DNA from: Haloarcula halobia
GTDB lineage: Archaea > Halobacteriota > Halobacteria > Halobacteriales > Haloarculaceae
Reading direction: 5' to 3'
Assembly: GCF_029338255.1 (NCBI RefSeq)
Contig: NZ_CP119787.1
Location: 806,001-870,000 of the forward strand
DNA: 64,000 nt
Positions 1 to 64,000 of this stretch are shown here, piece after piece (position 1 is the first letter of the stretch; each line of letters opens with the position of its first letter). The position numbers were made by a program, and so were the translations under genes. The notes under the pieces were generated by a model. That model was given only the letters and a program-made list of their open reading frames with translations, made no database searches and was not told the DNA's origin.

Positions 1-1
1 C

Positions 2-634
2 GACACGCGGACAGTCGACTCGCCACAGGTTCGGGAGGTCTGGTATTCGAACGCTGTCGCACAACGACTCCCCGTCGCCGGCGGCGCGGAAACACTCGTC
101 CGTCTCACGATCCCTCGGACACCAGTTGCTTCGACCTCGCCCGGCGAGGTCTTCCACGCCCTGATCGACGAGGGCGTCCCCGGGACCCGGATCGACCTCC
201 CCCCAGCGGATGAGTGGGAGTCGACGATGGTTCGACAGTGCGTCGACTGTGGCGACAGCGACCGGATACGGTGGGGAACCGATCGGGTAGTGGCCTGTGG
301 CACAGCGGCCTATCCGACGGTGCCAGCGACCGGGTTTTCGCCCTGGTTCGGCATCGAGAGTGGTCTCGGATTTCTCTCCGAACTGATTCGCGAGACCCGC
401 CCGGTGTCGGACGTGATCGATGCGTACACGCGCCAGCGCTCCCAGCGGCTCGGCGCGCTTCGACGGACAGTCCGAGAGACGAGGGAAGACCACGCGTACC
501 CGGCCCTGGAATCGGCCCCGACGGTACTGGAGCGGGTCGCTGAACTCCGACAACTGACGCTGGGCTCGTTCCTCGACAGTCGGCTCCGGGCGATCCAGTC
601 GGACGGAGCCAGCCCCGCTGATCAGTCCCGGTAG
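2..634 (+). CDS. FAD-dependent monooxygenase-like protein, C-terminal part
   Basis: The reading frame is open from the window edge, so the start lies upstream; 210 residues are visible. The stretch CGTAAYPTVPATGFSPWFG followed by IESGLGFLSELI resembles the GDxxxPxxxxG segment of UbiH/PHBH-type FAD monooxygenases, which contacts the FAD ribityl and pyrophosphate and is followed by a helix of the type seen here. The usual Asp of GDA is Thr in this protein, so catalysis is not certain. The N-terminal Rossmann GxGxxG is outside the window. The stop codon TAG at 632-634 directly abuts the stop of the next, convergent gene. Substrate unknown. Confidence 0.6.
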   Translation, partial: DTRTVDSPQVREVWYSNAVAQRLPVAGGAETLVRLTIPRTPVASTSPGEVFHALIDEGVPGTRIDLPPADEWESTMVRQCVDCGDSDRIRWGTDRVVACGTAAYPTVPATGFSPWFGIESGLGFLSELIRETRPVSDVIDAYTRQRSQRLGALRRTVRETREDHAYPALESAPTVLERVAELRQLTLGSFLDSRLRAIQSDGASPADQSR

Positions 635-3600
635 TCAGTCACCCTCGCCAAATAGCAGTTCGAACGTCTGTTGCTCTGCGAGACGGAGGTGTTTGTTGAA
701 CGTCGGCTGTGTGATATTCAGCCGAGTAGCGACCTCGCTCCCGTCGTGTTCACGGGGCCACTCGAAGTACCCCGCGGAGAGTGCCGTTCGGACCACCTCG
801 AGTTGCCGGTCGGTGAGCGCGGTTCGGACCTGCTCGTTCAGCTCGGACGGTGTCCGGTCCTGGCGCTGGTGCTGTCGCTGGGCGGTGAGTGCAAGCGACG
901 GGGAAACGTCCCGAATCCGTTCGACAAACGAGCGGACATCTGCTTCTCGCGGGACCTCGACGAGGATGGTCGTCTCGTCCGGGTCTGCGACAGCCTCCCG
1001 GAGAATACCCCCGTACTCGGCGATCGGGGAGCCAAACCAGTCAGTCGCATGCGCCTCGACCAGGGTCGATTCCGACCCGTCAGTGACGACGTCGACTGGC
1101 CCGGGGAGGCGCTGTTCGGCGATCTCGACCACGTCGGTCGGTGCATCGCCTTCGAAATTGAAATACAGGCTCGTGGAGCCCTCCTGTCCAGCAGCGGTCC
1201 GTTCGAGCCTGACGCGACAGTCCGCTTCGGTCGCCGCCTGCGCGAACGGGAGCCCTTCGCCCTCACCGCGGAACTCAAGTTCGACGGTCTCGTCGGACTC
1301 GAGGGCCCGGCGGCGCTCGATCGCCGCCAGCGCGTTTGCGATGCTGGCGCCAAGCTGGGAGAGGACGTCCCGTTCGCGCTCGCCGAACTCGTTGGGTGAC
1401 TCGGCGCCCACAGTCAACACGCCACGCGTGATGTCGTCGTATGTCAGCGGGACCGCACAGAGGGACTGGTACCCCTCGGAGAGACCAATCCGCCGCCAGT
1501 CGTCTGCTGGCCCGTCGGCGACGAGCGAGTCCGCTACCTGCAGCTGGTCGCTCGTCCAGGCCTCGACTGCGGGGTGTGGATCCACAGTCTCACCCGCCGT
1601 CGTCAGATCCATTGATTCGACGTGTTGCGCCGTCGTCCCGACGATAGCGCGAGGTACGAGACGGTCGGATCCGGCGTCGACGCCGCCGATCCACGCCAGA
1701 TCGTACGGGCCCGTATCGACGAGGCGTTCACAGACTGCCTGTTCAACGTCGGCACTGCTCGAGGCTTCGGTGATCGCGGCCTCGACCCGCTGTGTGAGGC
1801 GAGCGATGCGGTCCAGCAGCTCCGCTCGCTCTGTCTGTGTCTGCAGTTCCGCCTCTCGAGCGGCGAGCCGTCGCTGTCCTTCGAGATGATTGAGTGCTGC
1901 CTCAAGCGTCGCGGCGAGCACGTGGGCGGCCTGCACCGACTCCGCACCTAACGATCCGTCGTGAGTGCCCACGAGGAGGGTGCCGTGGCTCCCCAGCGAG
2001 AGCGCGCGCCATGCCGAGAGATCCGCCAGTCCTGTCGTGGATCCGGAGTCGGCTTGTTCACTGTGAGAGCCCGGTCTCTGTTCGCCCCCGTCGGATGTGA
2101 CGCTCGTGCCGGCCGCGAACCCCTCCCAGAGTGGGCTCGAACCAGGACCGATGGGCTCGTTCGCCATGTCTGACGGGAGTTGCCCGGCCAGCACCTCCGG
2201 TCTGAGGACCCCCTCATCGTCGTCGTACAGGAAGGCCCCGACCGCAGGGAGATTGAGGGTCTCGGCAGCCGCCTCGACAGCGATCCGCGTCGCCTCTTCG
2301 GGTGTGTTCGCCGTGGCGAGGTCATCGGTCGCGTCGTCGAACGAGGCGATACGCCGCTCTCGCTGTTTCCGCTCGGTGACGTCCCGGCTGACGATTACGA
2401 GCCGCGTCTGGCCATCGTCCCACTCCGTCGGATAGTAGTCCGACTTGACCCAGCGGGTCGCGCCATCGTGTCGACTGATTCGGTACTCCCTGGAGTACCT
2501 CTCGGCCGCCGTTCCCGCTCGAACATCCGCGACGATGTCCTCGACGAACTGCCGGTAGGCATCTGCGTCCTGTGGATGGAGCGTGCTGAAGAACCCCTCG
2601 TCGTACGCTTCGATGAGCTCCTCGAGAGACTGTCCCCAGATGTCCTCGTATCCGGAACTCACGTAATCGGGGGCCCGTGATCCGGAGGTGATCGCCTCGG
2701 CACGCGTGATGAGGATCGCTTCGTCGATCCGATCGAGGACTGCACGGAGTCTTCGTTCGCTACGGCGTCGATCCGTGACGTCCCGGTTGAGCGAGACGTA
2801 CCGCTGTTCCCCACTGAGTTCGATACTCGTCCCTTTGACCTCCAGCCAGCGGATCTCCCCGTCGCTGGTCTCGACGGCCCACTCCGTCTGTCTGGGCCCG
2901 TCGGCGTCGAGGACCGTCTCGACGAACTCCCTCGCGCGGTCGATCGTATAGCCCCGGTCGGCCGCGCTGAATCCAGCGACTCCCATCTCCAGTATCTCCT
3001 CGCGGTCGTAGCCCAGCATGTCACAGAACGTCTCGTTGACGTCGACGAGTTCTGCCGTCTCGGGATCGTGGACCGTGATCGAATCGGTGACACCGTCGAA
3101 GATCTGTTCGTACTCGCGTTCGCGGCGCTTGCGTTCGGTGATGTCGTGCAGGAGTGCGACAATGCGTTGCTCGCCCGCGATCTCACCCAGCTCGTGTCTG
3201 GCTCGGACCCATACTGTCTCACCGTCGGCCGTCTCGAGGGCCCATTCGAACTCCTGTCCGCCTTCACGGACGGACTCCTGGATCAGGCGTCTGGCTTCCG
3301 CAGCAGTGGCTCCCTCGTCCGTGGCCTGGAACTCCGATAACGGTCGCTCGATGAACGCATCACGGTCGTAACCCAACAGGTCGGCGACCTGTCGGTTGGC
3401 GGTGACCACGTCACCGCTCTCCGGGTCGTGGACGACGATTCCGTCGCCGGCCATCTCGAAGATCTGTTCGTACTCGCGCTCGCGGCGCTTTCGCTCGGTG
3501 ATGTCCGTGACGCGGCCGACGACGCGGTCGACGTCGCCACGCGCGTTCCGGATCGGGAATCGGGTGACTGCGACCCACCGCGTCTCACCGTCCCGGTCGA

Positions 3601-5842
3601 TGCGATACTGGCCTTCGTACGTGTCCTGTGGCTCGCCGGCAGCCACATCGTCGATCAGTCGCTGGACGTCGGCCTCGTATCTCGCCCGGTCGTCCGGGTG
3701 AGCGACGTCGATGAACGATGTCGGCTCCTCGTAGAGCTCCTCGACAGGCCGTCCGTAGATGTCCTCGTACGCCGGGTTGATGTACAGCATCTCGGAGAAG
3801 TCGGCCGTCGTGAGATAGACGATCTCGTCGATATGTTCGGCGATGAGACGGAATCGACGCTCACTTTCGCGGCGTTCCTGAGCCTGCTGGACCCGATCGA
3901 GTGCCGTCGTCGCGTGTCGGGCGAGAATCCGCGCGGCATTGAGCGTGACTGCGTCGATGTGCCTGGGTTCCGGTGCTGCTGCCGAGACGAGGCCGTGACC
4001 GTCGAGCGGGATGAGCGCTGTCTCCGGGGCTTGCTCTTCCCCGGGGCCCGTCTCAGGCTCGATCACGCGTAGCGCTTCCTCCTGATACGCATCGTACGGA
4101 ACCGAACCAGGCTCGATGACGTCGGACCCGGCCAACCCCGCTGTGGGACCACGCTCCGAACCGCTACGCACGACGGGGGTCAGTTCCGGGCCGTCGTCCG
4201 TTGCACGCCAGCAGGTCGGCGCTGTCAGGTCGAGCACGTCCCTGACGGCATCCGTGACGGCTTCGCACACGGCCTGTGCCGTCTCGGCAGTCTGGACGGC
4301 TTCGGTCGACTCGTGGAGGGAGCGGACCATTCGCTCGCGCCGCTTTCGTTCCGTGACATCGGTGTACCAGACGTACGCATCGGCGACGCCGCTCTCGCCC
4401 TGGCCAGCGTCGAAGTGAATTACGTTGAAGAGAAACTCGCGGATTCCACTCGCCGTCTGCCGTGGTGCAGTCGCGTTGACACGGTCACCGCTCGCTGCTT
4501 GCCGTCGGAAGCGGTCGAAGTCGTCGTGTTCGTCCTCCGGAACGAGTATCTCGGCCACGGTCGCCCCGACGACCTCCTCGGCAGCGTACCCGAAGACCGC
4601 CTCGAATGCGGGATTGACCTCCCTGATGATCGGCTCGTCGTCCTCGTCGAACCGAACCCGGACGACTGGGTCGGGGTTGTTCTCGAACAGTATCGATCGG
4701 CGGTCCCGTTCCTGTTCGAGCCGTCGCTCGTACTCGGTACGCGCGGTCACGTCCCGTGACAAGGCGAGGACACGGTCTTCTCCCGCAATGGTGGCCGGTG
4801 CCAGATTCGTCTCTAACCGTCGCTGTGCCCCGGCAGCAGTTTCGATCGTCCACTCGACGGTCTCGGCTTCTCCGGTCGCCGCGACACGTTGCTGGCGTTC
4901 GTAGGGTGTTCCCGACCCGAAGCCGGCATCGGACACGCTGAGTCCGCTGATACCCAACTCCAGCAGCGTCGCGCGGTTGTATCCCGTCAGTTCGGTCATC
5001 GTCTGATTGACGTCGACGATCCGTTCGTTCCAGGGGTCGTGGACGGAGATGACGTCGTTGACGTTGTCGAACACCTGCCGGTACTTCCGTTCCTCTCGGC
5101 GGCGTTCGGTGATGTCCACCGACGTCGTTAGCACTACTTCACGGCCACCGACGTGGACTGTCCGCAGGCGCGCTTCTGTCCACCGGACCCCACCCTCGGC
5201 TGTCTGGAGTGGCCACTCGATCTCGAGTTCCCCGTCCTGTTGTGTCACACTCGACACGACCTGCGTTATCCACTCGTGGTCGTATCCGGGGAGATCAGCA
5301 GTGAACTCGCCGAGCCGCATCGACTTTACTTCCGCCCGATCGTGGCCGAGTAGTTCACAGAGTGTCTCGTTGGCGTGGAGCATCTCGCCCGAGTCCGGAT
5401 CGTGGAGAATGGCGACGCCCCCGACGTTATCGTATATCTCACGTGCGCTGGTCTGTGCGTGTTCTCGTTCGACGGTTGTCCGAAGGCGCTCTCCCAGTAC
5501 GCTCGGGGCTGTCTCAGCCAGTCCGCGCGGAAGCCACTCTGTCGCACCGACCGACAGTACGTCCCCGACGGACTCCTCGTCGTCACTTTCCCCCAGGACG
5601 ACGACCGGCGTGGTCGGCTGTTCAGCCGTCCATCGCTGCACGATGTCGACGATATCGTCCTCTCCCGGGCCGCTGCTTACGAGCAGGCAATCGGTCTCTG
5701 TGGCTGTGTCCCCGTGGGTCTCCCCTGTGGGGCCCGTTTCGAGTGAGAGCCCAGCCCCCTGTTCCAGTGCCGACCGAAGCTCGCCGTCCGGATCTGCCCC
5801 CACAAGCAGGAACGAAAACGAGCGAGAGCCACCAGCAAACAT
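635..5842 (-). CDS. Multi-PAS/GAF Bat-like transcriptional regulator with HTH_10
   Basis: A 1735-residue one-component sensor-regulator. The first ~130 residues look like a degenerate receiver domain (FLLVGADPDGE). Then come about seven PAS domains, recognisable by recurring linkers such as YEQIF and VTERKRRER, and about three GAF domains (near VRSLHESTEAVQT, IASFDDATDDLAT and LLDRIARLTQRVE). A Bat-type region and a C-terminal HTH_10 domain follow (LTDRQLEVVRTALSAGYFEW, then a QPTFNKHLRLAE helix). There is no histidine kinase domain, so signals are probably passed directly to DNA binding, as proposed for the bacterio-opsin activator. I start at ATG 5842, before MFAGGSRSF; the frame stays open to 6133, but that extension is basic and low in quality. 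A TATA-like caatttacgg lies near 5870. Confidence 0.85.
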   Translation of the reverse strand: MFAGGSRSFSFLLVGADPDGELRSALEQGAGLSLETGPTGETHGDTATETDCLLVSSGPGEDDIVDIVQRWTAEQPTTPVVVLGESDDEESVGDVLSVGATEWLPRGLAETAPSVLGERLRTTVEREHAQTSAREIYDNVGGVAILHDPDSGEMLHANETLCELLGHDRAEVKSMRLGEFTADLPGYDHEWITQVVSSVTQQDGELEIEWPLQTAEGGVRWTEARLRTVHVGGREVVLTTSVDITERRREERKYRQVFDNVNDVISVHDPWNERIVDVNQTMTELTGYNRATLLELGISGLSVSDAGFGSGTPYERQQRVAATGEAETVEWTIETAAGAQRRLETNLAPATIAGEDRVLALSRDVTARTEYERRLEQERDRRSILFENNPDPVVRVRFDEDDEPIIREVNPAFEAVFGYAAEEVVGATVAEILVPEDEHDDFDRFRRQAASGDRVNATAPRQTASGIREFLFNVIHFDAGQGESGVADAYVWYTDVTERKRRERMVRSLHESTEAVQTAETAQAVCEAVTDAVRDVLDLTAPTCWRATDDGPELTPVVRSGSERGPTAGLAGSDVIEPGSVPYDAYQEEALRVIEPETGPGEEQAPETALIPLDGHGLVSAAAPEPRHIDAVTLNAARILARHATTALDRVQQAQERRESERRFRLIAEHIDEIVYLTTADFSEMLYINPAYEDIYGRPVEELYEEPTSFIDVAHPDDRARYEADVQRLIDDVAAGEPQDTYEGQYRIDRDGETRWVAVTRFPIRNARGDVDRVVGRVTDITERKRREREYEQIFEMAGDGIVVHDPESGDVVTANRQVADLLGYDRDAFIERPLSEFQATDEGATAAEARRLIQESVREGGQEFEWALETADGETVWVRARHELGEIAGEQRIVALLHDITERKRREREYEQIFDGVTDSITVHDPETAELVDVNETFCDMLGYDREEILEMGVAGFSAADRGYTIDRAREFVETVLDADGPRQTEWAVETSDGEIRWLEVKGTSIELSGEQRYVSLNRDVTDRRRSERRLRAVLDRIDEAILITRAEAITSGSRAPDYVSSGYEDIWGQSLEELIEAYDEGFFSTLHPQDADAYRQFVEDIVADVRAGTAAERYSREYRISRHDGATRWVKSDYYPTEWDDGQTRLVIVSRDVTERKQRERRIASFDDATDDLATANTPEEATRIAVEAAAETLNLPAVGAFLYDDDEGVLRPEVLAGQLPSDMANEPIGPGSSPLWEGFAAGTSVTSDGGEQRPGSHSEQADSGSTTGLADLSAWRALSLGSHGTLLVGTHDGSLGAESVQAAHVLAATLEAALNHLEGQRRLAAREAELQTQTERAELLDRIARLTQRVEAAITEASSSADVEQAVCERLVDTGPYDLAWIGGVDAGSDRLVPRAIVGTTAQHVESMDLTTAGETVDPHPAVEAWTSDQLQVADSLVADGPADDWRRIGLSEGYQSLCAVPLTYDDITRGVLTVGAESPNEFGERERDVLSQLGASIANALAAIERRRALESDETVELEFRGEGEGLPFAQAATEADCRVRLERTAAGQEGSTSLYFNFEGDAPTDVVEIAEQRLPGPVDVVTDGSESTLVEAHATDWFGSPIAEYGGILREAVADPDETTILVEVPREADVRSFVERIRDVSPSLALTAQRQHQRQDRTPSELNEQVRTALTDRQLEVVRTALSAGYFEWPREHDGSEVATRLNITQPTFNKHLRLAEQQTFELLFGEGD

Positions 5843-6158
5843 AGATACTACCTGACACTCGAACCCCGTAAATTGATGGTACGGAGTCACCACGGCGTCC
5901 AGACGCCGCAGCACCCGACGGAGTGGTGCGTTCGCGCAATGTACCTCAGCGAGTCGTGCCGGAGAAGCGTCGATAGCTGACGAGTAGCAAGACGACACCC
6001 CAGGTAGCGAGTACTGTCGCCATCGCCCCGGATTCGCAGCGTGGCGTCGCCGCTGTGGCGCCGACGATCGCCCCGGCGTCACTGCTGATCTGGCTATCGA
6101 CTCCCAACGGGCTGAGCCGTCCACCGATGTCAAACGAGGTCCGGCCGACAGCGTGCTC
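5843..6158. other. Intergenic region upstream of the Bat-like gene
   Basis: About 316 bp. The minus frame of the regulator stays open through most of it, but the residues are rich in Arg and Ser and lack the acidic bias of real haloarchaeal proteins. I read it as promoter plus spacer. Nothing else was recognised. Confidence 0.4.
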
Positions 6159-6374
6159 TCACTGCATTTCGGTAACGTCTACGAGCACCTCGACGTCGGC
6201 AGTGATCCACGCAGTTGTCGTGTCGGCTTCAGGGCGATCTGGAACAACGGTGGCTCGGTTGGATTCGGGGTCCAGAACCACATCGAGCTGTGACGGCGCT
6301 GGGTCCGCCTCGGGCCGCTGGAAGTTTTCATCGACCGGGGAAACCGTTCTCTCTCGGACATCGAAGTCGGTCAT
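6159..6374 (-). CDS. Small haloarchaeal protein, DUF7511-like
   Basis: A 71-residue acidic protein. Its second half (QLDVVLDPESNRATVVPD, then TTAWITADVEVLVDVTEMQ) fits from memory the pattern of small haloarchaeal DUF7511 proteins, which carry a conserved TTWI(S/T)AD segment and end in a D/E-M residue pair. No function is known for that family. There is no signal peptide, membrane segment or Cys cluster. It lies on the same strand as the Bat-like regulator, 316 bp upstream, and is preceded by a long gene-poor stretch. The family assignment is tentative, but the acidic composition and intact start and stop support a real gene. Confidence 0.6.
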   Translation of the reverse strand: MTDFDVRERTVSPVDENFQRPEADPAPSQLDVVLDPESNRATVVPDRPEADTTTAWITADVEVLVDVTEMQ

Positions 6375-6650
6375 ATCTAGCGCAACGGGTGGCGGGATAC
6401 TAATACGGGGAGCAGCGTTTCGGGAACTGAGACGGACGTCTCTCTAGTTGTCCCACCGACACAACCTCCCAGTGTTTCAGCGTCAGAGACACGCTGGGGG
6501 GCTTGATTACATCCCGGCACGTACGTGCAGGTAGCCGCCGGTCGGAGGCGGTCCCCGAAAAGTATCCGACATGCTCGCCCCCCATCATCCACTGGTGGCA
6601 GCCGAGCGGGCGGTCAATTGCCCCTTGACAGACCCCACTCGGCTGTCTCG

Positions 6651-6690
6651 TTCCCTTCCCTTCCCTTCCCTTCCCTTCCCTTCCCTTCCC
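6651..6690. repeat. (TTCCC)8 pentanucleotide tandem repeat
   Basis: Eight perfect copies of TTCCC (GGGAA on the minus strand) in 40 bp, followed by TTCAT. It lies in a non-coding stretch. Purine/pyrimidine strand asymmetry is complete within the tract, which favours slippage and possibly triplex formation. Confidence 0.95.
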
Positions 6691-7024
6691 TTCATCCCCC
6701 ATAATATTCGACATTTCTCCGCTGGTCGCCGGGCTGTCATCGGCTGATTTGAGTTGGTGTTGAGACTCCTGTATGGGTGGCACTCTCCGGGTCGGTGTCG
6801 ATACTGCGAACGACCGGTTTGACTCGGCTCCCTACGACGACGACACCAGTGTCGCGGGTATCCGGTGCGATCTGATACGTATCGATGAGCGACGACGTCA
6901 CGACCCGGCGCTGACAAACGTCCTGTTCAACCGGTCGTCGTCGGTTCGGCCCAGGTGCGGTTCCCCTCGATTCGAGGGTCGCCTCGCAGTTGGCCGGTCT
7001 ATCTGCATCCACTCAGCGCGGGTG

Positions 7025-7045
7025 TATTGTAGTTTTCGGACAATA
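7025..7045. promoter_or_regulatory. Palindrome TATTGT-N9-ACAATA, copy 1
   Basis: Perfect 6-bp inverted arms with a 9-nt spacer (agttttcgg), 55 bp beyond the stop of the DUF1684 gene. An identical arm pair with the same spacing lies just upstream of that gene at 7691-7711. The spacers differ, which suggests a protein binding site rather than a duplicated segment. Confidence 0.45.
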
Positions 7046-7099
7046 TTCTTCCTCCGTGCGATGCGCTCTGTGGTCTCGCTCGGAGTACGCGACCGACCG

Positions 7100-7678
7100 T
7101 CAGTGCTGGTGGCCCCGGGGGTCGGCGGGGAAGTCCTGTTCGCCGGCCTCGATTCGGACGTCGAGCCAGTTCTCGACGGGGATCAGCGGGCACTCGTAGG
7201 CGTGGTTGTAGGCACAGGTCGGGTTGTACGCCGCGTTGAAGTCGAGCTCCCACTCGCCGTCGACCAGGTGTTCGTCCGGGACGAGATCGAGATATCGACC
7301 GGCCTCGTACGTCTCCTCGCCGTTCGTCTCGTCGCGGAAGGGGACCCAGAACCGCTCGGCGTCGCCGTCGGGCCGGTAGGCTTGCAGCGTGTACTCGGTC
7401 CCGTCTATCTCGAACCGGAACGCTCCCCACCGGCGGTACGTCTGCTCGCCGTCCGCGGTCGTCTCGACGGTGATTCGCTTCTTCCGGTCGTGTTCCTCGA
7501 GCGGGAGTGAAAACCGGTACGCCGGGTCGGGGTCGAAGTACGCGAGTCCCGGGAAGTCCGCGCCGCGCAGCTCCGGCGGCAGCGGCGACCGCGGCGACTC
7601 CCGGAAGGACTCCGCCTTGGAATCGCGCTCTCGCCTGATTCTTACGGCCCAGTCGGCAGGCAGGTCTGTTGCGGGCAT
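7100..7678 (-). CDS. DUF1684 family protein
   Basis: A 192-residue soluble protein matching the DUF1684 family over its whole length. Typical segments are FPGLAYFDPDPAYRF near residue 42, a beta-rich middle part with RWGAFRFEIDGTEYTLQAYR, FWVPFRDETNGEETYEAGRY, and a C-terminal FNAAYNPTCAYNHAYECPLI. The last contains the conserved N-P-xC-x4-Y/F-xCP pattern, with two Cys. The biochemical function of DUF1684 is not established. No signal peptide is present. The start is followed by acidic sequence and preceded by an AT-rich promoter containing a palindrome that overlaps the likely TATA element. Transcribed alone. Confidence 0.85.
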   Translation of the reverse strand: MPATDLPADWAVRIRRERDSKAESFRESPRSPLPPELRGADFPGLAYFDPDPAYRFSLPLEEHDRKKRITVETTADGEQTYRRWGAFRFEIDGTEYTLQAYRPDGDAERFWVPFRDETNGEETYEAGRYLDLVPDEHLVDGEWELDFNAAYNPTCAYNHAYECPLIPVENWLDVRIEAGEQDFPADPRGHQH

Positions 7679-7690
7679 GGCTCTGTTTAA

Positions 7691-7711
7691 TATTGTGTCT
7701 ACTATACAATA
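7691..7711 (-). promoter_or_regulatory. Palindrome TATTGT-N9-ACAATA, copy 2, in the DUF1684 promoter
   Basis: Same arms and spacing as 7025-7045, spacer gtctactat. It sits 13-33 nt upstream of the ATG at 7678, where the TATA element of a leaderless promoter should be (minus strand TTGTATAG), so binding there would be expected to repress. Confidence 0.5.
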
Positions 7712-7794
7712 GAACTTTCGACCCAGGAGATGGCATCACCCGCTCCGACCGTGGCGGTCCCGACCTGCGCTCGGAAACGTTCTATTCACGATGG

Positions 7795-8039
7795 TTACGC
7801 CGGCGGCCGCGTCAGTCCGACCTCGACATGTGGGACGTGGTAATCGTCGTACGTGACGGTCGCCGCTCCGTGCGGACTCGTCATGCTCGAGGGGACCCGT
7901 TGCCGGCGGCCCGCCCAGGCGCGGCCGCTCAGCGGCGCGAACGAATCGAGATACTCGGCCGCCGGGGACCCGGCGAGGCCGCCGACCCCGACGCCCAGGA
8001 TGCCCCCTGGAGCCCCCGTCGTGTGACGTCTCGGCCCAT
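7795..8039 (-). pseudogene. Penicillin acylase family N-terminal remnant
   Basis: Starting at ATG 8039 the protein begins MGRDVTRRGLQGA, a Tat-like signal. The hydrophobic continuation ILGVGVGGLAGSPAAEYLDS is in the next frame, so one base is missing near the GGGGGC run. The second frame then reads GRAWAGRRQR and GAATVTYDDYHVPHVE, which matches the N-terminus of penicillin amidase-family enzymes (V-T-x-x-Y/R-D-x-x-G-V-P-H-I/V). It stops about ten residues later. The whole catalytic B chain, normally another 600 or more residues, is absent. This is a truncated and frameshifted gene relic; what removed the rest is not visible. Confidence 0.65.
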
Positions 8040-8110
8040 GCCGGCTGAACTGACAACGCACCAATAAGTATTGCGATGGGGGTGAGGGCGACTCGATTCG
8101 CCAGTCACTC

Positions 8111-8467
8111 TCACGACGACGTGCGTCGGTTCCCACCGTCATTGAGTCTGGCGGCCCGGTGCTCGAACTCCTCGTCGGTGAGCTCACCGCGGGCGTATCG
8201 CTCCCGAAGCACCGCTTCGGCCCGACCCGAGTCGGTGCCCGATCTGCTGGTGCCCAGCAGGTAGACCGCGCCGACGAGGAGCACGCCGAGCAGGACCAGC
8301 CAGATGAGCGGCATCAGGAACTCGAACCCGGTGCTTCCGGCGCTACTCCAGGGTGCGAGCCCGTTCCTGGCGACCCAGTCTGGCCCCATCGGACCGTGTG
8401 GTCCCACTGGACCGTGTGGGCCGCGGTGTGGCCCCCACTGGGCGACGCCCTGTACTGGACTGTTCAT
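8111..8467 (-). CDS. SHOCT domain membrane protein
   Basis: A 118-residue protein. The N-terminus is rich in Gly, Pro and His (GPHRGPHGPVGPHGPMGP, residues ~12-30). One membrane helix follows (FEFLMPLIWLVLLGVLLVGAVYLL, about residues 48-71; first part FEFLMPLIWLVLLG). The C-terminus is a SHOCT domain (VLRERYARGELTDEEFEHR), an oligomerisation motif common in short membrane proteins. The GPHGPxGP repeat is a low-complexity stretch also visible as a run of related hexamers in the DNA at 8385-8440. Monocistronic; function unknown. Confidence 0.8.
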   Translation of the reverse strand: MNSPVQGVAQWGPHRGPHGPVGPHGPMGPDWVARNGLAPWSSAGSTGFEFLMPLIWLVLLGVLLVGAVYLLGTSRSGTDSGRAEAVLRERYARGELTDEEFEHRAARLNDGGNRRTSS

Positions 8468-8971
8468 AGTTGTCGTCCTCCACTACACAGTCGGCTCGCA
8501 GCGAGGATATATGCCGAGGGCGATTCTCGGCCGGCAAGAATCTCTTCGGTCACCCCGCGTGCAGGGTGGTCGTCGAGGGCGGCCTCCATCGACACTTCCC
8601 CGCCGGGAACGACCCACACCTTCCCGATCCGCGAGGGGATTTTCGGGAGAAAATTCAACGAATATATCCAGAATTGACCAATACGATTCTCAATTCGGGA
8701 AATATATCTATAGAAAGTGTATATCTCTTATTATATTTCGAGTAGCGAGGATATATCTTCTCATACGACTGTATATGTTGATAACCGCTCCGTTCGGTGT
8801 CCGACAGCCGAACAGCTGCTGGACGAACGCGTTCTGTCACTTCCCGCTGTGAACGGTCCGGTGTCGGGCGACGCGTCGCCGGTGCGACGGCTGGACATAA
8901 CAAACGTACGTATGTTAGAAGTGTGCTGTCGTCGGGTCGCCCTCGAGGAGATCGGTGTCCGCCCACCGGCT

Positions 8972-9003
8972 GTGCCACGGCGGGTGTAGGGGGTCCGTGG
9001 CAC
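8972..9003. repeat. Inverted repeat GTGCCACGG / CCGTGGCAC
   Basis: Perfect 9-bp arms at 8972-8980 and 8995-9003 separated by 14 nt. It lies in the gene-free stretch, with no flanking gene for which it would be an obvious terminator. Confidence 0.6.
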
Positions 9004-9480
9004 CGTCCACGTGCGTCCGTCGCTCGTGGTGGGCACGTCTGCGCAAAATACCCCGAATCGCCACATGATACTGACTGAAAAAAGAAAAATTAATATTATC
9101 ACAGTCAAAAATTACCACGGCGTCACTGATACTGCGCCGAAAAAACCGAGGGAAGACGAGGCCATAAAGCGTGTGCATTGTTACCATTGGTCTGCATGTG
9201 AATATATTTTAGCCATTAGAAGTTGTAATTAATATCCAATGCGAAGAAATATTCACGTGCTGTTCACCGTCAGTCACGCGGCCGGCGGGAGTGGTGTTCA
9301 CTTACGGAGTGATCCGTTCAGAGAGCCGGAAAGCCCCGACTGCCATCGGGCGCGACCCGCCGATGACGCCCCTCTTTCAGGCCTGTCCGTAGCCGGGTGG
9401 TCAGCTGTCTCGGGCGGGGCTCCCTGGCTCTGTATGGTGAGTCTGCTAACGGAAACACCGGCTCGCCGGGTCCCAGAATG

Positions 9481-9486
9481 TTTAAC
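9481..9486 (+). promoter_or_regulatory. TATA-like element of the SDR gene
   Basis: TTTAAC about 26-31 nt upstream of ATG 9512, the spacing expected for a leaderless haloarchaeal transcript. Confidence 0.45.
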
Positions 9487-9511
9487 ACGTACGTTGGCGC
9501 AGTTACCGACG

Positions 9512-10294
9512 ATGCCAGACTACAGTGCAGACTTCGACGGGAAGACCGTTGTGGTCACCGGTGCGACCTCCGGAATCGGACGCGAAATCGCCATCAGGTT
9601 CGCGGACGCCGGGGCGACGGTGCTCAACGCGGACATCGAGTCCGAACCCAAGGACGCCGACGTCCCGACACACGAGTACATCCGCGACCAGGGCGGGACC
9701 GCCGAGTACGTCCAGACCGACGTCTCGGACGCCGAGGACATCCGTGCGGCCGTGGCCGAGGCCCGGGAGCACGGCGGTGTCGACGTGATGGTGAACAACG
9801 CCGGGCTGTTCATCGGCGGCGGCCTGCTCGAGGTCAGCGAGGCCGAGTTCGAGAAGATACACGAGGTCAACGCCAAGGGCGTGTTCTTCGGGTGCCAGGC
9901 GGCGGCCGAGGACATGATCGACCGCGGGGCCGAGGGCTCGATCGTCAACACCGCCTCCATCAGTTCGTTCGTCGCACAGCGCGAACAGATTCAGTACGAC
10001 TCGACGAAGGCCGCCGTGAAGATGATAACCCGCGGGGCCGCACTCGAGCTCGCCGAGCACGACATCCGGGTGAACGCCATCGGCCCCGGGCAGATTGCGA
10101 CCGAGTTCATCGACGGCTGGTCGGAGGAAGCACCCGAAAAGGCGGCCACGGACGGCCTCATCAAACCGGTCCCCGCCGGGCGGGCCGGGACCCCCGAGGA
10201 CATCGCCGGTGCGGCCCTCTACCTGGCCAGCGACGACGCGGACTACGTGACCGGCGAGGTCCTGATGGTCGACGGTGGCTGGCGAATCATCTGA
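9512..10294 (+). CDS. SDR-family NAD(P)-dependent dehydrogenase
   Basis: A 260-residue classical short-chain dehydrogenase. It has the cofactor motif TGATSGIG near residue 16, NNAG near residue 94, catalytic Ser in NTASISSFV, and Tyr162 with Lys166 in YDSTKAAV. The C-terminal ASDDADYVTGEVLMVDGG is typical of FabG/glucose dehydrogenase-like SDRs. Asp in NADIES at the end of beta2 suggests NAD rather than NADP. The frame is open back to 9239, but ATG 9512 is chosen because a TATA element precedes it and the upstream peptide is not protein-like. It is 63 bp upstream of a class I aldolase and probably oxidises a polyol or sugar acid in the same pathway. Confidence 0.88.
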   Translation: MPDYSADFDGKTVVVTGATSGIGREIAIRFADAGATVLNADIESEPKDADVPTHEYIRDQGGTAEYVQTDVSDAEDIRAAVAEAREHGGVDVMVNNAGLFIGGGLLEVSEAEFEKIHEVNAKGVFFGCQAAAEDMIDRGAEGSIVNTASISSFVAQREQIQYDSTKAAVKMITRGAALELAEHDIRVNAIGPGQIATEFIDGWSEEAPEKAATDGLIKPVPAGRAGTPEDIAGAALYLASDDADYVTGEVLMVDGGWRII

Positions 10295-10320
10295 CGGGAC
10301 GCGAGCCGTCAGGAGAATAG

Positions 10321-10328
10321 TTTTATAC
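10321..10328 (+). promoter_or_regulatory. TATA box of the aldolase gene
   Basis: TTTTATAC, 30 nt upstream of ATG 10358. It indicates that the aldolase has its own promoter in addition to any read-through from the SDR gene. Confidence 0.6.
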
Positions 10329-10357
10329 GTGGCCTTACAGAGGACTAGCTGAAGCCA

Positions 10358-11164
10358 ATGAGCACACAGCAACTCCTCGACACCCCGTCGGGGAACGCAG
10401 TCGTCGTAGCGCTCGATCACGGACTCAGCCTCGGTGCACCTGACGGATTCAAGAACCCGGTAGAGACCATCGACAAGGTCCTGGCGGGACAGCCGGACGG
10501 CGTCCTCGTCGGGCCACACATGGCCCGTCACTACCAGGACCGCTTCGAGGAGGCGGACGTCGACATCGTCGTCACCGCCGACGTCGTGACGTGGTCGACC
10601 AGCCCCGGTCGGGACCACGACAAGGACCTCTGGACGCCGGCGTTCGACGCCGAGTTCCTCGCCGAGCTCGACCCCGTCGGCGTCAAGACGGTGCTCGTGT
10701 TCGGCCGCGACGACACCGAGACGTTCCGCCGGAACGTCGAGTACATCGCCGAACTCGCCGAGGACCTGCGTGGCACCGGCATCCCGCTGGTCGTCGAACC
10801 GGTCATGTGGGGCCGACGCGTCCCGGAGAAACTGGAGACGGACGTCGACTTCGTCGAGGACGCGATGCGCATGGGCTGGGAGTTCGGCGCGGACATCCTC
10901 AAGGCGCCCTACACCGGCAGCGTCGAGACGTTCGAACCGCTCGTCGAGAACTCCCCGGTCCCCGTGATGATCCTGGGCGGCCCGGCCACCGGCACGACCC
11001 GGGCGATGCTCGAGTCCGTCGAGGGTGCCATGGAGTCCGGCGCTCGCGGCCTGATGATCGGCCGCACCATCTGGAAGTCCGCGGACCCCGAACGGACCGT
11101 CGCCGCGCTCAACGAGATCGTCCACGATGGGGCGTCCGTCGACGAGGTCTGGGACGACGCGTAA
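10358..11164 (+). CDS. Class I aldolase, FbaB/LsrF/DeoC-like family
   Basis: A 268-residue TIM-barrel Schiff-base aldolase. It begins NAVVVALDHGLSLG, the ALDHG signature of archaeal class I fructose-bisphosphate aldolase, LsrF and ADH synthase. The likely Schiff-base lysine is Lys182 in GADILKAPYTG. The phosphate-binding loops are ILGGPATG and GLMIGRTIW. Length is normal for the family. Archaeal relatives include FbaB, AroA' (2-amino-3,7-dideoxy-heptulosonate synthase) and sulfofructose or sugar-phosphate aldolases, and sequence alone does not fix the substrate. Being beside SDR, DeoR, PdxA2 and DUF1537 genes argues for a catabolic aldolase that yields a three-carbon phosphate rather than a glycolytic enzyme. 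Confidence 0.85.
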   Translation: MSTQQLLDTPSGNAVVVALDHGLSLGAPDGFKNPVETIDKVLAGQPDGVLVGPHMARHYQDRFEEADVDIVVTADVVTWSTSPGRDHDKDLWTPAFDAEFLAELDPVGVKTVLVFGRDDTETFRRNVEYIAELAEDLRGTGIPLVVEPVMWGRRVPEKLETDVDFVEDAMRMGWEFGADILKAPYTGSVETFEPLVENSPVPVMILGGPATGTTRAMLESVEGAMESGARGLMIGRTIWKSADPERTVAALNEIVHDGASVDEVWDDA

Positions 11165-11218
11165 TCGCCGACCGACGCGGGCGAGACACGTAAATACCAG
11201 TCGGCGTTACACGGAGGT

Positions 11219-11269
11219 ATGCCAGCCACACCGTCCCACCCACGCGCGCCCGGAGGTGCTGTCCCATGA
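11219..11269 (+). CDS. Short upstream ORF overlapping the deoR start
   Basis: ATG 11219 opens a 16-residue ORF (MPATPSHPRAPGGAVP) whose TGA overlaps the deoR ATG as ATGA. A TATA-like taaata lies about 28 nt before ATG 11219, so the leaderless transcript would begin at this ORF. A GGAGG lies about 10 nt upstream of the deoR ATG. This suggests a translated leader coupled to deoR. Expression is not shown. Confidence 0.35.
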   Translation: MPATPSHPRAPGGAVP

Positions 11270-12036
11270 CGACCCCGGAGAAGCGTCGTCGGTCCATCAC
11301 CGAGCTGGTCACGAAACACGGTGGGCTCTCCGTCGAGGAACTGGCCGACCACCTCGACGTCTCCGAGTCGACGATCCGACGTGACCTCCGTGACTTAGAC
11401 GACCGGAACCTCGTCGAGCGAACGCACGGCGGGGTCGTGCCCACGACGGACGTGGGCATCGAGCGGTCGTTCGATCGCCGCCTCATCCAGCACTTAGAGC
11501 GCAAGCAGGCCATCGCCGATCGGGCCGTCGAGGAGATCTCGGAGGGTCACGTCGTCTACTACGACGCGGGGACGACGACGATGCAGGTCGCGAAGGCCGC
11601 GCCGGGCGGCCGGTCGACCATCGCCGTCACCAGCTCGCCCCTGTTGCTCCTCGAACTGGCGAAGGCAGAGGGGACGGTGAAGATGACCGGCGGCGAGTAC
11701 CGCAACGAGACGAAGGCCCTCGTCGGGCCGACGACCGAGGAGTACATCCGCAACTCCAACTTCGACCTGGCGTTCATCGGCGTCAACGGCATCGAGGCCG
11801 ACGGTATGCTCTCGGCACCGAACGAGTCCGAGGCGAAGATAAAGCGCCTGGTCGTCGAGCACTCGGCACGGGCCGTCGTCGTCACCATCGCCGAGAAGTT
11901 CGGCGAGCAGAGCTTCCGTCGCTTCGGGTCGATAGACGACGTCGACCTCCTCGTGACCGACGAACGCGTCCCCGACGAGTACCGCGACCTCTTCGAGGAG
12001 ACCCAGCTCGTCGAGGGCGTCTTCGAGGGCGGGTGA
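11266..12036 (+). CDS. DeoR/GlpR-type transcriptional regulator
   Basis: A 256-residue DeoR-family regulator. The N-terminal winged HTH is clear (LSVEELADHLDVSESTIRRD, residues ~22-41, followed by LVERTHGG). The C-terminal DeoRC sugar-phosphate sensor has YYDAGTTTMQVAK, VTSSPLLLLELA and LAFIGVNGIEADGMLSAPNE. In haloarchaea GlpR-type proteins repress sugar metabolism genes. Here it sits between the SDR-aldolase pair and the convergent pdxA2-kinase pair, so it probably controls this cluster in response to a phosphorylated intermediate. A strong GGAGG precedes the start, and the ORF overlaps a short upstream ORF by ATGA. Confidence 0.92.
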   Translation: MTTPEKRRRSITELVTKHGGLSVEELADHLDVSESTIRRDLRDLDDRNLVERTHGGVVPTTDVGIERSFDRRLIQHLERKQAIADRAVEEISEGHVVYYDAGTTTMQVAKAAPGGRSTIAVTSSPLLLLELAKAEGTVKMTGGEYRNETKALVGPTTEEYIRNSNFDLAFIGVNGIEADGMLSAPNESEAKIKRLVVEHSARAVVVTIAEKFGEQSFRRFGSIDDVDLLVTDERVPDEYRDLFEETQLVEGVFEGG

Positions 12037-12037
12037 G

Positions 12038-12095
12038 GCGCCGGGACGGGACGCCGACCCGCACTGGCGCCGGGACGGGACGCCGACCCGCACTG
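12038..12095. repeat. 29-bp perfect tandem duplication
   Basis: Two identical 29-bp units, 12038-12066 and 12067-12095 (unit begins GCGCCGGGACGGGACGCCGA), fill the space between the convergent stops of deoR and pdxA2. Probably a recent slippage or unequal-exchange product. Confidence 0.95.
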
Positions 12096-12103
12096 GCCCC
12101 GGC

Positions 12104-13099
12104 TTACCGGGCGAGTCTGACGGCCGTCGACACCGCGTCGATCATGCTCTGTTCGGAGGCGACGCCCTCGCCGGCGATGTCGAAGGCGGTGCCGTGGTCG
12201 ACGCTGGTCCGGATGATGGGCAGGCCGATGGTGACGTTGACGCCGCTCACGGCGTCCCCGTCGCCGGTGAACCCGAGCATCTTGATGGGGATGTGGCCCT
12301 GGTCGTGGTACATCGAGACGACGCAGTCGAACTCGCCCGAGGCGGCCCGGACGTACACCGTGTCCGGCGGGAGCGGCCCGGTCACGTCGACGCCGGTCTC
12401 GGCGACCTGTTCGACGGCCGGTTCGATGGTCTCGGCCTCCTCGTCGCCGAGGAGGCCGCCGTCGCTCGCGTGGGGGTTCAGCCCCGCGACGGCGACCGAC
12501 GGGTCGTCGATGCCCAGATCGCGCAGCGCCTCGTCCGTGACGGCGATGGTCGAGGCGACGTCGTCGACCTCGAGGTCGCAGGCCTCCCGCAGCGGGACGT
12601 GCGTGCTGACGTGGGTGACGGTCAGGTCGTCCTCGATGAGCATCATCGAGTAGTCGTCGGTGCCGGTGTGGTCCGCGAGCATCCCCGTGTGGCCCGCGTA
12701 CTCGCTGCCGGCCATCTTCGTCGCCTGCTTGTTGATGGGGGCGGTGGTCATCGCGTCGATGGCACCGGCCTGTGCCAGCTCGATCGCGCGCTCGATGTAC
12801 TCGAGGCTCGCCTCGCCGTTGGCCTCCGAGAGTTCGCCGTACTCGTGGTCGGCCACGTTATCGAGGTCGATGACCGGCACGACGCCGGGGTCGGCCGTCG
12901 CGTCGCGCGGGTCGTCGACGCGACGGACCTCGAGGTCGGGGGCGAACCGGTCGACGGCGTCTTCCACGACGGTCGCGTCCCCGATGACGACGACGGTGGC
13001 GTCCGCCACGAGCGTCGGGTACGATTTGACGATGACTTCGCTGCCGATACCCGCAGGGTCACCCATGGTGACGCCGACGGTGATGCTTCGATCGCTCAT
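12104..13099 (-). CDS. pdxA2: PdxA2-type 4-phospho-D-threonate/erythronate dehydrogenase-like protein
   Basis: A 331-residue member of the PdxA family of metal- and NAD-dependent oxidative decarboxylases. Motifs include GVTMGDPAGIG at the N-terminus, APINKQA, GHTGMLADHTG, the metal-ligand segments LNPHASDGGLLGDEE and YHDQGHIPIKMLGF, and the C-terminal IRTSVDHGTAFDIAG. True PdxA acts in the DXP-dependent vitamin B6 route, which archaea generally lack. PdxA2 paralogues instead oxidise D-threonate or D-erythronate 4-phosphate to dihydroxyacetone phosphate and CO2. The neighbouring DUF1537 kinase, overlapping by 41 bp upstream on the same strand, strongly supports the PdxA2 role. Confidence 0.88.
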   Translation of the reverse strand: MSDRSITVGVTMGDPAGIGSEVIVKSYPTLVADATVVVIGDATVVEDAVDRFAPDLEVRRVDDPRDATADPGVVPVIDLDNVADHEYGELSEANGEASLEYIERAIELAQAGAIDAMTTAPINKQATKMAGSEYAGHTGMLADHTGTDDYSMMLIEDDLTVTHVSTHVPLREACDLEVDDVASTIAVTDEALRDLGIDDPSVAVAGLNPHASDGGLLGDEEAETIEPAVEQVAETGVDVTGPLPPDTVYVRAASGEFDCVVSMYHDQGHIPIKMLGFTGDGDAVSGVNVTIGLPIIRTSVDHGTAFDIAGEGVASEQSMIDAVSTAVRLAR

Positions 13100-14360
13100 C
13101 GGCTTGACCCAGACGAGCGAGGGACTTAATGATTGCCTGCTCGCCGCCGAACCCGCCCGCTTTCGTCACGACGGCCGTCCCGTCCGCGACGCCACCCTCG
13201 ACGGTCGCCAGCGGGACGCCCGGCGCGATCCCCTCGCCGGCCATGCGGAGCCGCTTCGCGTCGAGCTCCTCGAAGACGGTCCGTGCCGTCGCGCCGCCGG
13301 TCAGGAAGAGGTTCGGCGCCCGCCCCTCGTCGACGACACCGGCCGCGGCCGCGGCGAGCGCCTCGGCGACCCGTCGGCGTACCGCCGCGCCGTCGACGGC
13401 CGCGTGCTCGCCGGCGGCCATCGCCCGGTCGACGTCGGCGCGCCGCTCGGCACTCGAGAGCAGGACCGTCCCGTGGTCGTCGAGAGCGGCGCGGCCGCGG
13501 GCCGCCAGGTCGGCCCCCGCTCCCGCCGGATCGGTGACCGCATCCGCCACGGCGAGCTGTCGTCGCAGCGCTGCCGGGATGACCTCGAGCTGTGCGAGCG
13601 TCTCCGGAGCGACGCTCCCCGAGACGCCCACCACCGTCCGGTCCCGGTCGACGTCGATGCCCGCACCGGACGGCGCGCCCGGGACGGTGATGTGGCGGGC
13701 GAGCCCGCCGCTGCCGACGTACAGACACCGCTCGGGCAGCGCCTCGGCCGCCGCGGCGAGTGCCTCGAGGTGCCGGTCCGTCACGGCGTCACAGGTCACG
13801 ACGACCGGCCCGTCGGCCCCGGCCAGCGGTTCCAGTGTGTCGCGGACGGCGTCCGTTCCGTGCGCGACGGTCTCGACACCGACCGCTTCGACGGGATAGG
13901 GACTCTCGGCGAAGAGCTCGGGGAGCGCGTCGTGTGTCGGCGGCCGCTCCCCGTCGTCGCCGGGCGGCGACTCGGTCACCAGTCGCCCGTCGACGAGGTG
14001 GTAGCCGCTCGCAGTCAGGCGACCGTTGCCCGGGAACGCCGGTGCGACGAGGACGAGCGCGGGGTCGATCGCCCGCGTCGCGGCCTCGACCTCCGCACGG
14101 ACGTTCCCGCGGAGGGTCGAGTCGACTTTCTTGTAGACGACGGCTGGGTCGTGGGCGTCGAGGACAGCACGCACGCGCTCGGCAGCGAGCGCCGGGTCCA
14201 CGTACCGCGAGTCGGTGTTGGAGACGACGACGTCGCCGCCGGCCGGCGTCGCACGCTCCGGACCGACGACGACCCGGGTGTCGTAGTCGCGTGTCGCGAA
14301 CTCGTGGCCGGCGTCGCAGCTCCCGGTCAGGTCGTCCGCGAGCACGAGACAGCGGGTCAT
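13059..14360 (-). CDS. DUF1537 four-carbon acid sugar kinase
   Basis: A 433-residue kinase of the DUF1537 family (DtnK/DenK/OtnK type). The N-terminal domain begins CLVLADDLTGSCDAGHEFA, the family signature of the substrate-binding domain. KKVDSTLRGN near residue 84 is the second hallmark. The C-terminal nucleotide-binding domain has LFLTGGATARTVF and VVTKAGGFGG. The family phosphorylates D-threonate, D-erythronate or 3-oxo-tetronates at C4. The frame extends 18 codons upstream to 14414, but ATG 14360 starts directly at the conserved core. The 3' end overlaps pdxA2 by 41 bp, so the pair should be co-transcribed and translationally coupled: kinase first, dehydrogenase second in the pathway. 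Confidence 0.88.
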   Translation of the reverse strand: MTRCLVLADDLTGSCDAGHEFATRDYDTRVVVGPERATPAGGDVVVSNTDSRYVDPALAAERVRAVLDAHDPAVVYKKVDSTLRGNVRAEVEAATRAIDPALVLVAPAFPGNGRLTASGYHLVDGRLVTESPPGDDGERPPTHDALPELFAESPYPVEAVGVETVAHGTDAVRDTLEPLAGADGPVVVTCDAVTDRHLEALAAAAEALPERCLYVGSGGLARHITVPGAPSGAGIDVDRDRTVVGVSGSVAPETLAQLEVIPAALRRQLAVADAVTDPAGAGADLAARGRAALDDHGTVLLSSAERRADVDRAMAAGEHAAVDGAAVRRRVAEALAAAAAGVVDEGRAPNLFLTGGATARTVFEELDAKRLRMAGEGIAPGVPLATVEGGVADGTAVVTKAGGFGGEQAIIKSLARLGQADERSKHHRRRHHG

Positions 14361-14822
14361 CGGACACCTCCCCGGCGGCGCTCGTCTCGGACGTGGTGTA
14401 CTAACATCTGCCAATCCATGGTACCCATGGCGGGTCCTCCGTAAAGAAACATTCGCTCGGGTTCTCTTAGGTCGGCGAGAGGCGAAACGGTAAACACTGG
14501 CAGCGCGGTCCTGGGCGCATCAATGGCGTTCTGCTGTTCGAAGCCATCCTGCTTCACACTCTCGTCCGGCGGTTCCGGAGCCGGCTGATGGCGGACCTCT
14601 GAACCGCTCTCGGTCTGGCGCGGCTTTGCAGCGACCCGGAGCAGACCGTCTCGACGCGGTTCCCGGCTCTGTCGCGGCGCTCCTTCCGTCCCGGTCGGTG
14701 ATGTGGACGGTACCCGAGAGACGGCCGGCACCGCTCCCGACTACCGTTCTCGCTACCTCGCCCCGACCTGTTACCGTGCACGATATATTTATATAGACAG
14801 TTGTGGAACTCCACGTAGGTCA
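14361..14822. other. Divergent promoter region, kinase / HalOD1 gene
   Basis: 462 bp between divergent genes. Apart from the TATA element before 14823 I see no gene, hairpin or remnant. Minus-strand ORFs here are basic and unconvincing. Confidence 0.4.
14785..14796 (+). promoter_or_regulatory. TATA box of the HalOD1 gene
   Basis: The stretch atatatttatat centres about 30 nt upstream of ATG 14823, indicating leaderless transcription. Confidence 0.55.
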
Positions 14823-15083
14823 ATGACAACGAGTGACGGGCGCGACGGGTCACCGCCCCTGCGACGCTCCGTCCTGGAGGCGGTGGTACAGCACGTCGGC
14901 GAGCGCACGGGCCGGCGGCCGACGGACCTGCCGCCGCTGTACGAGGCGGTCGACCTGGGTGTCCTCGAGGTTCTCGTCGCATCCGCCCGGCAAAACGGGA
15001 CGCCGCTATCCGTTCGATTCGCCTATGCCGGCCACGAAGTCACGGTCGACCAGGGCGGTGCCGTCCGCTGTACGCCCCGGTAG
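14823..15083 (+). CDS. Stand-alone HalOD1 output domain protein
   Basis: An 86-residue protein. It contains RRPTDLPPLYEAVDLGVLEV and a C-terminal VRFAYAGHEVTVDQGG, matching the haloarchaeal HalOD1 output domain from memory (DPTELPPLYEAVDPDALD and F-x-Y-x-G-x-x-V-x-V). HalOD1 domains also occur at the end of receiver proteins; here the domain is alone. They are thought to transmit signals by an unknown mechanism. It stands between the DUF1537 kinase and the PfkB kinase but on the other strand, so a link with the sugar cluster is only positional. Confidence 0.75.
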   Translation: MTTSDGRDGSPPLRRSVLEAVVQHVGERTGRRPTDLPPLYEAVDLGVLEVLVASARQNGTPLSVRFAYAGHEVTVDQGGAVRCTPR

Positions 15084-15138
15084 GCGCGCGTTGCCAGTGC
15101 CGTGCCTGCTCACGGGCGCGACCGATAGCAGTTGCGTG

Positions 15139-16266
15139 CTACGCGAACTGCTCGCCGTAGTTCGTGACGGCCGCGGCGACGTCGTCGTAGGTCGGCGTCT
15201 CGCCGGTCCGCACGAACTCCCGCGCGAGGGCGTTGCCCATGACGACGGCGGCGTCCTCGGGCAGTCCCTCGACGAGGCCCAGCGACAGGCCCGCGTTGAA
15301 GTGGTCGCCGGCGCTGGTGGTCAACGCCGGCGACTCGACGGGCGTGACCTGGACGCTCGTCGTCCCGTCGTCGCTGACGACGACGGACTCGCTCACGCTG
15401 TGGCCGACGAACCGGTCGACCGAGAGGGAGTCGAACGCCACGCGCGCGTCCGCGAGAAGTTCCTCGCCGTCGTGCGCGCCGAGGACGGACGCGAGCTCCT
15501 TGGTCTCGTAGCGGTTCGCCGAGACGGTCACCTCGACGTCCGAGGCCAGGCGGCGCGTCGCCGCGACGATGGACTCGAGCACCGCGTGGTCTATCTCCCG
15601 GATGTTCGCCGGGTCGAGCAGGACGTGTTCCGGCGGGGCCGACAGCGCCGGGAAGACCTGCTCGCGGAGGCCGTCGAGGATGCCGGGGAGTTCCGGGATC
15701 ACCGCCCAGTAGCCGACGCCGAGCAGTTTCGCCCCGTCCAGTTCCTCGATGAGCGTGTCGACGCCGACGCGGTCGGTGATGGTCGCCCAGTCCAGCGTCG
15801 CGGCACCGCCGCTCTCCATCAGCATGAGCTTCCCGTCGTCGAACTCGATGGCGTCCGTGATGCCGGGGTCGCCCAGGGAGTAGATGGTACAGTCCGCGAA
15901 CTCCGCCGCGAAGAGGTCCCGCACCGGGTCGCCACACATCCCGACCAGCGTCGGGTCGAACCCGAGGGTGTCGTACGCGCGCGAGAGGTGGCTGACGTGC
16001 CCCCCGGTTCGCTGCCCGTGGCGCTCCCACGAGATGGCCAGCGAGCTGTCGGCGGCCGCCGAGGTTACGATCTGCTCGCCGAACTCGCTCAGCGTCGTGA
16101 TGCGCTCGCTCTCGGAGGCGCCGGCGTTCGTCCCGGCCTGCCGGACGTTGTCGACGTAGCCGTCGAAGCCAAAGACCACGTCGCCGCCGCTCGGTTCGGC
16201 CGGCAGATGGTCCTGGCACGCGGCCACTGCCTCGCGCGTCTGGTCGTCCGGGAAGTCAGGCGACAT
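15139..16266 (-). CDS. PfkB-family carbohydrate kinase
   Basis: A 375-residue ribokinase-superfamily sugar kinase. Visible elements are the N-terminal VVFGFDGYVDNVRQAG, the GGHVSHLSRAYDTLG segment of the sugar site, VLLDPANIREID, VTVSANRYETKEL, and the C-terminal anion hole with catalytic Asp in TTSAGDHFNAGLSLGL, which corresponds to the usual GAGD with Ser in place of Gly. It is somewhat longer than typical PfkB proteins (~300-320). The substrate cannot be read from sequence; a tagatose-, fructose- or deoxygluconate-type sugar acid is possible. ATG 16266 is preferred over an upstream in-frame ATG at 16311, whose 15 extra residues are basic. It is the last member of the carbohydrate cluster. 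Confidence 0.82.
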   Translation of the reverse strand: MSPDFPDDQTREAVAACQDHLPAEPSGGDVVFGFDGYVDNVRQAGTNAGASESERITTLSEFGEQIVTSAAADSSLAISWERHGQRTGGHVSHLSRAYDTLGFDPTLVGMCGDPVRDLFAAEFADCTIYSLGDPGITDAIEFDDGKLMLMESGGAATLDWATITDRVGVDTLIEELDGAKLLGVGYWAVIPELPGILDGLREQVFPALSAPPEHVLLDPANIREIDHAVLESIVAATRRLASDVEVTVSANRYETKELASVLGAHDGEELLADARVAFDSLSVDRFVGHSVSESVVVSDDGTTSVQVTPVESPALTTSAGDHFNAGLSLGLVEGLPEDAAVVMGNALAREFVRTGETPTYDDVAAAVTNYGEQFA

Positions 16267-16662
16267 TCGTCTCACATCCAGGGGCCGCCGTCGGTCGTCC
16301 GCCCTGTGCACCGGCTGTCCGTGTCCCCCGCTCGACTGGACGCCGCGGTGTCCAGCGACGACTGTCCGATCGGGTCGACTGGAGTACCGCGGGTACCCGA
16401 GACGCTGCTGACAGGCTCATGTGTCTGGCTACCGGCGGGGATGACATAAATGCTGAGGAGACGCGCTATCGACGCGCTCGGAAAATAATTCTATATTTCG
16501 TCAATATGAAATTATAAAAGAAGTTTTTAATACATAACTGCGAATTATATAGCGATATTGCACTCTAATATATCCAAACTACTAAAGTAAGATGAAAATA
16601 TCAAATCACGGGTTGATATTGCCAATTATGCATGCATACTCCTAAAATAAAGATCTAAAGTT

Positions 16663-16677
16663 GGGGGTATCTCCCCC
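16663..16677. repeat. Small stem-loop GGGGG-tatct-CCCCC
   Basis: Perfect 5-bp G/C stem with a 5-nt loop at the edge of the AT-rich island. Role unknown. Confidence 0.5.
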
Positions 16678-16824
16678 TCCCTTCTGGGTAGGGCGTTGGG
16701 AAAAGACGGCAGATTCGACCGCTATTCGGACGATTCCCAGACGATACCGTCCCCCCAGCGGTCGGTGATGGCGCTCGAGACGTCCCCATCCCGCGGACTT
16801 GCAGACTCGGAAAACCGGCGCCCG

Positions 16825-16832
16825 TTTATATA
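16825..16832 (+). promoter_or_regulatory. TATA box of the histidine kinase gene
   Basis: The stretch tttatata within cccgtttatatacc. Transcription would start near 16855-16860, ahead of the in-frame GTG 16867 and ATG 16897. Confidence 0.5.
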
Positions 16833-16896
16833 CCGCTTCGAGGGGGAATCGCTAGGCTGGGGCGTCGTGACCGCCCCGACGCCGTCGGTGATACCC

Positions 16897-18444
16897 ATGT
16901 TCGACTCAGGCACGACCGAGTTACCGATTCCGGAGTACAGCCGGACGGACGACCGAGGGCGATCGCGGTACGCCGGCCTGCTGGGTGGCGCCGGCCTGCT
17001 GCTGGCGGCGTTCCAGGTTCCCCACCTCGTCGCCGACGTCGTCGAGGGGATGGGGGTGGCGGCGCTCCTGTCCGGAGCCGTCTTCCCCTTCCTGCTGGCT
17101 ATCAGCATCGCAGCGGCGGGGTACTGGTGCTGGTGGCGGGAGGTCCCCTCGTCCCAGATGCGGCGTATCGACGGCTGGTTCGTCCTCGGGACTGTCGGGA
17201 TGACCGTCGTCAGCGGGGCAATGGTCGTCTATCAACTGCTGGAGGGGGCCCAGTTACAACACATCCCCTTCGTCCTGCTCAACTTCGCCACGGCGGGTGG
17301 TCTTGGCGGCATCGTGGTCGGGTGGTACGACGCTCAGAACCGCCGACGCCGTGCGCAGCTCCGAGTGTTCCGGGAGGTCGTCGAGCACGGCGGCCACGCC
17401 ATCTGTCTGACCGACCCGTCGGGCACCATCGAGTACGTGAACCCGGAGTTCGAAGCACAGACCGGCTACGACGCCGCGACGGCGGTGGGACAGACCCCGG
17501 CCATCCTGCGGTCCGGGGCGCAAGACGACGCGTTCTACGCGGATCTGTGGGAGACGATTCTCGCCGGCGAGGTCTGGCACGGCGAGCTGGTCAACGAACG
17601 CAGGGACGGGACTCGCTATCACGTCAACCAGACCATCGCGCCCATCACGGACGACGGCGGCGACATCGCTCACTTCGTCGCGATAAACCAGGACGTCACG
17701 GCCCGGAAAGAGTACGAGGCCGAGCTGGAGCGACAGAACGAGCGCCTCGACGAGTTCGCCAGCGTCGTCTCCCACGACCTCCGGAACCCGCTGAGCGTGG
17801 CGTCGGGGCAGCTCGAACTCGAGCGGATGGACCGCGAGAGCGAGCACCTGGCGGTGGCGGCCAGCGCCCTCGAACGCATGGAGCGTCTCATCGACGACAT
17901 GCTCACGCTGGCACGACAGGGCGAGACGGTCGGCGAGACGGACGCGGTGTCGCTCCGTTCGGTCGTCGAGGCCGCCTGGAAGCAGGTCGAGACGCCGGAC
18001 GCGAACCTCGTCGTGGAGACGGACCTGACCGTCGCGGCCGACGCCCGTCGCGTCCAGCAGCTGTTCGAGAACCTCTTTCGCAACAGCGTGGAACACGGGA
18101 CCCCGCCGAGTCGGTCGGGGAGTGACGGCGACCCCGTGGCCGACCACACGAACGGGGCCGTCCAGGCAGTCGACGCCGCGGCCGAGCTGACCGTGACCGT
18201 CGGCGACGTCGACGGCGGGTTCTTCGTCGCGGACACCGGCCCGGGGCTACCCGACGACGCCCGGGACCGCATCTTCGAGTCGGGATACTCCACGAGCCAC
18301 GACGGCACGGGGCTGGGGCTGTCTATCGTCCGGCGAATCGCCGACGCGCACGGCTGGACGGTCACGGCGACGAACGGGGCCGACGGAGGCGCGCGTTTCG
18401 AGATTCGCGACGTCGAGCCCGCCCAGCCCCCGGAGACGGTATAG
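16897..18444 (+). CDS. Membrane-bound PAS sensor histidine kinase
   Basis: A 515-residue kinase. The N-terminus has about four to five membrane helices (residues ~28-145). A PAS domain follows (LRVFREVVEHGGHAICLTDP to about residue 275, ending in VAINQDVTARKEYE). HisKA carries the phospho-acceptor His293 in VVSHDLRNPL, and the HATPase domain has N-box NLFRNSVEHG, G1 VADTGPGLP and G2 GTGLGLSIV. Such kinases usually phosphorylate separate receivers; no response regulator gene is adjacent. I chose ATG 16897; GTG 16867 in the same frame is an alternative that fits the TATA spacing. Signal unknown. Confidence 0.88.
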   Translation: MFDSGTTELPIPEYSRTDDRGRSRYAGLLGGAGLLLAAFQVPHLVADVVEGMGVAALLSGAVFPFLLAISIAAAGYWCWWREVPSSQMRRIDGWFVLGTVGMTVVSGAMVVYQLLEGAQLQHIPFVLLNFATAGGLGGIVVGWYDAQNRRRRAQLRVFREVVEHGGHAICLTDPSGTIEYVNPEFEAQTGYDAATAVGQTPAILRSGAQDDAFYADLWETILAGEVWHGELVNERRDGTRYHVNQTIAPITDDGGDIAHFVAINQDVTARKEYEAELERQNERLDEFASVVSHDLRNPLSVASGQLELERMDRESEHLAVAASALERMERLIDDMLTLARQGETVGETDAVSLRSVVEAAWKQVETPDANLVVETDLTVAADARRVQQLFENLFRNSVEHGTPPSRSGSDGDPVADHTNGAVQAVDAAAELTVTVGDVDGGFFVADTGPGLPDDARDRIFESGYSTSHDGTGLGLSIVRRIADAHGWTVTATNGADGGARFEIRDVEPAQPPETV

Positions 18445-18546
18445 GACAGCCCACACCGCCGGAGCTGATACTTAAGCGTTCGTGGCGTCTTGCTGGGCCG
18501 ACAAGCCGTCGCGTCGCTCACGTTCCCCCAGGGGCTACATCCGCGT

Positions 18547-18984
18547 ATGTCCCGCAACGAAGCCGAGAGGCAGGACAGTCGTGGCTGGCCGTCAGTGGCG
18601 TCGCTGGCTGCAGGGGGTGGCGCGCTCGTCGTCCTCCTGGCCGCCGCGGACCCGGCGCTCGCCTCGAGTTCGAGTGGGGCCAGCGGTGGCACCACCGTCG
18701 TACACAGCGTCCTGGAGGTGCTCCAGCTGCTTGTCGGGGCCGGGACGGTGGCCGTCGCGTTCGTCGGACTCGACGCGATGCGTGGCGGGCACATGGAGTG
18801 GGCGTTCTACGCGCTCACCGCGGGCGTCGTCACGTTCCTGGCCCAGCGGCTCTACCACTCCATCCACGAGTTCGGCGTCCTCCCGGCACTGCCGGGTCTG
18901 CTCACCCAGTCGCTGTTCCTGGTCGGGACGGCGTTGCTGGGGCTCGGGTTCGTTCAGGTGTACCGCGTCATGCAACCACGGTGA
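18547..18984 (+). CDS. Haloarchaeal membrane protein, four predicted helices
   Basis: A 145-residue hydrophobic protein. It has an N-terminal charged segment, a first helix around residues 17-38 (VASLAAGGGALVVLLAAADP), a Ser/Gly-rich external loop (SSSGASGGTT) and three further helices (VLEVLQLLVGAGTVAVAFVG, WAFYALTAGVVTFLAQRL and LLTQSLFLVGTALLGLGF). The frame opens at 18490, but ATG 18547 starts the charged N-terminus that precedes helix 1. It follows the histidine kinase by 102 bp on the same strand and precedes a small acidic protein by 21 bp, so the latter two may form an operon. Family not recognised. Confidence 0.7.
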   Translation: MSRNEAERQDSRGWPSVASLAAGGGALVVLLAAADPALASSSSGASGGTTVVHSVLEVLQLLVGAGTVAVAFVGLDAMRGGHMEWAFYALTAGVVTFLAQRLYHSIHEFGVLPALPGLLTQSLFLVGTALLGLGFVQVYRVMQPR

Positions 18985-19005
18985 ATCCCGCGCCTGCACG
19001 GACCA

Positions 19006-19293
19006 ATGGCCAGCCCAAACACGAAAGCGTACTACGCGCTCGTCGAGGACATCGTCGTCGACCAGAAGGCCGTCTGGGGGACGGTCGCCGTCGACATCGC
19101 CGACTCGGTGCCCGGCCTCGTCGTCGACACCGGCACCATCTGGATCAACGGCCACGAGACGGAGGTCGTCGGGGCGCTCGCACGGGCGTACGTCGACCGC
19201 TTCGGCCGCGCGGCCGCCGAGTCGCTGCGCGACGTCGCCGAGGACTACCAGGACGAGGTCGACCTCCCACCGGTCCTGGAACGGGGGGAGTGA
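19006..19293 (+). CDS. Small acidic protein, family not recognised
   Basis: A 95-residue soluble acidic protein. It contains TKAYYALVEDIVVDQKAVWG, a short beta-rich stretch GLVVDTGTIWINGHETEVVG, then a helix AYVDRFGRAAAESLRDVAED. There is no Cys cluster or membrane segment. Composition and codon use match its neighbours, which supports a real gene. It is 21 bp downstream of the membrane protein gene and upstream of the AT-rich pst promoter. I cannot assign a function. Confidence 0.65.
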   Translation: MASPNTKAYYALVEDIVVDQKAVWGTVAVDIADSVPGLVVDTGTIWINGHETEVVGALARAYVDRFGRAAAESLRDVAEDYQDEVDLPPVLERGE

Positions 19294-19349
19294 GTGCCAC
19301 CGACGCGAGTTGTCCCCATTGGCTATATATAATTGAAAATACTATATAG

Positions 19350-19371
19350 TGGATATACCTGACCGTATCCA
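19350..19371 (+). promoter_or_regulatory. TGGATA-N10-TATCCA palindrome at the pst promoter
   Basis: Perfect 6-bp inverted arms (19350-19355 and 19366-19371) directly upstream of the TATA element of pstS. The position fits an activator or repressor site for phosphate control; in Halobacterium a promoter P-box is known for the pst1 operon, but I have not compared the sequences. Confidence 0.45.
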
Positions 19372-19380
19372 TATTATAAA
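19371..19380 (+). promoter_or_regulatory. TATA box of the pst operon
   Basis: The stretch atattataaa lies 34-43 nt upstream of ATG 19414, so the leader should be at most about 10 nt. Confidence 0.6.
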
Positions 19381-19413
19381 CCCGTTTAATACACCGTCCC
19401 CGTCTATCTGGTG

Positions 19414-20580
19414 ATGGCGCACGACTCAGACCGTCTTTCAGACCGCGTATCGCGGCGCAAGTTCATCGCGACGACCGGAGCGGCCGGCGTCGCAACCGTC
19501 GCTGGCTGTTCCAGCGGCGACGGCGGCTCCGGCGGTAGTTCCGATGGCAGCTCCGACGGTAGCTCCGAGGAGACAGAGGCGCCGGAGACCGAGGCATCGA
19601 CCGACAGCTCCGACGACTCGGGCAGCTCCTCCGGGAGCATCTCCCCGCTGGAATCCGGCGGCTCGTCGACGGTCTACCCCATCATGAACACGGCCGCGTC
19701 CTACTGGAACGCGAACCGGCCGGCCTCCGACTCCGAGTACTGGCCCCACGGCGAGTACGACATCGACACGGACCTGAACCTGGCCGACTACTGGGGCAGC
19801 CTCTACGGCTTCGAGCCGGGCGGGGACGGCGACCCGCCGTTCCAGTTCACCGTCGGTCTGTCCCACTCCGGGACCGGCGTCGAGAAGGTCATGAACGGCC
19901 AGCACGACATCGGCAACTCCTCCGGGAACGTCGAGGACGAGCTCCCGGACCGCGACTCCTACGACAGTTTCATCGACCACGTCGTCGGTGTGGACGGTCA
20001 GCCGCTGGTCGTCTCCCAGGAGATCGCCGACGCCGGCCTCGAGAAGATCACCGGCCAGCAGCTCAAGGACCTCTACAAGGGTCGAATCGACAACTGGCAG
20101 GAGATCGACAGCAGCCTCCCGGACCGCGAAGTGCAGGTCCTCGCCCGCGTCAAGGGCTCGGGTACTCGAACGTCCTTCGTGAGCAACGTCTTCGGCAACC
20201 CCGAAGAGGACACCTCGGTCGCCAACCGCTACGGGCAGAACCAGCGCCTCGCCCAGGCCATCGCGCAGGCCGACAACGCGATTTCCTACCTCGCGCTCGC
20301 GTTCATCAACACGAACGGTCTCGCACCCGTCGCCCTCGAGTGGGAGGGCACGACCTACGCCTACCAGGACGACCAGAACGGCCTGGACTCGAAGGCGTAC
20401 CCGCTCTCGCGTGACCTCCACTGCTACACGTGGGAGGGCACCTCGAAGAAGGAGGCCGCCGTCATCAACATGGTCCTCTCTGACTTCGGGCAGGACACCT
20501 TCGTCTCGCCGAACAACTACTTCGCACTCGGCAAACGCCGACAGGAAGAGCAGATGGCGAAGCTCCCTGACCAGGTCTAA
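19414..20580 (+). CDS. pstS: Phosphate ABC transporter substrate-binding protein
   Basis: A 388-residue PstS. The N-terminus has a Tat lipoprotein signal: twin Arg in VSRRKFIATTG and lipobox VATVAGC, followed by a long Ser/Gly/acidic linker, as is usual for haloarchaeal cell-surface lipoproteins. The phosphate-binding loops are GGSSTVYPIMNTAA, SHSGTGVEKVMNGQHDIGNS and RVKGSGTRTSFVSNVFG. The last two carry the S/T-G and R/D residues that contact phosphate. It is the first gene of pstSCAB-phoU, 119 bp ahead of pstC. A GTG at 19411 gives the same frame, but ATG 19414 is preferred. Confidence 0.93.
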   Translation: MAHDSDRLSDRVSRRKFIATTGAAGVATVAGCSSGDGGSGGSSDGSSDGSSEETEAPETEASTDSSDDSGSSSGSISPLESGGSSTVYPIMNTAASYWNANRPASDSEYWPHGEYDIDTDLNLADYWGSLYGFEPGGDGDPPFQFTVGLSHSGTGVEKVMNGQHDIGNSSGNVEDELPDRDSYDSFIDHVVGVDGQPLVVSQEIADAGLEKITGQQLKDLYKGRIDNWQEIDSSLPDREVQVLARVKGSGTRTSFVSNVFGNPEEDTSVANRYGQNQRLAQAIAQADNAISYLALAFINTNGLAPVALEWEGTTYAYQDDQNGLDSKAYPLSRDLHCYTWEGTSKKEAAVINMVLSDFGQDTFVSPNNYFALGKRRQEEQMAKLPDQV

Positions 20581-20699
20581 GCGCAACCGCTTTGGCCCCT
20601 CCCGGGCCATCCGCGTGTCGGTCTGTGCCCGCAAGACGAACTCCCGCCGAACCAAATACAGTGAACTTTTGATACCGTGAACGTTTGGTACTACACGAA

Positions 20700-21821
20700 A
20701 TGATGGACGAGGTCAGGGGAACGGCACGCGAGACGATACTCGGCGGAGACGCATCTGATGGGTCGTTACTGGCCGTCGGTGCCTCTGCGGTGACGCTGGT
20801 CGCGTTACTTCTGGCCTTCCTCTTTCGGCCGGTCTTCGCCATCCCGGTGTTCGGGGCGTTCGTCTTCGTGACCGCTATCGGTTGGACGACGTATCAGGCT
20901 GAAATCGCCCGACTGCTCACACTGCTGGCGACCGTATTGACGGTGCTGACGGTCGCGTTTATCACCATCTTCCTCTTTTTGAGTGCGCTTCCTGCCTTCC
21001 TCGAACACGGCCTCGGGCTCGTGCTCATCCCCGAGAAGAACGGGCAGGCGCGCTGGTTCTTCTGGCTCGAGACGGTCCTGCCGAGCGACTCGACGTTCTG
21101 GAACCCCCTCAGTGGGGCCTACTCGCTGATTCCGATGATCTGGGGGACCGTCCTGGTGACCATCATCGCTGGCGCCGTCGCGGGGCCGCTCGGTATCTTC
21201 GGCGCGCTCTTCATCGCCGAAGTCGCCAGCGACGGGTTGCGCGAGGTCGTCAAGCCCGGCGTCGAGATCCTCGCCGGCATCCCCTCCATCGTCTACGGGT
21301 TCATCGGCTTCCAGGTCCTCAACAGCTTCATCCAGGTCAACTTCCTCGACGACGGGGCCAGCTTCCTCATCGCCGGGATCGTCGTCGGCATCATGGCGCT
21401 GCCGACTGTCGTCTCGGTCGGCGAGGACGCCCTGTCGAGCGTCCCGAGTGCGATGGGTGACGGCTCGATCGCCATGGGCGCGACAGAGTGGCAGACGATG
21501 AAGAGCATCTCCATCCCCGCCGCCTTCTCGGGCATCTCCGCGGGGATCATCCTGGGGCTCGGCCGGGCCATCGGCGAGACGATGGCCGTCGCCGCCATCA
21601 TGGCCTCGGGGACCACGTTCGCCGACCCGCTCTTCGACATCTTCGACGCGAACGCGACCCTCACGAGCCTCATCGCGACGCAGTACGGGAGCGCCTCCGA
21701 GAGCACCATCGACGTGCTCTTCGTCGCCGGCGTCATGCTGTTCGTCATCGTCGCCGGCATGAGCATCGTCTCCCAGTACATCGAACAGCAGATGGAAGCG
21801 AAACTGAAGGGGCAACAATGA
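20700..21821 (+). CDS. pstC: Phosphate ABC transporter permease PstC
   Basis: A 373-residue permease with about eight membrane helices, two of them in an N-terminal extension (residues ~20-80). The large periplasmic-side loop before the permease core includes WNPLSGAYSLIPMIWGT. The PBPB permease EAA-type loop is ATEWQTMKSISIPAAFSGIS near residue 262, followed by GLGRAIGETMAVAAIMASG, the PstC signature. A TTG five codons upstream is possible, but ATG 20700 is preferred. The stop overlaps the pstA start by ATGA, which indicates translational coupling. Confidence 0.92.
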   Translation: MMDEVRGTARETILGGDASDGSLLAVGASAVTLVALLLAFLFRPVFAIPVFGAFVFVTAIGWTTYQAEIARLLTLLATVLTVLTVAFITIFLFLSALPAFLEHGLGLVLIPEKNGQARWFFWLETVLPSDSTFWNPLSGAYSLIPMIWGTVLVTIIAGAVAGPLGIFGALFIAEVASDGLREVVKPGVEILAGIPSIVYGFIGFQVLNSFIQVNFLDDGASFLIAGIVVGIMALPTVVSVGEDALSSVPSAMGDGSIAMGATEWQTMKSISIPAAFSGISAGIILGLGRAIGETMAVAAIMASGTTFADPLFDIFDANATLTSLIATQYGSASESTIDVLFVAGVMLFVIVAGMSIVSQYIEQQMEAKLKGQQ

Positions 21822-24469
21822 GCGACGCGTACGCATCGGAGAACACGCTGGTCAGTGCCGAATCGAACGTCTACGACAGGGGCGTCGATGCCGCCATCTC
21901 ACTCACCATCGTCGGCTTCGCCGTCGCCCTGCTCTCGCTGGTCAACATCGTCGCGCTCGACGCGAGCGGGACCATCCTCGGGGGGTTCTTCCTGACGCTG
22001 CTGGCCGTCGTCGTCGGCGGCGTCGGCATCGTCGGCCTCGCCTCCTACACGAACGTCGTCCCCGTGACCTCACAGCGCGTCCGTGGCATCGGCTTCGGAC
22101 TGCTCGTCACGACGCTCGCCCTGACCGTCCTCGCCTACGGACTGGGCGTCTCGCTGGCGACGTTGCTGGGCCTCGTCCTGGTCTTCGAGGCCGTAGCCGT
22201 CGCGACCGCCGGCGTCGTCTCGCGCCTGGAACTCGTCGACACGGAACCGAACATGAGCGCCGGCCTGCTCGCCGGGGGCGCCTACGGCGTCATCGGCCTC
22301 GCCATCGGCGGGGCGCTCGGCGGGGCGCTCGTCGGCTTCGAGTCGATACTCTGGCCGGTCGTCTCGCTCGCCGCCGGGGCGGCGATGGCGGCACTCGCCA
22401 TCTTCCCGCGCGAGGACCTCGGGTCGACGCTGCCGACGGCCCTCGTCGTCGGCTTGCTCGGCGCGGTGATCGCCACGTCGGTGCTCGGCGTCTCCTGGCA
22501 GTGGAACCCGGAAACCCTCTCCGGTGGCTTCACCGGGACCGCGATGGTTCCCGTCTTCGTGCTGTTCTCCTCGGTGCTCGCTGCCTGGTCGGCCGCGAAG
22601 GCCCGCGCGGGCTTCGGTGCCCGCGGTCGGGAGTACGGCGCGTTCCTCGTCATCAACCTGAACGCGTTCCTGATGCTCGCCGTCATGGCCACCATCGTGG
22701 TGTTCGTGACGGTGAAAGGCGTCGGCTTCGCGTTCCACGGCCTCTCGATCGGCGCGCTGGCCGCCCTCGTCCTCCTCTCGCCGCTCTTGGTCGGGGCACT
22801 CCATATCGCCCGCACACCCGCGGGGACCAGCGAGTGGCACAGTGGGGCCCGGCAGGTCCTGCGGCTCCTCCCGCTCGCGGCGGTCGGTTCCGTCGCCGCC
22901 GTCCTCCTCTCGGTGCTCGTCACGGGCAACGCGCTCGCCTACGAGTTTGTCTACTTCGTGCTCGTCAACCGGGCCGAGAAACCGCTCGACACCGCTGTCG
23001 CGGTGACGCCGGAAACGACCGTCGGTTCGCTGGTGCTCGTCGGTCCGGCGCTCCTGCTCTTCGTCTACTTCTTCCGCCGCTACGGCTCGCTTCGAGGGGT
23101 CGGCAGTCGCTTCGACCGCGCCGAACTGACCCGCCGGGCCGTCCCCGCGGCGGTGTTCGCCGTCGCGGCGCTCGTCTTCGTCTTCCTGGTCGGTGGTCCG
23201 ACGCCGCTCGGCCTCCCGCTCGGGGCGACGGTCGGAACGGCCGCCGTCTACCTGGGCGCGCTCGCGGCCGGCGGCCTGGCCGTGCTCCCGCTGGCCGGCG
23301 TCCTCGTCGGCGACGGCGACCTCGGCGCCCGCGCCCAGGACCGGGCCCAGCTGTTCACGCTGGGCGTCTTCGGCGGCCTCGCGCTGCTGACTTCCGTCCT
23401 CTTCCTCCAGCCGGTCGCCCAGGTCGCTCCGAGTCTCGGCCCGGTCAACGCCGTGCCGGCGATGGGGCTGCTCGGCGCCGCCGGGTCGCTCGCGACGGCC
23501 GCGCTCACGGTCTTCGCCCGGCGGAACAGCGACGAGACGCTCCGCCGGCGGCTGCTCGCCGAGGAGACGCGCCTCGCGCTCGCGGGGGCGTCCGGATTCC
23601 TCGCGCTGGTCGGCCTGCACGTGGCCGTCACCGGCGTCCCGCTGTTCGTCGTGGGCCTCGCCGTCGCCAACGCCGGGTCGTTCGCCTGGCCGATGGTGAT
23701 GCAGGCGTACATCCCGCTGGGCGCGGAACCCGGCGGCATCATGCCGGCCATCGTCGGCACGGTGTGGCTGGTCGTCGGCGCGACGCTCTTTGCCGTCCCG
23801 CTCGGGCTGGGGGCCGCCGTGTTCCTCACCGAGTACGCCGAGCAGGGTCGGTTCACCGCGCTCGTCGAGGTCGCCACGAACGCACTCTGGAGTACGCCGA
23901 GCATCGTCTTCGGCCTGTTCGGCGCCGCGTTCCTCATCCCGCGCATCGGCGGCGACGAGTCGCTGCTGGCCGGGATGCTCGTGCTTGGCTTCATGCTCCT
24001 GCCGCTGGTGCTCATCACCTCGCGGGAGGCCATCAAGGCCGTCCCCGACGAGTACCGCGACGCCAGCGCGGCACTGGGTGTGACCCAGTGGGAGACCATC
24101 CGCAGCGTGGTCATCCCGGCGGCGATGCCCGGCGTCATCACCGGCGTCATCCTCGGGGTCGGCCGCATCGCCGGCGAGACGGCCCCGCTCATCCTGGTGC
24201 TGGGCTCGACGCTCAACGCCACCGAGTCGGCCCAGGTCATCCAGGGCTTCCGCTTCATGGCGGAACCCCCGTTCGTGGCCAACGAGGCGCTGCTCTCGGC
24301 CTCGGCCTCGCTGCCGACGCAGGTGTGGGCCGTCATCGCGGCCGGCGTCAGCGGATCGCCCTCGATGGGGTGGGCGACGGCCTTCATCCTGCTGATGGTG
24401 GTGCTGACGTTCTACGCCGTCGGTATCGTCGCCCGGACCTACTTCAGGAGGAAACTGAACTATGAGTGA
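21818..24469 (+). CDS. pstA: Phosphate ABC transporter permease PstA with long N-terminal membrane extension
   Basis: An 883-residue protein. The C-terminal ~260 residues (from about 625) are a standard PstA permease: [27 protein letters not shown] near the end, and the coupling loop [20 protein letters not shown] near residue 745, then [15 protein letters not shown]. Residues 1-620 form many additional hydrophobic helices with no recognised domain. E. coli PstA is 296 residues. The extension may be an extra membrane module or a lineage feature of haloarchaeal PstA. The start is fixed by ATGA overlap with pstC, and the 3' end overlaps pstB by 8 bp. Confidence 0.9.
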
Positions 24470-25373
24470 TTCAATGACAGACACCGAACCCGCGAGCACC
24501 GCGAGCCAGACGACCACGACGACCGCCGGCGAGACCGACGAGGAGGTCCGCGCGGAGTGGACCGACTACCGCTTCGACGGGCAGGCGAAGCTCTCCGTCG
24601 AGAATCTCAACGTCTGGTACGGGGACGACCACGCCATCAAGGATGTCTCGATGGACATCCCCGAAAACAGCGTCACGGCGCTCATCGGCCCCTCGGGCTG
24701 CGGGAAGTCGACCTTCCTGCGGTGTCTCAACCGGATGAACGACCGCATCAAGGCCGCGCGCATCGAGGGCTCGGTCGAACTGGACGACATGGAGATATAC
24801 GACTCGAACGCCAACCTCGTGGAACTGCGCAAGCGCGTCGGGATGGTCTTCCAGTCGCCCAACCCGTTCCCCAAGTCCATCCGGGACAACATCTCCTACG
24901 GCCCGCGCAAGCACGGCGACATCAACAAGGGCCTGCTCGCACGCCTGTTCGGGCGCGACGACACGGCCGAGGAGACCGAACTCGTCGAGCGTTCGCTGAA
25001 GCAGGCCGCGCTGTGGGACGAGGTCAGCGACCGGCTTGACGACAACGCACTGGGGCTCTCCGGTGGCCAGCAGCAACGCCTCTGTATCGCCCGGGCGCTG
25101 GCGACCGACCCCGAGGTCATCCTGATGGACGAGCCGGCGTCGGCGCTGGACCCCATCGCCACCTCGAAGATAGAGGACCTCGTCACCGAGCTCGCCGAGG
25201 ACTACACCGTCGTCATCGTCACGCACAACATGCAGCAGGCGGCCCGCATCTCCGACCAGACCGCCGTCTTCCTCACCGGCGGCGAACTGGTCGAGTACGA
25301 CGACACGGACAAGATATTCGAGAACCCGGCGAGTCAGCGGGTCGAGGACTACGTCACCGGCAAGTTCGGGTAA
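24462..25373 (+). CDS. pstB: Phosphate ABC transporter ATP-binding protein PstB
   Basis: A 303-residue ABC ATPase. Walker A is GPSGCGKST, followed by [10 protein letters not shown], which is diagnostic for PstB. The Q-loop is [15 protein letters not shown], the signature motif [16 protein letters not shown], Walker [14 protein letters not shown] and the H-loop [15 protein letters not shown]. An acidic Thr-rich N-terminal tail of about 40 residues precedes the ABC core ([12 protein letters not shown]). It overlaps pstA by 8 bp and is 5 bp from phoU, so it belongs to the same transcript. It powers uptake through PstCA. Confidence 0.96.
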
Positions 25374-25378
25374 GCACG

Positions 25379-26053
25379 ATGCCACGAGAGCCCTACCAGG
25401 CGACCCTTTCGGACCTCCAGGAAGACGTGCTCGCGATGGGCTCGCTCGTCGCCGACCGGCTGGAGATGGCGCTCGACAGTCTGGCGTCCGGTGACGAGGA
25501 CCTCGCTCGTCGCGTGATCGAGGGCGACGACGAAGTGAACGACCTGTATCTCTCCCTCGAGGACCGCTGTATCGACCTCTTTGCCCTCCAGCAGCCCGTC
25601 GCGAGCGACCTCCGGCTGGTGGCCGCCTCGTTCAAGATACTCACCGATATCGAGCGTATCGGCGACCTCGCGACGAACCTCGCTGGCTACGCGACGGCCG
25701 CGAACGCGGGCCTCGTCCCCGAGGTGGCCATCGACGACATCGGCCGCGACGCCCTCGGGGCGTTCGAGCGGAGTCTGGACGCCTACGCCGACGAGGACGC
25801 CGAGGCGTGTCGGGCTATCGCCGCCGCCGACGACGACCTCGACGCGCTCTGTCAGTCCGCGAGCGAGACGGTCGCGCGTGACCTCATCGAGCGCGAGGCC
25901 GACGACGACCTCTGGTCGGTCGAGCAGCTTCTCGACGACGTCTCTCGCGTCCTCCTGACCATTCGCGACCTCGAACGGGTGGGCGACCACGCGGTCAACA
26001 TCGCCGCCCGCACCCTCTATATGACCGAGTCGAGCACCGAACTCATCTACTGA
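25379..26053 (+). CDS. phoU: Phosphate signalling protein PhoU
   Basis: A 224-residue all-helical protein made of two PhoU repeats. Each repeat carries the metal-cluster motif E/D-R-x-x-D: DIERIGDLATNLAGYA in the first and DLERVGDHAVNIAARTLYM in the second. The first repeat contains the family hallmark LFALQQPVASDLRLV. PhoU proteins damp Pst transport and phosphate signalling. It is the last gene of the pst operon, 5 bp after pstB. Confidence 0.94.
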   Translation: MPREPYQATLSDLQEDVLAMGSLVADRLEMALDSLASGDEDLARRVIEGDDEVNDLYLSLEDRCIDLFALQQPVASDLRLVAASFKILTDIERIGDLATNLAGYATAANAGLVPEVAIDDIGRDALGAFERSLDAYADEDAEACRAIAAADDDLDALCQSASETVARDLIEREADDDLWSVEQLLDDVSRVLLTIRDLERVGDHAVNIAARTLYMTESSTELIY

Positions 26054-26112
26054 CCGACCGCCTGCGCCCCGAAACCGCCGACTTATTCCTGTCCCCTCGC
26101 GTAGGTGGTCCA

Positions 26113-26859
26113 ATGACCGTTCGGCACGACGGCCTCACCGTCAGGTGGCTCGGGTACGCGACGCTCCGACTCGCCGGGGCGGACTCGGTCGTCTATCTGG
26201 ATCCCGGCCGCTACGGGGTGCTGACCGGGGAGTGGGAGCCCGACGACGAGTCGCTGGGCCACCCACCGTCGCGGGACTACCGCCCCGAGGACGGCGACGT
26301 CGTCTGTGTCTCGCACGTCCACCACTACGACCCGGACGGCATCGAACGGGTCGCGAGCGACGACGCGACAGTCGTCGCCTTCGAGGGTATCGAGGGACGC
26401 GACGTCGAACGCGACCTCGACCCGATACTCGACCTTCCCTACGACGTCCGGGAGGTCGGGATGAAAGACCAGGTCACCGTCGGCGACGTGCCGGTGTGGA
26501 CGACGCCGGCGTACAACGAACCCGACGGCCCCCACACCCGACCCGACGGCACGCCGTACCACCCGGAGGGCTTTGGCTGTGGCTTCCTGGTCGACGTCGA
26601 GGGGACCCGCGTCTTCTGGCCGGGCGACACCGACGTGTTGCCGGGCCACCGGACCGTCGACGTCTCGCTGTTCTGTCCCCCTATCGGCCAGCGCTTCACG
26701 ATGGACGCGAGGGAGGCGGCGGCGCTGGCGGCGACCATCCGGCCGGACCTCGTGTTGCCGGTCCACTACAACACCTTCTCGACGCTCCGGGCCGACTCGC
26801 GGGCGTTCGCCGCCGACGTGGCACAGGCGGGGGTCCCCGTCGTCCTCGACGAGCAGTGA
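26113..26859 (+). CDS. MBL-fold metal-dependent hydrolase, UlaG-like
   Basis: A 248-residue metallo-beta-lactamase fold protein of the UlaG/YycJ-like type. It starts with the beta-hairpin VRWLGYATLRLAG and has a modified metal motif SHVHHYDPDGI (HxHxxD with the Asp after His-Tyr), YNEPDGPHTRP near residue 137, FWPGDTDVLPG with the third metal-ligand region, and the C-terminal His in VLPVHYNTF. Such proteins hydrolyse phosphoesters or lactones; no specific substrate can be read. It follows phoU by 59 bp on the same strand and may be read from the pst transcript, but a separate promoter is likely. Confidence 0.85.
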   Translation: MTVRHDGLTVRWLGYATLRLAGADSVVYLDPGRYGVLTGEWEPDDESLGHPPSRDYRPEDGDVVCVSHVHHYDPDGIERVASDDATVVAFEGIEGRDVERDLDPILDLPYDVREVGMKDQVTVGDVPVWTTPAYNEPDGPHTRPDGTPYHPEGFGCGFLVDVEGTRVFWPGDTDVLPGHRTVDVSLFCPPIGQRFTMDAREAAALAATIRPDLVLPVHYNTFSTLRADSRAFAADVAQAGVPVVLDEQ

Positions 26860-26865
26860 CCGGAC

Positions 26866-28161
26866 TCACCCGCGCCAGGCCGCCCACTCGCGGTGGGCCG
26901 CGGCGACGATCGCCACGTCCGCGCCGTCCAGTTCGCCCTGCTCGGTGAGGACCCCCGTCACCGCGTCGGCCGGCGTCACGTCGAAGGTCGGGTTCGCCAC
27001 CGCGAGGTCGGCGTCGCCGTCGTACACCTCGCCGGCACCGCGCGGTTCCAGGTCGTAGTCGGCCGTCGCCGCCACCTTGTCGCTGGCGGCCACGACGTAG
27101 ACGTCGATGCCGTCGTGGGCGGCCGCAAGCGCGGCCGCCCGGGTCCCGGCCTTGTTGACCACGTGGCCGTCCGGGAGGACCCGGTCGGCGCCGACGAGCA
27201 GCGCGCCGGCGTCCCAGTCGGCGAGTTCGAAGGCGAACGCGGCGTCCGTGGTCAGCGTCACGTCGTGGCCGTCGGCCAGCGACGCGGCGACGCCGACGCC
27301 CTCGCCGCCCGGCCGGGACTCGGCGACCAGGACGCCCTCGGTGTCGGCCCGGCGAATCGCGTCCGCGACGGTCCCCGACCGGGAGAGCGTCGCCACCCTG
27401 TCGGGCAGTCGCTCGGCGGCCAGCGTGGCGGCGTCGGCGTCGGCCTCGATCGACTGCTCGATAGCCCCCGTCGCGGCGTGTTCGAGGGCGGCGAGGGTAC
27501 GCTCGTCGCTGGCGGCGACCACGGCCCGGTTCACGCGGTTCGCGACGACGGCCATCGACGGACGGGCGTCCAGCAGGCGCCCGGCCAGGTCGGTCAGGGC
27601 CGCCCAGTCGTCGCCGGTCCGCTCTGCGGTCTCCAGGTCGTCCCAGTGCCCCGCGACCGCCAGGGCGGCCTCGTCTCGGAGCACCTCGAGCGCGCGCAGC
27701 GAGAGCCAGGCCGACCCGTGGGCCGTGTCGTCGCGGACCGTCGCGACGCGGGGCCGCACCCGGTCGTAGGAGGTCCACAGGCGCGGGACCGTCTCGCGGC
27801 GGCGTATCTCGGGCGGGGCGACCCACGCGACCTCGGTCGTCTCCTCGTTCGTCGTCACGGCCCGCGAGGCACAGTCGAAGAGGAACGGGTGGACGACCCA
27901 CCGGGTCCCGCGCCCTTCGTCCGCGACCGGGAACGCCTCGCCGGCGCGCACGAGCGTCACCGCGTGGGCCAGCCCGACCTCCTCGGCGATCTCGGCGCGC
28001 GCGGCCGTCTCCGGGTCGCGGTCGCGTCCCGCGTCGTCGGCGACGTGGCCCGCGACCCCACCCCACTGGCCCCGGTAGGACCCGACGGCGTCGCTCCGGC
28101 ACAGGAGCAGTACCTCGCCCGCGTTCCGCAGGAAGCAGGTGACGACGTGCCGTTCGTCCAT
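26866..28161 (-). CDS. Nudix hydrolase fused to an IF2B-like domain
   Basis: A 431-residue fusion. Residues 1-~150 are a Nudix domain; the Nudix box (GHVADDAGRDRDPETA, then AEIAEEVGL) has an insertion after the first Gly, and the conserved Arg before the first Glu of the REUxEE part is Ala. Residues ~165-431 are an eIF2B-alpha/ribose-1,5-bisphosphate isomerase-type domain (RPSMAVVANRVNRAV, ESRPGGEGVGVAASLADG, LLVGADRVLPDGHVVNKAGT). The NKxGT motif and the Asp in GADRV are typical of active sugar-phosphate isomerases of this superfamily. A role in nucleotide or ribose-phosphate turnover is plausible; translation initiation is less likely for a Nudix fusion. It is 37 bp downstream of an aminotransferase gene on the same strand. 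Confidence 0.85.
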   Translation of the reverse strand: MDERHVVTCFLRNAGEVLLLCRSDAVGSYRGQWGGVAGHVADDAGRDRDPETAARAEIAEEVGLAHAVTLVRAGEAFPVADEGRGTRWVVHPFLFDCASRAVTTNEETTEVAWVAPPEIRRRETVPRLWTSYDRVRPRVATVRDDTAHGSAWLSLRALEVLRDEAALAVAGHWDDLETAERTGDDWAALTDLAGRLLDARPSMAVVANRVNRAVVAASDERTLAALEHAATGAIEQSIEADADAATLAAERLPDRVATLSRSGTVADAIRRADTEGVLVAESRPGGEGVGVAASLADGHDVTLTTDAAFAFELADWDAGALLVGADRVLPDGHVVNKAGTRAAALAAAHDGIDVYVVAASDKVAATADYDLEPRGAGEVYDGDADLAVANPTFDVTPADAVTGVLTEQGELDGADVAIVAAAHREWAAWRG

Positions 28162-28198
28162 ACTCGACCGTCGCGCGCCCGGACAATGAGCGTGGGGG

Positions 28199-29302
28199 CT
28201 ACACCCGCTCGAGCAGGGCGTCGACGTCCTCGCGGGTGTTGAACACGTGGACCGACGCGCGGACGACGTCGGGGTGGGGCAGCGACCGGGCGACGATGCC
28301 GTCCTCGGCGAGGCGCTCGACGGTCGCCGCGGGGTCCTCGGCAGTAAACGAGACGAGGCCGGATTCGTACTCCCGTGGGCTCACCAGACGGTCGCCCAGT
28401 CCCGCCTTGAGCCGGTCGGTCAGGTCGGCGACGCGGGACTGGACGGTGTCGAGACCGACCGCCTCGATGGTCTCGATTGCCTCGGCCAGCGCGGCGTACG
28501 GGGCGGGCTGGGTCGTCCCGACCTCGAAGCGGCGGGCGCCCGCGTGGTAGGTGTAGTCGGGCGCGGTGGGGTCGGTGACGCTCCGGTAGCCGATGCGGCG
28601 CGGGCGCAACCGGTCGTGGGCCGCGGGGTCGACGTAGAGGACGCCGCTGCCCCACACCCCCAGCAGCCACTTGTGGCCCGCCATCGCGACGAAGTCCGCG
28701 CCCCACTCGGTGACGTCGACCGGGTGCTGGCCGAGCGACTGGACGGCGTCGACGAGCACCTGCGCGCCGGCGTCGTGGGCGATATCGACCACCTCGCCGA
28801 CCGGCAGGCGCGTCCCGTGGGTCCAGGTGAGCGAGCTCAGCGAGACCAGGCGCGCGTCGGCCACCGTCGCCTTCACCTCGTCTATGTCCAGCCGGCCGTC
28901 CTCGGTCTCTATGACCCGCACCTCCACGTCGTGCGTGTCGGCCAGGCGGTCCCACGGGAGCGTCCCGGCGGGGTGTTCCAGGTCGGTCCGGACGACCACG
29001 TCGCCCGGTTGCCAGTCGATGGCACAGGCCACGAGGTTGACCCCGTCGGCCGTGCTCCGGGTCAGCGCGACGTCTTCGGGGGCGGCGCCGACGTGGCCCG
29101 CGACGACCTCCCGGGCGGCGGCCAGCTCGCTCCAGGCGACGTCGTAGGGCCCCTGCCCGGCCGGGGCCTCGAAGGCGTGATGCTCCAGGAAGTCGGTCGC
29201 GGCACCCACCACGTTGCGGGGACTCGGGCCGCTCGCGCCCGTGTTGAAGTACGTACACCGCTCCAGTGCCGGTATCGACGCGCGGAGTTCCGCTGGGTCC
29301 AT
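28199..29302 (-). CDS. Class V aminotransferase (cysteine desulfurase-like fold)
   Basis: A 367-residue PLP enzyme of fold type I, class V. It begins TYFNTGASGPSPRNVVGA, has ALTRSTADGVNLVA near residue 86 (cofactor phosphate side), VDAVQSLGQHPVDV with the Asp that contacts the PLP pyridine nitrogen, and the Schiff-base Lys in FVAMAGHKWLLGVWG. The C-terminal small domain holds FEVGTTQPAPYAAL. The active-site Cys loop of true SufS/IscS is not evident (the corresponding loop has PHPDVVRASVH), so a role in Fe-S sulfur mobilisation is uncertain. It may be an aminotransferase or lyase such as a kynureninase- or isopenicillin epimerase-like enzyme. Divergent from the metal transporter operon. Confidence 0.87.
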   Translation of the reverse strand: MDPAELRASIPALERCTYFNTGASGPSPRNVVGAATDFLEHHAFEAPAGQGPYDVAWSELAAAREVVAGHVGAAPEDVALTRSTADGVNLVACAIDWQPGDVVVRTDLEHPAGTLPWDRLADTHDVEVRVIETEDGRLDIDEVKATVADARLVSLSSLTWTHGTRLPVGEVVDIAHDAGAQVLVDAVQSLGQHPVDVTEWGADFVAMAGHKWLLGVWGSGVLYVDPAAHDRLRPRRIGYRSVTDPTAPDYTYHAGARRFEVGTTQPAPYAALAEAIETIEAVGLDTVQSRVADLTDRLKAGLGDRLVSPREYESGLVSFTAEDPAATVERLAEDGIVARSLPHPDVVRASVHVFNTREDVDALLERV

Positions 29303-29370
29303 ACGCCACGTACGGGCACCGGCGTCTTGAGGACTGTGCCACCGACGGCGAGGCTCCTGCCGGGACGGTG

Positions 29371-29388
29371 GATTAGATCAGTCTAATC
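29371..29388. promoter_or_regulatory. DtxR/SirR-type palindrome before the metal ABC operon
   Basis: Perfect 7-bp arms GATTAGA-tcag-TCTAATC. The half-sites TTAG/CTAA are those of DtxR-family operators (MntR, IdeR, SirR). It lies about 20 bp upstream of the operon's TATA box and between divergent genes. Confidence 0.65.
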
Positions 29389-29406
29389 TCATACTTAGAG
29401 CAGAAC

Positions 29407-29415
29407 TATTAATTA
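29407..29415 (+). promoter_or_regulatory. TATA box of the metal ABC operon
   Basis: The stretch tattaatta lies 23-31 nt upstream of ATG 29438. Confidence 0.55.
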
Positions 29416-29437
29416 CTTCGCCGTAGTCTATCAGGCA

Positions 29438-30508
29438 ATGACGACTCCCGATACGCGGTCCGGACCCGACAGACGACTCTCGCGCCGACAGGCACTCGCC
29501 GCCGGCGGCTCGCTGCTCGCCGGCGCCGTCGCCGGCTGTGTCGGCGACAGCTCCGGTGGCGGGCGGACGACGAGCGACGAGTCGGGCCCCGTCGCCGTCG
29601 CCTCCTTTTTCAGCTTCTACGATTTCGCCCGGACGATCGCACGCGACACGCCAATCGAGGTGCGCAACCTCGTCCCGACGGGCCTGCACGGGCACGGCTG
29701 GGAGCCCAACGCGAGCATCACGCGCGACATCATCGAGGCGGACGCGTTCATCCACGTCGGGCCGGACTTCCAGCCGTGGGCCGACCGCGCCATCCAGACG
29801 CTCGAGGACGACGACGCCGAGACCATGACCATCAACGTCCGCGAGGGCGTCGAACTGGTCGACCTGGCGGCGAGTCTGGACCCCGAGGAGGAGGGTGTCG
29901 GTGAGGGCCGCGGGAAGGACCCGCACTTCTGGCTCGACCCGCTGCGCGCGAAGCAGTCCGTCGACAACATCACCGCGGGACTGGTCGAACTCGCGCCCGA
30001 CCACGAGGCGACGCTGCGCGAGAACGCCGCGACGTACAAGTCGGACGTGCTCGACCGTATCGACGCCGACTACCGGCGCATCTTCGAGGCCGCCGACCGC
30101 GACGTCGTCCAGCTGGCGGCTCACAACGCCTTCCAGTACGTCGGTGTGAGGTACGGCGTCCGGATGCGCCCGCTCGTCGTCAACCTCGCCGCCAGCGGCG
30201 ACGTCCGCCCGTCGGACATCACCGAGGCAAAGCGGGTCATCGACGAGAACGACATCCGCTACATCGGCGCGGCCGTCTTCGAGACGCGCCGACCGGCCCA
30301 GCAGCTGCTGGCCGAGACGGCCGTCGAGGCCTACTACCCCGTCACGCCCTACGCGGGCGTCCGCGAGGACTGGGTCGAGCGTGGCTGGGGGTACGAGGAC
30401 ATCGCCGACAACGTCAACATGCCCACCTTCGAGGTCGTCCTGGGCAACACGGCGCCCGAGGATGTCGGCATCGACGGCTGGAACGAACGGTGGCGGAACT
30501 TCGAATGA
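29438..30508 (+). CDS. Mn/Zn ABC transporter substrate-binding lipoprotein
   Basis: A 356-residue cluster A-I solute-binding protein (ZnuA/MntA/PsaA type). The N-terminus is a Tat lipoprotein signal (SRRQALAAGG, lipobox GAVAGC). Probable metal ligands are His in LVPTGLHGHGWEPN, His in KDPHFWLDP, His in QLAAHNAFQYVGVRYG, and an acidic residue near AAVFETRRPAQQL. It lacks the long His-rich loop typical of zinc-specific ZnuA. With the DtxR-like operator upstream this favours manganese. In Halobacterium the DtxR-family regulator SirR controls a related Mn transporter. The stop overlaps the next gene by ATGA. Confidence 0.9.
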   Translation: MTTPDTRSGPDRRLSRRQALAAGGSLLAGAVAGCVGDSSGGGRTTSDESGPVAVASFFSFYDFARTIARDTPIEVRNLVPTGLHGHGWEPNASITRDIIEADAFIHVGPDFQPWADRAIQTLEDDDAETMTINVREGVELVDLAASLDPEEEGVGEGRGKDPHFWLDPLRAKQSVDNITAGLVELAPDHEATLRENAATYKSDVLDRIDADYRRIFEAADRDVVQLAAHNAFQYVGVRYGVRMRPLVVNLAASGDVRPSDITEAKRVIDENDIRYIGAAVFETRRPAQQLLAETAVEAYYPVTPYAGVREDWVERGWGYEDIADNVNMPTFEVVLGNTAPEDVGIDGWNERWRNFE

Positions 30509-31251
30509 CCGACCCCGACGCTCCGGTCGCCGAACTCGACGGCGTGTCCTTTGGCTACACGGCCACGCCCGTCGTCGAGGACGTCTCGCTGCGCATCGAT
30601 CCGGGCGAGTACGTCGCCGTCGTCGGCCCGAACGGCTCCGGGAAGTCGACCCTGATGCGATTGCTGCTCGGCCTGAAACGGCCGGATTCGGGAGATGCGC
30701 GGCTGTTCGGCGAGCCGGCCCACCGGTTCGACGACGGGGCGCGCATCGGCTACGTCGCCCAGGAGGCCAGCGCCTCGAAGGAGATGCCCATCACGGTCCG
30801 GGAGGTCGTGAAGATGGGGCGGTTCCCCCACGTCGGGTTCGGGCGCCTCTCGAAAGACGACGCCCGCATCGTCGACCGGGCGCTCGAGACCGTCGGGATG
30901 GCCGCCTTCGCCGACCGCCGGGTGACCCAGCTCTCGGGCGGGCAGCGCCAGCGGACCTTTATCGCCCGGGCGCTCGCCGGCGAGGCGGACCTGCTCGTGC
31001 TGGACGAACCGACCGTCGGCGTCGACGCCGAGTCGGTCGCGGCGTTCTACGACCTGCTGGACTCGCTGCACGACGACGGTATCACCATCCTGCTCATCGA
31101 ACACGACCTGCGCGCGGTCACGGACCACGCCGAGCGGGTGGTCTGTCTCAACCGCGAGGTCTACTTCGACGGGCCCACCGCCGAGTTCGTCGACAGCGAC
31201 GCGCTGGCCCGCGCGTTCGGCACGGCGATGGCCGTCGGCGGTGATGCCTGA
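30505..31251 (+). CDS. Mn/Zn ABC transporter ATP-binding protein
   Basis: A 248-residue ABC ATPase of the ZnuC/MntB type. Walker A is GPNGSGKST, the Q-loop IGYVAQEAS, the signature LSGGQRQRTFIARALAG, Walker B LLVLDEPTVGVD and the H-loop LLIEHDLRAVTDHA. A GTG at 30490 gives a five-codon longer form, but ATG 30505 overlaps the preceding stop as ATGA and is preferred. The 3' end overlaps the permease start by one base (TGATG). It energises uptake of the metal bound by the upstream lipoprotein. Confidence 0.93.
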   Translation: MTDPDAPVAELDGVSFGYTATPVVEDVSLRIDPGEYVAVVGPNGSGKSTLMRLLLGLKRPDSGDARLFGEPAHRFDDGARIGYVAQEASASKEMPITVREVVKMGRFPHVGFGRLSKDDARIVDRALETVGMAAFADRRVTQLSGGQRQRTFIARALAGEADLLVLDEPTVGVDAESVAAFYDLLDSLHDDGITILLIEHDLRAVTDHAERVVCLNREVYFDGPTAEFVDSDALARAFGTAMAVGGDA

Positions 31252-32258
31252 TGAGCCTCCTGCTCGTCGCACTCCAGTCGAGCCCGCTCGATTCGGTCCT
31301 CTGGCCCCTGTACCTGCTGCTGGAGCTGTGGACGGACCTGCTGTTCTGGGTCGCCGGCGTGACGGGGCTGGAGCTGCTCCAGTACCGCTTCATGCACCGC
31401 GCCATCCTCGTCGGGCTCTGCATCGGCGTGATGGCGCCGCTCATCGGGACCTTCCTGGTCCACCGGCAACTGGCGCTCATCGGCGACGCGCTCGCCCACA
31501 CCGCCTTCGCGGGCGTCGCCGTCGGCCTCTTTCTCAACGGCGTCTTCAGCCTCGGCGTCTCGCCGTATCTGACGGCCGTGGTCGTCGCGATGCTGGCGGC
31601 GCTGCTCATCGAACTCATCTCCGAGGCGACCGACGCCTACAACGACGTCTCGATGGCCATCGTCCTCTCGACGGGGTTCGCGCTGGGGACCGTCCTCATC
31701 AGCCTCAACGCCGGCGGGTTGGCGGTCGGCATCAACCAGTTCCTCTTTGGCAACCTCTCGACGGTGTCGATGGAGAACGCCGCCATCCTGCTCGTCCTCT
31801 TTACCGTCATCGTCGTGACCGTCGCGGTCACCCGCAACCAGCTGCTCTATGTCACCTTCGACGAGACGGCCGCGGCCGTCTCCGGGCTCTCGGTCGGCTG
31901 GTACAACCGCATCATGGTGATGCTCACCGCGCTGGTCGTCGTCGGCGCGATGCAGATCATGGGCGTCATCCTGGTCGCCGCGATGCTGGTCGTCCCCGTC
32001 GCCGGCGCGGCCCAGGTCTCCCGCAGCTTCTCCCAGTCACTGCTGGTCTCGGTCGTCCTCGCCGAACTCGCGGTCCTGCTGGGCATCGGCGTCTCGTACT
32101 ACGGCGGGGCGACAGCCGGGGGCGTCATCGTCCTCGTGGCCGTCGCAATCTACGTCCTCGCCGTGGTCGTCGGGAAGGTACAGACGGCCGTCGGCGACGA
32201 TTCGGTCGCCGAGGTCGGGCACATCTCCGCCGAGGACGCGGATTCGACCGCCGACTGA
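31251..32258 (+). CDS. Mn/Zn ABC transporter permease
   Basis: A 335-residue membrane protein of the ABC-3 family (ZnuB/MntC). It has about nine hydrophobic helices, including ILVGLCIGVMAPLIGTFLV and the conserved segment RQLALIGDALAHTAFAGVAV, whose Gly-Asp-x-x-x-His pattern is the family hallmark. An extra N-terminal helix (residues ~12-35) is longer than in bacterial ZnuB. The C-terminus is acidic and cytoplasmic. The start overlaps the ATPase stop (TGATG). Last gene of the operon, convergent with the fluoride channel genes 5 bp away. Confidence 0.92.
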   Translation: MSLLLVALQSSPLDSVLWPLYLLLELWTDLLFWVAGVTGLELLQYRFMHRAILVGLCIGVMAPLIGTFLVHRQLALIGDALAHTAFAGVAVGLFLNGVFSLGVSPYLTAVVVAMLAALLIELISEATDAYNDVSMAIVLSTGFALGTVLISLNAGGLAVGINQFLFGNLSTVSMENAAILLVLFTVIVVTVAVTRNQLLYVTFDETAAAVSGLSVGWYNRIMVMLTALVVVGAMQIMGVILVAAMLVVPVAGAAQVSRSFSQSLLVSVVLAELAVLLGIGVSYYGGATAGGVIVLVAVAIYVLAVVVGKVQTAVGDDSVAEVGHISAEDADSTAD

Positions 32259-32263
32259 CTCTC

Positions 32264-32620
32264 CTACCACAGGACGACGGCGATTGCCCCGCCGGCTGTG
32301 ACCCCGACCAGCGCCGCGAGCAGCGTCCCGCTGGCGTACAGGCCCGCCGCCCGCGGGTGGCCGAGTTCGGCCAGGCGAACCGTCTCGAAGGCGAACGACG
32401 AGAACGTCGTGAACGCGCCACAGAACCCCGTCCCGACGACCAGCAGGGCACTCTCGTCGATCGGTGTGGCGACCAGCGCGCCCAGCAGGACGCTCCCGAG
32501 GACGTTCACAGCCAGCGTGTCGGCCCGGTCGCGTTCCAGGCGTGTGCCCACGAGGTGGCGTCCGAGCGCGCCCGCGACGCCGCCCGCCCCGACCAGTAGC
32601 AGGGGGTTCACGACAGCCAC
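32264..32620 (-). CDS. crcB: Fluoride channel subunit, CrcB/Fluc family
   Basis: A 118-residue protein with four membrane helices. The hallmarks are GGVAGALGRHLVG in helix 1, NVLGSVLLGAL in helix 2 (the Asn of the pore), and GTGFCGAFTTFSSFAFE in helix 3, which carries the central Na+ site and the phenylalanine box. Fluc channels are dual-topology dimers that export fluoride. It is preceded on the same strand by a second crcB with a 13-bp overlap, which fits a heterodimeric pair of fixed opposite topologies. Confidence 0.93.
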   Translation of the reverse strand: MAVVNPLLLVGAGGVAGALGRHLVGTRLERDRADTLAVNVLGSVLLGALVATPIDESALLVVGTGFCGAFTTFSSFAFETVRLAELGHPRAAGLYASGTLLAALVGVTAGGAIAVVLW

Positions 32621-33003
32621 CTCGCGACGAGTCGGCCTCCGACGACGGCAAGGAAGGCCAGCGCGTAGTTCGCGGCGACGTTCCCGACCGCCAAGGCCGG
32701 CGCCAGGTCGCTGGTCTGGACGGCGAAGGTGCTGTAGGTGGTAAACGAGGAGAGAAAGCCCGTCCCGAGCACCAGCCGGGTCTCCGCCGACAGCGTGTCG
32801 GCCAGGTGGGCCTCGTACAGCAGGACCCCCAGCGCGAAGCTCCCCAGGACGTTGACGGCCAGCGTCCCGACGACGGCACCCTCGACTACCCCCAGGCCGG
32901 GTGCCGAGACCGACACCGCGTGGCGCAGGACGGCCCCCACGAACCCGCCGACGGCCACGAGCAAGAGCGGTTCGGCCCGCGAGAGGGTGTGTGACTCGCT
33001 CAT
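32608..33003 (-). CDS. crcB: Fluoride channel subunit, CrcB/Fluc family (second copy)
   Basis: A 131-residue Fluc protein. It has the same hallmarks as its neighbour: GGFVGAVLRHAV, NVLGSFALGVLLY and GTGFLSSFTTYSTFAVQ. ATG 33003 (MSESHTLSRAEP) is chosen over an in-frame start at 33075 because the extra residues are basic and not conserved-looking. The 3' end overlaps the next crcB by 13 bp. I did not recognise a fluoride riboswitch in the 28-nt gap upstream or inside the preceding gene. Confidence 0.92.
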   Translation of the reverse strand: MSESHTLSRAEPLLLVAVGGFVGAVLRHAVSVSAPGLGVVEGAVVGTLAVNVLGSFALGVLLYEAHLADTLSAETRLVLGTGFLSSFTTYSTFAVQTSDLAPALAVGNVAANYALAFLAVVGGRLVARWLS

Positions 33004-33031
33004 TGCTGGGGACACAGCCGCGCGGTATTCG

Positions 33032-34111
33032 TCAGTTGCGGTCGGTCGCCGCTCGGGCCGACGGGCGGCCGTCACCGTCGGTGAGTGCGGACGCGCAGGG
33101 ACTCTCGCCCTCGTGTGGGGTCTCGCGCTCGCGAACCCGGACGGTGTGCGCCGATTCGGTGGCGTCGTCGACGACCAGCGCCGTCCCCGTCTCCGCCGGC
33201 AGACCCGCCGATAGGCCCTCGGCCAGGTAGGTCGGTCGCGCCGCTGCCAGCGCGTCGAGGTCCGCCCGACTCGTCAGGTGGTGCGCGACCAGCAGGTCGG
33301 CCTGCGAGACGGCGACGGCCGGGAGCGCGCTGGGTCGCTGCGTCGCCAGCCAGCAGCTGACGCCGGGCTGGCGCCCTCTGGTGACCAGGCGCCGGAGTGG
33401 GCGGGCCGCGGCACCGTCGGTGAACGCGTGGGCCTCGTCGACGAGCAGCCAGGGCAAACGGTCGGTGGCATCGGCGACCCGGGCGTCGTAGAGGACGGTG
33501 GCGACGGCCGCGAGGACCGCGCCGGCCGGGCCGCTGTGGAGGCCGGTCAGGTCCAGGACGGTCACCTCGTCGGCACACAGCCCCCCGGCGCCCAGCCCGT
33601 CGGGGTCGAAGACGTCCCAGGACGCCGCCAGGTCGAGGTGGTTCGCCGCCGCCCGGCGAGCGGACGGGGCGGCGTCGCTCGCGGAGACCCACTCCCGCAT
33701 CGCCGCGAGCGTCGCACACTCGCTGGCGGCCTGCCAGACGAGCGCGCCGGCGCCGCCGTCGGGCGCCAGGTCGAGGACGGTACACCACTGGCGTGGGCCG
33801 AGGCTGTCTGCCCGAACCTGCGGGTCGACCCGGCGTGCCTCGATGTGCGGCTCCGCGCCGGCGAGCCCGCCGAAGGCGCCCATCGGGTCGGCGACTACCG
33901 GCGTCACCCCCTCGGCCGCGGCCAGCCCCTCCAGCAGGACCCCGAGCGTGTAGGACTTTCCGGTGCCGCGCTTGCCGACGACCAGTCCCAGGTGTGGCCG
34001 GTCGACGTCGAGTGTTACGCGTGCCCCGTGACTTCCGTCTCGCGCCCGGTACCGCCCCAGCGGGGCGACCGGCCCGTCCCCGCGTCCCGTCTCGCGTCCG
34101 ATGACGACCAT
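33032..34111 (-). CDS. HerA/VirB4-like ATPase, single-domain
   Basis: A 359-residue P-loop ATPase of the HerA/FtsK superclade. It has an N-terminal beta-barrel-like start (LGRYRARDG), Walker A GKRGTGKS at residues 46-53, Walker B PWLLVDEAHAF, and a sensor region RGRQPGVSCWLATQRPSALP that is typical of HerA-like proteins, with Q in ATQRP. At ~360 residues it is shorter than HerA proper (500+) and lacks the HAS barrel of NurA-linked HerA. No nurA is nearby. It lies 28 bp upstream of the crcB pair on the same strand. Substrate and partner unknown; the original frame extends to 34582, but ATG 34111 begins the conserved part. Confidence 0.8.
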   Translation of the reverse strand: MVVIGRETGRGDGPVAPLGRYRARDGSHGARVTLDVDRPHLGLVVGKRGTGKSYTLGVLLEGLAAAEGVTPVVADPMGAFGGLAGAEPHIEARRVDPQVRADSLGPRQWCTVLDLAPDGGAGALVWQAASECATLAAMREWVSASDAAPSARRAAANHLDLAASWDVFDPDGLGAGGLCADEVTVLDLTGLHSGPAGAVLAAVATVLYDARVADATDRLPWLLVDEAHAFTDGAAARPLRRLVTRGRQPGVSCWLATQRPSALPAVAVSQADLLVAHHLTSRADLDALAAARPTYLAEGLSAGLPAETGTALVVDDATESAHTVRVRERETPHEGESPCASALTDGDGRPSARAATDRN

Positions 34112-34187
34112 AGGGGGGCCTGGTCCCGTCCCGATACTTGAATCTCCGTCCGAGGGTTCAAGTAGGAACCCGGGCCCAGACCGGTCC

Positions 34188-34631
34188 ATGTTCGAGGCGC
34201 TGTGGCGCGACGACCGCGCCATCGAGGGACTGCCCATCAGACTGGTCATCGCGCTCGTCGTCGGCGTGGCCTGCCTGAGCGTGATGATGAGCACCATCTC
34301 CGGGATGGAGACGCTACAGGTCACCGAGGTCGACGTCGAACCCGTTCCGGAGGTGACCTCGCCGGGGTCACAGAACGTGACCGTCACCGTCGTCGACCCC
34401 GACGGGGGACCGGTCGCCGGGGCGACGGTGGTCGCAAAGAGCGGGACGGCGTCGCTCTCGGGGGTATCGACGGCCGAGACGAACGCCACCGGGACGGCGA
34501 CGCTCGCGCTGTCGCCCACGCTGGAGAAGAACCAGGGCGAGGGAACCGTCAGGTTCGACGTGAAACCGCCCGCGGGGAGCAACTACCGGGACGACCGGTC
34601 GAACACGGCGCTCCTGGTGGTCCGGTCGTGA
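34188..34631 (+). CDS. Membrane-anchored protein with one Ig-like domain
   Basis: A 147-residue protein. The N-terminal segment RDDRAIEGLPIRLVIALVVG, recurrent in haloarchaeal surface proteins, is followed by a membrane helix to about residue 37. The rest is extracytoplasmic: a PEVTSPGSQNVTVTVVDPDG linker and a carboxypeptidase-regulatory or big-Ig-like beta domain (GGPVAGATVVAKSG, then TATLALSPTLEKNQGEG). The N-terminus differs from the archaellin-type class III signal, so it is probably an uncleaved anchor. Divergent from the HerA-like gene. Function unknown. Confidence 0.75.
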   Translation: MFEALWRDDRAIEGLPIRLVIALVVGVACLSVMMSTISGMETLQVTEVDVEPVPEVTSPGSQNVTVTVVDPDGGPVAGATVVAKSGTASLSGVSTAETNATGTATLALSPTLEKNQGEGTVRFDVKPPAGSNYRDDRSNTALLVVRS

Positions 34632-34636
34632 CCGGA

Positions 34637-35368
34637 CTACCGGTCCCAGTCGATCCACTCCTGCTCCCAGCCGTTCCGGGACTGGGCCGACCGCCGGGCG
34701 TGTTCGCGGTCCTCGCGCCGCGTCCGGTTGCGCTCGACGGTGTCGGCCTGCTCGCCCTCGACGAGCATCGGTTTGAACGCGACGCTCCCCAGACGCTGGT
34801 CGACGCCGTCGGGCGTCACGATGGCGAGTGCCTGCTGGCTGGCTCCGAGCGGCATCACCAGCCGTCCGTCCGGCGACAGCTGCTCGCGCAGCGCTCGCGG
34901 CGGTTCGATGGCCGCCGCCTCCACCAGGATCCGGTCGTAGGGGGCGTACTCCGGGAGGCCGCCGGCACCGTCGCGACAGTCGACGAGCACACCCTCGTAG
35001 CCCGCCTCCGCGAGGTTCGAGCGCGCCTCGATGACCAGCCGCCGGGTGATGTCGATGGCCTGGACGTTGGCCGCGCCGACGTGTTCGGCGAGTACGGCGG
35101 CAGTGTAGCCCACGCCCGCCCCCACGACCAGCACCGTGTCGCTTGCGTCCGGGTCCAGCGCCTCGAGGAGCCGTGCGGCGGTGTTGGGTGCGAGCACGCG
35201 GGTGCCGAGGCGCTCGAACGGCCGGTCGGAGTAAGCCTGCTCCTCGCCGACGAACGCCTCGCGCGGCACCGCTCGCATCGCGGCCGAGAGCCAGTCGCTG
35301 TGCACGACGCCCTTGCTGTCGTGTTCCAGGCTCGCGACCATGTCGTCCCGCAGTACCGCCGGGTCCAT
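34637..35368 (-). CDS. PCMT-family methyltransferase, copy 1
   Basis: A 243-residue protein-L-isoaspartate O-methyltransferase-like protein. SAM motif I is VLVVGAGVGYTAAVLAEHVG and the acidic loop AIDITRRLVIEARSNL. The post-motif YDRILVEAAAIEPP replaces the canonical (I/V)xxTAA(C/A) with VEAAA. The Pcm substrate loop GxGQTIS..MVA is replaced by RLGTRVLAPNTAARLL. It therefore lies in the divergent PCMT subgroup and may not repair isoaspartate. A charged C-terminal tail (residues ~205-243) is extra. It is 48 bp downstream of the canonical pcm gene on the same strand. Confidence 0.8.
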   Translation of the reverse strand: MDPAVLRDDMVASLEHDSKGVVHSDWLSAAMRAVPREAFVGEEQAYSDRPFERLGTRVLAPNTAARLLEALDPDASDTVLVVGAGVGYTAAVLAEHVGAANVQAIDITRRLVIEARSNLAEAGYEGVLVDCRDGAGGLPEYAPYDRILVEAAAIEPPRALREQLSPDGRLVMPLGASQQALAIVTPDGVDQRLGSVAFKPMLVEGEQADTVERNRTRREDREHARRSAQSRNGWEQEWIDWDR

Positions 35369-35416
35369 GACTGAATGTTCGACCGGAACTATATCAATGA
35401 CGCGCCCACTGGGGCG

Positions 35417-36043
35417 CTACTGCAACCGGACGAACCGGACGGGGCCGTGGGTCTCGGCCGACAGCGAGCCGTCGGCGCGGCGCCGGGCCTCGACGAGGCG
35501 CTGCTGGTCGCCGCCGATGGGGGCGAGCAACAGGCCCCCTGGCTGGAGTTGCTCGACGACGGCCGGCGGGAAGGACGGGGCCGCACAGGTCAGGTAGGCA
35601 CGCTCGTAGGGCGCGTGCTCGGCCCACCCCTCCTTCCCGTCGCCGACGCGAACCGAGACGGCGTCGTAGCCCAGCGACGCGAGCGTCTCGCGGGCGCGCT
35701 CGGCCAGCGGTTCGTGATACTCGACGCTGTAGACGTGGTCGGGGCCGACCAACTCGGCCGTGACGGCGGCGTGGTAGCCACACCCGGTGCCGACCTCGAG
35801 TACGTCGTCGCCGGGCCGGAGGTCAAGCAGATCGGCCATCCTCGCGACCATGTGCGGCGCCGAGATGGTCTGTCCCTCGCCGATGGGCAACGGGCGGTCC
35901 TCGTAGGCCTCCTCGCGGACCCCCTCGGGGACGAACCGGTGTCGCGGGACCGTCTCGAGCGCGTCCAGGACGGCTTCGTCGATGTGGTCGCGTGTACCGA
36001 GTCGGTCGACGAGCGCCGCCCGCTGTCGTCCCCAGTCGGGCAT
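35417..36043 (-). CDS. pcm: Protein-L-isoaspartate O-methyltransferase
   Basis: A 208-residue canonical Pcm. It has the substrate loop PIGEGQTISAPHMVARM, SAM motif I VLEVGTGCGYHAAVTAELVG, post-I VYSVEYHEPLAE, and YERAYLTCAAPSFPP, which matches the conserved TAA(C/A)xxxP pattern, then LQPGGLLLAPIG. Pcm methylates isoaspartyl residues to start repair of age-damaged proteins. The length is normal. The start lies 1 bp after the stop of the upstream zinc-finger gene, so they form an operon. The downstream paralogue is more divergent. Confidence 0.93.
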   Translation of the reverse strand: MPDWGRQRAALVDRLGTRDHIDEAVLDALETVPRHRFVPEGVREEAYEDRPLPIGEGQTISAPHMVARMADLLDLRPGDDVLEVGTGCGYHAAVTAELVGPDHVYSVEYHEPLAERARETLASLGYDAVSVRVGDGKEGWAEHAPYERAYLTCAAPSFPPAVVEQLQPGGLLLAPIGGDQQRLVEARRRADGSLSAETHGPVRFVRLQ

Positions 36044-36044
36044 C

Positions 36045-36698
36045 CTACCAGGCCGACCAGGCCGTGGTCGACTCGTCGCGCACCAGCAGCCGGGCGATGT
36101 CCTTCGCGAAGGCGATGTCGCCGTCGAAGTCCAGCTTCTCGTGCTGGTAGCCGTGGGCGTCCTCCCGGACGTGGATGCCCTCGACGGTGAACTCCTCGTC
36201 GCCGAACTTCTCGGTCCCGCCGACGACGAACTCGAAGTCGCCGGGGACCTGCAGCTTGAGGCTCTCGGTCTCGTCGTGGCGGCCGTCCTTCGGGTGCATC
36301 GTGACGTTGATCGCGACGTTCCCGACCGCGCGGGACCAGATGGTCTCGACGTCGGTGACCGGGGCCTCCTCGGTGCGCCCCTCGGCGGTCTCGAGGCTGG
36401 TGATGCGGACGGTCATGACCGCCTCCTCGGTCTCGAGGAGGAACTCTTCGCCGACCTTCAGACCCTCGTCCTCCGGGACGTCGACCTGCGCGGAGAAGGA
36501 GTCGCCGTCCTGCGAGACGACGACGTCGGTCTGGACGGTGCGTTCCTCGGGCAGTCGCTCCTTGTGGACGTGGTCGCAGGCCGTACAGCGGACCGTGACC
36601 TGGCCGCCCGGTTTGAGGACCTCGTGGACGGTCTCTAACTCCGGCGAACAGGCCGGGCACGGCAACGCGATGCGGTCGCCCGGTGTAGCGTCAGTCAT
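36045..36698 (-). CDS. HVO_0476 family zinc finger protein
   Basis: A 217-residue protein. The N-terminal zinc ribbon has CPAC near residue 14 and CTAC about 25 residues later (VTVRCTACDHVHKERLPEER). A beta-rich middle domain (VGEEFLLETEEAVMTVRITS) and a C-terminal part ending KDIARLLVRDESTTAW follow. I recognise this pattern as the haloarchaeal HVO_0476 family. The family's molecular function is not established; the zinc ribbon suggests nucleic acid or protein binding. It is first in an operon with pcm (1-bp gap). Confidence 0.85.
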   Translation of the reverse strand: MTDATPGDRIALPCPACSPELETVHEVLKPGGQVTVRCTACDHVHKERLPEERTVQTDVVVSQDGDSFSAQVDVPEDEGLKVGEEFLLETEEAVMTVRITSLETAEGRTEEAPVTDVETIWSRAVGNVAINVTMHPKDGRHDETESLKLQVPGDFEFVVGGTEKFGDEEFTVEGIHVREDAHGYQHEKLDFDGDIAFAKDIARLLVRDESTTAWSAW

Positions 36699-36796
36699 AC
36701 CTACTCCTCTATCGTCCGGGCCTAAATGGTCGTCGCACCGGCCCTATCCGTGGTCTGCCGTCCCACGGTCGGCGACGCGGACGGGTCCGTCGCGGC

Positions 36797-37387
36797 TCAG
36801 GACTGCCAGACGTGGACGGTCTCGCCCGTCCCCGCGCCGACGGCCAGACGGCCCGCTCCGAACTGGACGCCGGTGACGTTGCTCGAGAGCGCCCCGGTCA
36901 GCGGGTGGCGCCGGACCGTCTCGGCGCCGACTCGGGTCCGGCGGACCGCCGCGAGTTCGTCGCGCGCCCGCGTCGGTAGGAGGAGTCGGTGCCCGACGTC
37001 GCCGGCCGCGACGACCGGCGGCGTCTCGGGGGGCTGGTCCCCGGCACTCGACAGGCGGTCAGCGCTGCCGTCGGCGACGACCCGGTGACTCGCCCGCCCG
37101 TCGGCAGTCACGACAGTCCAGTGGCTCCCCTCCCGACCGGGGTGGACGACCAGCCACTGCGGGCGACCCCCGGGCGCGAACGTCACGGCGTCGGCCTCGT
37201 GGAGGGGCCCCGCGCCGTCGACGTGGCGGTTCCCCGTCGGTCGGGGGTGGGTGTACCAGACGGTCTCGCCGTCGACCGGCATCGACTCGTCACCGCCGTC
37301 GGGCGCTGCCGTCGGAGGGGCCGCCGAGACACACCCGGCCAGGCCGGCGAGGGCGACCGTCCCGAGTACCGTCCGGCGCGTTGGCAT
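36797..37387 (-). CDS. Haloarchaeal lipoprotein, beta-propeller-like fragments
   Basis: A 196-residue protein. The N-terminus is MPTRRTVLGTVALAGLAGC: twin Arg, a hydrophobic stretch and lipobox LAGC, so it is exported by Tat and lipid-anchored. The rest is beta-rich with short repeats such as QWLVVHPGREGSHWTVVTAD and VTGVQFGAGRLAVGAGTGET, resembling a small WD/PQQ-like propeller fragment, but too short for a full propeller. No ligand motif was seen. The frame extends to 37495, but ATG 37387 begins the signal. Function unknown. Confidence 0.78.
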   Translation of the reverse strand: MPTRRTVLGTVALAGLAGCVSAAPPTAAPDGGDESMPVDGETVWYTHPRPTGNRHVDGAGPLHEADAVTFAPGGRPQWLVVHPGREGSHWTVVTADGRASHRVVADGSADRLSSAGDQPPETPPVVAAGDVGHRLLLPTRARDELAAVRRTRVGAETVRRHPLTGALSSNVTGVQFGAGRLAVGAGTGETVHVWQS

Positions 37388-37502
37388 CGGGCGTGTGTCC
37401 GTCCGGTGTCGAATTAGCCGTTCGGTTACCCTGCCCTCACCGCTCGCCGTTCCGGAGGCGATTTCCTCCCTCTGGTCGCGGCTATCGCCGCTCACTCACT
37501 AC

Positions 37503-37521
37503 GAGGAAGTTTCACTTCCTC
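37503..37521. terminator. Perfect hairpin between two minus-strand genes
   Basis: GAGGAAGT-ttc-ACTTCCTC, 8-bp stem and 3-nt loop, 24 bp beyond the stop of the M29-like peptidase gene. It could be an RNA 3'-end structure. The neighbouring ctcgcggctcacttcgttca is a type of sequence often seen in haloarchaeal intergenic regions. Confidence 0.4.
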
Positions 37522-37544
37522 GCCGTCCTCGCGGCTCACTTCGT

Positions 37545-38501
37545 TCACCGCTCGCCCTGCGGGAGGTCTACGACCTCCCCGTCCGCGTACACGGTCGGCT
37601 CCGTCAGGATACCGTCCAGGTGCAGCGGCGCGTGGACGTCGCCCCCGATGGCGTGGTCGTCGCCGATGGCGATGTGGACGGTGCCGCCGGCCTTCTCGTC
37701 CAGCAGCACCGACCCGACCAGTTCGGTGACGGCGACGTTGGTCCCGATGCCAAGTTCGGCGAGGTTGTAGGCGTCCGCGCCGACTTCCTCGGCGGCGTCC
37801 TCGACCTGCTCGCGGATGGCCGGGTCGGAGATGTCGGTCACCTGGCCGTCCTCGACCTCGAAGGAGAGCAGTTCGCCGTCGAGTTTTCCGTGGGGACGCA
37901 TCGTCCCGTCGACGACGAAGGTGCCGTCAGCCGTCTCGGGCGAGACGAACACCTCGCCGGCGGGGAGGTTCGACATCTCGCCGGCCTCGTGGACGATACC
38001 GGTGTCGAGGTGCCACTCCCGCGACCCGAGGCCGAAGGTGATGTCCGTGCCCTGGGGGGTCGTGACTCGAATCTCGCCGGCGTCCTGCACCTGGGCGAGC
38101 ACGTCCTCACAGTGCTGCTCGATGGCCTCGTAGTCGGCGTCCAGCCCCATCAGGAACACGCCCTCGGTGATGCCCGGCAGCGTCGCGACCCGGGCGCCGG
38201 CGGCGTTGGCCTCGCTCCGGGCCTCGGTGTGGGTCAGGCTCTTGGTGGTCGGCGCGAGGACCACGTCTGCCGTCCGCATCGCCCCGGCGACCGGCGCCGG
38301 CGGTTCCTCGCCGTGCTGGTCGCCCGGCGGGTAGCGGACGAAGACGCTGTCGTCGGTGGTCTCGCCGGCGACCCGGTACAGCGCCTCCCCGATGGCCTTG
38401 CGCTTGTCGTCGGTGACGACGGCACACGATTCGTCGGCCTGGAGGTTCAGACACTGGTGGATGGCGGTCTCCGCTGGCTTCCGCAGCGAGGAGTTGTCCA
38501 T
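37545..38501 (-). CDS. M29-like aminopeptidase
   Basis: A 318-residue protein related to family M29 (aminopeptidase T/AmpS) metallopeptidases. Recognisable segments are TKSLTHTEARSEANAAGARV and LPGITEGVF in the N-terminal half, and the metal-site region with AGEMSNLPAGEVFVSPETAD (Glu ligands), VVDGTMRPHGKLDGE, AELGIGTNVAV and the C-terminal IAIGDDHAIGGDVHAPLHLD (His and Asp ligands). It is shorter than bacterial AmpS (~410 residues), as is common in archaeal members. Soluble and cytosolic. Monocistronic, divergent from the GAPDH gene. Confidence 0.85.
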   Translation of the reverse strand: MDNSSLRKPAETAIHQCLNLQADESCAVVTDDKRKAIGEALYRVAGETTDDSVFVRYPPGDQHGEEPPAPVAGAMRTADVVLAPTTKSLTHTEARSEANAAGARVATLPGITEGVFLMGLDADYEAIEQHCEDVLAQVQDAGEIRVTTPQGTDITFGLGSREWHLDTGIVHEAGEMSNLPAGEVFVSPETADGTFVVDGTMRPHGKLDGELLSFEVEDGQVTDISDPAIREQVEDAAEEVGADAYNLAELGIGTNVAVTELVGSVLLDEKAGGTVHIAIGDDHAIGGDVHAPLHLDGILTEPTVYADGEVVDLPQGER

Positions 38502-38648
38502 ACCGACGGGTCGGCCTCCGTCGGATTAACTCTTGGTGGGCCGGGGCTCGTGTCCTGTGCTACCTCGTGTCATTAGTACAACAATCCGAGTTAATTTCTC
38601 CACAAAACCACCGAAAAGAATATCGTGGTGCCACGAGTACGAAGGTAC

Positions 38649-39713
38649 ATGCTCCACGTGGGCATCAACGGATTCGGCACCATCGGCAAACGCGTCGCTG
38701 ACGCGGTGCGTGCCCAACCGGACATGACTGTCGCGGGCGTCGCGAAACGCTCGCCGAACTTCGAGGCAACCATCGCGACCGACCGGGGCTACGACCTCTA
38801 TGCCGCCGGCGACCGCGACCCCTTCGAGGACGCCGGCATCCCGACCGCTGGGACCGTCCACGACCTGGTCGCCGCGAGCGACGTCGTCGTCGACGCCACC
38901 CCCAGCGGCGTCGGGGCCGAGAACGCAGCCCTCTATGCCGAGTACGACACGCCGGCCATCTTCCAGGGCGGCGAGGACGTCGACGTCGCCGACGTGAGTT
39001 TCAACGCCCGGGCGAACTACGCCGCCGCCGTCGGCGCCCAGTCTGCCCGCGTGGTCTCGTGTAACACCACCGGCCTCTCGCGCCTGTTTGCCCCCATCGA
39101 GGAGGCCTACGGCATCGAGAAGGCCCGCGTGACGCTCGTGCGCCGGGGCGGCGACCCGGGCGATGCGAGCCGTGGACCGATCAACGACACGTTGCCCGAC
39201 CCGGTGAAGATTCCCTCCCACCACGGGCCGGACGTCCAGACCGTCTTCCCCGACCTGGACATCGACACGATGGGCATGAAAGTGCCCACGACGCAGATGC
39301 ACACCCACTCGGTCAACGTCACGCTCGCGTCCGAACCCACCAGTGACGCGGTCAGGGACCTCCTCTCGCGGGAGTCCCGGCTCTTTCTCATCCCCGAGTC
39401 GCTGGGCATCGACGGCACGGGCAAGATAAAGGAGTACACGCGCGACGCCGGCCGCTCGCGGGGCGACGTCTGGGAGAACTGCATCTGGGCCGAGTCGGTC
39501 ACCGTCGAGGGCCGGGACCTCTACCTGTTCCAGGCCATCCACCAGGAGGCCGACGTCGTCCCCGAGAACATCGACGCCGTCCGGGCGCTCTCCCGGCGGA
39601 CGGCCAGCGCCGAGCAGAGCATCGCCCGCACGAACGAGGCGCTCGGCATCGGCCGCGGCCTCGTCCAGCACGAGGGGGCGCCCGCCCGCGTCGACGGCCT
39701 CGCGGACGACTGA
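38649..39713 (+). CDS. Glyceraldehyde-3-phosphate dehydrogenase, archaeal type II
   Basis: A 354-residue archaeal-type phosphorylating GAPDH. The NAD(P) site is [17 protein letters not shown], and catalytic Cys138 lies in [42 protein letters not shown] and the C-terminal [11 protein letters not shown] are typical of the archaeal enzyme. This type is distinct from the bacterial-type GapA also present in many haloarchaea, and it usually serves gluconeogenesis there. An AT-rich element (aaaagaatat) lies about 28-38 nt upstream of the ATG. It ends 6 bp from the convergent phosphoesterase gene. Confidence 0.93.
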
Positions 39714-39719
39714 CCTTCC

Positions 39720-40211
39720 TCACCCCAGGTCGTGGAACGTCAGTGCGCCGCTCTCGGTGTCCAGCGTCGCCACGGAGAAGGGGTCCGGCGCCGGCGGGAT
39801 GGCGATGCCGCCGGGGTTGACCCGGACCGTCCCCTCGTACTCCTCGGTGCCGGCCTCGTGGGTGTGCCCGTGGACGACGTAGTCGTAGGTGCCACACTCC
39901 ACCAGCGCGTCGACGATGGCCCCGCTGGTCCCGTGGTAGACGGCCACCTCGGTCCCGTCGAGGCTCAGTTCGCCCATCTCGCCGAGGTACGTGCCGAACG
40001 ACTCGACGGTGGCGTCGACGGCCCACTCGCCGTCGTTGTTCCCCCGAACCGCGTAGAACGTCCAGTCGCCGTCGAACGGCGTCACCGAGAAGGGCGCGAC
40101 AAAGTCGCCACAGTGGACGACCGTCTCACAGCCCTCGCGCTGGAACGTCTCGACTGCCGCCTCGACCCGGTCTAGGTTGTCGTGAGTGTCGGACACGATG
40201 CCGATGTTCAT
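39720..40211 (-). CDS. YfcE/MJ0936-type metallophosphoesterase
   Basis: A 163-residue calcineurin-like phosphodiesterase. All five metal-site motifs are present: IGIVSDTHDN, VVHCGDFVAP, VRGNNDGEWA, VAVYHGTSG and VVHGHTHEAG, with NPGG near the C-terminus. Family members such as YfcE and MJ0936 cleave phosphodiesters in vitro; the natural substrate is unknown. The frame extends to 40391, but ATG 40211 begins exactly at the first beta-strand. Monocistronic. Confidence 0.93.
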   Translation of the reverse strand: MNIGIVSDTHDNLDRVEAAVETFQREGCETVVHCGDFVAPFSVTPFDGDWTFYAVRGNNDGEWAVDATVESFGTYLGEMGELSLDGTEVAVYHGTSGAIVDALVECGTYDYVVHGHTHEAGTEEYEGTVRVNPGGIAIPPAPDPFSVATLDTESGALTFHDLG

Positions 40212-40359
40212 GGGTGTGTGTTCCGGTGGCGGCCCCAAGAACGTATGGCCCCATCGACGCGCCGAGTTGCGCCATCGCTCGCGGTCGTGACGTGACCGAC
40301 GCGGCGGACGGAACGGGGCTACGGGGCCGTGCGTGAACGCCTCGTCGGGGGCAGGGCGG

Positions 40360-41064
40360 CTAGACGGAGGCTGTGAGGCCACCGTCGACACGGATGTTCT
40401 GGCCCGTGACGTAGCTGGACTCCGAAGAGAGCAGATACGCGACCGTGTCTGCGATCTCTTCGGTCCGTGCCGGGCGCTCCATCGGGATCTGCGCTCTCGT
40501 TTCCTCGTCTACGTCGTAACTATCGACGAATCCGGGCTGGACCGTGTTCATTCGGATCCCGGCCGACGCGTATCTATCGGCGTAGAGCTTGGTGAAACTC
40601 CCGAGCCCAGCTCGAAGCACCGAGGAGACGGGGAACGCGCTCGACGGTTCGAACGCCGAGAAGGTGGAGATGTTCACGATGGACCCGTGACCCTGGTCCG
40701 CCATGATCGGGGTGACGAGTCGTGCCATCCGGACCGTGTTCAACAGGACGAGGTCCAACCCTTCGTGCCACTCCTCGTCGGTGATCTCGAGGAGGTCGCC
40801 CGTCGCCGGGTGGCCCGTATTGTTCACGACCGCGTCGATTCGCCCGTAGCGCTCCGCGGTGGTCTCGACGAGCGCCGCCAGGTCGGCGGGGTCGGTCACC
40901 GACCCCTCGAACCCGTCGCCACCGAGGTCCTCCGCGACCTCGACAGCGCTCCCCGACCGTGAGAGCAGTACCGGCGTGTAGCCGTCCTCGTGGAGTCGCC
41001 GGGCACAGGCCTCCCCGATTCCACTTCCAGCAGCAGTCACTATGGCCACCTTCGCTTCGGACAT
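40360..41064 (-). CDS. SDR-family protein lacking the catalytic Tyr-Lys pair
   Basis: A 234-residue short-chain dehydrogenase fold protein. It has the cofactor motif TAAGSGIG, VVNNTGHPA in place of NNAG, and Ser in VNISTFSAFE. The YxxxK motif is missing: the aligned segment is FPVSSVLRAGLGSFTK, where the Tyr position is Ser and the Lys position is Arg. The C-terminal SSESSYVTGQNIRVDGG is normal. A group of FabG-like SDRs shows the same S-x-x-L-R-A pattern and is of unknown catalytic ability. Start ATG 41064 is chosen over 41103 because it begins the Rossmann strand. Neighbours give no pathway clue. Confidence 0.88.
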   Translation of the reverse strand: MSEAKVAIVTAAGSGIGEACARRLHEDGYTPVLLSRSGSAVEVAEDLGGDGFEGSVTDPADLAALVETTAERYGRIDAVVNNTGHPATGDLLEITDEEWHEGLDLVLLNTVRMARLVTPIMADQGHGSIVNISTFSAFEPSSAFPVSSVLRAGLGSFTKLYADRYASAGIRMNTVQPGFVDSYDVDEETRAQIPMERPARTEEIADTVAYLLSSESSYVTGQNIRVDGGLTASV

Positions 41065-41297
41065 GGACGTCCCTTCCACCGGCCGCGCTTTATCTATTTG
41101 CACCGGTCATGGGGTGGTGGTTGGGTACGAGCGGCCGGGAGTGAGACGCCAGCGGGTCCCGCGATGTACTGACAACGCGGGGGAACTGAACGGGCTGGGC
41201 GGCCACGCGAACCGGGCGAGGGCTCAGTCGGGGGGCCTGCTGGACCGACTGTCTCCCCCTTTCCGACGACTCCTCCCCCTCACGCCGTCCCGCACGC

Positions 41298-41304
41298 CTT
41301 TTAT
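41298..41304 (+). promoter_or_regulatory. TATA box of the small membrane protein gene
   Basis: The stretch cttttat lies 24-30 nt upstream of ATG 41328. Confidence 0.45.
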
Positions 41305-41327
41305 CCGGGTAGCGCCAACCCCCGCTA

Positions 41328-41576
41328 ATGCCGAGGGGTATCCTCGAGACGGTCGGGCTGGTGACGGTGCTGGTCTTTGCCATCCCCGTCGCGCTGTTCG
41401 GCGCCGAACACCTCGTCCGCGGGGAGCTTCTCCAGGGCGTCGTCTTCATCGCCATCGCCGGTCTGATGGTCGCCGTCGAGCAGTACCTCACGACGCCGAC
41501 GGACGTCCCCGGGCTGGTCGCGGAGAAGACCGTCGGGGCCGTCGTGAAGACCGACGAGTCCGACACCGAGGATTAG
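41328..41576 (+). CDS. Small membrane protein, two helices
   Basis: An 82-residue protein. Two hydrophobic helices ([20 protein letters not shown], residues ~7-26, and [20 protein letters not shown], ~34-53) are joined by a short loop and followed by an acidic tail ([12 protein letters not shown]). This is a common layout in haloarchaea, but I cannot name a family with certainty. Its TAG stop overlaps the stop of the convergent RNA ligase partner gene (coordinates overlap by 4 bp). Confidence 0.75.
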
Positions 41577-42247
41577 GACTGGTCGCGCCAGCGGTCCGGG
41601 TCGTCGGCCGCCAGGTACTCCCGCAGGAGCGAGGGGAACGCCCGGCCTTTCAGGTAGCGCAGGCCGAAGTCCTCGGCCCAGTTGATGATGCCCCGGTCCT
41701 CCGTGACGACGCCGGCGTCGAGCTCGCGGGCCAGGATGAGCAGGTCGAAGTCCTCCCGGGAGTCGAGCACGCCCTGACGGAGCGTGTCGCGGTACTCGTC
41801 GCGCAGTTCGGAGATGACCGCGTCGACCTGGGTCATGTGGTCGTGGTCCTCGACGGTCTCGGCGCGGGACTCCTCGGCCTTGCGGACGGCCTTCTCGGAG
41901 ACGCGCAGGCCGCGGTTGACCCGGTCGGACATCTCGTCGATGAACGTGTAGACGAGCTCGGCCGGAATCATCACCTCGTAGTGGGCCGGCGACTTCGTGA
42001 TGACCCAGGTGTCGAGTTTCGTCAGCACCTCGTCGCTGATATCCCGGTCTTCCAGCATCGTCGTCAGCTCGTCCTTGATCGACGGTGGCATGTAACAGGA
42101 GATGTTGTGGATCTGTTTCGCCGCCGCGATGAGGTCGAGCAGATCGAGACAGGCCGCCTCGAGGTCGCCGTCCGGGCCGCGTATCTCCGTCGTGAGAAAC
42201 AGCGACGTGTCGAGCACGAAGCGTTGTTTGAGCGGGCGCTCGGCCAT
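41573..42247 (-). CDS. RNA ligase partner protein, PIN-like (UPF0278)
   Basis: A 224-residue PIN-superfamily protein. The first acidic residue is in [13 protein letters not shown]; others are in [20 protein letters not shown] and [20 protein letters not shown], all typical of the archaeal UPF0278 family, described as the RNA ligase partner protein. PIN domains are metal-dependent ribonucleases. The gene lies head to head with the RNA ligase gene across 89 bp, which supports joint regulation and an RNA repair or processing pair. The start at ATG 42247 removes an unlikely 26-residue Cys-containing extension. Confidence 0.9.
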
Positions 42248-42336
42248 ACCGGGTGCTTGGACCGCAGGGGAGATAGAACCACGGGCAGAGTGCTCGGTCT
42301 GGCAACATTTTACACCCCCGCACACCTATCGGTCAC

Positions 42337-43452
42337 ATGGGCGGCGACTGGACGACAGTCTTGGACACGGAGGACGTCGACCCCGAGGACCTGCTCGAGC
42401 ACTTCGACCGGGCGTGGTTCCGGGGCCGGGAGTACCGCCACCTCACGGACGCCCGCCACGGCGTCGAGCGGGGCACCGCGCTCGTGGGCGACGCCGTCGT
42501 CCGCGGGTTCCCGTCGATTCCACGCGCGCTCGTCCTCGAGACGGCCGTCCCCGCACAGTTCGACGGGTCGGTCTCCGTCGAGGAGAAACTGAACGGCTAC
42601 AACGTCCGTGTCGCGCGAATCGACGGCGACCTGCTGGCCTTTACCCGCCGGGGCTACATCTGCCCGTACACGACGGCGGCCCTCGAAGCGACGCTCGAGG
42701 CGACCGCCTTCTTCGATGACCACCCCGAGCGGATGCTCTGTGGCGAGTTCGTCGGCCCGGAGAACCCCTACACGACCCACGACTACGCGGCGGTCGACTC
42801 CGCGCGGTTCTACGTCTTCGACGTTCGGGACCGGGCGACCGGCGACCCGATGGGGCCCGAGCGTCGCCGGGCGGTCTGTGCGGAATACGAGCTCGAGGCC
42901 GTGCCGCACTTCGGGACGTTCGACCCGGGCGAGGCGGCGGCCGCGGTCCACGACGTGCTCGCCGACCTCGACGCCCGTGGCCGTGAGGGCGTCGTGCTGA
43001 AATCGGCGGACGGTCGGCGGGCGCTGAAATACACCACGAGCGCTATCCACCGCGCGGACCTCGAACACGCCTTCTCCTTGCCCTTCGACTACGGCCGGGA
43101 CTTCATTTTCACCCGCGTCGTCCGGGAGGCGTTCCAGGCCGTCGAACGTGGCGAGGACCCCGAGGCCGTCCGGGAACGCGGCCGGGACCTGGGCGAGGCG
43201 ATCCTCCCGCCGGCCGTCGAGACCATCCGGGCGGTCGCCGACGACGAACTCGTCGGCGAGTCACACACCGTCCGGAGCGACCCGGACGTCGTCGACGCGC
43301 TGCTCTCGTACTTCCGGGACCAGGGCCTCCAGGTAGAGGTCGAGCGGGACGAACGGGTCGACGGCGAACGCGTCGTCGAGTTCACGAAGGTGGCACGGGC
43401 CACACAGGACAAGACGGCGTACTACCTCGAGGGCGGGACCGTCGACGAGTGA
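42337..43452 (+). CDS. ATP-dependent RNA ligase, Rnl3 family
   Basis: A 371-residue archaeal RNA ligase. The adenylated lysine is Lys84 in motif I (VEEKLNGYNVR). The following motifs are visible: III around RFYVFDVRDRATG, IV around REGVVLKSADG, and V around RALKYTTSA. The C-terminal ~130 residues form the helical dimerisation domain of Rnl3 enzymes of the Pyrococcus/Methanothermobacter type, which circularise single-stranded RNA in vitro. In vivo substrates are unknown. It starts with MGGDWTTVLDTEDVD and ends 1 bp before the stop of the convergent helicase. Confidence 0.92.
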   Translation: MGGDWTTVLDTEDVDPEDLLEHFDRAWFRGREYRHLTDARHGVERGTALVGDAVVRGFPSIPRALVLETAVPAQFDGSVSVEEKLNGYNVRVARIDGDLLAFTRRGYICPYTTAALEATLEATAFFDDHPERMLCGEFVGPENPYTTHDYAAVDSARFYVFDVRDRATGDPMGPERRRAVCAEYELEAVPHFGTFDPGEAAAAVHDVLADLDARGREGVVLKSADGRRALKYTTSAIHRADLEHAFSLPFDYGRDFIFTRVVREAFQAVERGEDPEAVRERGRDLGEAILPPAVETIRAVADDELVGESHTVRSDPDVVDALLSYFRDQGLQVEVERDERVDGERVVEFTKVARATQDKTAYYLEGGTVDE

Positions 43453-43453
43453 G

Positions 43454-45295
43454 TCAGTCGGCGGCGACGGCCTCGCCGGCCTCGTCGAGCAGGTCCTCGA
43501 TGTCGCGTTCGGTCGGCTCGTTCTCCAGCAGGACGCCGATGGGCAGGGTCGGCGCGCCGTCGACGAGGTTCTCCATCAGGACCAGGCGTTCGCGGGCCCG
43601 CGACATCCCGACGTAGAACACCCGCCGCTCGTTGTCCGTCAGGATCGGGACGGGGCTTGTGTGTTTGGTGAACTCCTCGACGCTGGGCACCTCGATTCCC
43701 TTCTGGTCTATCGTCGCGGCCATCTGCTCGACGACCTTCTCGGTGAGGTCGGTGGCGACGAAGACGTGGTCGGCCTCGCGTCCCTTCGCGGAGTGGATGG
43801 TTCCCAGACGGACGCGGTTCGGGTCCATGCTGCGGTAGTCGCCCGTGAAGTAGGCGTCGACGGATCGCTCCTGGAAGTTGGTCACCTTCCGGAGCATGTC
43901 CGCCGCGGAGGCTGGGTCGGGGACGAACGGGACGTGGTCGCGCACGACGTCCGGGTCCAGCTCGATCTCGGCGATGTCGTCTGCCTCGTGCTCGTCTTCG
44001 AGGTCTTCGAGCGCCTCGAAGAAGTCGTCGCGTTCGCCGGTGCCGAAGGCCGAGTCGGCGAGCATGTCGGCCAGTCGGCGGCCCTGCAGGACGGTGAGCG
44101 GTTCGTCGTTCTCCATGGCCTCGACGGCGCGGACGTACTGGGTCAGCCGGTCGGTCCACATCCGCTGGTCGGTCAGACAGGAGAAGGGGATGCCGTTGCC
44201 GATGAACTCGTCCATGAACTGGAACATCTGGTAGCGCGCCCGGAAGAGGACCATCACCGTCTCGTCGGACTGTTCGACGGTCTTGGTGACGTTCCGCGAG
44301 AGGTCGAACATCGAGGGGTTCTGGACGGCCTCGACGCGACCGCCCTCCTTGCGCGGGTTGAGGTCTTTCTCCTGGCGCTTCTCGATGTGGCGCACCTCGC
44401 GGTTGACGACGTTGAGGATGCGCGAGGGCAGGCGATAGGAGTTGGGCAGGATCTCGTCCTGGGTGACGACCTCCTCGAGCAGGAGGTCGGGGTCGGCGCC
44501 CTGCCAGGCGTAGACGACCTGGTCGTCGTCGCCGGCGATGAGCACTCGCCTCATGTGGGGCTTCCACTCCTGGTAGACGTCGTACTGCAGGGTCGTGATG
44601 TCCTGGAACTCGTCGATGATGAGGTAGTCGACGTTCGGGAGCAGCGAGCGCTGGGCGACCCGTTCGAGCATGTCGGCGAAGCCGGTCAGGTCGTTGTCGC
44701 CCTTGTAGGTGCGCCAGGCGCGGATGGCGTTTGGCACGTCAACCCGGTCGTCGTCGGTCGGCCACGTCGGCGTGTACTTGTTGCCCGTCTGGGCCCGGTC
44801 GTCGATCTCCGGGGGCAGGCGGACCTCCTCGTCGTCCCACTTGAAGGGGACGTCGTACCAGTCGGCGACGTCACGGCGGGTCCGCTGGAGCCACTGGCTC
44901 GTCGCGATGATCTTGTTCCCGAGCGTCGTCGAGCGGGCCGAACGGCGACGTGACCCCTCGTACTCGTCCTCGAACTCGAGGCCGAACTGCTCACAGAACT
45001 CCTCCTTGTCCGTCTCGCCGACGACGTCGCCACGCGAGAGGTTCAGCAACTCGTAGGCCTTCGCGTGCATCGTCGAGACGTTCCCGCGGAGCGCCCGGGG
45101 CGAGAGGTCCAGGCGCTCGGCCAGCCGCTCGCGTATCTCGGCCGCTGCGGCACGGGTGTACGAGACCACGAGTACGTCCCGGAACTCGACGTCGTCGTCT
45201 TCGAGTATCTCCTCGACGCGGTCGAGCAGCGCTGTCGTCTTCCCGCTACCGGGCCCACCGAACAGGCGGACGACCTCGGTGGTCGAGTCGGTCAT
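43454..45295 (-). CDS. UvrD/Rep-type superfamily 1A DNA helicase
   Basis: A 613-residue SF1A helicase. Walker A is FGGPGSGKTTALL at residues ~12-24, motif Ia VVSYTRAAAAEIRER, motif Ib NVSTMHAKAY, Walker B YLIIDEFQDITTLQ, motif III VLIAGDDDQVVYAWQGADP, motif IV LPNSYRLP, motif V VRLGTIHSAKGREADHVFV, and motif VI FYVGMSRARERLVL. All key residues are present, so it should be an active 3'-5' helicase in DNA repair or restart. It is shorter than bacterial UvrD (~720). Convergent with the RNA ligase. Confidence 0.93.
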   Translation of the reverse strand: MTDSTTEVVRLFGGPGSGKTTALLDRVEEILEDDDVEFRDVLVVSYTRAAAAEIRERLAERLDLSPRALRGNVSTMHAKAYELLNLSRGDVVGETDKEEFCEQFGLEFEDEYEGSRRRSARSTTLGNKIIATSQWLQRTRRDVADWYDVPFKWDDEEVRLPPEIDDRAQTGNKYTPTWPTDDDRVDVPNAIRAWRTYKGDNDLTGFADMLERVAQRSLLPNVDYLIIDEFQDITTLQYDVYQEWKPHMRRVLIAGDDDQVVYAWQGADPDLLLEEVVTQDEILPNSYRLPSRILNVVNREVRHIEKRQEKDLNPRKEGGRVEAVQNPSMFDLSRNVTKTVEQSDETVMVLFRARYQMFQFMDEFIGNGIPFSCLTDQRMWTDRLTQYVRAVEAMENDEPLTVLQGRRLADMLADSAFGTGERDDFFEALEDLEDEHEADDIAEIELDPDVVRDHVPFVPDPASAADMLRKVTNFQERSVDAYFTGDYRSMDPNRVRLGTIHSAKGREADHVFVATDLTEKVVEQMAATIDQKGIEVPSVEEFTKHTSPVPILTDNERRVFYVGMSRARERLVLMENLVDGAPTLPIGVLLENEPTERDIEDLLDEAGEAVAAD

Positions 45296-45371
45296 TGGGC
45301 CTAGGCTAGACCCCCGCGACTATAAACGACGTGCTTTAAGAAAGGCGTGGGGCGAACTCACGTGGCCGCCG

Positions 45372-45530
45372 CTACGGGTGTCGCGGCGACCGCGCGTCTC
45401 TGACCTCGGGGCCGTCCCGAACCTTGTCTTCGCAGGCCGGACAGATTCGTGGCGCGCTGACGTCCGGAGGCGTGAAGACCCGCACGTAGTCTTTCGTGAC
45501 GAAACCGCCGCAGTTCTGACACTCTGGCAT
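45372..45530 (-). CDS. DUF7563-like zinc ribbon protein
   Basis: A 52-residue protein. Four Cys form a zinc ribbon: CQNCG at residue 4 and CPAC near residue 34, with VTKDYVRVFTPPD between. It matches from memory small haloarchaeal DUF7563 proteins (MPxCxNCG..VTxxYxRVFxP). Such small zinc-finger proteins are common in haloarchaea and mostly uncharacterised. ATG 45530 and TAG at 45372-45374. The start is preceded by an AT-rich promoter stretch. Confidence 0.75.
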   Translation of the reverse strand: MPECQNCGGFVTKDYVRVFTPPDVSAPRICPACEDKVRDGPEVRDARSPRHP

Positions 45531-45597
45531 GGGTACTCGTCACATTGTCATCAACTCTCATATAATTATTGGCAAAAATTACTTTCACATTAGTTGA

Positions 45598-45897
45598 CTA
45601 TCTGTACAGCGAGACGTACAGCATCGCGAACCCGATGATAAAGGGCACCGTCTCGGACATCTGGAGGAAGACGTCGACGAGCGGGGCGGTGCGCCCGGTC
45701 CCCAGCTGCGTGATGACGGTGGTGACCGCGACGCCCATGCTGATGAACGCGAACCCGACGAAGGCATACTGCAGGCGCTCCGAGGGGCGCTGCCGGTAGG
45801 CCTGGAAGCTGATGAGCGTGATACCGAGCGTCAGGCCGAAGACGGCCATCCGCATCAGGAGGAGGACGCTCCTGGCGACCTCGACGCCGTCGACCAC
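45598..45897 (-). CDS. DUF7521-like three-helix membrane protein
   Basis: A 99-residue protein with three membrane helices (VLLLMRMAVFGLTLGITLIS, ERLQYAFVGFAFISMGVAVT and VPFIIGFAMLYVSLY). A short basic loop YRQRPSERLQY follows helix 1. The haloarchaeal DUF7521 family has this layout and is commonly encoded next to a winged-helix regulator, as here (33-bp gap from the HTH gene upstream). The pair may form a membrane-sensing unit, but that is inference. Confidence 0.7.
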   Translation of the reverse strand: MVDGVEVARSVLLLMRMAVFGLTLGITLISFQAYRQRPSERLQYAFVGFAFISMGVAVTTVITQLGTGRTAPLVDVFLQMSETVPFIIGFAMLYVSLYR

Positions 45898-45930
45898 GGC
45901 GTCACCACCCCCCCTGCGTCGGCGTCCGCT

Positions 45931-46281
45931 TCATTCCGGATTCAGCTCGTCCCAGAGCTGACTGAACCGGTCGGGGAGGTTCTCCTCGCGGTAGATGCGG
46001 ACCCTGTACTCCTCGTCTTCAAGCGAGATGACAGTCGAGTCGAAGTTCGACTCGTAGACCTTGTAGTGGTTGCCGTCGTCGGCCACCAGTGTCTGGTCGG
46101 TGACCAGGTCGTACTCGTCTAACATCTCGATGCGACGGTAGACCGTCGGGAGGGACAGGTCACACTCGTCTGCGAGCTCCTTTGCCGACCGGGGCTCTTG
46201 ACTGATAGCGGCCAGGACACGTCGGGCGTGTGAATCGCCGATCGTATCCAGGATCTCCTCGATACTCTTGTCCTCGGACAC
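45931..46281 (-). CDS. ArsR-like winged helix transcriptional regulator
   Basis: A 116-residue protein with a single winged HTH at the N-terminus: IGDSHARRVLAAISQEPRSA, ELADECDLSLPTVYRRIEML and the wing YDLVTDQTLVADDGNHYKVY. The acidic C-terminal part (STVISLEDEEYRVRIYREEN) probably dimerises. No metal-binding Cys is present, so it is not a metal-sensing ArsR. It is transcribed with the downstream DUF7521-like membrane protein. Target genes are unknown; autoregulation is likely. Confidence 0.85.
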   Translation of the reverse strand: MSEDKSIEEILDTIGDSHARRVLAAISQEPRSAKELADECDLSLPTVYRRIEMLDEYDLVTDQTLVADDGNHYKVYESNFDSTVISLEDEEYRVRIYREENLPDRFSQLWDELNPE

Positions 46282-46606
46282 TGGTTCAGTCTACTCGTCG
46301 TATCATATAAGCGTTCGTGCAGCGGGTACCGTGTTCACACTCAGAAAACGCTCACCTGGCTATATACCGGTGGTGTCCGTCGGTTCGCCTGCAGTCGCCG
46401 GGCGGGTGTGAGGCCGCCGTCGCCGGCCGATATCCCCGTCGACGCCGGGCCTCGTGACCCAGCGCCCGCCCGTTCGTCGCCCGCCGGCGCCTGACCCTCG
46501 TCGGCCGGCGACTGTCTGCGTCTTTACACGGAGTAGCGACGGCGCCGAGAGCCGTGGCTCCGTCACTCGCGTCACCGCCGAAAAGTACCCCCCTCGCGGG
46601 GCGTGG
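46282..46606. other. Intergenic region with no recognisable gene
   Basis: 325 bp upstream of the winged-helix gene. It contains a probable promoter with TATA-like atcatataagcg on the minus strand close to 46305. No other structure was recognised. Confidence 0.35.
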
Positions 46607-46786
46607 TCAGTTTACCGGTGTCCAGCCACACACCGAGCACTCGGTCGCGGCGGACGAATGGAGCCCGCCACAGTCCGGACACTGCTTTTTGTTGTAGTTG
46701 TCCTCCCAACCTGTCTCCTCGACGTCGTGTCCGCGCTGGGTGAGAAATTCGTCGAACATGTCGTCAGGACTCGGTGCGGTCGCCAT
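46607..46786 (-). CDS. HVO_0416 family zinc finger protein
   Basis: A 59-residue protein. An acidic N-terminus (DDMFDEFLTQRGHDVEETGW) is followed by ED(N/S)YNKKQCPDCGG and AATECSVCGW, a four-Cys zinc ribbon. I recognise the pattern of the haloarchaeal HVO_0416 zinc finger family (DEFL..RGH, GWE, YNKKQCPxCG). Function unknown. It begins at ATG 46786 and ends in TGA at 46607-46609. A second in-frame ATG ten codons later is a possible internal start. Confidence 0.85.
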   Translation of the reverse strand: MATAPSPDDMFDEFLTQRGHDVEETGWEDNYNKKQCPDCGGLHSSAATECSVCGWTPVN

Positions 46787-47029
46787 ACATGGTATGCTAT
46801 ACCACGCCAGTACTTAGAGGTACTGGTCCCGTCGCATGTTGTCACGGAACGGCCGACGACGCGAAGCGCCCCCTGGACGGGACGAAACTGGAGAGCACAT
46901 GTGTGCGGGACGCCGGCTTCCGAGTGGGACCGGGTCCCGGGCGCGCGACGTGTCGACGACGGCGTCGAGGTCGACCGTTCCGGGCCGGTTCGAGGGCCGT
47001 CCGGGAGTGTCGAACTGTCCCGGTACCAG

Positions 47030-48664
47030 TCAGGGGAGCTGGACGAAGTAGTTCGCCGAGGTCCCGCTGTACTCGATGGAGAAGCCGAAGAAGTCCTTCG
47101 TCCCCACCTTGTCGAAGGTCAGCGTAATGGTCTGCTCGCCGCCTGCCGGCACGACGATGTCGCTGTCGACGGTGTCCCAGTCACCGAAGAGGTACAACGT
47201 GTCGGCGTCGTTGCCGTTCAACACAGCGGAATCCTGGTTTGCCTTGTTGCTGTTCGAGGAATAAAACAGGAGCCGGGCACGCGTTATCTTCTGGTCCTGG
47301 GTGCCGGTGTTGGCCAGCGTAACCTCCACCGTGCCCGTGTTCTTGCGTTCCACCGATTCCAGGCTCACGCTCCCGGGGGTCCCGGGGTTGATTTCGGAGA
47401 CGCTGTCCTCGCCACCACTCCCGCCGCCGACTGTGATTGTGAACGTCGTCCGTTCTCTGGGCTCGATGGTCCCGCTCCCGTCGAAGTCGCCTTCGGCGGT
47501 GACGACCGACGTTCCGGCGCTCGACGGCGAGAACACGACCGACGCCGCCCCGTCCTCGTCGCTCCGCTCCGTGACCGACGTCCCACCCGAGGGAAGGAAG
47601 GTCCCGTCGGACGTGCTGAACGTCACCTCGCCCGTCGCGGGGTTGTTGTACCGGTCCCGGACCTCGACGGCCAGTTCCGTCGACTCCCCGGTGCGGATGC
47701 TCTCCGTCACGTCGCCGTCTCCGGTCAGGTAGCGCGCGCCGAGGACGCTGTCGTCGACGTCACTGCCGACGCCGACCCGGGCAATCCGGAGCTGGTACTC
47801 GCCGGGCTCGAGGTTCACCGTCAGCGTGTTGTACGGGTCGCCGGGCGTGACGTCGATGTTGGCGACGTTGCCGTTCGGACTCCTCTCGTCCTCGAGGAGC
47901 GTCTCCCACTGTTCTTCGGTCAACGTCGTCGGGAGTTCGATCACGATGTCGCCGCTCCCGTCGTTGGTGATGGTCGTCGACGTGGTCGGCGCCGACAGGG
48001 GGACCGTCTCGATGGCCACCGACTGCGTGCTCGCCGTCGAGAGCTGGCCGTCGAGCAACACGAGCGTCACCTGGTCGCCCTCGATGAAGCTCCCCGAGCT
48101 GACGGGCAGTCCCGCACCGCCCTCGAAGGTGTTGACGAGCGTGTTGTGTTCGTACACCGTGACTGGCGCGTTTCCGTACTCGTTGTAGGCCGGCCGGTAA
48201 CGGAGCGTCGTCGTCTCGAAGGTCCTGTCGTCCCCGTTCCAGTAGGTGTCGGCCGACGGCGCGCGGGCGTTCGAAACTGTCACCGTCCCGGCACCCCTCG
48301 TCTCGATAGTTCCCGCCCCGACGCCGGGGTTGATGAGGAAGAACCGTGACGGGTAGCGTGCGGCGAGTTCCAGCTGGGCCGACCCCGGGACGTCCTCGGT
48401 CCCCGACTGGAGGATGGTGCGCTCGAGGTTCAACATGTCCTGCTGGACGCGCTTGTTGTGCTCGAACTCGACTTGCTGGTTCTCGGCCGGGACGGCGTTG
48501 ACCTGTATCAACGCGAGCATCGAGATGAGCAGTCCGAACATCAGTATCGCACCGACGACCGGCGAAACACCCCGGCTGTCGCGGCCGAACCGGCTAGCGG
48601 ACCGGGCGGGGTCGCGGGTTGACCGCTGGCGACTCTGTGACTGGGTCTGTGTCTCTTGTGTCAT
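47030..48664 (-). CDS. Archaellin/pilin-like surface protein with Ig-like domains
   Basis: A 544-residue protein. It has the class III signal typical of haloarchaeal pilins: basic segment SRFGRDSRGVSPVVGAILMF with cleavage expected after G of SRG, then a hydrophobic core through GLLISMLALIQVN. The remainder is extracellular and beta-rich: a domain with TTLRYRPAYNEYGNAPVTVY, an Ig/filamin-like part (STELAVEVRDRYNNPATGEV, then DGAASVVFSPSS) and a C-terminal jelly-roll-like part. It is much larger than typical pilins (~120-200), so a minor pilin or adhesin-like tip protein is likely. It is the last gene of the pilus operon, 6 bp after the platform gene. Confidence 0.83.
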   Translation of the reverse strand: MTQETQTQSQSRQRSTRDPARSASRFGRDSRGVSPVVGAILMFGLLISMLALIQVNAVPAENQQVEFEHNKRVQQDMLNLERTILQSGTEDVPGSAQLELAARYPSRFFLINPGVGAGTIETRGAGTVTVSNARAPSADTYWNGDDRTFETTTLRYRPAYNEYGNAPVTVYEHNTLVNTFEGGAGLPVSSGSFIEGDQVTLVLLDGQLSTASTQSVAIETVPLSAPTTSTTITNDGSGDIVIELPTTLTEEQWETLLEDERSPNGNVANIDVTPGDPYNTLTVNLEPGEYQLRIARVGVGSDVDDSVLGARYLTGDGDVTESIRTGESTELAVEVRDRYNNPATGEVTFSTSDGTFLPSGGTSVTERSDEDGAASVVFSPSSAGTSVVTAEGDFDGSGTIEPRERTTFTITVGGGSGGEDSVSEINPGTPGSVSLESVERKNTGTVEVTLANTGTQDQKITRARLLFYSSNSNKANQDSAVLNGNDADTLYLFGDWDTVDSDIVVPAGGEQTITLTFDKVGTKDFFGFSIEYSGTSANYFVQLP

Positions 48665-48670
48665 AGTCTG

Positions 48671-50800
48671 TTAGATGAGCATGAACGCGGCAGTTGAGAG
48701 CACCACGAGCCCGATTCCGTACTTCAGGCCGCTGAACGCGTCGTTGTCGACGAGTTTCCCGGCCAGCAGCCCGGAGCCGAGCCCCTGGATGATCGCCGAG
48801 TGGAAGAACAGCGTCTCGTAGGCCGCGATGGGCAGATTCGAAATGCTGATCGGTGCCTCGATGTCCGTGTTCGGAGCCGTCGTCTGGGTGTTCGCGATCG
48901 GTTCGAGATACGCCGTCGTCAGCATCGCGACGACGAGCAGGTAGACCAGGAACCCGATGATGACGACGGCGACGTAGGAACTGAGCTCGCGTCGTCGCTG
49001 TTGCTCTATCTTGAAGCGGTTCCGGGTGTCGTTGGCGGCGATACTGAGAACCCGCGCGAGGTCGCTGCTCGAGCGCATCCCCTCGGCGATGAGCTTGATC
49101 GCCCGCGAGAGCTGTGGGACGCGCAGTCGGTCGGCGAACGAACGGAGTGCCCGGGACGTGTCGTGGTTCCACTCGATGTCGTTGCGGACCTTCCGCAGTT
49201 CCGTCTCGATGGGGCCACTCGACCACTTCGCGACGAGGCCGAGCGCCTCGGTGGTCGGCACGCCCATCTTGTTCGCGCTCGACAGCGCGTTCATCGTGTC
49301 CGGGAACTGGCTGGCGATCCGGTTCTCGCGACGCCGCTTTCGCTCGACGAACGCCGACAGCGGCACGATGACGACGAGGAGCGGCACGACGACGAGCAGG
49401 AGCGTCGCGACGCGGGGTGCATCGAGGAACGCCTGTCGGCTCAGTTCCGCGCTCCCCGCGTTGACGACGCCCCCGACCCAGAGCACTGCGAGCGGGACGC
49501 TCACCGGCAGTGTCATCAGGGGGCTGGCATCGAAGACGGCCGTCACCGGGAACAACGAATCGACGAAGTACCGCTGCCGGCGCTGGCGGAGGTACGCCCT
49601 CTGTTCTATTTGCATCTGCGCTTCGGGAGACGTCTCCTCGGCGCCATTGACCGCCGATGCGACCGTCTCGATCGCCTGCTGGACGAGATCCCGGGCGACC
49701 AGCACCGCGAGTCGCGCCGTCCCGTCGTTCGTGACGTGGTGTTCCGTTTCGAGGTCGACCTTCGGCTGGGTGAACGGGCTCGACAGCGTGTCGATCAGCA
49801 CGAGGAACATCACCATCGCCAGCGGCATCACGGCATAGACCAGGAGCGTGACCTGGCCGACGGTGTTCGCGCCAAGCAGGCTCATCACGATGAGGATGAC
49901 GATGAGGAACAGCGGTGCGGCGACGAACAGGACGACGAAAACCTCGCTCAGCAACGAGAGCGTCTCGAGGAACCCGGTCTGTTCGTCCCGTGCCTCCTCG
50001 AGGTAGGCGTCGGTCTGGGTCTCTAAGAACACCGTCACTTCGCCGCCCGAGTCGATCACGCTCAACAGGTCGTCGAAGAACTGTTCTAAGTTGTCACTCG
50101 GGGTGATGTTCCGGGCGTTCTGCAGGGCCGTATAGAGGTCGTTCCCGAACAGTTCGACGTCGCGGACGATCATCTGGAACTCGTTTGCCACCTCGCCGTA
50201 GGTGTCCTGGGCCGACCCGAGTATCTTGATCGTCTCGACGATGTCCATCCCGCCGTACGACAGCGCGTACATGAATGTGATCGCGTGTGGGAGGGTGACG
50301 TTGATGTTTCGACGCCGGCCGCCGACCAGCGATTTCGGATAGTAGTACCGGGCGAACCACGTCCCGCCGGCAAGGAGGCTGGCGGCGACGATAGCGAGCG
50401 CCCCACCGGTGAACAGCGTCCTGTTCTCGCCGAGGTACACCGTCACCTCGCCCCGGAACTCGAAGGGGTTCGACAGAGACCCGACGACGCCCAGGTCGAC
50501 GAGGACGACGGTCAGGAGGACGCCCGCTACCACCCCGACGAACGCCGCTGCGATGGCGTACATCGCGGTCCGCTCGAGGTACACGTCGTAGTTCTGCCCG
50601 AACCGGGCCTGGTTCAGCCAGCGCTGGAGGTTCCGGTACTTCTTCGGGCGGAGTCGGTAGTAGCTCCGGAGGTACCCGTACTGCTCGCGGAACTCCTCGC
50701 TGTCCTCGGGCCGGACCGACTCGGGGTCCCGGTACTGACTGACCCCGGTATCGGTCGACGTTCCCCGACTGGAGGCGCTCCGGTAGTCGTCTCCCCCCAT
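48671..50800 (-). CDS. Type IV pilus platform protein, TadC/PilC-like
   Basis: A 709-residue membrane protein with two T2SSF (GspF) domains, one around residues 150-310 (NVTLPHAITFMYALSYGGMD) and one around 490-650 (FPDTMNALSSANKMGVPTTE). Each is followed by two to three membrane helices, and a further two-helix region is near residue 75. The N-terminal RPKKYRNLQRWLNQARFG is typical of haloarchaeal PilC-type proteins. It is expected to anchor the ATPase and nucleate pilus growth. The start overlaps the ATPase stop by one base (TGATG). Confidence 0.9.
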   Translation of the reverse strand: MGGDDYRSASSRGTSTDTGVSQYRDPESVRPEDSEEFREQYGYLRSYYRLRPKKYRNLQRWLNQARFGQNYDVYLERTAMYAIAAAFVGVVAGVLLTVVLVDLGVVGSLSNPFEFRGEVTVYLGENRTLFTGGALAIVAASLLAGGTWFARYYYPKSLVGGRRRNINVTLPHAITFMYALSYGGMDIVETIKILGSAQDTYGEVANEFQMIVRDVELFGNDLYTALQNARNITPSDNLEQFFDDLLSVIDSGGEVTVFLETQTDAYLEEARDEQTGFLETLSLLSEVFVVLFVAAPLFLIVILIVMSLLGANTVGQVTLLVYAVMPLAMVMFLVLIDTLSSPFTQPKVDLETEHHVTNDGTARLAVLVARDLVQQAIETVASAVNGAEETSPEAQMQIEQRAYLRQRRQRYFVDSLFPVTAVFDASPLMTLPVSVPLAVLWVGGVVNAGSAELSRQAFLDAPRVATLLLVVVPLLVVIVPLSAFVERKRRRENRIASQFPDTMNALSSANKMGVPTTEALGLVAKWSSGPIETELRKVRNDIEWNHDTSRALRSFADRLRVPQLSRAIKLIAEGMRSSSDLARVLSIAANDTRNRFKIEQQRRRELSSYVAVVIIGFLVYLLVVAMLTTAYLEPIANTQTTAPNTDIEAPISISNLPIAAYETLFFHSAIIQGLGSGLLAGKLVDNDAFSGLKYGIGLVVLSTAAFMLI

Positions 50801-52693
50801 CAGCCGTCCTCAATGAGCGTTCGCAGGTCGACGTCGTTCGACTTCATCCCCTCGAGGTTGGGCCCATGTTTCCGGAGGTACTCGCCGGTGAGTCGACCCG
50901 CTTCGAGGTCGGCCATCGTCCCCTCGTGGTCCTTGTCGAACAGCTGAATCGCGCCGGTCACCTCGACGTAGCCGTTGATCCCCTCGTCGGCGAGGTATTG
51001 CAGGAGCCGTCGCCGGTCTTCGAGTTGCCGGTCGAGTTCCTCGTCGTCCCAGCCCCGCTCGCTGGCGATCTCGACCATCAACTCGGACTTTCCAGTCTGC
51101 TCGTGCGTGTCGGTCTCGGCGTCGCGCTTGAACACTGTCTTCGAGCGGACCTCGCTGCTGTCGTACTCCTGGGGCAGTATCTCGGCCGTCTCGACGTTCC
51201 GGCGGACGCGCTCGTCGCCCATGTAGGTCTGGCGCTGTATCGAGACGATGTCCAGGTCCTGGAGCATCTGGACCGGGACGTTGAGCGGCTCGTTTTCCAT
51301 CCGGGAGATGACCGTCTCGACGGAGTCGGCGTGGAACGTCGTGTAGGCCGTGTGGCCCGTCGACATCGCCTGGAAGAAGGTCAGTGCGACCCGCTCTTCG
51401 GTCCGGATCTCCCCGACGAGGAGGTACTCCGGCCGCTGTCTGAGTGCGGCATTGAGGAGGTTGTACATGCTGACTTCGCCACGGCCCTCGGCGGTCAGCG
51501 GCGTACGCGTGACGCTCTGGATCCAGTTCTCGTGGGGGAGGTCGATCTCGCGCGTGTCCTCGATGGAGACGATCTTGCTCGACGGCGGGATGGAAAAACG
51601 AGATGGCGTTCATGCTCGAGGTCTTGCCCGACCCCGTGCCGCCGGCGAAGATGAGCGACTTGTTGTTCTGGATCGCGATCCAGTAGTACGCCATCAACTC
51701 CGCCGAGAACGTGTTCCACCGGACGAGGTCGACCGGGGTGAAGGGAATGTCGGCGAACTTCCTGATGGTGAAGTTCGACCCGCGGGTGCTGATGTCGCCG
51801 CCCAGCGTCATCTGCACGCGGCTCCCGTTCGGGAGCGAGGCGTCGACGAGCGGGCTCGAGACCGTGAGTTGCTTCCCGGCCCGCTGGGCCGTCCGGAAGA
51901 TGAAGGAGTCGAGCGATTCGCGGTCGAAGGCGATGTTCGACTTCAGGTCGCGGTACTCCCGGTGGTAGACGAACACCGGGACGTTCGTCCCGTCACAGGA
52001 GACGTCCTCGACCGCGGGGTCACGCATGATGGGATCGATGGCTCCGTAGTCGATGAAGTCACGGACGAGGTAGTACAGGAGCTTGTGGAGCGTCCCGGCC
52101 TCGACCGTCGCGGCGTTCTTCAGGATCATCTCCTTCGCTTCCTGTTCGAACAGTGTCCGGCGCTCGAGTTCGTCGTCGAAATCCTTGTACATGAGCTGGT
52201 TGCGCAGCAGCTCGACGAGGTCGGTCCGGACGTACCGCTCGAAGTTGTTCATCGTCACCTCCGTGACGAGGTATCTGTGCTCCCGTGTGTGGTCGTCGTA
52301 GACGATGGCGACGAACGCGTAGGGCTTTCGCACCCACCGGTACTCGACCAGTTCGTACGCGTCGAGAAACGAGAAGTCGAAAAAGCGCGTCGCGATGAAC
52401 TCGTTCGACGGCGCGTCGGCGAACTCCTCGTCCGTGTTCTCGACGTAGTAGTTGCGAACGTCGGTGAGGATGTCGGTCACTGTCGGGTCCTCCCACAGGA
52501 CCATCTCCGTTTCGGACTGCTCGTCCTCGGAGTCGACCCGTTCGATGTCGAGCGCTTCTGTCAGCTGTTCGTCGGGCTGTTCGTCGCCCTCGCGTCGCTC
52601 GGAGACGCCGGCTGCCGATTCGGCGGTACTCTCCAACAGATTGCTGGCCTGTTCGGTTACCCCTCGTCCTCCTGTCGTTGGTTCGTCGTTCAT
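50800..52693 (-). pseudogene. Type IV pilus assembly ATPase (TadA/PilB-like), frameshifted
   Basis: A secretion ATPase of the GspE/TadA family, broken by one extra base. From ATG 52693 the first ~365 residues run through an acidic N-terminus, the N1 domain (RDFIDYGAIDPIMRDPAVED) and Walker A GGTGSGKTSSMNAIS. The frame then fails at a five-T run followed by CC (minus strand; 51592-51598). The downstream frame continues without gap: PPSSKIVSIEDTREID, PEYLLVGEIRTEE (Walker B), TTFHADSVETVISRM (His box), to the stop at 50800-50802. The length is 1893 nt if one base is removed, i.e. 630 residues. Either a sequencing or assembly error, phase-variable slippage, or a recent null allele. The operon downstream is intact. 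Confidence 0.9.
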
Positions 52694-53066
52694 GATAGTC
52701 TGTTCCGTCTTCCGCAGACCCGCCCCGAACGTTCGCTGTCACCCCGGTCGTCGACCGCTCGACAGCGAGAGTGCCACACTCACCGCCGTCCGGAGCAGAC
52801 TCGGTTCGTTCGGACACCGGTGCGTCCCGATATCCACCCCCTTGACAGTCCGAACGGAGTCGTTATGTCAGGACCGCATCCACGTATGTTAGGATAGTCT
52901 CCAGTAAGCTACGTCTATTTATCAATATATCGGCTGATAATATCCATTAGATTATCGGTTGGTTTCCCGAACCACACAGATACGAGAGACGACACCGGCG
53001 GCCCGGGGTCTCGGAACGACGACCGTCGGGTCGGCCGAACCGTGGCCGCTGAACGACCGTTCCCTG
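52694..53066. other. Intergenic region upstream of the pilus operon
   Basis: 373 bp. The part around 52905-52960 is AT-rich with several TATA-like stretches (tatttatcaatatatc, ataatatcc), which could drive the pilus operon with a leader near 200 nt. No ORF or remnant was recognised. Confidence 0.4.
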
Positions 53067-53594
53067 TCACTCCCCGTCGTCGAGGAGTCGCCCGTGCGTG
53101 TCTATCTCGCCGTTCCGAATCCGGGTGCTACTGATGCGCGTGCCGTCCTCGGCGGTGACGAAGGGCGGCGTGTGGACCTCGAGCGGTCGGAGACCGTTCT
53201 CGCGGCGCTGCTGGTTGAGTTCGTAGGCGCGTTGCTGGGCTTTCGCCTCGGGCGAGGCGACGAGCGCGTCCACGTCCTCCCGGGTCGCGGCGGGGCCCAG
53301 CGCGTCCTCGAGCCGGTGAATGTCGTACGACGCGGTGTAGGCGGCCGCCAGGCGGTCCAGTTCGTCGTCCAGCGCCGCCTTCCGGTCCGCGAACGACCCG
53401 AGCAGTTCGACGTGGGAGGGGTCGCTGCGGGTCTCCGCCGCCAGTTCGGTGCTGGTGAGGGCGACGACGACGTGGCCGTCGCCCGTCCCGTCGTGACTCG
53501 CCGTCTGGAACGCCTTGTGCAACAGGGCGCGGTGCCCGTTGTGGACGGGCGTGAACGTGCCGCCGAGAATCGCCGTGCGTTCGGTGCCAGCCAT
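53067..53594 (-). CDS. coaD: Phosphopantetheine adenylyltransferase, archaeal type
   Basis: A 175-residue nucleotidyltransferase of the archaeal/eukaryotic PPAT family. The nucleotide-binding motif is AILGGTFTPVHNGHRALL (T/HxGH), and the conserved ISSTRIRNGEID near the C-terminus is the ISxTxIR signature. A central QQRAYELNQQRRENGLRPLE segment is typical of the archaeal type, where bacterial CoaD has a shorter loop. It transfers AMP to 4'-phosphopantetheine in CoA synthesis. ATG 53594 is chosen because the next in-frame ATG upstream adds five weak residues. Confidence 0.92.
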   Translation of the reverse strand: MAGTERTAILGGTFTPVHNGHRALLHKAFQTASHDGTGDGHVVVALTSTELAAETRSDPSHVELLGSFADRKAALDDELDRLAAAYTASYDIHRLEDALGPAATREDVDALVASPEAKAQQRAYELNQQRRENGLRPLEVHTPPFVTAEDGTRISSTRIRNGEIDTHGRLLDDGE

Positions 53595-53682
53595 ACCGGT
53601 CGTTCTCACGGCACGGCCCTATAGGTGTGGGCACCTGCGACCGACGGCGCGGTCGCTCGCCGATCGATCGGCTATCGGTCGC

Positions 53683-53913
53683 TCAGCTGGCGAACAGCCG
53701 GCGGTCGGCCCGTTCGTGTTCGGCGGCGAGCACGTCGACTAGCGGGGCGAACGGCGCCATCTCCGCCACCGAGCGGTCGGCGCTGTCGTCGACGGCGGCG
53801 GCGACCCGGCCGTCGGCGACGAACTGCTCGAGACCGCAGGAGACCGAGTCGGTCCCGATCGGGAGAAACGAGTCCGCCAGGCGGAACGCCCCGAGGGTCC
53901 CGTCGTCGCTCAT
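53683..53913 (-). pseudogene. ureF: ureF remnant with internal deletion
   Basis: A 76-residue ORF. The first 37 residues are the start of the urease accessory protein UreF (LGAFRLADSFLPIGTDSVSC, then GLEQFVADGRV). From about residue 48 the sequence (VAEMAPFAPLVDVLAAEHE, then RADRRLFAS) looks like the very C-terminus of UreF. About 150 internal residues are missing, and the two ends were joined in frame. The product cannot fold as UreF. The start overlaps the ureE stop by ATGA, as in an intact operon. Confidence 0.8.
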
Positions 53914-54332
53914 CGGTCGCCCCCGTCGATGGTCCGGACGTCGTGGTCGCCGTGCGGGTGTGAGTGCCCGCGGTGGTGGCCGTCCGTGCCATCGCCGTGG
54001 TCGTGACCATCCGTCCCGCCGCCGTGGTCGTGGTCCGGCGTCGCGTCGTCGAACGTCGTCGGCGGGGCGGACTCGTAGCGAACGGAGACGCCCTCGGGCA
54101 GCAGGTCCCGACCCAGCGTCTCCATGCGCTCGCCGCTGTCCGTGACTGGGAACAGCGCCCCGGCGTCCCGGACGGCGAGGCCCCAGTGCCGGTTCCCGAG
54201 CGCGTGACCGAGTTCCAGCGCAGCCGTGGCGGACACGTCCGCCCCAGCGAGCTCGAGGACCAGCGCCTCGACGTCGGTCAGCGCGACGATCACCAGGTCG
54301 CCGTCTTCCGTCGCGAGGACGTCGCCGTCTGC
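53910..54332 (-). pseudogene. ureE: ureE remnant, 5' part deleted
   Basis: About 140 codons of UreE, the urease nickel metallochaperone. The visible part begins [16 protein letters not shown] and continues with ALVLELAGADVSATAALELG, HALGNRHWGLAV and a His/Asp-rich Ni-binding tail (repeats of DHDHGG and DGHDHGDG). The first ~60 residues and the start codon are missing. Upstream it runs directly into the ureB fragment at about 54330, in a different frame. Therefore a deletion has removed the 3' half of ureB, all genes between (by haloarchaeal gene order probably ureC, ureA, ureG, ureD) and the 5' end of ureE. Confidence 0.82.
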
Positions 54333-54571
54333 TCGTCGCCGGGTTCGAACCGGATGGCGGTGCCCGCGGGGATGTTCAGTCGCATCCCGTAGGCGGCCGC
54401 GCGGTCGAAGGCGAGCGCGGCGTTGGCCTCGAAGAAGTGGAAGTGCGAGCCGACCCGTACCGGCCGGTCGCCGGTGTTCCCGACGGTCACCTCGGCCGTC
54501 TCGCGCCCCTCGTTCAGCGTCACGGTACCCTCGCCGGCGACGATCTCGCCGGGGACGAGGTCGTCTGTCAT
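54329..54571 (-). pseudogene. ureB: ureB (urease beta subunit) 5' remnant
   Basis: The first ~80 residues of the urease beta subunit: [60 protein letters not shown] and [18 protein letters not shown]. These match the family core (GxRPxQVGSHxHF, [14 protein letters not shown]). After GDEQ the frame enters ureE DNA and ends in an out-of-frame tail at 54290. An upstream TATA (near 54680) is still present, and a 20-codon ORF (54568-54630) overlaps the start as ATGA. Confidence 0.85.
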
Positions 54572-54805
54572 CTCGCCCCGACACCTCCGGGGCGCGTCGC
54601 CCGCGCGGCGCTCCCTGTGGATTCGGTCATCGTAGGGTGGTATTTGGCGAGTCCCGTCATAAAGGGGCGCAGCGGAACAATATTTATGTAGTTGTGGGCT
54701 GGTTTGTGGGACGTTCGTTTACTCGGTGAGCATGCAACCGAACACGTCGCTACCGGACGTAGTGACCGCAACCGTCATTGAGCGTCGGCGAGAGGGTGCG
54801 GTGTA

Positions 54806-55525
54806 ATGACTGCCACGGAACTGACCGCGTTGCTGACCGCCGGCGTCCTCGGGATCACACACGCCCTCGAACCGGACCACGTCGCCGGCATCTCGTCGCT
54901 GACCAGCGAGTACGCGGACTCCCGTCTGTCGGCGCTGGCCGGGGCCTGTTTCAGCCTCGGGCACGTCGCGCTCGTCGTCGCCTGGCTCGGCGTGGGCTAC
55001 CTGGCGCTGGGCCGGACGTCGTTCCCGCCGGTCTTCGAGGCGGTCGGCACGGCCGGTGCCGGCGTCCTGCTCGGCCTGCTCGGGGCCGTCATGGCCGTCA
55101 CGGGGCTGCGACGGACGGTCCGCACGACCGAACACGACCACGACTCCATGACCCACAGCCACCCGCACCTCCACCTCCCGTTGCCGGGCTTCGAGGGCCA
55201 CGACCACGGCCACGACACCGTCTCGTACCTCAAGACCGGGCTCGTCGGCGCGCTCTTCACGCTCTCCCCGCCGGTCTCGATGCTCGTCTTCTCCTCGACG
55301 CTCCTGCCCGACTACGGCGCCACCGTCGTCACCCTCGCCGTCGTGACCTACGGCATCACCATCACCGTGACGATGAGCCTCCTCGGCGCGGGCGCGGGCG
55401 CGCTCTTTGGCGTCACCGAGGCGCGCAGCGCGACGTTCCACGGGGCCGCGCAGGCCGTCGCCGGTGTCGCGATAGCGCTGCTCGCGTCGACGCTGCTCGC
55501 CGACGCGGTGCCCGTGCTGGTCTAG
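54806..55525 (+). CDS. Nickel/cobalt transporter, NicO/NiCoT-like
   Basis: A 239-residue membrane protein with about six helices. The metal-selectivity motif is GITHALEPDHVAGISSL near residue 17, a variant of the HxxxxDH signature of Ni/Co permeases. A His-rich cytoplasmic loop in the middle (TEHDHDSMTHSHPHLHLPLP and GHDHGHD) should bind or sense Ni. LKTGLVGALFTLSPPVSMLV follows. It lies next to, and divergent from, the urease remnants, so it probably once supplied nickel for urease. It is intact and could serve another nickel enzyme now. Confidence 0.87.
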   Translation: MTATELTALLTAGVLGITHALEPDHVAGISSLTSEYADSRLSALAGACFSLGHVALVVAWLGVGYLALGRTSFPPVFEAVGTAGAGVLLGLLGAVMAVTGLRRTVRTTEHDHDSMTHSHPHLHLPLPGFEGHDHGHDTVSYLKTGLVGALFTLSPPVSMLVFSSTLLPDYGATVVTLAVVTYGITITVTMSLLGAGAGALFGVTEARSATFHGAAQAVAGVAIALLASTLLADAVPVLV

Positions 55526-55668
55526 CGCGGCCGCCACCCGCTCGTTCTCGCATCCGTAGTCGTCGGTCACAGCCCGAGCGCCGACGACGGCCGAAACGAG
55601 CAACGTTCCCCGCCACCGCCCTCGCCGCCGGCCAAAACTGACAAAACACACCGACCGTCTCGAACCCC

Positions 55669-55911
55669 GACCGCCGCCTGCTCGACGAGCCCAGCGAGGG
55701 CATCCAGCCCTCTCTCGTCGCTCAGAGCAGCGCGGACATGCAGGACGTCAACCCGGACCCGGCACGATCATCCCGTTCGCCGGGCAGAACCTCGGTGTCG
55801 TCCGCGAGATGGCCGACGCTGCTACGTGACAGAGCGCGGCGCGACCGTCGAGAGGTCGGGCCGACGGCGCTCACCGACGAGGCCGCAAACGCCGAGTATC
55901 TGGCCGTCTGA
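55669..55911 (+). pseudogene. urtE: urtE remnant (urea ABC transporter ATPase, C-terminal third)
   Basis: No long ORF exists, but reading three frames in turn recovers the end of a LivF/UrtE-type ATPase: RRLLDEPSEGIQPSLVAQ (Walker B and D-loop, with EGIQPS diagnostic of UrtE), GTIIPFAGQNLGVVREMAD (H-loop region, normally VEQN), CYVTERGATVE, then VGPTALTDEAANAEYLAV and stop. At least three frameshifts separate these pieces. The Walker A half is gone. It lies 143 bp after the nickel transporter and points to a former urea uptake system (urtABCDE) in this locus. Confidence 0.75.
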
Positions 55912-55979
55912 CCGGTGGACTCGGGTCCGCGGTCGGCCACGCCCGGACACGTTCTCGCCGGGTCGAAAGCGAAGCCCCG

Positions 55980-56354
55980 TCAGTCGTCGTCCGGTTCCGC
56001 CAGCAGGTCCTCCTCGTAGGCCGCGACCGCTTCCACGACGGCGGCCGCGTCGTCGTCCGGGACGTCGAACGCGTCGAGACTCTCCTGGAGTAACTTGACG
56101 GCACGCTGGATGTGTGCGGGTGTGAACGGGACGTGGAGGTGGGCCTCCCGGACCGGCGCCGCGTCGTAGGTCTCCGGCCCGCCGGCGGCCTCACAGAGGA
56201 AGTCGGTCTGGGTCCGCCGCAACAGCTCCATGTCCGCGCTCTCGAAGAACTGTCCGAGGTCGTCGTCTTCGACCAGTCTGTCGTAGAAGTCGTCGACGAC
56301 CGCACGGATGCCCTCGCGTTCCCCCAACCGCTCGTACAGCGTCTGCTCGCTCAT
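55980..56354 (-). CDS. Truncated haemoglobin
   Basis: A 124-residue globin of the 2/2 (truncated) type. It begins TLYERLGEREGIRAVVDDFY, the AB region with the YxxxGG-like turn, has DLGQFFESADMELLRRTQTD (CD-E region) and FLCEAAGGPETYDAAPVREA with the EF glycines, and then HLHVPFTPAHIQ, where His precedes the F-helix contacts and one of them is the probable proximal ligand. Truncated globins bind O2 or NO and often detoxify NO. ATG 56354 is chosen over upstream in-frame starts. Monocistronic, next to the urea remnants but not evidently related. Confidence 0.88.
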   Translation of the reverse strand: MSEQTLYERLGEREGIRAVVDDFYDRLVEDDDLGQFFESADMELLRRTQTDFLCEAAGGPETYDAAPVREAHLHVPFTPAHIQRAVKLLQESLDAFDVPDDDAAAVVEAVAAYEEDLLAEPDDD

Positions 56355-56978
56355 AGATTCTGAACGGCCGTTTCGACTAATATTGCTTTCGCCGTGGACG
56401 CGAGCAATCCGTCTTCGACCCACCACGAACCGGGTCTCACGGACGGACGCCTCTGTAGTGCCGTGGTCGTCGGCGGTGTCGAATCCTGCCGACCGGCGAG
56501 TCCACATCGCCTAGCGGCACGGCGAACAGCCGCTCGTCGACCTGGATTCCCCGGAACAAGGATACCGTCTCGGTACGTCCTGTTACGTATATACTCTCAC
56601 CACAATTGGTGGTTAAATACTCGAATAGACATCTAAAAACTCCAAATACACCCCTATCGAGTTGTATTGGGGCCATATATATGCCTATACGTGGTATATG
56701 GTCTCAAAAATGAGACACTTGCAGTAGTGGTGGGAAAATATACCCAGAGATACCGATATCGTATGTCATATCGGGAGCTGCGATCGGAACACGCCGCTCG
56801 AGGAGTGGTTCGTGACATCTCTCCGGGATGCTGCACGACTCCCTCGGCAGTTCCCCGGGTAGCGGTCTGTCCTGGCCCACCACGTGAGGCAGTGACTGGA
56901 ACCTCGACGCAACCGCCGGTACCGGGTCCACAACAGTATTACCCCCTGGGAGCCACAAATCCGGGTGATAGCGGCGAG
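56355..56978. other. Divergent intergenic region with AT-rich hairpins
   Basis: 624 bp. The part 56560-56790 is AT-rich and holds two adjacent inverted repeats, CCATATA-N15-TATATGG (56673-56701) and GTCTCA-aaaa-TGAGAC (56701-56716). A TATA-like cagtattac sits about 45 nt upstream of the MFS start. The MFS frame extends to 56667 but begins outside protein-like sequence. Confidence 0.45.
56673..56716. repeat. Two abutting inverted repeats
   Basis: CCATATA at 56673-56679 pairs with TATATGG at 56695-56701; GTCTCA at 56701-56706 pairs with TGAGAC at 56711-56716. They share base 56701. The context is an AT-rich non-coding stretch, role unknown. Confidence 0.5.
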
Positions 56979-58172
56979 ATGTCCACCACACGCACCCGCC
57001 TGTCCCTGGCCGGCATCGTCTTCACCATCCTCTTCGCGCAGGTGCTCCTCTACCCCGGCGTCGACGTCCTGGTCACGGCGCTGGGGGCACAGACGCGCCT
57101 CGACGCGAGCATGTGGTTCCTCGCGGCCGAGTTCGGGGCCTTCATCGCCTTCGCCGGCGTCTGGGGGGCGGCCAGCGACGCGGCCGGGAAGCGCGTCCCG
57201 TTCGTGGCTGTGGCGGCGGTGGGCGGCGCCGTCGGGTACGCCGCGCTGGCGACGCTGCCGACGCAGTTCTCGCTCCCGTTCGAGGCCATCCTGCTCCTGC
57301 GGGCCGTCCAGGGCGCGACGACCATCGGCGCGTTCTCGCTGGCGATGACCATGCTGATGGACTTAGAGGGCGGCCACGGGCGGAACATGGGCGCGGCCGG
57401 TATCGCCATCGGTGCCGGCACCGCGCTCGGAGCGCCCGTTGGCGGCCAGCTGTTCACCCAGGGGCCGCTCGTGCCACTCTACGTGGCCTGTGCCCTCATG
57501 TGCCTCGTCGCGCTCGCGACCCGGGCCATCCCGGACCGCGCCCCGGCGGAGAACCGCGACTCCGTGCTCCGCATCCTCACCGGCGGGGTGCGCGAGCGGC
57601 CGGCGCTGACGCTGCCCTATGCCTTCGGGTTCATCGACCGGCTGACCGCCGGGTTCTTCGCGCTCGTCGGGACGCTGTACTTCCGGACCGCCTTCGAGTT
57701 GAGCCCCGGCGCCACCGGCCTGATGCTCGCGCTGTTTTTCGCCCCGTTCGGGCTGTTGCAGTACCCGTTCGGAGTGCTGTCGGACCGCATCGGTCGGACG
57801 CTCCCCGTGGTCGCCGGCTCTGCGCTCTACGGCCTCGGCGTGGTCGCCGTCGGCCGGGCACCGAGCGTGGAACTGGCGGCCGTCGCGATGGTCGCCGTCG
57901 GCGTCCTGGGCGCCCTGATGGCGCCGGCGACGATGGCGCTCGTCTCCGACCTGGCGGCGCCCACCGGCCGGGGGGTGGCGATGGCCGGCTTCAACGTCTT
58001 CGGGAGTTTCGGGTTCCTCGTCGGCATCCTGCTCGGTGGTACCGTCGCCGGCGCCTACGGCTACCCCGCCGCCTTCACCGCCATCGGCGCGCTGGAACTG
58101 GGACTGGCGCTCGTCGCCGCGCCGGTGTTCCTCCGGTTGAACGCCGACCGGCGGGTCGTCTTCTCGCGGTGA
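56979..58172 (+). CDS. Major facilitator superfamily transporter
   Basis: A 397-residue protein with about twelve membrane helices. The MFS motif A is degenerate in the first half (WGAASDAAGKRVPFVAVA) and clear in the second half (GVLSDRIGRTLPVVAG, between helices 8 and 9). LRAVQGATTIGAFSLAMTML in helix 4 resembles motif B of drug/H+ antiporters of the DHA1 type. Substrate cannot be predicted. ATG 56979 (MSTTRTRLSLAG) starts just before helix 1. A membrane protein gene follows 81 bp later. Confidence 0.88.
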   Translation: MSTTRTRLSLAGIVFTILFAQVLLYPGVDVLVTALGAQTRLDASMWFLAAEFGAFIAFAGVWGAASDAAGKRVPFVAVAAVGGAVGYAALATLPTQFSLPFEAILLLRAVQGATTIGAFSLAMTMLMDLEGGHGRNMGAAGIAIGAGTALGAPVGGQLFTQGPLVPLYVACALMCLVALATRAIPDRAPAENRDSVLRILTGGVRERPALTLPYAFGFIDRLTAGFFALVGTLYFRTAFELSPGATGLMLALFFAPFGLLQYPFGVLSDRIGRTLPVVAGSALYGLGVVAVGRAPSVELAAVAMVAVGVLGALMAPATMALVSDLAAPTGRGVAMAGFNVFGSFGFLVGILLGGTVAGAYGYPAAFTAIGALELGLALVAAPVFLRLNADRRVVFSR

Positions 58173-58253
58173 GTGCCGTCCAGGCAGAGCCCGTCCCGGT
58201 CGACCGGCGCCGTGATGTCAACGCTTAATCTATTCCGGCTGCCTACCTCTCGT

Positions 58254-58673
58254 ATGGCAACCGAAGCCACCAGTCGACAGCACAGCGCGGGACCGTCGAT
58301 GCCGGTCCGTGCCGGTGTCGGGCTCGCACTCGGCGTCCTCGTGAACGTGGGTATCGTCGCCGGGGCGACCAGTCTGGGCGTGGCCCCGGGCTTTCGTCCG
58401 TTGACCGTGCCGCCGGTCGCCTTCCTCTCGGCCGTCGGGGCCGTCGGCGCCGTCGTCGTCTACCAGGGCTTCCGGCGCTACCTGGACCGGCCGGACCACT
58501 ACTTCGTCAGGGTCGCGGCCGTCGTGCTCGTCCTCTCGTTCCTGCCCGACGTCGGCCTCCTGCTCAACGACCCGGCCGCCACCGTCGCCGGCGTCGTCGT
58601 CCTCATCGTGATGCACGTCGTCGTCGCGGCCGCGTCCGTCTGGACGCTCGTCTACTGGAACCGCACCGACTGA
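58254..58673 (+). CDS. Four-helix membrane protein, DUF6069-like
   Basis: A 139-residue protein with four helices (AGVGLALGVLVNVGIVAGAT, VPPVAFLSAVGAVGAVVVYQ, VRVAAVVLVLSFLPDVGLLL and VAGVVVLIVMHVVVAAASVW). The conserved-looking SFLPDVGLL in helix 3 and VMHVVVA in helix 4 resemble DUF6069 proteins; this assignment is from memory and tentative. Start at ATG 58254; the frame extends to 58173 without protein character. It is 81 bp after the MFS gene, perhaps co-transcribed. Confidence 0.7.
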   Translation: MATEATSRQHSAGPSMPVRAGVGLALGVLVNVGIVAGATSLGVAPGFRPLTVPPVAFLSAVGAVGAVVVYQGFRRYLDRPDHYFVRVAAVVLVLSFLPDVGLLLNDPAATVAGVVVLIVMHVVVAAASVWTLVYWNRTD

Positions 58674-58688
58674 CTCCCGATCACTCGT

Positions 58689-59177
58689 TCAGCGGTTCTC
58701 GCTCAGTTTCGAGTCGAGCTGGCGGGTGACGAACTCGTCGTCGAGCAACGCCTCGGGCCCGGCGAACTGGACGACCGGGCCGTTCTCGACGCGGAGCCAC
58801 TCGTCGCTTCCGTTGCCCGCCAGCGTCACGGTCTGGCTGGTGCTCGGAAGGCCGTTCTCGCGCCGTCGGCCCGTCCGTTCGCGGACGCTGACGAGTTCGA
58901 CCGTCGTGTCGTCGGTCGCCGAGACGGTCAGGTCGTACCTGGCAAGCTCCGGGTCGACCCGGCGCATCGCCGCGCGGTACCGGCCGGCGAGTTCGCACGC
59001 CGCCTCGGCGTCTGCGTAGGCCTCGAACCGACACTCCCTGACGGGCTCCGGGCGGAACCCGGACACCCGGCAGGCGACGACGTACCTCCCTTCGGGGTCG
59101 GCGAGCGTCTCGATGCGCTCGCGGAGCCGCGACACGGCCTCGGCCGGGTCGCCGTCCCGTTCGCGGCCGCCCGTCAC
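58689..59177 (-). CDS. Acidic protein of unknown family behind an iron box
   Basis: A 162-residue soluble protein. The N-terminal part (AVSRLRERIETLADPEGRYV, VACRVSGFRPEPVRECRFE, YADAEAACELAGRYRAAMRR) predicts alpha/beta structure, and the segment DPELARYDLTVSATDDTTVE recurs in haloarchaeal proteins I cannot name. The C-terminal EALLDDEFVTRQLDSKLSEN is helical. No Cys or signal peptide. The start is GTG 59177, whose GTGA overlaps the stop of a 35-codon upstream ORF that begins 5 bp from a DtxR/Idr-type box. Probably controlled by metal. Confidence 0.65.
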   Translation of the reverse strand: MTGGRERDGDPAEAVSRLRERIETLADPEGRYVVACRVSGFRPEPVRECRFEAYADAEAACELAGRYRAAMRRVDPELARYDLTVSATDDTTVELVSVRERTGRRRENGLPSTSQTVTLAGNGSDEWLRVENGPVVQFAGPEALLDDEFVTRQLDSKLSENR

Positions 59178-59281
59178 GGGCGGATCGCTCCCCTGCGACC
59201 GCGATTCACGATTCGTGGCCCGCGCTCGACCGTCCGTGGCCCGATGTCCCGGACGCCCCGCCGCGTCGGCTCTCGCATCAT
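59174..59281 (-). CDS. 35-residue upstream ORF beside the iron box
   Basis: Starts at ATG 59281 (two adjacent ATGs), is Arg-rich (MMREPTRRGVRDIG), and ends in TGA overlapping the GTG of the next gene. It might be a coupled leader or chance. The Arg-rich composition is atypical of haloarchaeal proteins, so coding status is doubtful. Confidence 0.3.
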   Translation of the reverse strand: MMREPTRRGVRDIGPRTVERGPRIVNRGRRGAIRP

Positions 59282-59286
59282 ACGCG

Positions 59287-59300
59287 TTAGGCTGGCCTAA
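59287..59300. promoter_or_regulatory. DtxR/Idr-type iron box 1
   Basis: TTAGGCTGGCCTAA, matching the TTAGG-N4-CCTAA core of DtxR-family boxes (Corynebacterium DtxR; Halobacterium Idr1/Idr2). It lies immediately upstream of ATG 59281 on the minus strand, between the putative TATA (ttatcaa) and start, so binding should repress that side. Confidence 0.75.
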
Positions 59301-59322
59301 ACGTTGATAACCGCTTCGGATT

Positions 59323-59336
59323 TTAGGCGGGCCGAA
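59323..59336. promoter_or_regulatory. DtxR/Idr-type iron box 2, imperfect
   Basis: TTAGGCGGGCCGAA: the left half-site is perfect and the right half differs from CCTAA at one position. It lies 22 bp from box 1. Two boxes at this spacing may allow cooperative binding. Confidence 0.45.
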
Positions 59337-59383
59337 AAACGAACGGTGGAGCGCACCGGCCCGACACTCGCCGGGGCCCCGAC

Positions 59384-59394
59384 TTATTTATTTA
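59384..59394 (+). promoter_or_regulatory. TATA box of the racemase gene
   Basis: The stretch ttatttattta lies 30-40 nt upstream of ATG 59424. Confidence 0.6.
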
Positions 59395-59423
59395 GCGGAC
59401 GTCTGGGCTGTACCAACGGCGCC

Positions 59424-60506
59424 ATGTCCGAGACGATAGGCATCATCGGTGGGATGGGGAACGAAGCGATGGCCGACCTGGCGGCGAACGTCGCCGCGTT
59501 GCCGGACGCGGACGACTACTCGTATGTCTGCTATGGCAACTCCCGGCAGGCGTTCACCCCGGAAGAGGCCGACGGCGAGTGGGAGGACGGCGACCCTCCG
59601 ATACGTCGCAAGCGGCACACGGGCGAGTTCACCGCGGCACTCCTCCAGAACTTCGGCGCCGGTAGAGTCGGCCTGGCCTGCAACGGCGGGCACCCGCTCT
59701 ACCGGGACATCTACGGGGACTTCGACTCGACGTTCGTCGACATGATCGCGGAGACGGCGGCCGTTCCCGATGCCGACGACGGCGTGCTGGTCCTCGGGAC
59801 GAAACGGACGCTCGAGGAGCGGCTCTACGACGACGAGCTCGAGGCGGCCGGCATCGACACGTACCAGCCGACGCCGGCCGACCGACGGCGGCTCATGGAC
59901 GTCATCTACGACCCCGAGTTCGGCATCAAGACGGGCGAGGTGACCGACGAGGCCGAATCGATGCTCTGTGACGTCGTCTCGGCGGCCTGTGACAGGCACC
60001 CGGCCATCGACTCGGTCGTCCTGGGCTGTACCGAGCTGCCGCTTGCGCTGAACGCCGAGAGCGTCCCCCGCCTCAAGGCGGCGGGCGCGCTGCCGGACCA
60101 CCTCTCGGTCATCGACCCGACGCAGGTGCTCGCCGAGTCGCTCTTTCCCTCCACGGGGCCCGTCGAGACGCCCGACCAGGTCGCACTCTCGGAGTTCCGC
60201 GGGGAGTTCCTGGACTACGACCCGCCGCTGACCGTCGCCGTCGACTCCCTAGAGCAGATGGTCGAGTTCCAGACGAAGCTCGTCGAGTGGACGATGGACT
60301 ACTTCGCCGACCGCGACGCACACGTCGGTGGCAGCTACATGCACGTCCCGACGCTGTTCCTGATCGACTACACGCGCCCGGTACCGGTCGACACCGACGC
60401 CCTCGACGTGACCGTCCACCGGTACGAGACCGTGCCGTCCGAACCCGACGCGGCCGTCGAGACGGCGCTGGAACGGAACTTCGAGGCCGTCTCGCACCTC
60501 TGTTGA
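59424..60506 (+). CDS. Aspartate/glutamate racemase-like protein with C-terminal extension
   Basis: A 360-residue protein. The N-terminal ~235 residues are a PLP-independent Asp/Glu racemase fold: TIGIIGGMGNEAMADLAANV at the start, the first active-site Cys region VGLACNGGHPLYRDI (normally CNTAH; here CNGGH), and the second VVLGCTELPLAL. Both Cys are present. Residues ~240-360 (FLDYDPPLTVAVDSLEQMV, then YMHVPTLFLIDYTRPVPVD) form an extra domain not in standard racemases (~230 residues). Possible roles include amino-acid or hydantoin-type epimerisation. Its promoter shares a divergent region with two DtxR-type boxes. Confidence 0.8.
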   Translation: MSETIGIIGGMGNEAMADLAANVAALPDADDYSYVCYGNSRQAFTPEEADGEWEDGDPPIRRKRHTGEFTAALLQNFGAGRVGLACNGGHPLYRDIYGDFDSTFVDMIAETAAVPDADDGVLVLGTKRTLEERLYDDELEAAGIDTYQPTPADRRRLMDVIYDPEFGIKTGEVTDEAESMLCDVVSAACDRHPAIDSVVLGCTELPLALNAESVPRLKAAGALPDHLSVIDPTQVLAESLFPSTGPVETPDQVALSEFRGEFLDYDPPLTVAVDSLEQMVEFQTKLVEWTMDYFADRDAHVGGSYMHVPTLFLIDYTRPVPVDTDALDVTVHRYETVPSEPDAAVETALERNFEAVSHLC

Positions 60507-60515
60507 GACTTCCCC

Positions 60516-61121
60516 CTACAGGTTCGTGAGGAACGGCGCCAGGAGGCCGAGGACGATGAGGCTGGCGAGTGCCACGACGGCGATGCGGAGGAAGGCCATC
60601 CCGTAGGCGGTGTTCCGGGCCTTCTGTCGGGCGACCACCTTGTAGTTGAGGAGCCGGGCGTACTCGAAGGTCGTCTTCGAATCGACGGTCGTGTCCTGGT
60701 CGTAGTCGTCGATCCACGACTCGACGGCGTCCTCGAGGTCCGCGGGCGTCTCGATGTCCCCGCTCCGTGCGTACCGCTGCAGGTCGACCGGGTCGTCGTT
60801 TCGCCAGACCAGCCACCGGTGGTCCAGGAACCGCTGGCCGACGCCCTCCCCGTAGAACTTCCGGGGCGCGAGCGCGTCCGTCAGGAACGTGATGCTCAGG
60901 ACGATCATCAGCACGCAGACGACCCCCAGCACGACGAACAGACCCTGTGCCCACAACCCGGCGAGCCGGTTGTACGCGAACGTGATCCAGGTCCCGAGGG
61001 CCGCAAGCAGGAACGTGATGCCGACGATAGCCGTGTCGCTGATGCTGTCGAGGTTCGAGATAGAACGGAACGTCTCGTCCGCTTCCGCTTTTGCGATCTC
61101 CCCGTTCGTGTCCTCGGACAT
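60516..61121 (-). CDS. Three-helix membrane protein, Pycsar-effector-like layout
   Basis: A 201-residue protein. A short acidic N-terminus (residues 1-27) is followed by two closely spaced helices (SDTAIVGITFLLAALGTWIT and LFVVLGVVCVLMIVLSITFL), a ~90-residue soluble loop, and a third helix close to the end (LRIAVVALASLIVLGLLAPF). Before the third helix comes TFEYARLLNYKVVARQKARN. The TM-TM-loop-TM order, with a K/R-rich segment and a tyrosine before the last helix, resembles the PycTM/DUF5706 effectors of Pycsar and some CBASS systems. A nucleotidyl cyclase gene lies 1.1 kb away. There is no detectable motif that proves the link; an ordinary membrane protein is equally possible. Confidence 0.7.
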   Translation of the reverse strand: MSEDTNGEIAKAEADETFRSISNLDSISDTAIVGITFLLAALGTWITFAYNRLAGLWAQGLFVVLGVVCVLMIVLSITFLTDALAPRKFYGEGVGQRFLDHRWLVWRNDDPVDLQRYARSGDIETPADLEDAVESWIDDYDQDTTVDSKTTFEYARLLNYKVVARQKARNTAYGMAFLRIAVVALASLIVLGLLAPFLTNL

Positions 61122-61199
61122 AGTTTCCCCATAGACGAGCCATTGTATTAGAAAGTGGGCATAACAACACTAATCCGTGGGTCGGCTGTAACCGGGAAC

Positions 61200-62240
61200 A
61201 TGACAGCGAACTCCCGACCCAGAATCCGCGAGGTCGGTGTCTGCCCCGGCCGACTGCCCACAGGGACGGACAACTCCATCACGGACGTCCCCGGAGTGTG
61301 CGTCGGTCACGAGACCGTTCGCGAGGGTGCGCCGACGGACGCGGAGTGTGTCCGGACCGGCGTGTCTGTCGTCGACCCCGACGGTGACCGGAACGTCTAC
61401 GAACGTCCCGTCACCGGGGCGACCCACGTCCTCAACGGGTACGGCAAGTCCGTCGGCTTCCCGCAGGTCGACGAGCTGGGCGACATCGAGACACCGATCG
61501 GCCTGACGAACACGCTCGACGTCTGGACCGTCGCCGACGCGCTCGCGGGCCACGTCGTCGAGACCAACGAGGCTGCCACGTCGGTCAACCCCGTCGTGGG
61601 CGAGTGCAACGACGGCGTGTTGAACGACATCCGCGGGCAACACGTCACCGCCGACCACCTCTCGCGTGCACTCGAGGCGGCGACCGCCGCGAACACGCAG
61701 GAAGGCTGCGTCGGTGCGGGTACCGGAACCACGGGCTTTGGCTGGAAGGCCGGCATCGGGACGGCCTCGCGTCGCGTCGACGGACACACGGTCGGGGCGC
61801 TCGTCCTCACGAACACGGGCAAACCGGACGACCTCCGCATCGATGGCCTCCACGTCGACGCCTTCGTCGACGACTCGACCGGCGCCGTCTCGGCGGGCGG
61901 CTCGATCATGATGCTCGTCGGGACCGACGCGGCGCTGTCGGCCCGAAAGCTCCACCGCGTGGCAACGCGGACCGACCTCGCGCTCGGCCGGGTCGGCGGC
62001 ATCGCGCACCACGGTAGCGGCGACTTCACTGTCGGCTTCGCGAACGGGCGCGGCGATCCGGTGGCCGACAGCGACCTCACCCCGCTGTTCAGGGGCGCGA
62101 TCGAGGCCACCGAGGAGGCGATATACAACTCGCTCCTGCGGGCAGAGACGACCAGCGGACTGGAGGAGACGACGATACGGGCAATTCCCGAGGACGCCGT
62201 CGCCCGTGCAGTAGCAAACCGCAACGCGAGCGGTACGTAA
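61200..62240 (+). CDS. P1 family peptidase (DmpA/BapA-like)
   Basis: A 346-residue Ntn-hydrolase-like protein of peptidase family P1/S58 (DmpA, L-aminopeptidase/D-esterase, beta-peptidyl aminopeptidase). It has NSITDVPGVCVGHETV near the start, HVLNGYGKSVGFPQVDEL, CVGAGTGTTGFGWKAGIGTA, and the autocleavage site with probable nucleophile Ser235 in SAGGSIMMLVGTDAAL (DmpA: GS-IIIVxATDAPL). HHGSGDFTVGFANG follows. Start ATG 61200 leaves a 15-codon open stretch upstream. Such enzymes need no metal and cleave N-terminal or beta-amino peptides. It precedes the cyclase fusion by 48 bp on the same strand. Confidence 0.9.
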   Translation: MTANSRPRIREVGVCPGRLPTGTDNSITDVPGVCVGHETVREGAPTDAECVRTGVSVVDPDGDRNVYERPVTGATHVLNGYGKSVGFPQVDELGDIETPIGLTNTLDVWTVADALAGHVVETNEAATSVNPVVGECNDGVLNDIRGQHVTADHLSRALEAATAANTQEGCVGAGTGTTGFGWKAGIGTASRRVDGHTVGALVLTNTGKPDDLRIDGLHVDAFVDDSTGAVSAGGSIMMLVGTDAALSARKLHRVATRTDLALGRVGGIAHHGSGDFTVGFANGRGDPVADSDLTPLFRGAIEATEEAIYNSLLRAETTSGLEETTIRAIPEDAVARAVANRNASGT

Positions 62241-62288
62241 CTGGGCCATACACAACACCTATCTTCCCAAGCCCGCTACACCACGGTG

Positions 62289-63845
62289 ATGCCACCCGAG
62301 GAACTGGACATCCAGTCGGAAGCGACCGTCTCCGTGCTCTTCCTGGACGTGCGGAACTTCACGCTGTTGCTCGACAACTACGATTCCAAGGACATCACGG
62401 AGATGCTCGACTTCCTTTTCAGTTCCGTCCGCGACATCGTGACCGACCACGGCGGGACGGTGGACAAGATCGTCGGCGACGGGATGATGGTCGTCTTCGA
62501 GGGCGACGACCCCGGGACCGAGGCGCTCCGGGCCGCGACCGAGATCCACCAGAACACGACCGGCGAGACCGAACGGACCCAGGGCTTCGGGACCATCGAG
62601 ATCGGCATCGGTATCTCGACCGGGACGGTCAACCAGGCGAGCCTCGCCGACGTCGACTCGACGGTCATCGGCCGGTGTGTCAACATCGCCGCCCGACTCG
62701 AGGCGCTGTGTAAGAAGTTCGACGCCTCGATCCTCTTCGACGCGGAGACCTACCGCAGCAGTTCCGTCCGCGGCCTCACCAAGGGCTTCATCGCCCGCAA
62801 GATTCCGGACCAGAACCTTCGTGGCATCCGGAAGGGTATCGACGTCTATCACCTCTGTGATACCCACAAGTTCAGCGAGGAGTACATCAGACTGTTCAAC
62901 GAGGGCGTCGAGCAGTTCGTCGACCAGAACTACGAGGCGGCGCTCAGCGCGTTCACCGAGGCCTACACGCGCGACGAGCGCTACACCGACCAGGCCTTGC
63001 TCAACCACTTCACGAACAGCTGCTTAGAGCACATCAACAACGAGCGGGCCCTCTTTCGCAACCCGGACCGCTACGAAGAACACTCGACGACCCAGGAACG
63101 CCAGTCCCTGGAACTGGAGGGGTACATCGACCGCGTCACGCTGACCCGCGAGTTCGACCCCGAGTACGTCCTCGACGTCGGCTGTGGGACCGGGAAGGTG
63201 ACCCAGCGCCTCGCGAAGTCCTACCCCGACAGCACCATCGTGGGCCTGGACACCTCCCGCTCTGCCGTCGCGAAGGCCCGGACCGAACACGCCCCCGAGA
63301 GATTCGACATCGAGTACAAACACGCCGCGATAGAGAACTACTGTCCGGACGACGAACGCGGGCGCTACGAACTCATCTTCTCGAACTCGGCGATGCACTG
63401 GGTCGAAGAGCAACACCACGCTTACGCGAACCTCCGGCGGCTGATCACCGAGGACGGCCTGCTGGCCATCCACCAGGGCCACGAGGGCACGTACAAGGAG
63501 TTACACCAGGTGACCGTCGACGTCCTCGAGGACTTCGGCTACGACTCGTACTTCGAGAACCTGAGTCCGCCGCTGGACCTCATCTACTACACCGAGGAGG
63601 CGATGCGGACGCTGCTCGAACGCCACGACTTCGACCCACTCGAGTCGAAAGTCGAGGAGACCACCGCACCGGACACCATCATCGAGGACTTCGCCGAGGC
63701 GAGCCTCAACGCCTACTGTGACCGACTCGAGAACGACTCCCAGCGGACTGTCTTCCGGGAGCAGTTCAAGAAGCGCGCCAACCGGGAACTCGACACCGAC
63801 GACGTCACGGTCCGTCGGATATACGTGATTGCGACTCCAGCGTGA
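62289..63845 (+). CDS. Class III nucleotidyl cyclase fused to a SAM methyltransferase
   Basis: A 518-residue fusion. Residues ~10-195 are a class III (CHD) adenylyl/guanylyl cyclase: metal ligands Asp20 in VLFLDVRNFT and Asp64 in DKIVGDGMMVVFEG, Lys60 and Thr125 in the positions that specify adenine in bacterial enzymes, and transition-state Asn132 and Arg136 in VNIAARLE. So catalysis looks possible, with cAMP the likeliest product. Residues ~200-255 form a TPR-like helical linker (FNEGVEQFVDQNYEAALSAF). Residues ~290-518 are a class I methyltransferase: motif I YVLDVGCGTGKVTQRL, post-I IVGLDTSRSAVAK, FSNSAMHWVEEQHHA and EDGLLAIHQGHEGTY, resembling trans-aconitate or malonyl methyltransferases. 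A GTG one codon earlier is possible. The next ORF overlaps by GTGA. Confidence 0.88.
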   Translation: MPPEELDIQSEATVSVLFLDVRNFTLLLDNYDSKDITEMLDFLFSSVRDIVTDHGGTVDKIVGDGMMVVFEGDDPGTEALRAATEIHQNTTGETERTQGFGTIEIGIGISTGTVNQASLADVDSTVIGRCVNIAARLEALCKKFDASILFDAETYRSSSVRGLTKGFIARKIPDQNLRGIRKGIDVYHLCDTHKFSEEYIRLFNEGVEQFVDQNYEAALSAFTEAYTRDERYTDQALLNHFTNSCLEHINNERALFRNPDRYEEHSTTQERQSLELEGYIDRVTLTREFDPEYVLDVGCGTGKVTQRLAKSYPDSTIVGLDTSRSAVAKARTEHAPERFDIEYKHAAIENYCPDDERGRYELIFSNSAMHWVEEQHHAYANLRRLITEDGLLAIHQGHEGTYKELHQVTVDVLEDFGYDSYFENLSPPLDLIYYTEEAMRTLLERHDFDPLESKVEETTAPDTIIEDFAEASLNAYCDRLENDSQRTVFREQFKKRANRELDTDDVTVRRIYVIATPA

Positions 63846-64000
63846 GGGTGTACACGATGGTCACGGTGGAATTCGTTCGCGACCCACGGCCCTACGGCAG
63901 CGAGATTCGGCGGCTCCTCGCCGAGGCAAACGACGAGTTCGTCCCGCCGCTTGCGTCCCGTGAGGGGACGACACAGACGGCTGGGCTCGACGAACAGCGA
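63842..64000 (+). CDS. N-terminal part of an unidentified protein, possibly GNAT-like
   Basis: The frame is open to the window end; 53 codons are visible. GTG 63842 overlaps the cyclase stop (GTGA); ATG 63857 is a second choice. The sequence VEFVRDPRPYGSEIRRLLAE and NDEFVPPLASREGTTQT has the alpha/beta start seen in some GNAT acetyltransferases, but no acetyl-CoA motif is reached. Coupled to the cyclase-methyltransferase gene, so it is probably in the same operon. Confidence 0.5.
   Translation, partial: MRVYTMVTVEFVRDPRPYGSEIRRLLAEANDEFVPPLASREGTTQTAGLDEQR

Follow-up and report, generated by a model that had tools for sequence, protein, structure and literature searches.

A frameshifted accessory PilB3-like pilus ATPase gene in Haloarcula halobia: a probable recent insertion with a close rival in base-call error

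The stretch of DNA analysed here, called the window, comprises 64,000 nucleotides of Haloarcula halobia (C1:806001-870000 of a 3.48-Mb, two-contig genome). An ORF scan and the sequence reveal that its PilB3-like pilus-assembly ATPase gene, at 50803-52693 on the minus strand, is split between two reading frames. At a probability of roughly 0.52, we favour the view that a single base, recently inserted in the clone that was sequenced, inactivated this accessory type IV pilus ATPase; a residual error in base calling is not far behind. The frameshift as such is confirmed. A literature search on haloarchaea, frameshifts and pilB returned no match. The locus should be recorded as a disrupted accessory pilus ATPase and not as a piliation switch, and serves mainly as a caution. 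A genuine insertion would make the strain a naturally occurring mutant in which to probe the role of an accessory pilus beside a more widespread system.

Two frames of one ATPase gene

The longer of the two frames is a 627-aa ORF (50810-52693, minus strand) that contains a Walker A motif (GGTGSGKT). The second minus-strand frame is open from 50803 to 51609 and carries the motifs IEDTREI, LLVGEI and GHTAYTTFHAD, which we take to be the Asp box, Walker B and the His box, respectively. The N-terminal half of the gene (51593-52693) supplies 367 codons and stops just past Walker A, and the C-terminal half (50803-51591), with the other three motifs and the PilB3_C domain, supplies 263, giving a sum of 630. 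The frame changes at 51592-51598, where the minus strand reads T5CC. The T2SSE core (PF00437) spans both halves in consecutive profile ranges, with positions 65-162 in the N half (E 2.9e-5; 23.3 bits, under the curated cut-off of 24.9) and positions 171-279 in the C half (E 6.5e-21; 74.8 bits). PilB3_C (PF23989) is matched by the C half with 38.7 bits against a cut-off of 27. All four motifs stand in a single frame in the orthologues from genomes G018 and G012, compared with two frames in the window. The split represents more than chance, because both halves align end to end with the single open frames of these two orthologues. The original prediction had placed Walker A in one frame and Walker B and the His box in another; the ORF scan and the PF00437 ranges bear this out, and the predicted location of the T5CC site and total of 630 codons are right.

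Downstream of the frame change, the 627-aa ORF continues as an out-of-frame tail (50810-51592, minus strand) that ends in a stop nine bases ahead of the start codon of the next gene, pilC. This shifted frame is open for 261 codons, which is nothing unusual in coding DNA this rich in GC, given that 34% of 2088 sampled positions in the same offset are equally open. The TGA of the native C-terminal frame overlaps the pilC ATG (TGATG).

The ATPase gene is followed in a row by genes for a PilC-like membrane protein (T2SSF, 709 aa; 48671-50800, minus strand) and a pilin-like protein (544 aa; 47030-48664, minus strand). Both are open, in agreement with the claim that the two downstream pilus genes are intact. 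The Pilin_N match of the pilin-like protein barely exceeds its cut-off (26.0 versus 25.2 bits), and an Ig-like Big_1 match falls short of its own. Two H. rubra queries match the window in two frames each at these two genes, but we rejected these matches as breaks and read them as stop-to-stop query extensions into the neighbouring gene. Directly downstream of the pilin-like gene lies a gene for a small winged-helix-like regulator (116 aa; 45931-46281, minus strand), whose family was judged by eye.

Orthologues, selection and paralogues

Orthologues were collected at E<=1e-120 from 392 genomes of the order, and 28 genomes besides the source yielded 29 loci, with Halomicroarcula sp. SYNS111 and H. 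rubra F13 among the sources. On tblastn comparison, the window has one additional base between the halves and the orthologues have none: no locus (0/29) carries an extra base or a frameshift at the junction. The site reads TTTTTC at 10 of the 29 loci, including the three nearest orthologues, which come from the same genus, and TTCTTC at the other 19, compared with TTTTTCC in the window. From this alignment, the added base is a C placed after the run, with the T run itself as long as in the T5 orthologues. The proposal that the frameshift arose from the homopolymer is therefore unsupported. Seven other T2SSE matches occur in the genome, none with a stop inside the match, and the five of these loci that align with both halves all lack the extra base. 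A plasmid search returned five partial records of 66-71% identity, and a pattern match on a viral contig (L138) was put down to chance in AT-rich DNA.

The orthologue from Halomicroarcula sp. SYNS111 (G017) is in frame at the site and frameshifted elsewhere in the gene. We considered parallel loss in this sister species and rejected it, reading the break as an error in an assembly with a completeness of 90. Compared with genes that are open in the window, this assembly (L056-L059) has seven frame changes in 80 kb and seems error-rich; the seven include one each in this ATPase, PilC and the pilin-like gene. Among the 49 frames of SYNS111 that match the window, the sole break assigned to the window is the one in the ATPase gene. 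A further pair of SYNS111 frames, in PilC, was attributed to a break in SYNS111 itself.

Selection was assessed by Nei-Gojobori dN/dS against G017, G018 and G012, in that order, with the C-half comparison to G017 covering the 138 codons before its own break. The values are 0.27, 0.22 and 0.31 for the N half and 0.07, 0.26 and 0.21 for the C half, and the reference comparison of G018 with G012 gives 0.23 and 0.25. Window-specific codon changes are synonymous rather than nonsynonymous by 20 to 5 in the N half and 7 to 2 in the C half. These ratios show purifying selection on both halves. The gene is otherwise whole, as originally described, with one lesion and dN/dS like that of intact orthologues in place of the several lesions or relaxed selection of a decayed pseudogene. 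Because of this wholeness, the low dN/dS and the mainly synonymous window-specific changes, any real lesion would be recent.

The ATPase is present at E<=1e-120 in only 4 of 32 genomes of the genus, whereas another relative with 45-49% identity, free of stops inside the match, occurs in all 32, including the source. We call the pilus system accessory on this basis, and to claim that piliation was lost altogether would go too far. In Haloferax volcanii, PilB3-C3 can replace PilB1-C1 but not vice versa (PMC6491452), and by analogy cover by the paralogue in the source genome is plausible.

If one base was recently inserted in the accessory ATPase gene of the sequenced clone, the 627-aa product would retain Walker A but none of the other three motifs, leaving pilus assembly probably unpowered. 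Since translation in the shifted frame would end shortly before the pilC start, PilC may still be made. The widespread PilB-type paralogue could then sustain general piliation, which would cut the cost of the loss.

Errors at the contig ends and frameshift candidates in the interior

A search for tgtA recovered a broken copy at C1:32597-33888 (L131) and a whole copy at C1:3317662-3318954. The frameshifted copy at the contig start is one that an annotation pipeline could call as a false pseudogene. The entire segment C1:1-69598 duplicates the last 69.6 kb of the contig (from about C1:3285050) at 99.83% identity, the pattern expected when the overlap of a circular chromosome is left untrimmed. 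This redundant end is the more useful by-product of the analysis, as it offers an internal measure of assembly errors. Differences between the two copies form 78 clusters, of which 60 alter the frame, and successive 10-kb intervals along the duplicate contain 22, 10, 5, 9, 2, 13 and 17 clusters.

The differences are concentrated at AGCT and CCWGG. In 70 of the 78 clusters, AGCT, CCWGG or CTAG lies within 8 bases in either copy, compared with 6.5% of random 17-mers. The remaining eight touch runs of at least four bases without a motif, and seven of these alter the run length, one being T5 versus T4. This pattern suggests that long-read base calling went wrong at modified motifs (compare PMC10687267). 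It also suggests that the AGCT and CCWGG motifs are modified in the organism. One conceivable cause of the many errors at the ends, that short reads cannot be placed in duplicates (compare PMC8812927, on Polypolish), is unsupported, as interior insertion sequence (IS) copies are identical; in view of the cluster counts per 10 kb, low read depth towards the ends would be a better fit.

Two interior copies of one IS agree over all 1065 bases with each other and with the right-end copy, and the left-end copy departs from them at three places. Another interior IS pair shows one substitution in 1073 bases. Copies of the rRNA operon were too divergent to serve as a control. We also scanned 664 kb of the genome in 31 pieces for frameshifts, with the antisense ghosts of earlier scans filtered out; dropping the two duplicated-end pieces leaves an interior of 29 pieces and 624 kb. 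Sensitivity was 205 of 400 simulated deletions. The scan yielded 12 candidates, 5 of them in the duplicated ends (L098 and L117) and 7 in the interior. At the rate of the ends, where 60 differences change the frame over 2 x 69.6 kb, with a 494-kb coding pool and the same 205/400 recovery, about 109 detectable interior frameshifts would be expected. The interior is much cleaner than the ends, as this shortfall and the nearly or fully identical IS copies demonstrate.

Homology on both sides of the break was found for two of the seven interior candidates, the pilus ATPase gene and an ABC-transporter ATPase gene in L051 whose two frames both match ABC_tran and which has a second lesion too. The latter (L051:3815-4476, minus strand) lies beside a permease gene apparently truncated at its start, and the pair appears to be a decayed operon. 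For the candidates in L053, L100 and L111, a Pfam match in both frames was not found, and those at window position 13119 and L054 position 15411 look like ordinary adjacent genes.

The ATPase site has no AGCT, CCWGG or CTAG, the nearest being 225 bases away, and none of the three motifs was found at the site in the three nearest orthologues; the site does touch the T5 run. We initially took motif absence at interior candidates as evidence against error, and dropped this argument after two controls. The five duplicated-end candidates are also motif-free when judged from the broken copy alone, and 78% of randomly sampled positions come within one base of a motif. A single-copy motif test therefore does not discriminate, and the interior candidates, the ATPase gene included, may still be errors. 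For the ATPase site, the orthologues are a better proxy than this test. Dropping the argument lowered our probability for a recent mutation from 0.57 to the present value and raised that for error correspondingly.

Explanations weighed and comparison with known systems

Sequencing error, phase variation and a fresh mutation had been offered as options for the extra base; the first and last stand, with mutation slightly favoured, and phase variation is unsupported. For the insertion we count the 29 in-frame orthologue loci, the single lesion, the low dN/dS and the open partner genes, together with the cleaner interior, the lack of a motif at the site, and an accessory gene with an open paralogue. 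Counted against it are the contact of the site with T5 and the eight end differences at runs without a motif. A base-calling or assembly error, in which the organism has an intact gene and the consensus gained a base beside the T5 run, is a serious contender that falls a little short of an even chance. The assembly demonstrably holds such errors, as the end clusters attest, the gene is otherwise whole among open neighbours, and the assembly of the nearest relative, SYNS111, has frame changes in all three of these pilus genes. However, the interior is far less affected than the ends, the site is motif-free in the window and the three nearest orthologues, and the T run has the length seen at 10 orthologue loci, whereas seven of the eight end differences confined to runs alter the run. 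The ATPase gene is also the sole window-assigned break against SYNS111.

Reversible slippage at T5/CC that switches the pilus on and off is improbable. Such a switch would suit a gene for a surface structure that is preserved except for a single lesion next to a short run, and a survey that includes 18 archaeal genomes proposes that homopolymeric tracts are a general inactivation system in prokaryotes (PMC2831843). However, comparing between species only, the run does not change in length among the 10 T5 loci and is TTCTTC at the other 19, and the added base sits outside it. The site is also mid-gene, at codon 367 of 630, whereas that survey, which studied position effects from five bases up, finds the longer tracts near the 5' end. 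Still slightly harder to credit is a natural on/off switch for the accessory pilus of which the lesion would be one state, with pilC translation kept through the open shifted frame. The least credible proposal is programmed +1 recoding, with a ribosome slip at TTT TTC C giving the full protein. The three genus orthologues do keep TTTTTC, but the frameshift is conserved at none of the 29 loci, and the other T2SSE loci of the genome have neither internal stops nor, where they align fully, an extra base. Recoding and slippage switching are both unlikely because every orthologue locus is in frame at the site and the extra C follows an unchanged T run.

The locus resembles the singleton frameshifted genes of another survey (PMC3711429), having one lesion, no conserved site and homology on both sides. 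That survey expects BLASTp-validated singletons to reflect sequencing error and not true indels, which counts against the insertion, and membership in this class by itself leaves error versus mutation undecided. With slipped-strand phase-variable genes it shares a surface structure and a single-base change near a run; unlike in those genes, the run is short and constant in length, and the extra base lies outside it. A further likeness is to the haloarchaeal PilB3/PilB1-type ATPases of the T2SSE family, relatives of the archaellum ATPase, with which it shares PF00437, PilB3_C and the row of ATPase, PilC-like and pilin-like genes. The window gene differs from these in being split between two frames and in its narrow occurrence within the genus at the threshold used.
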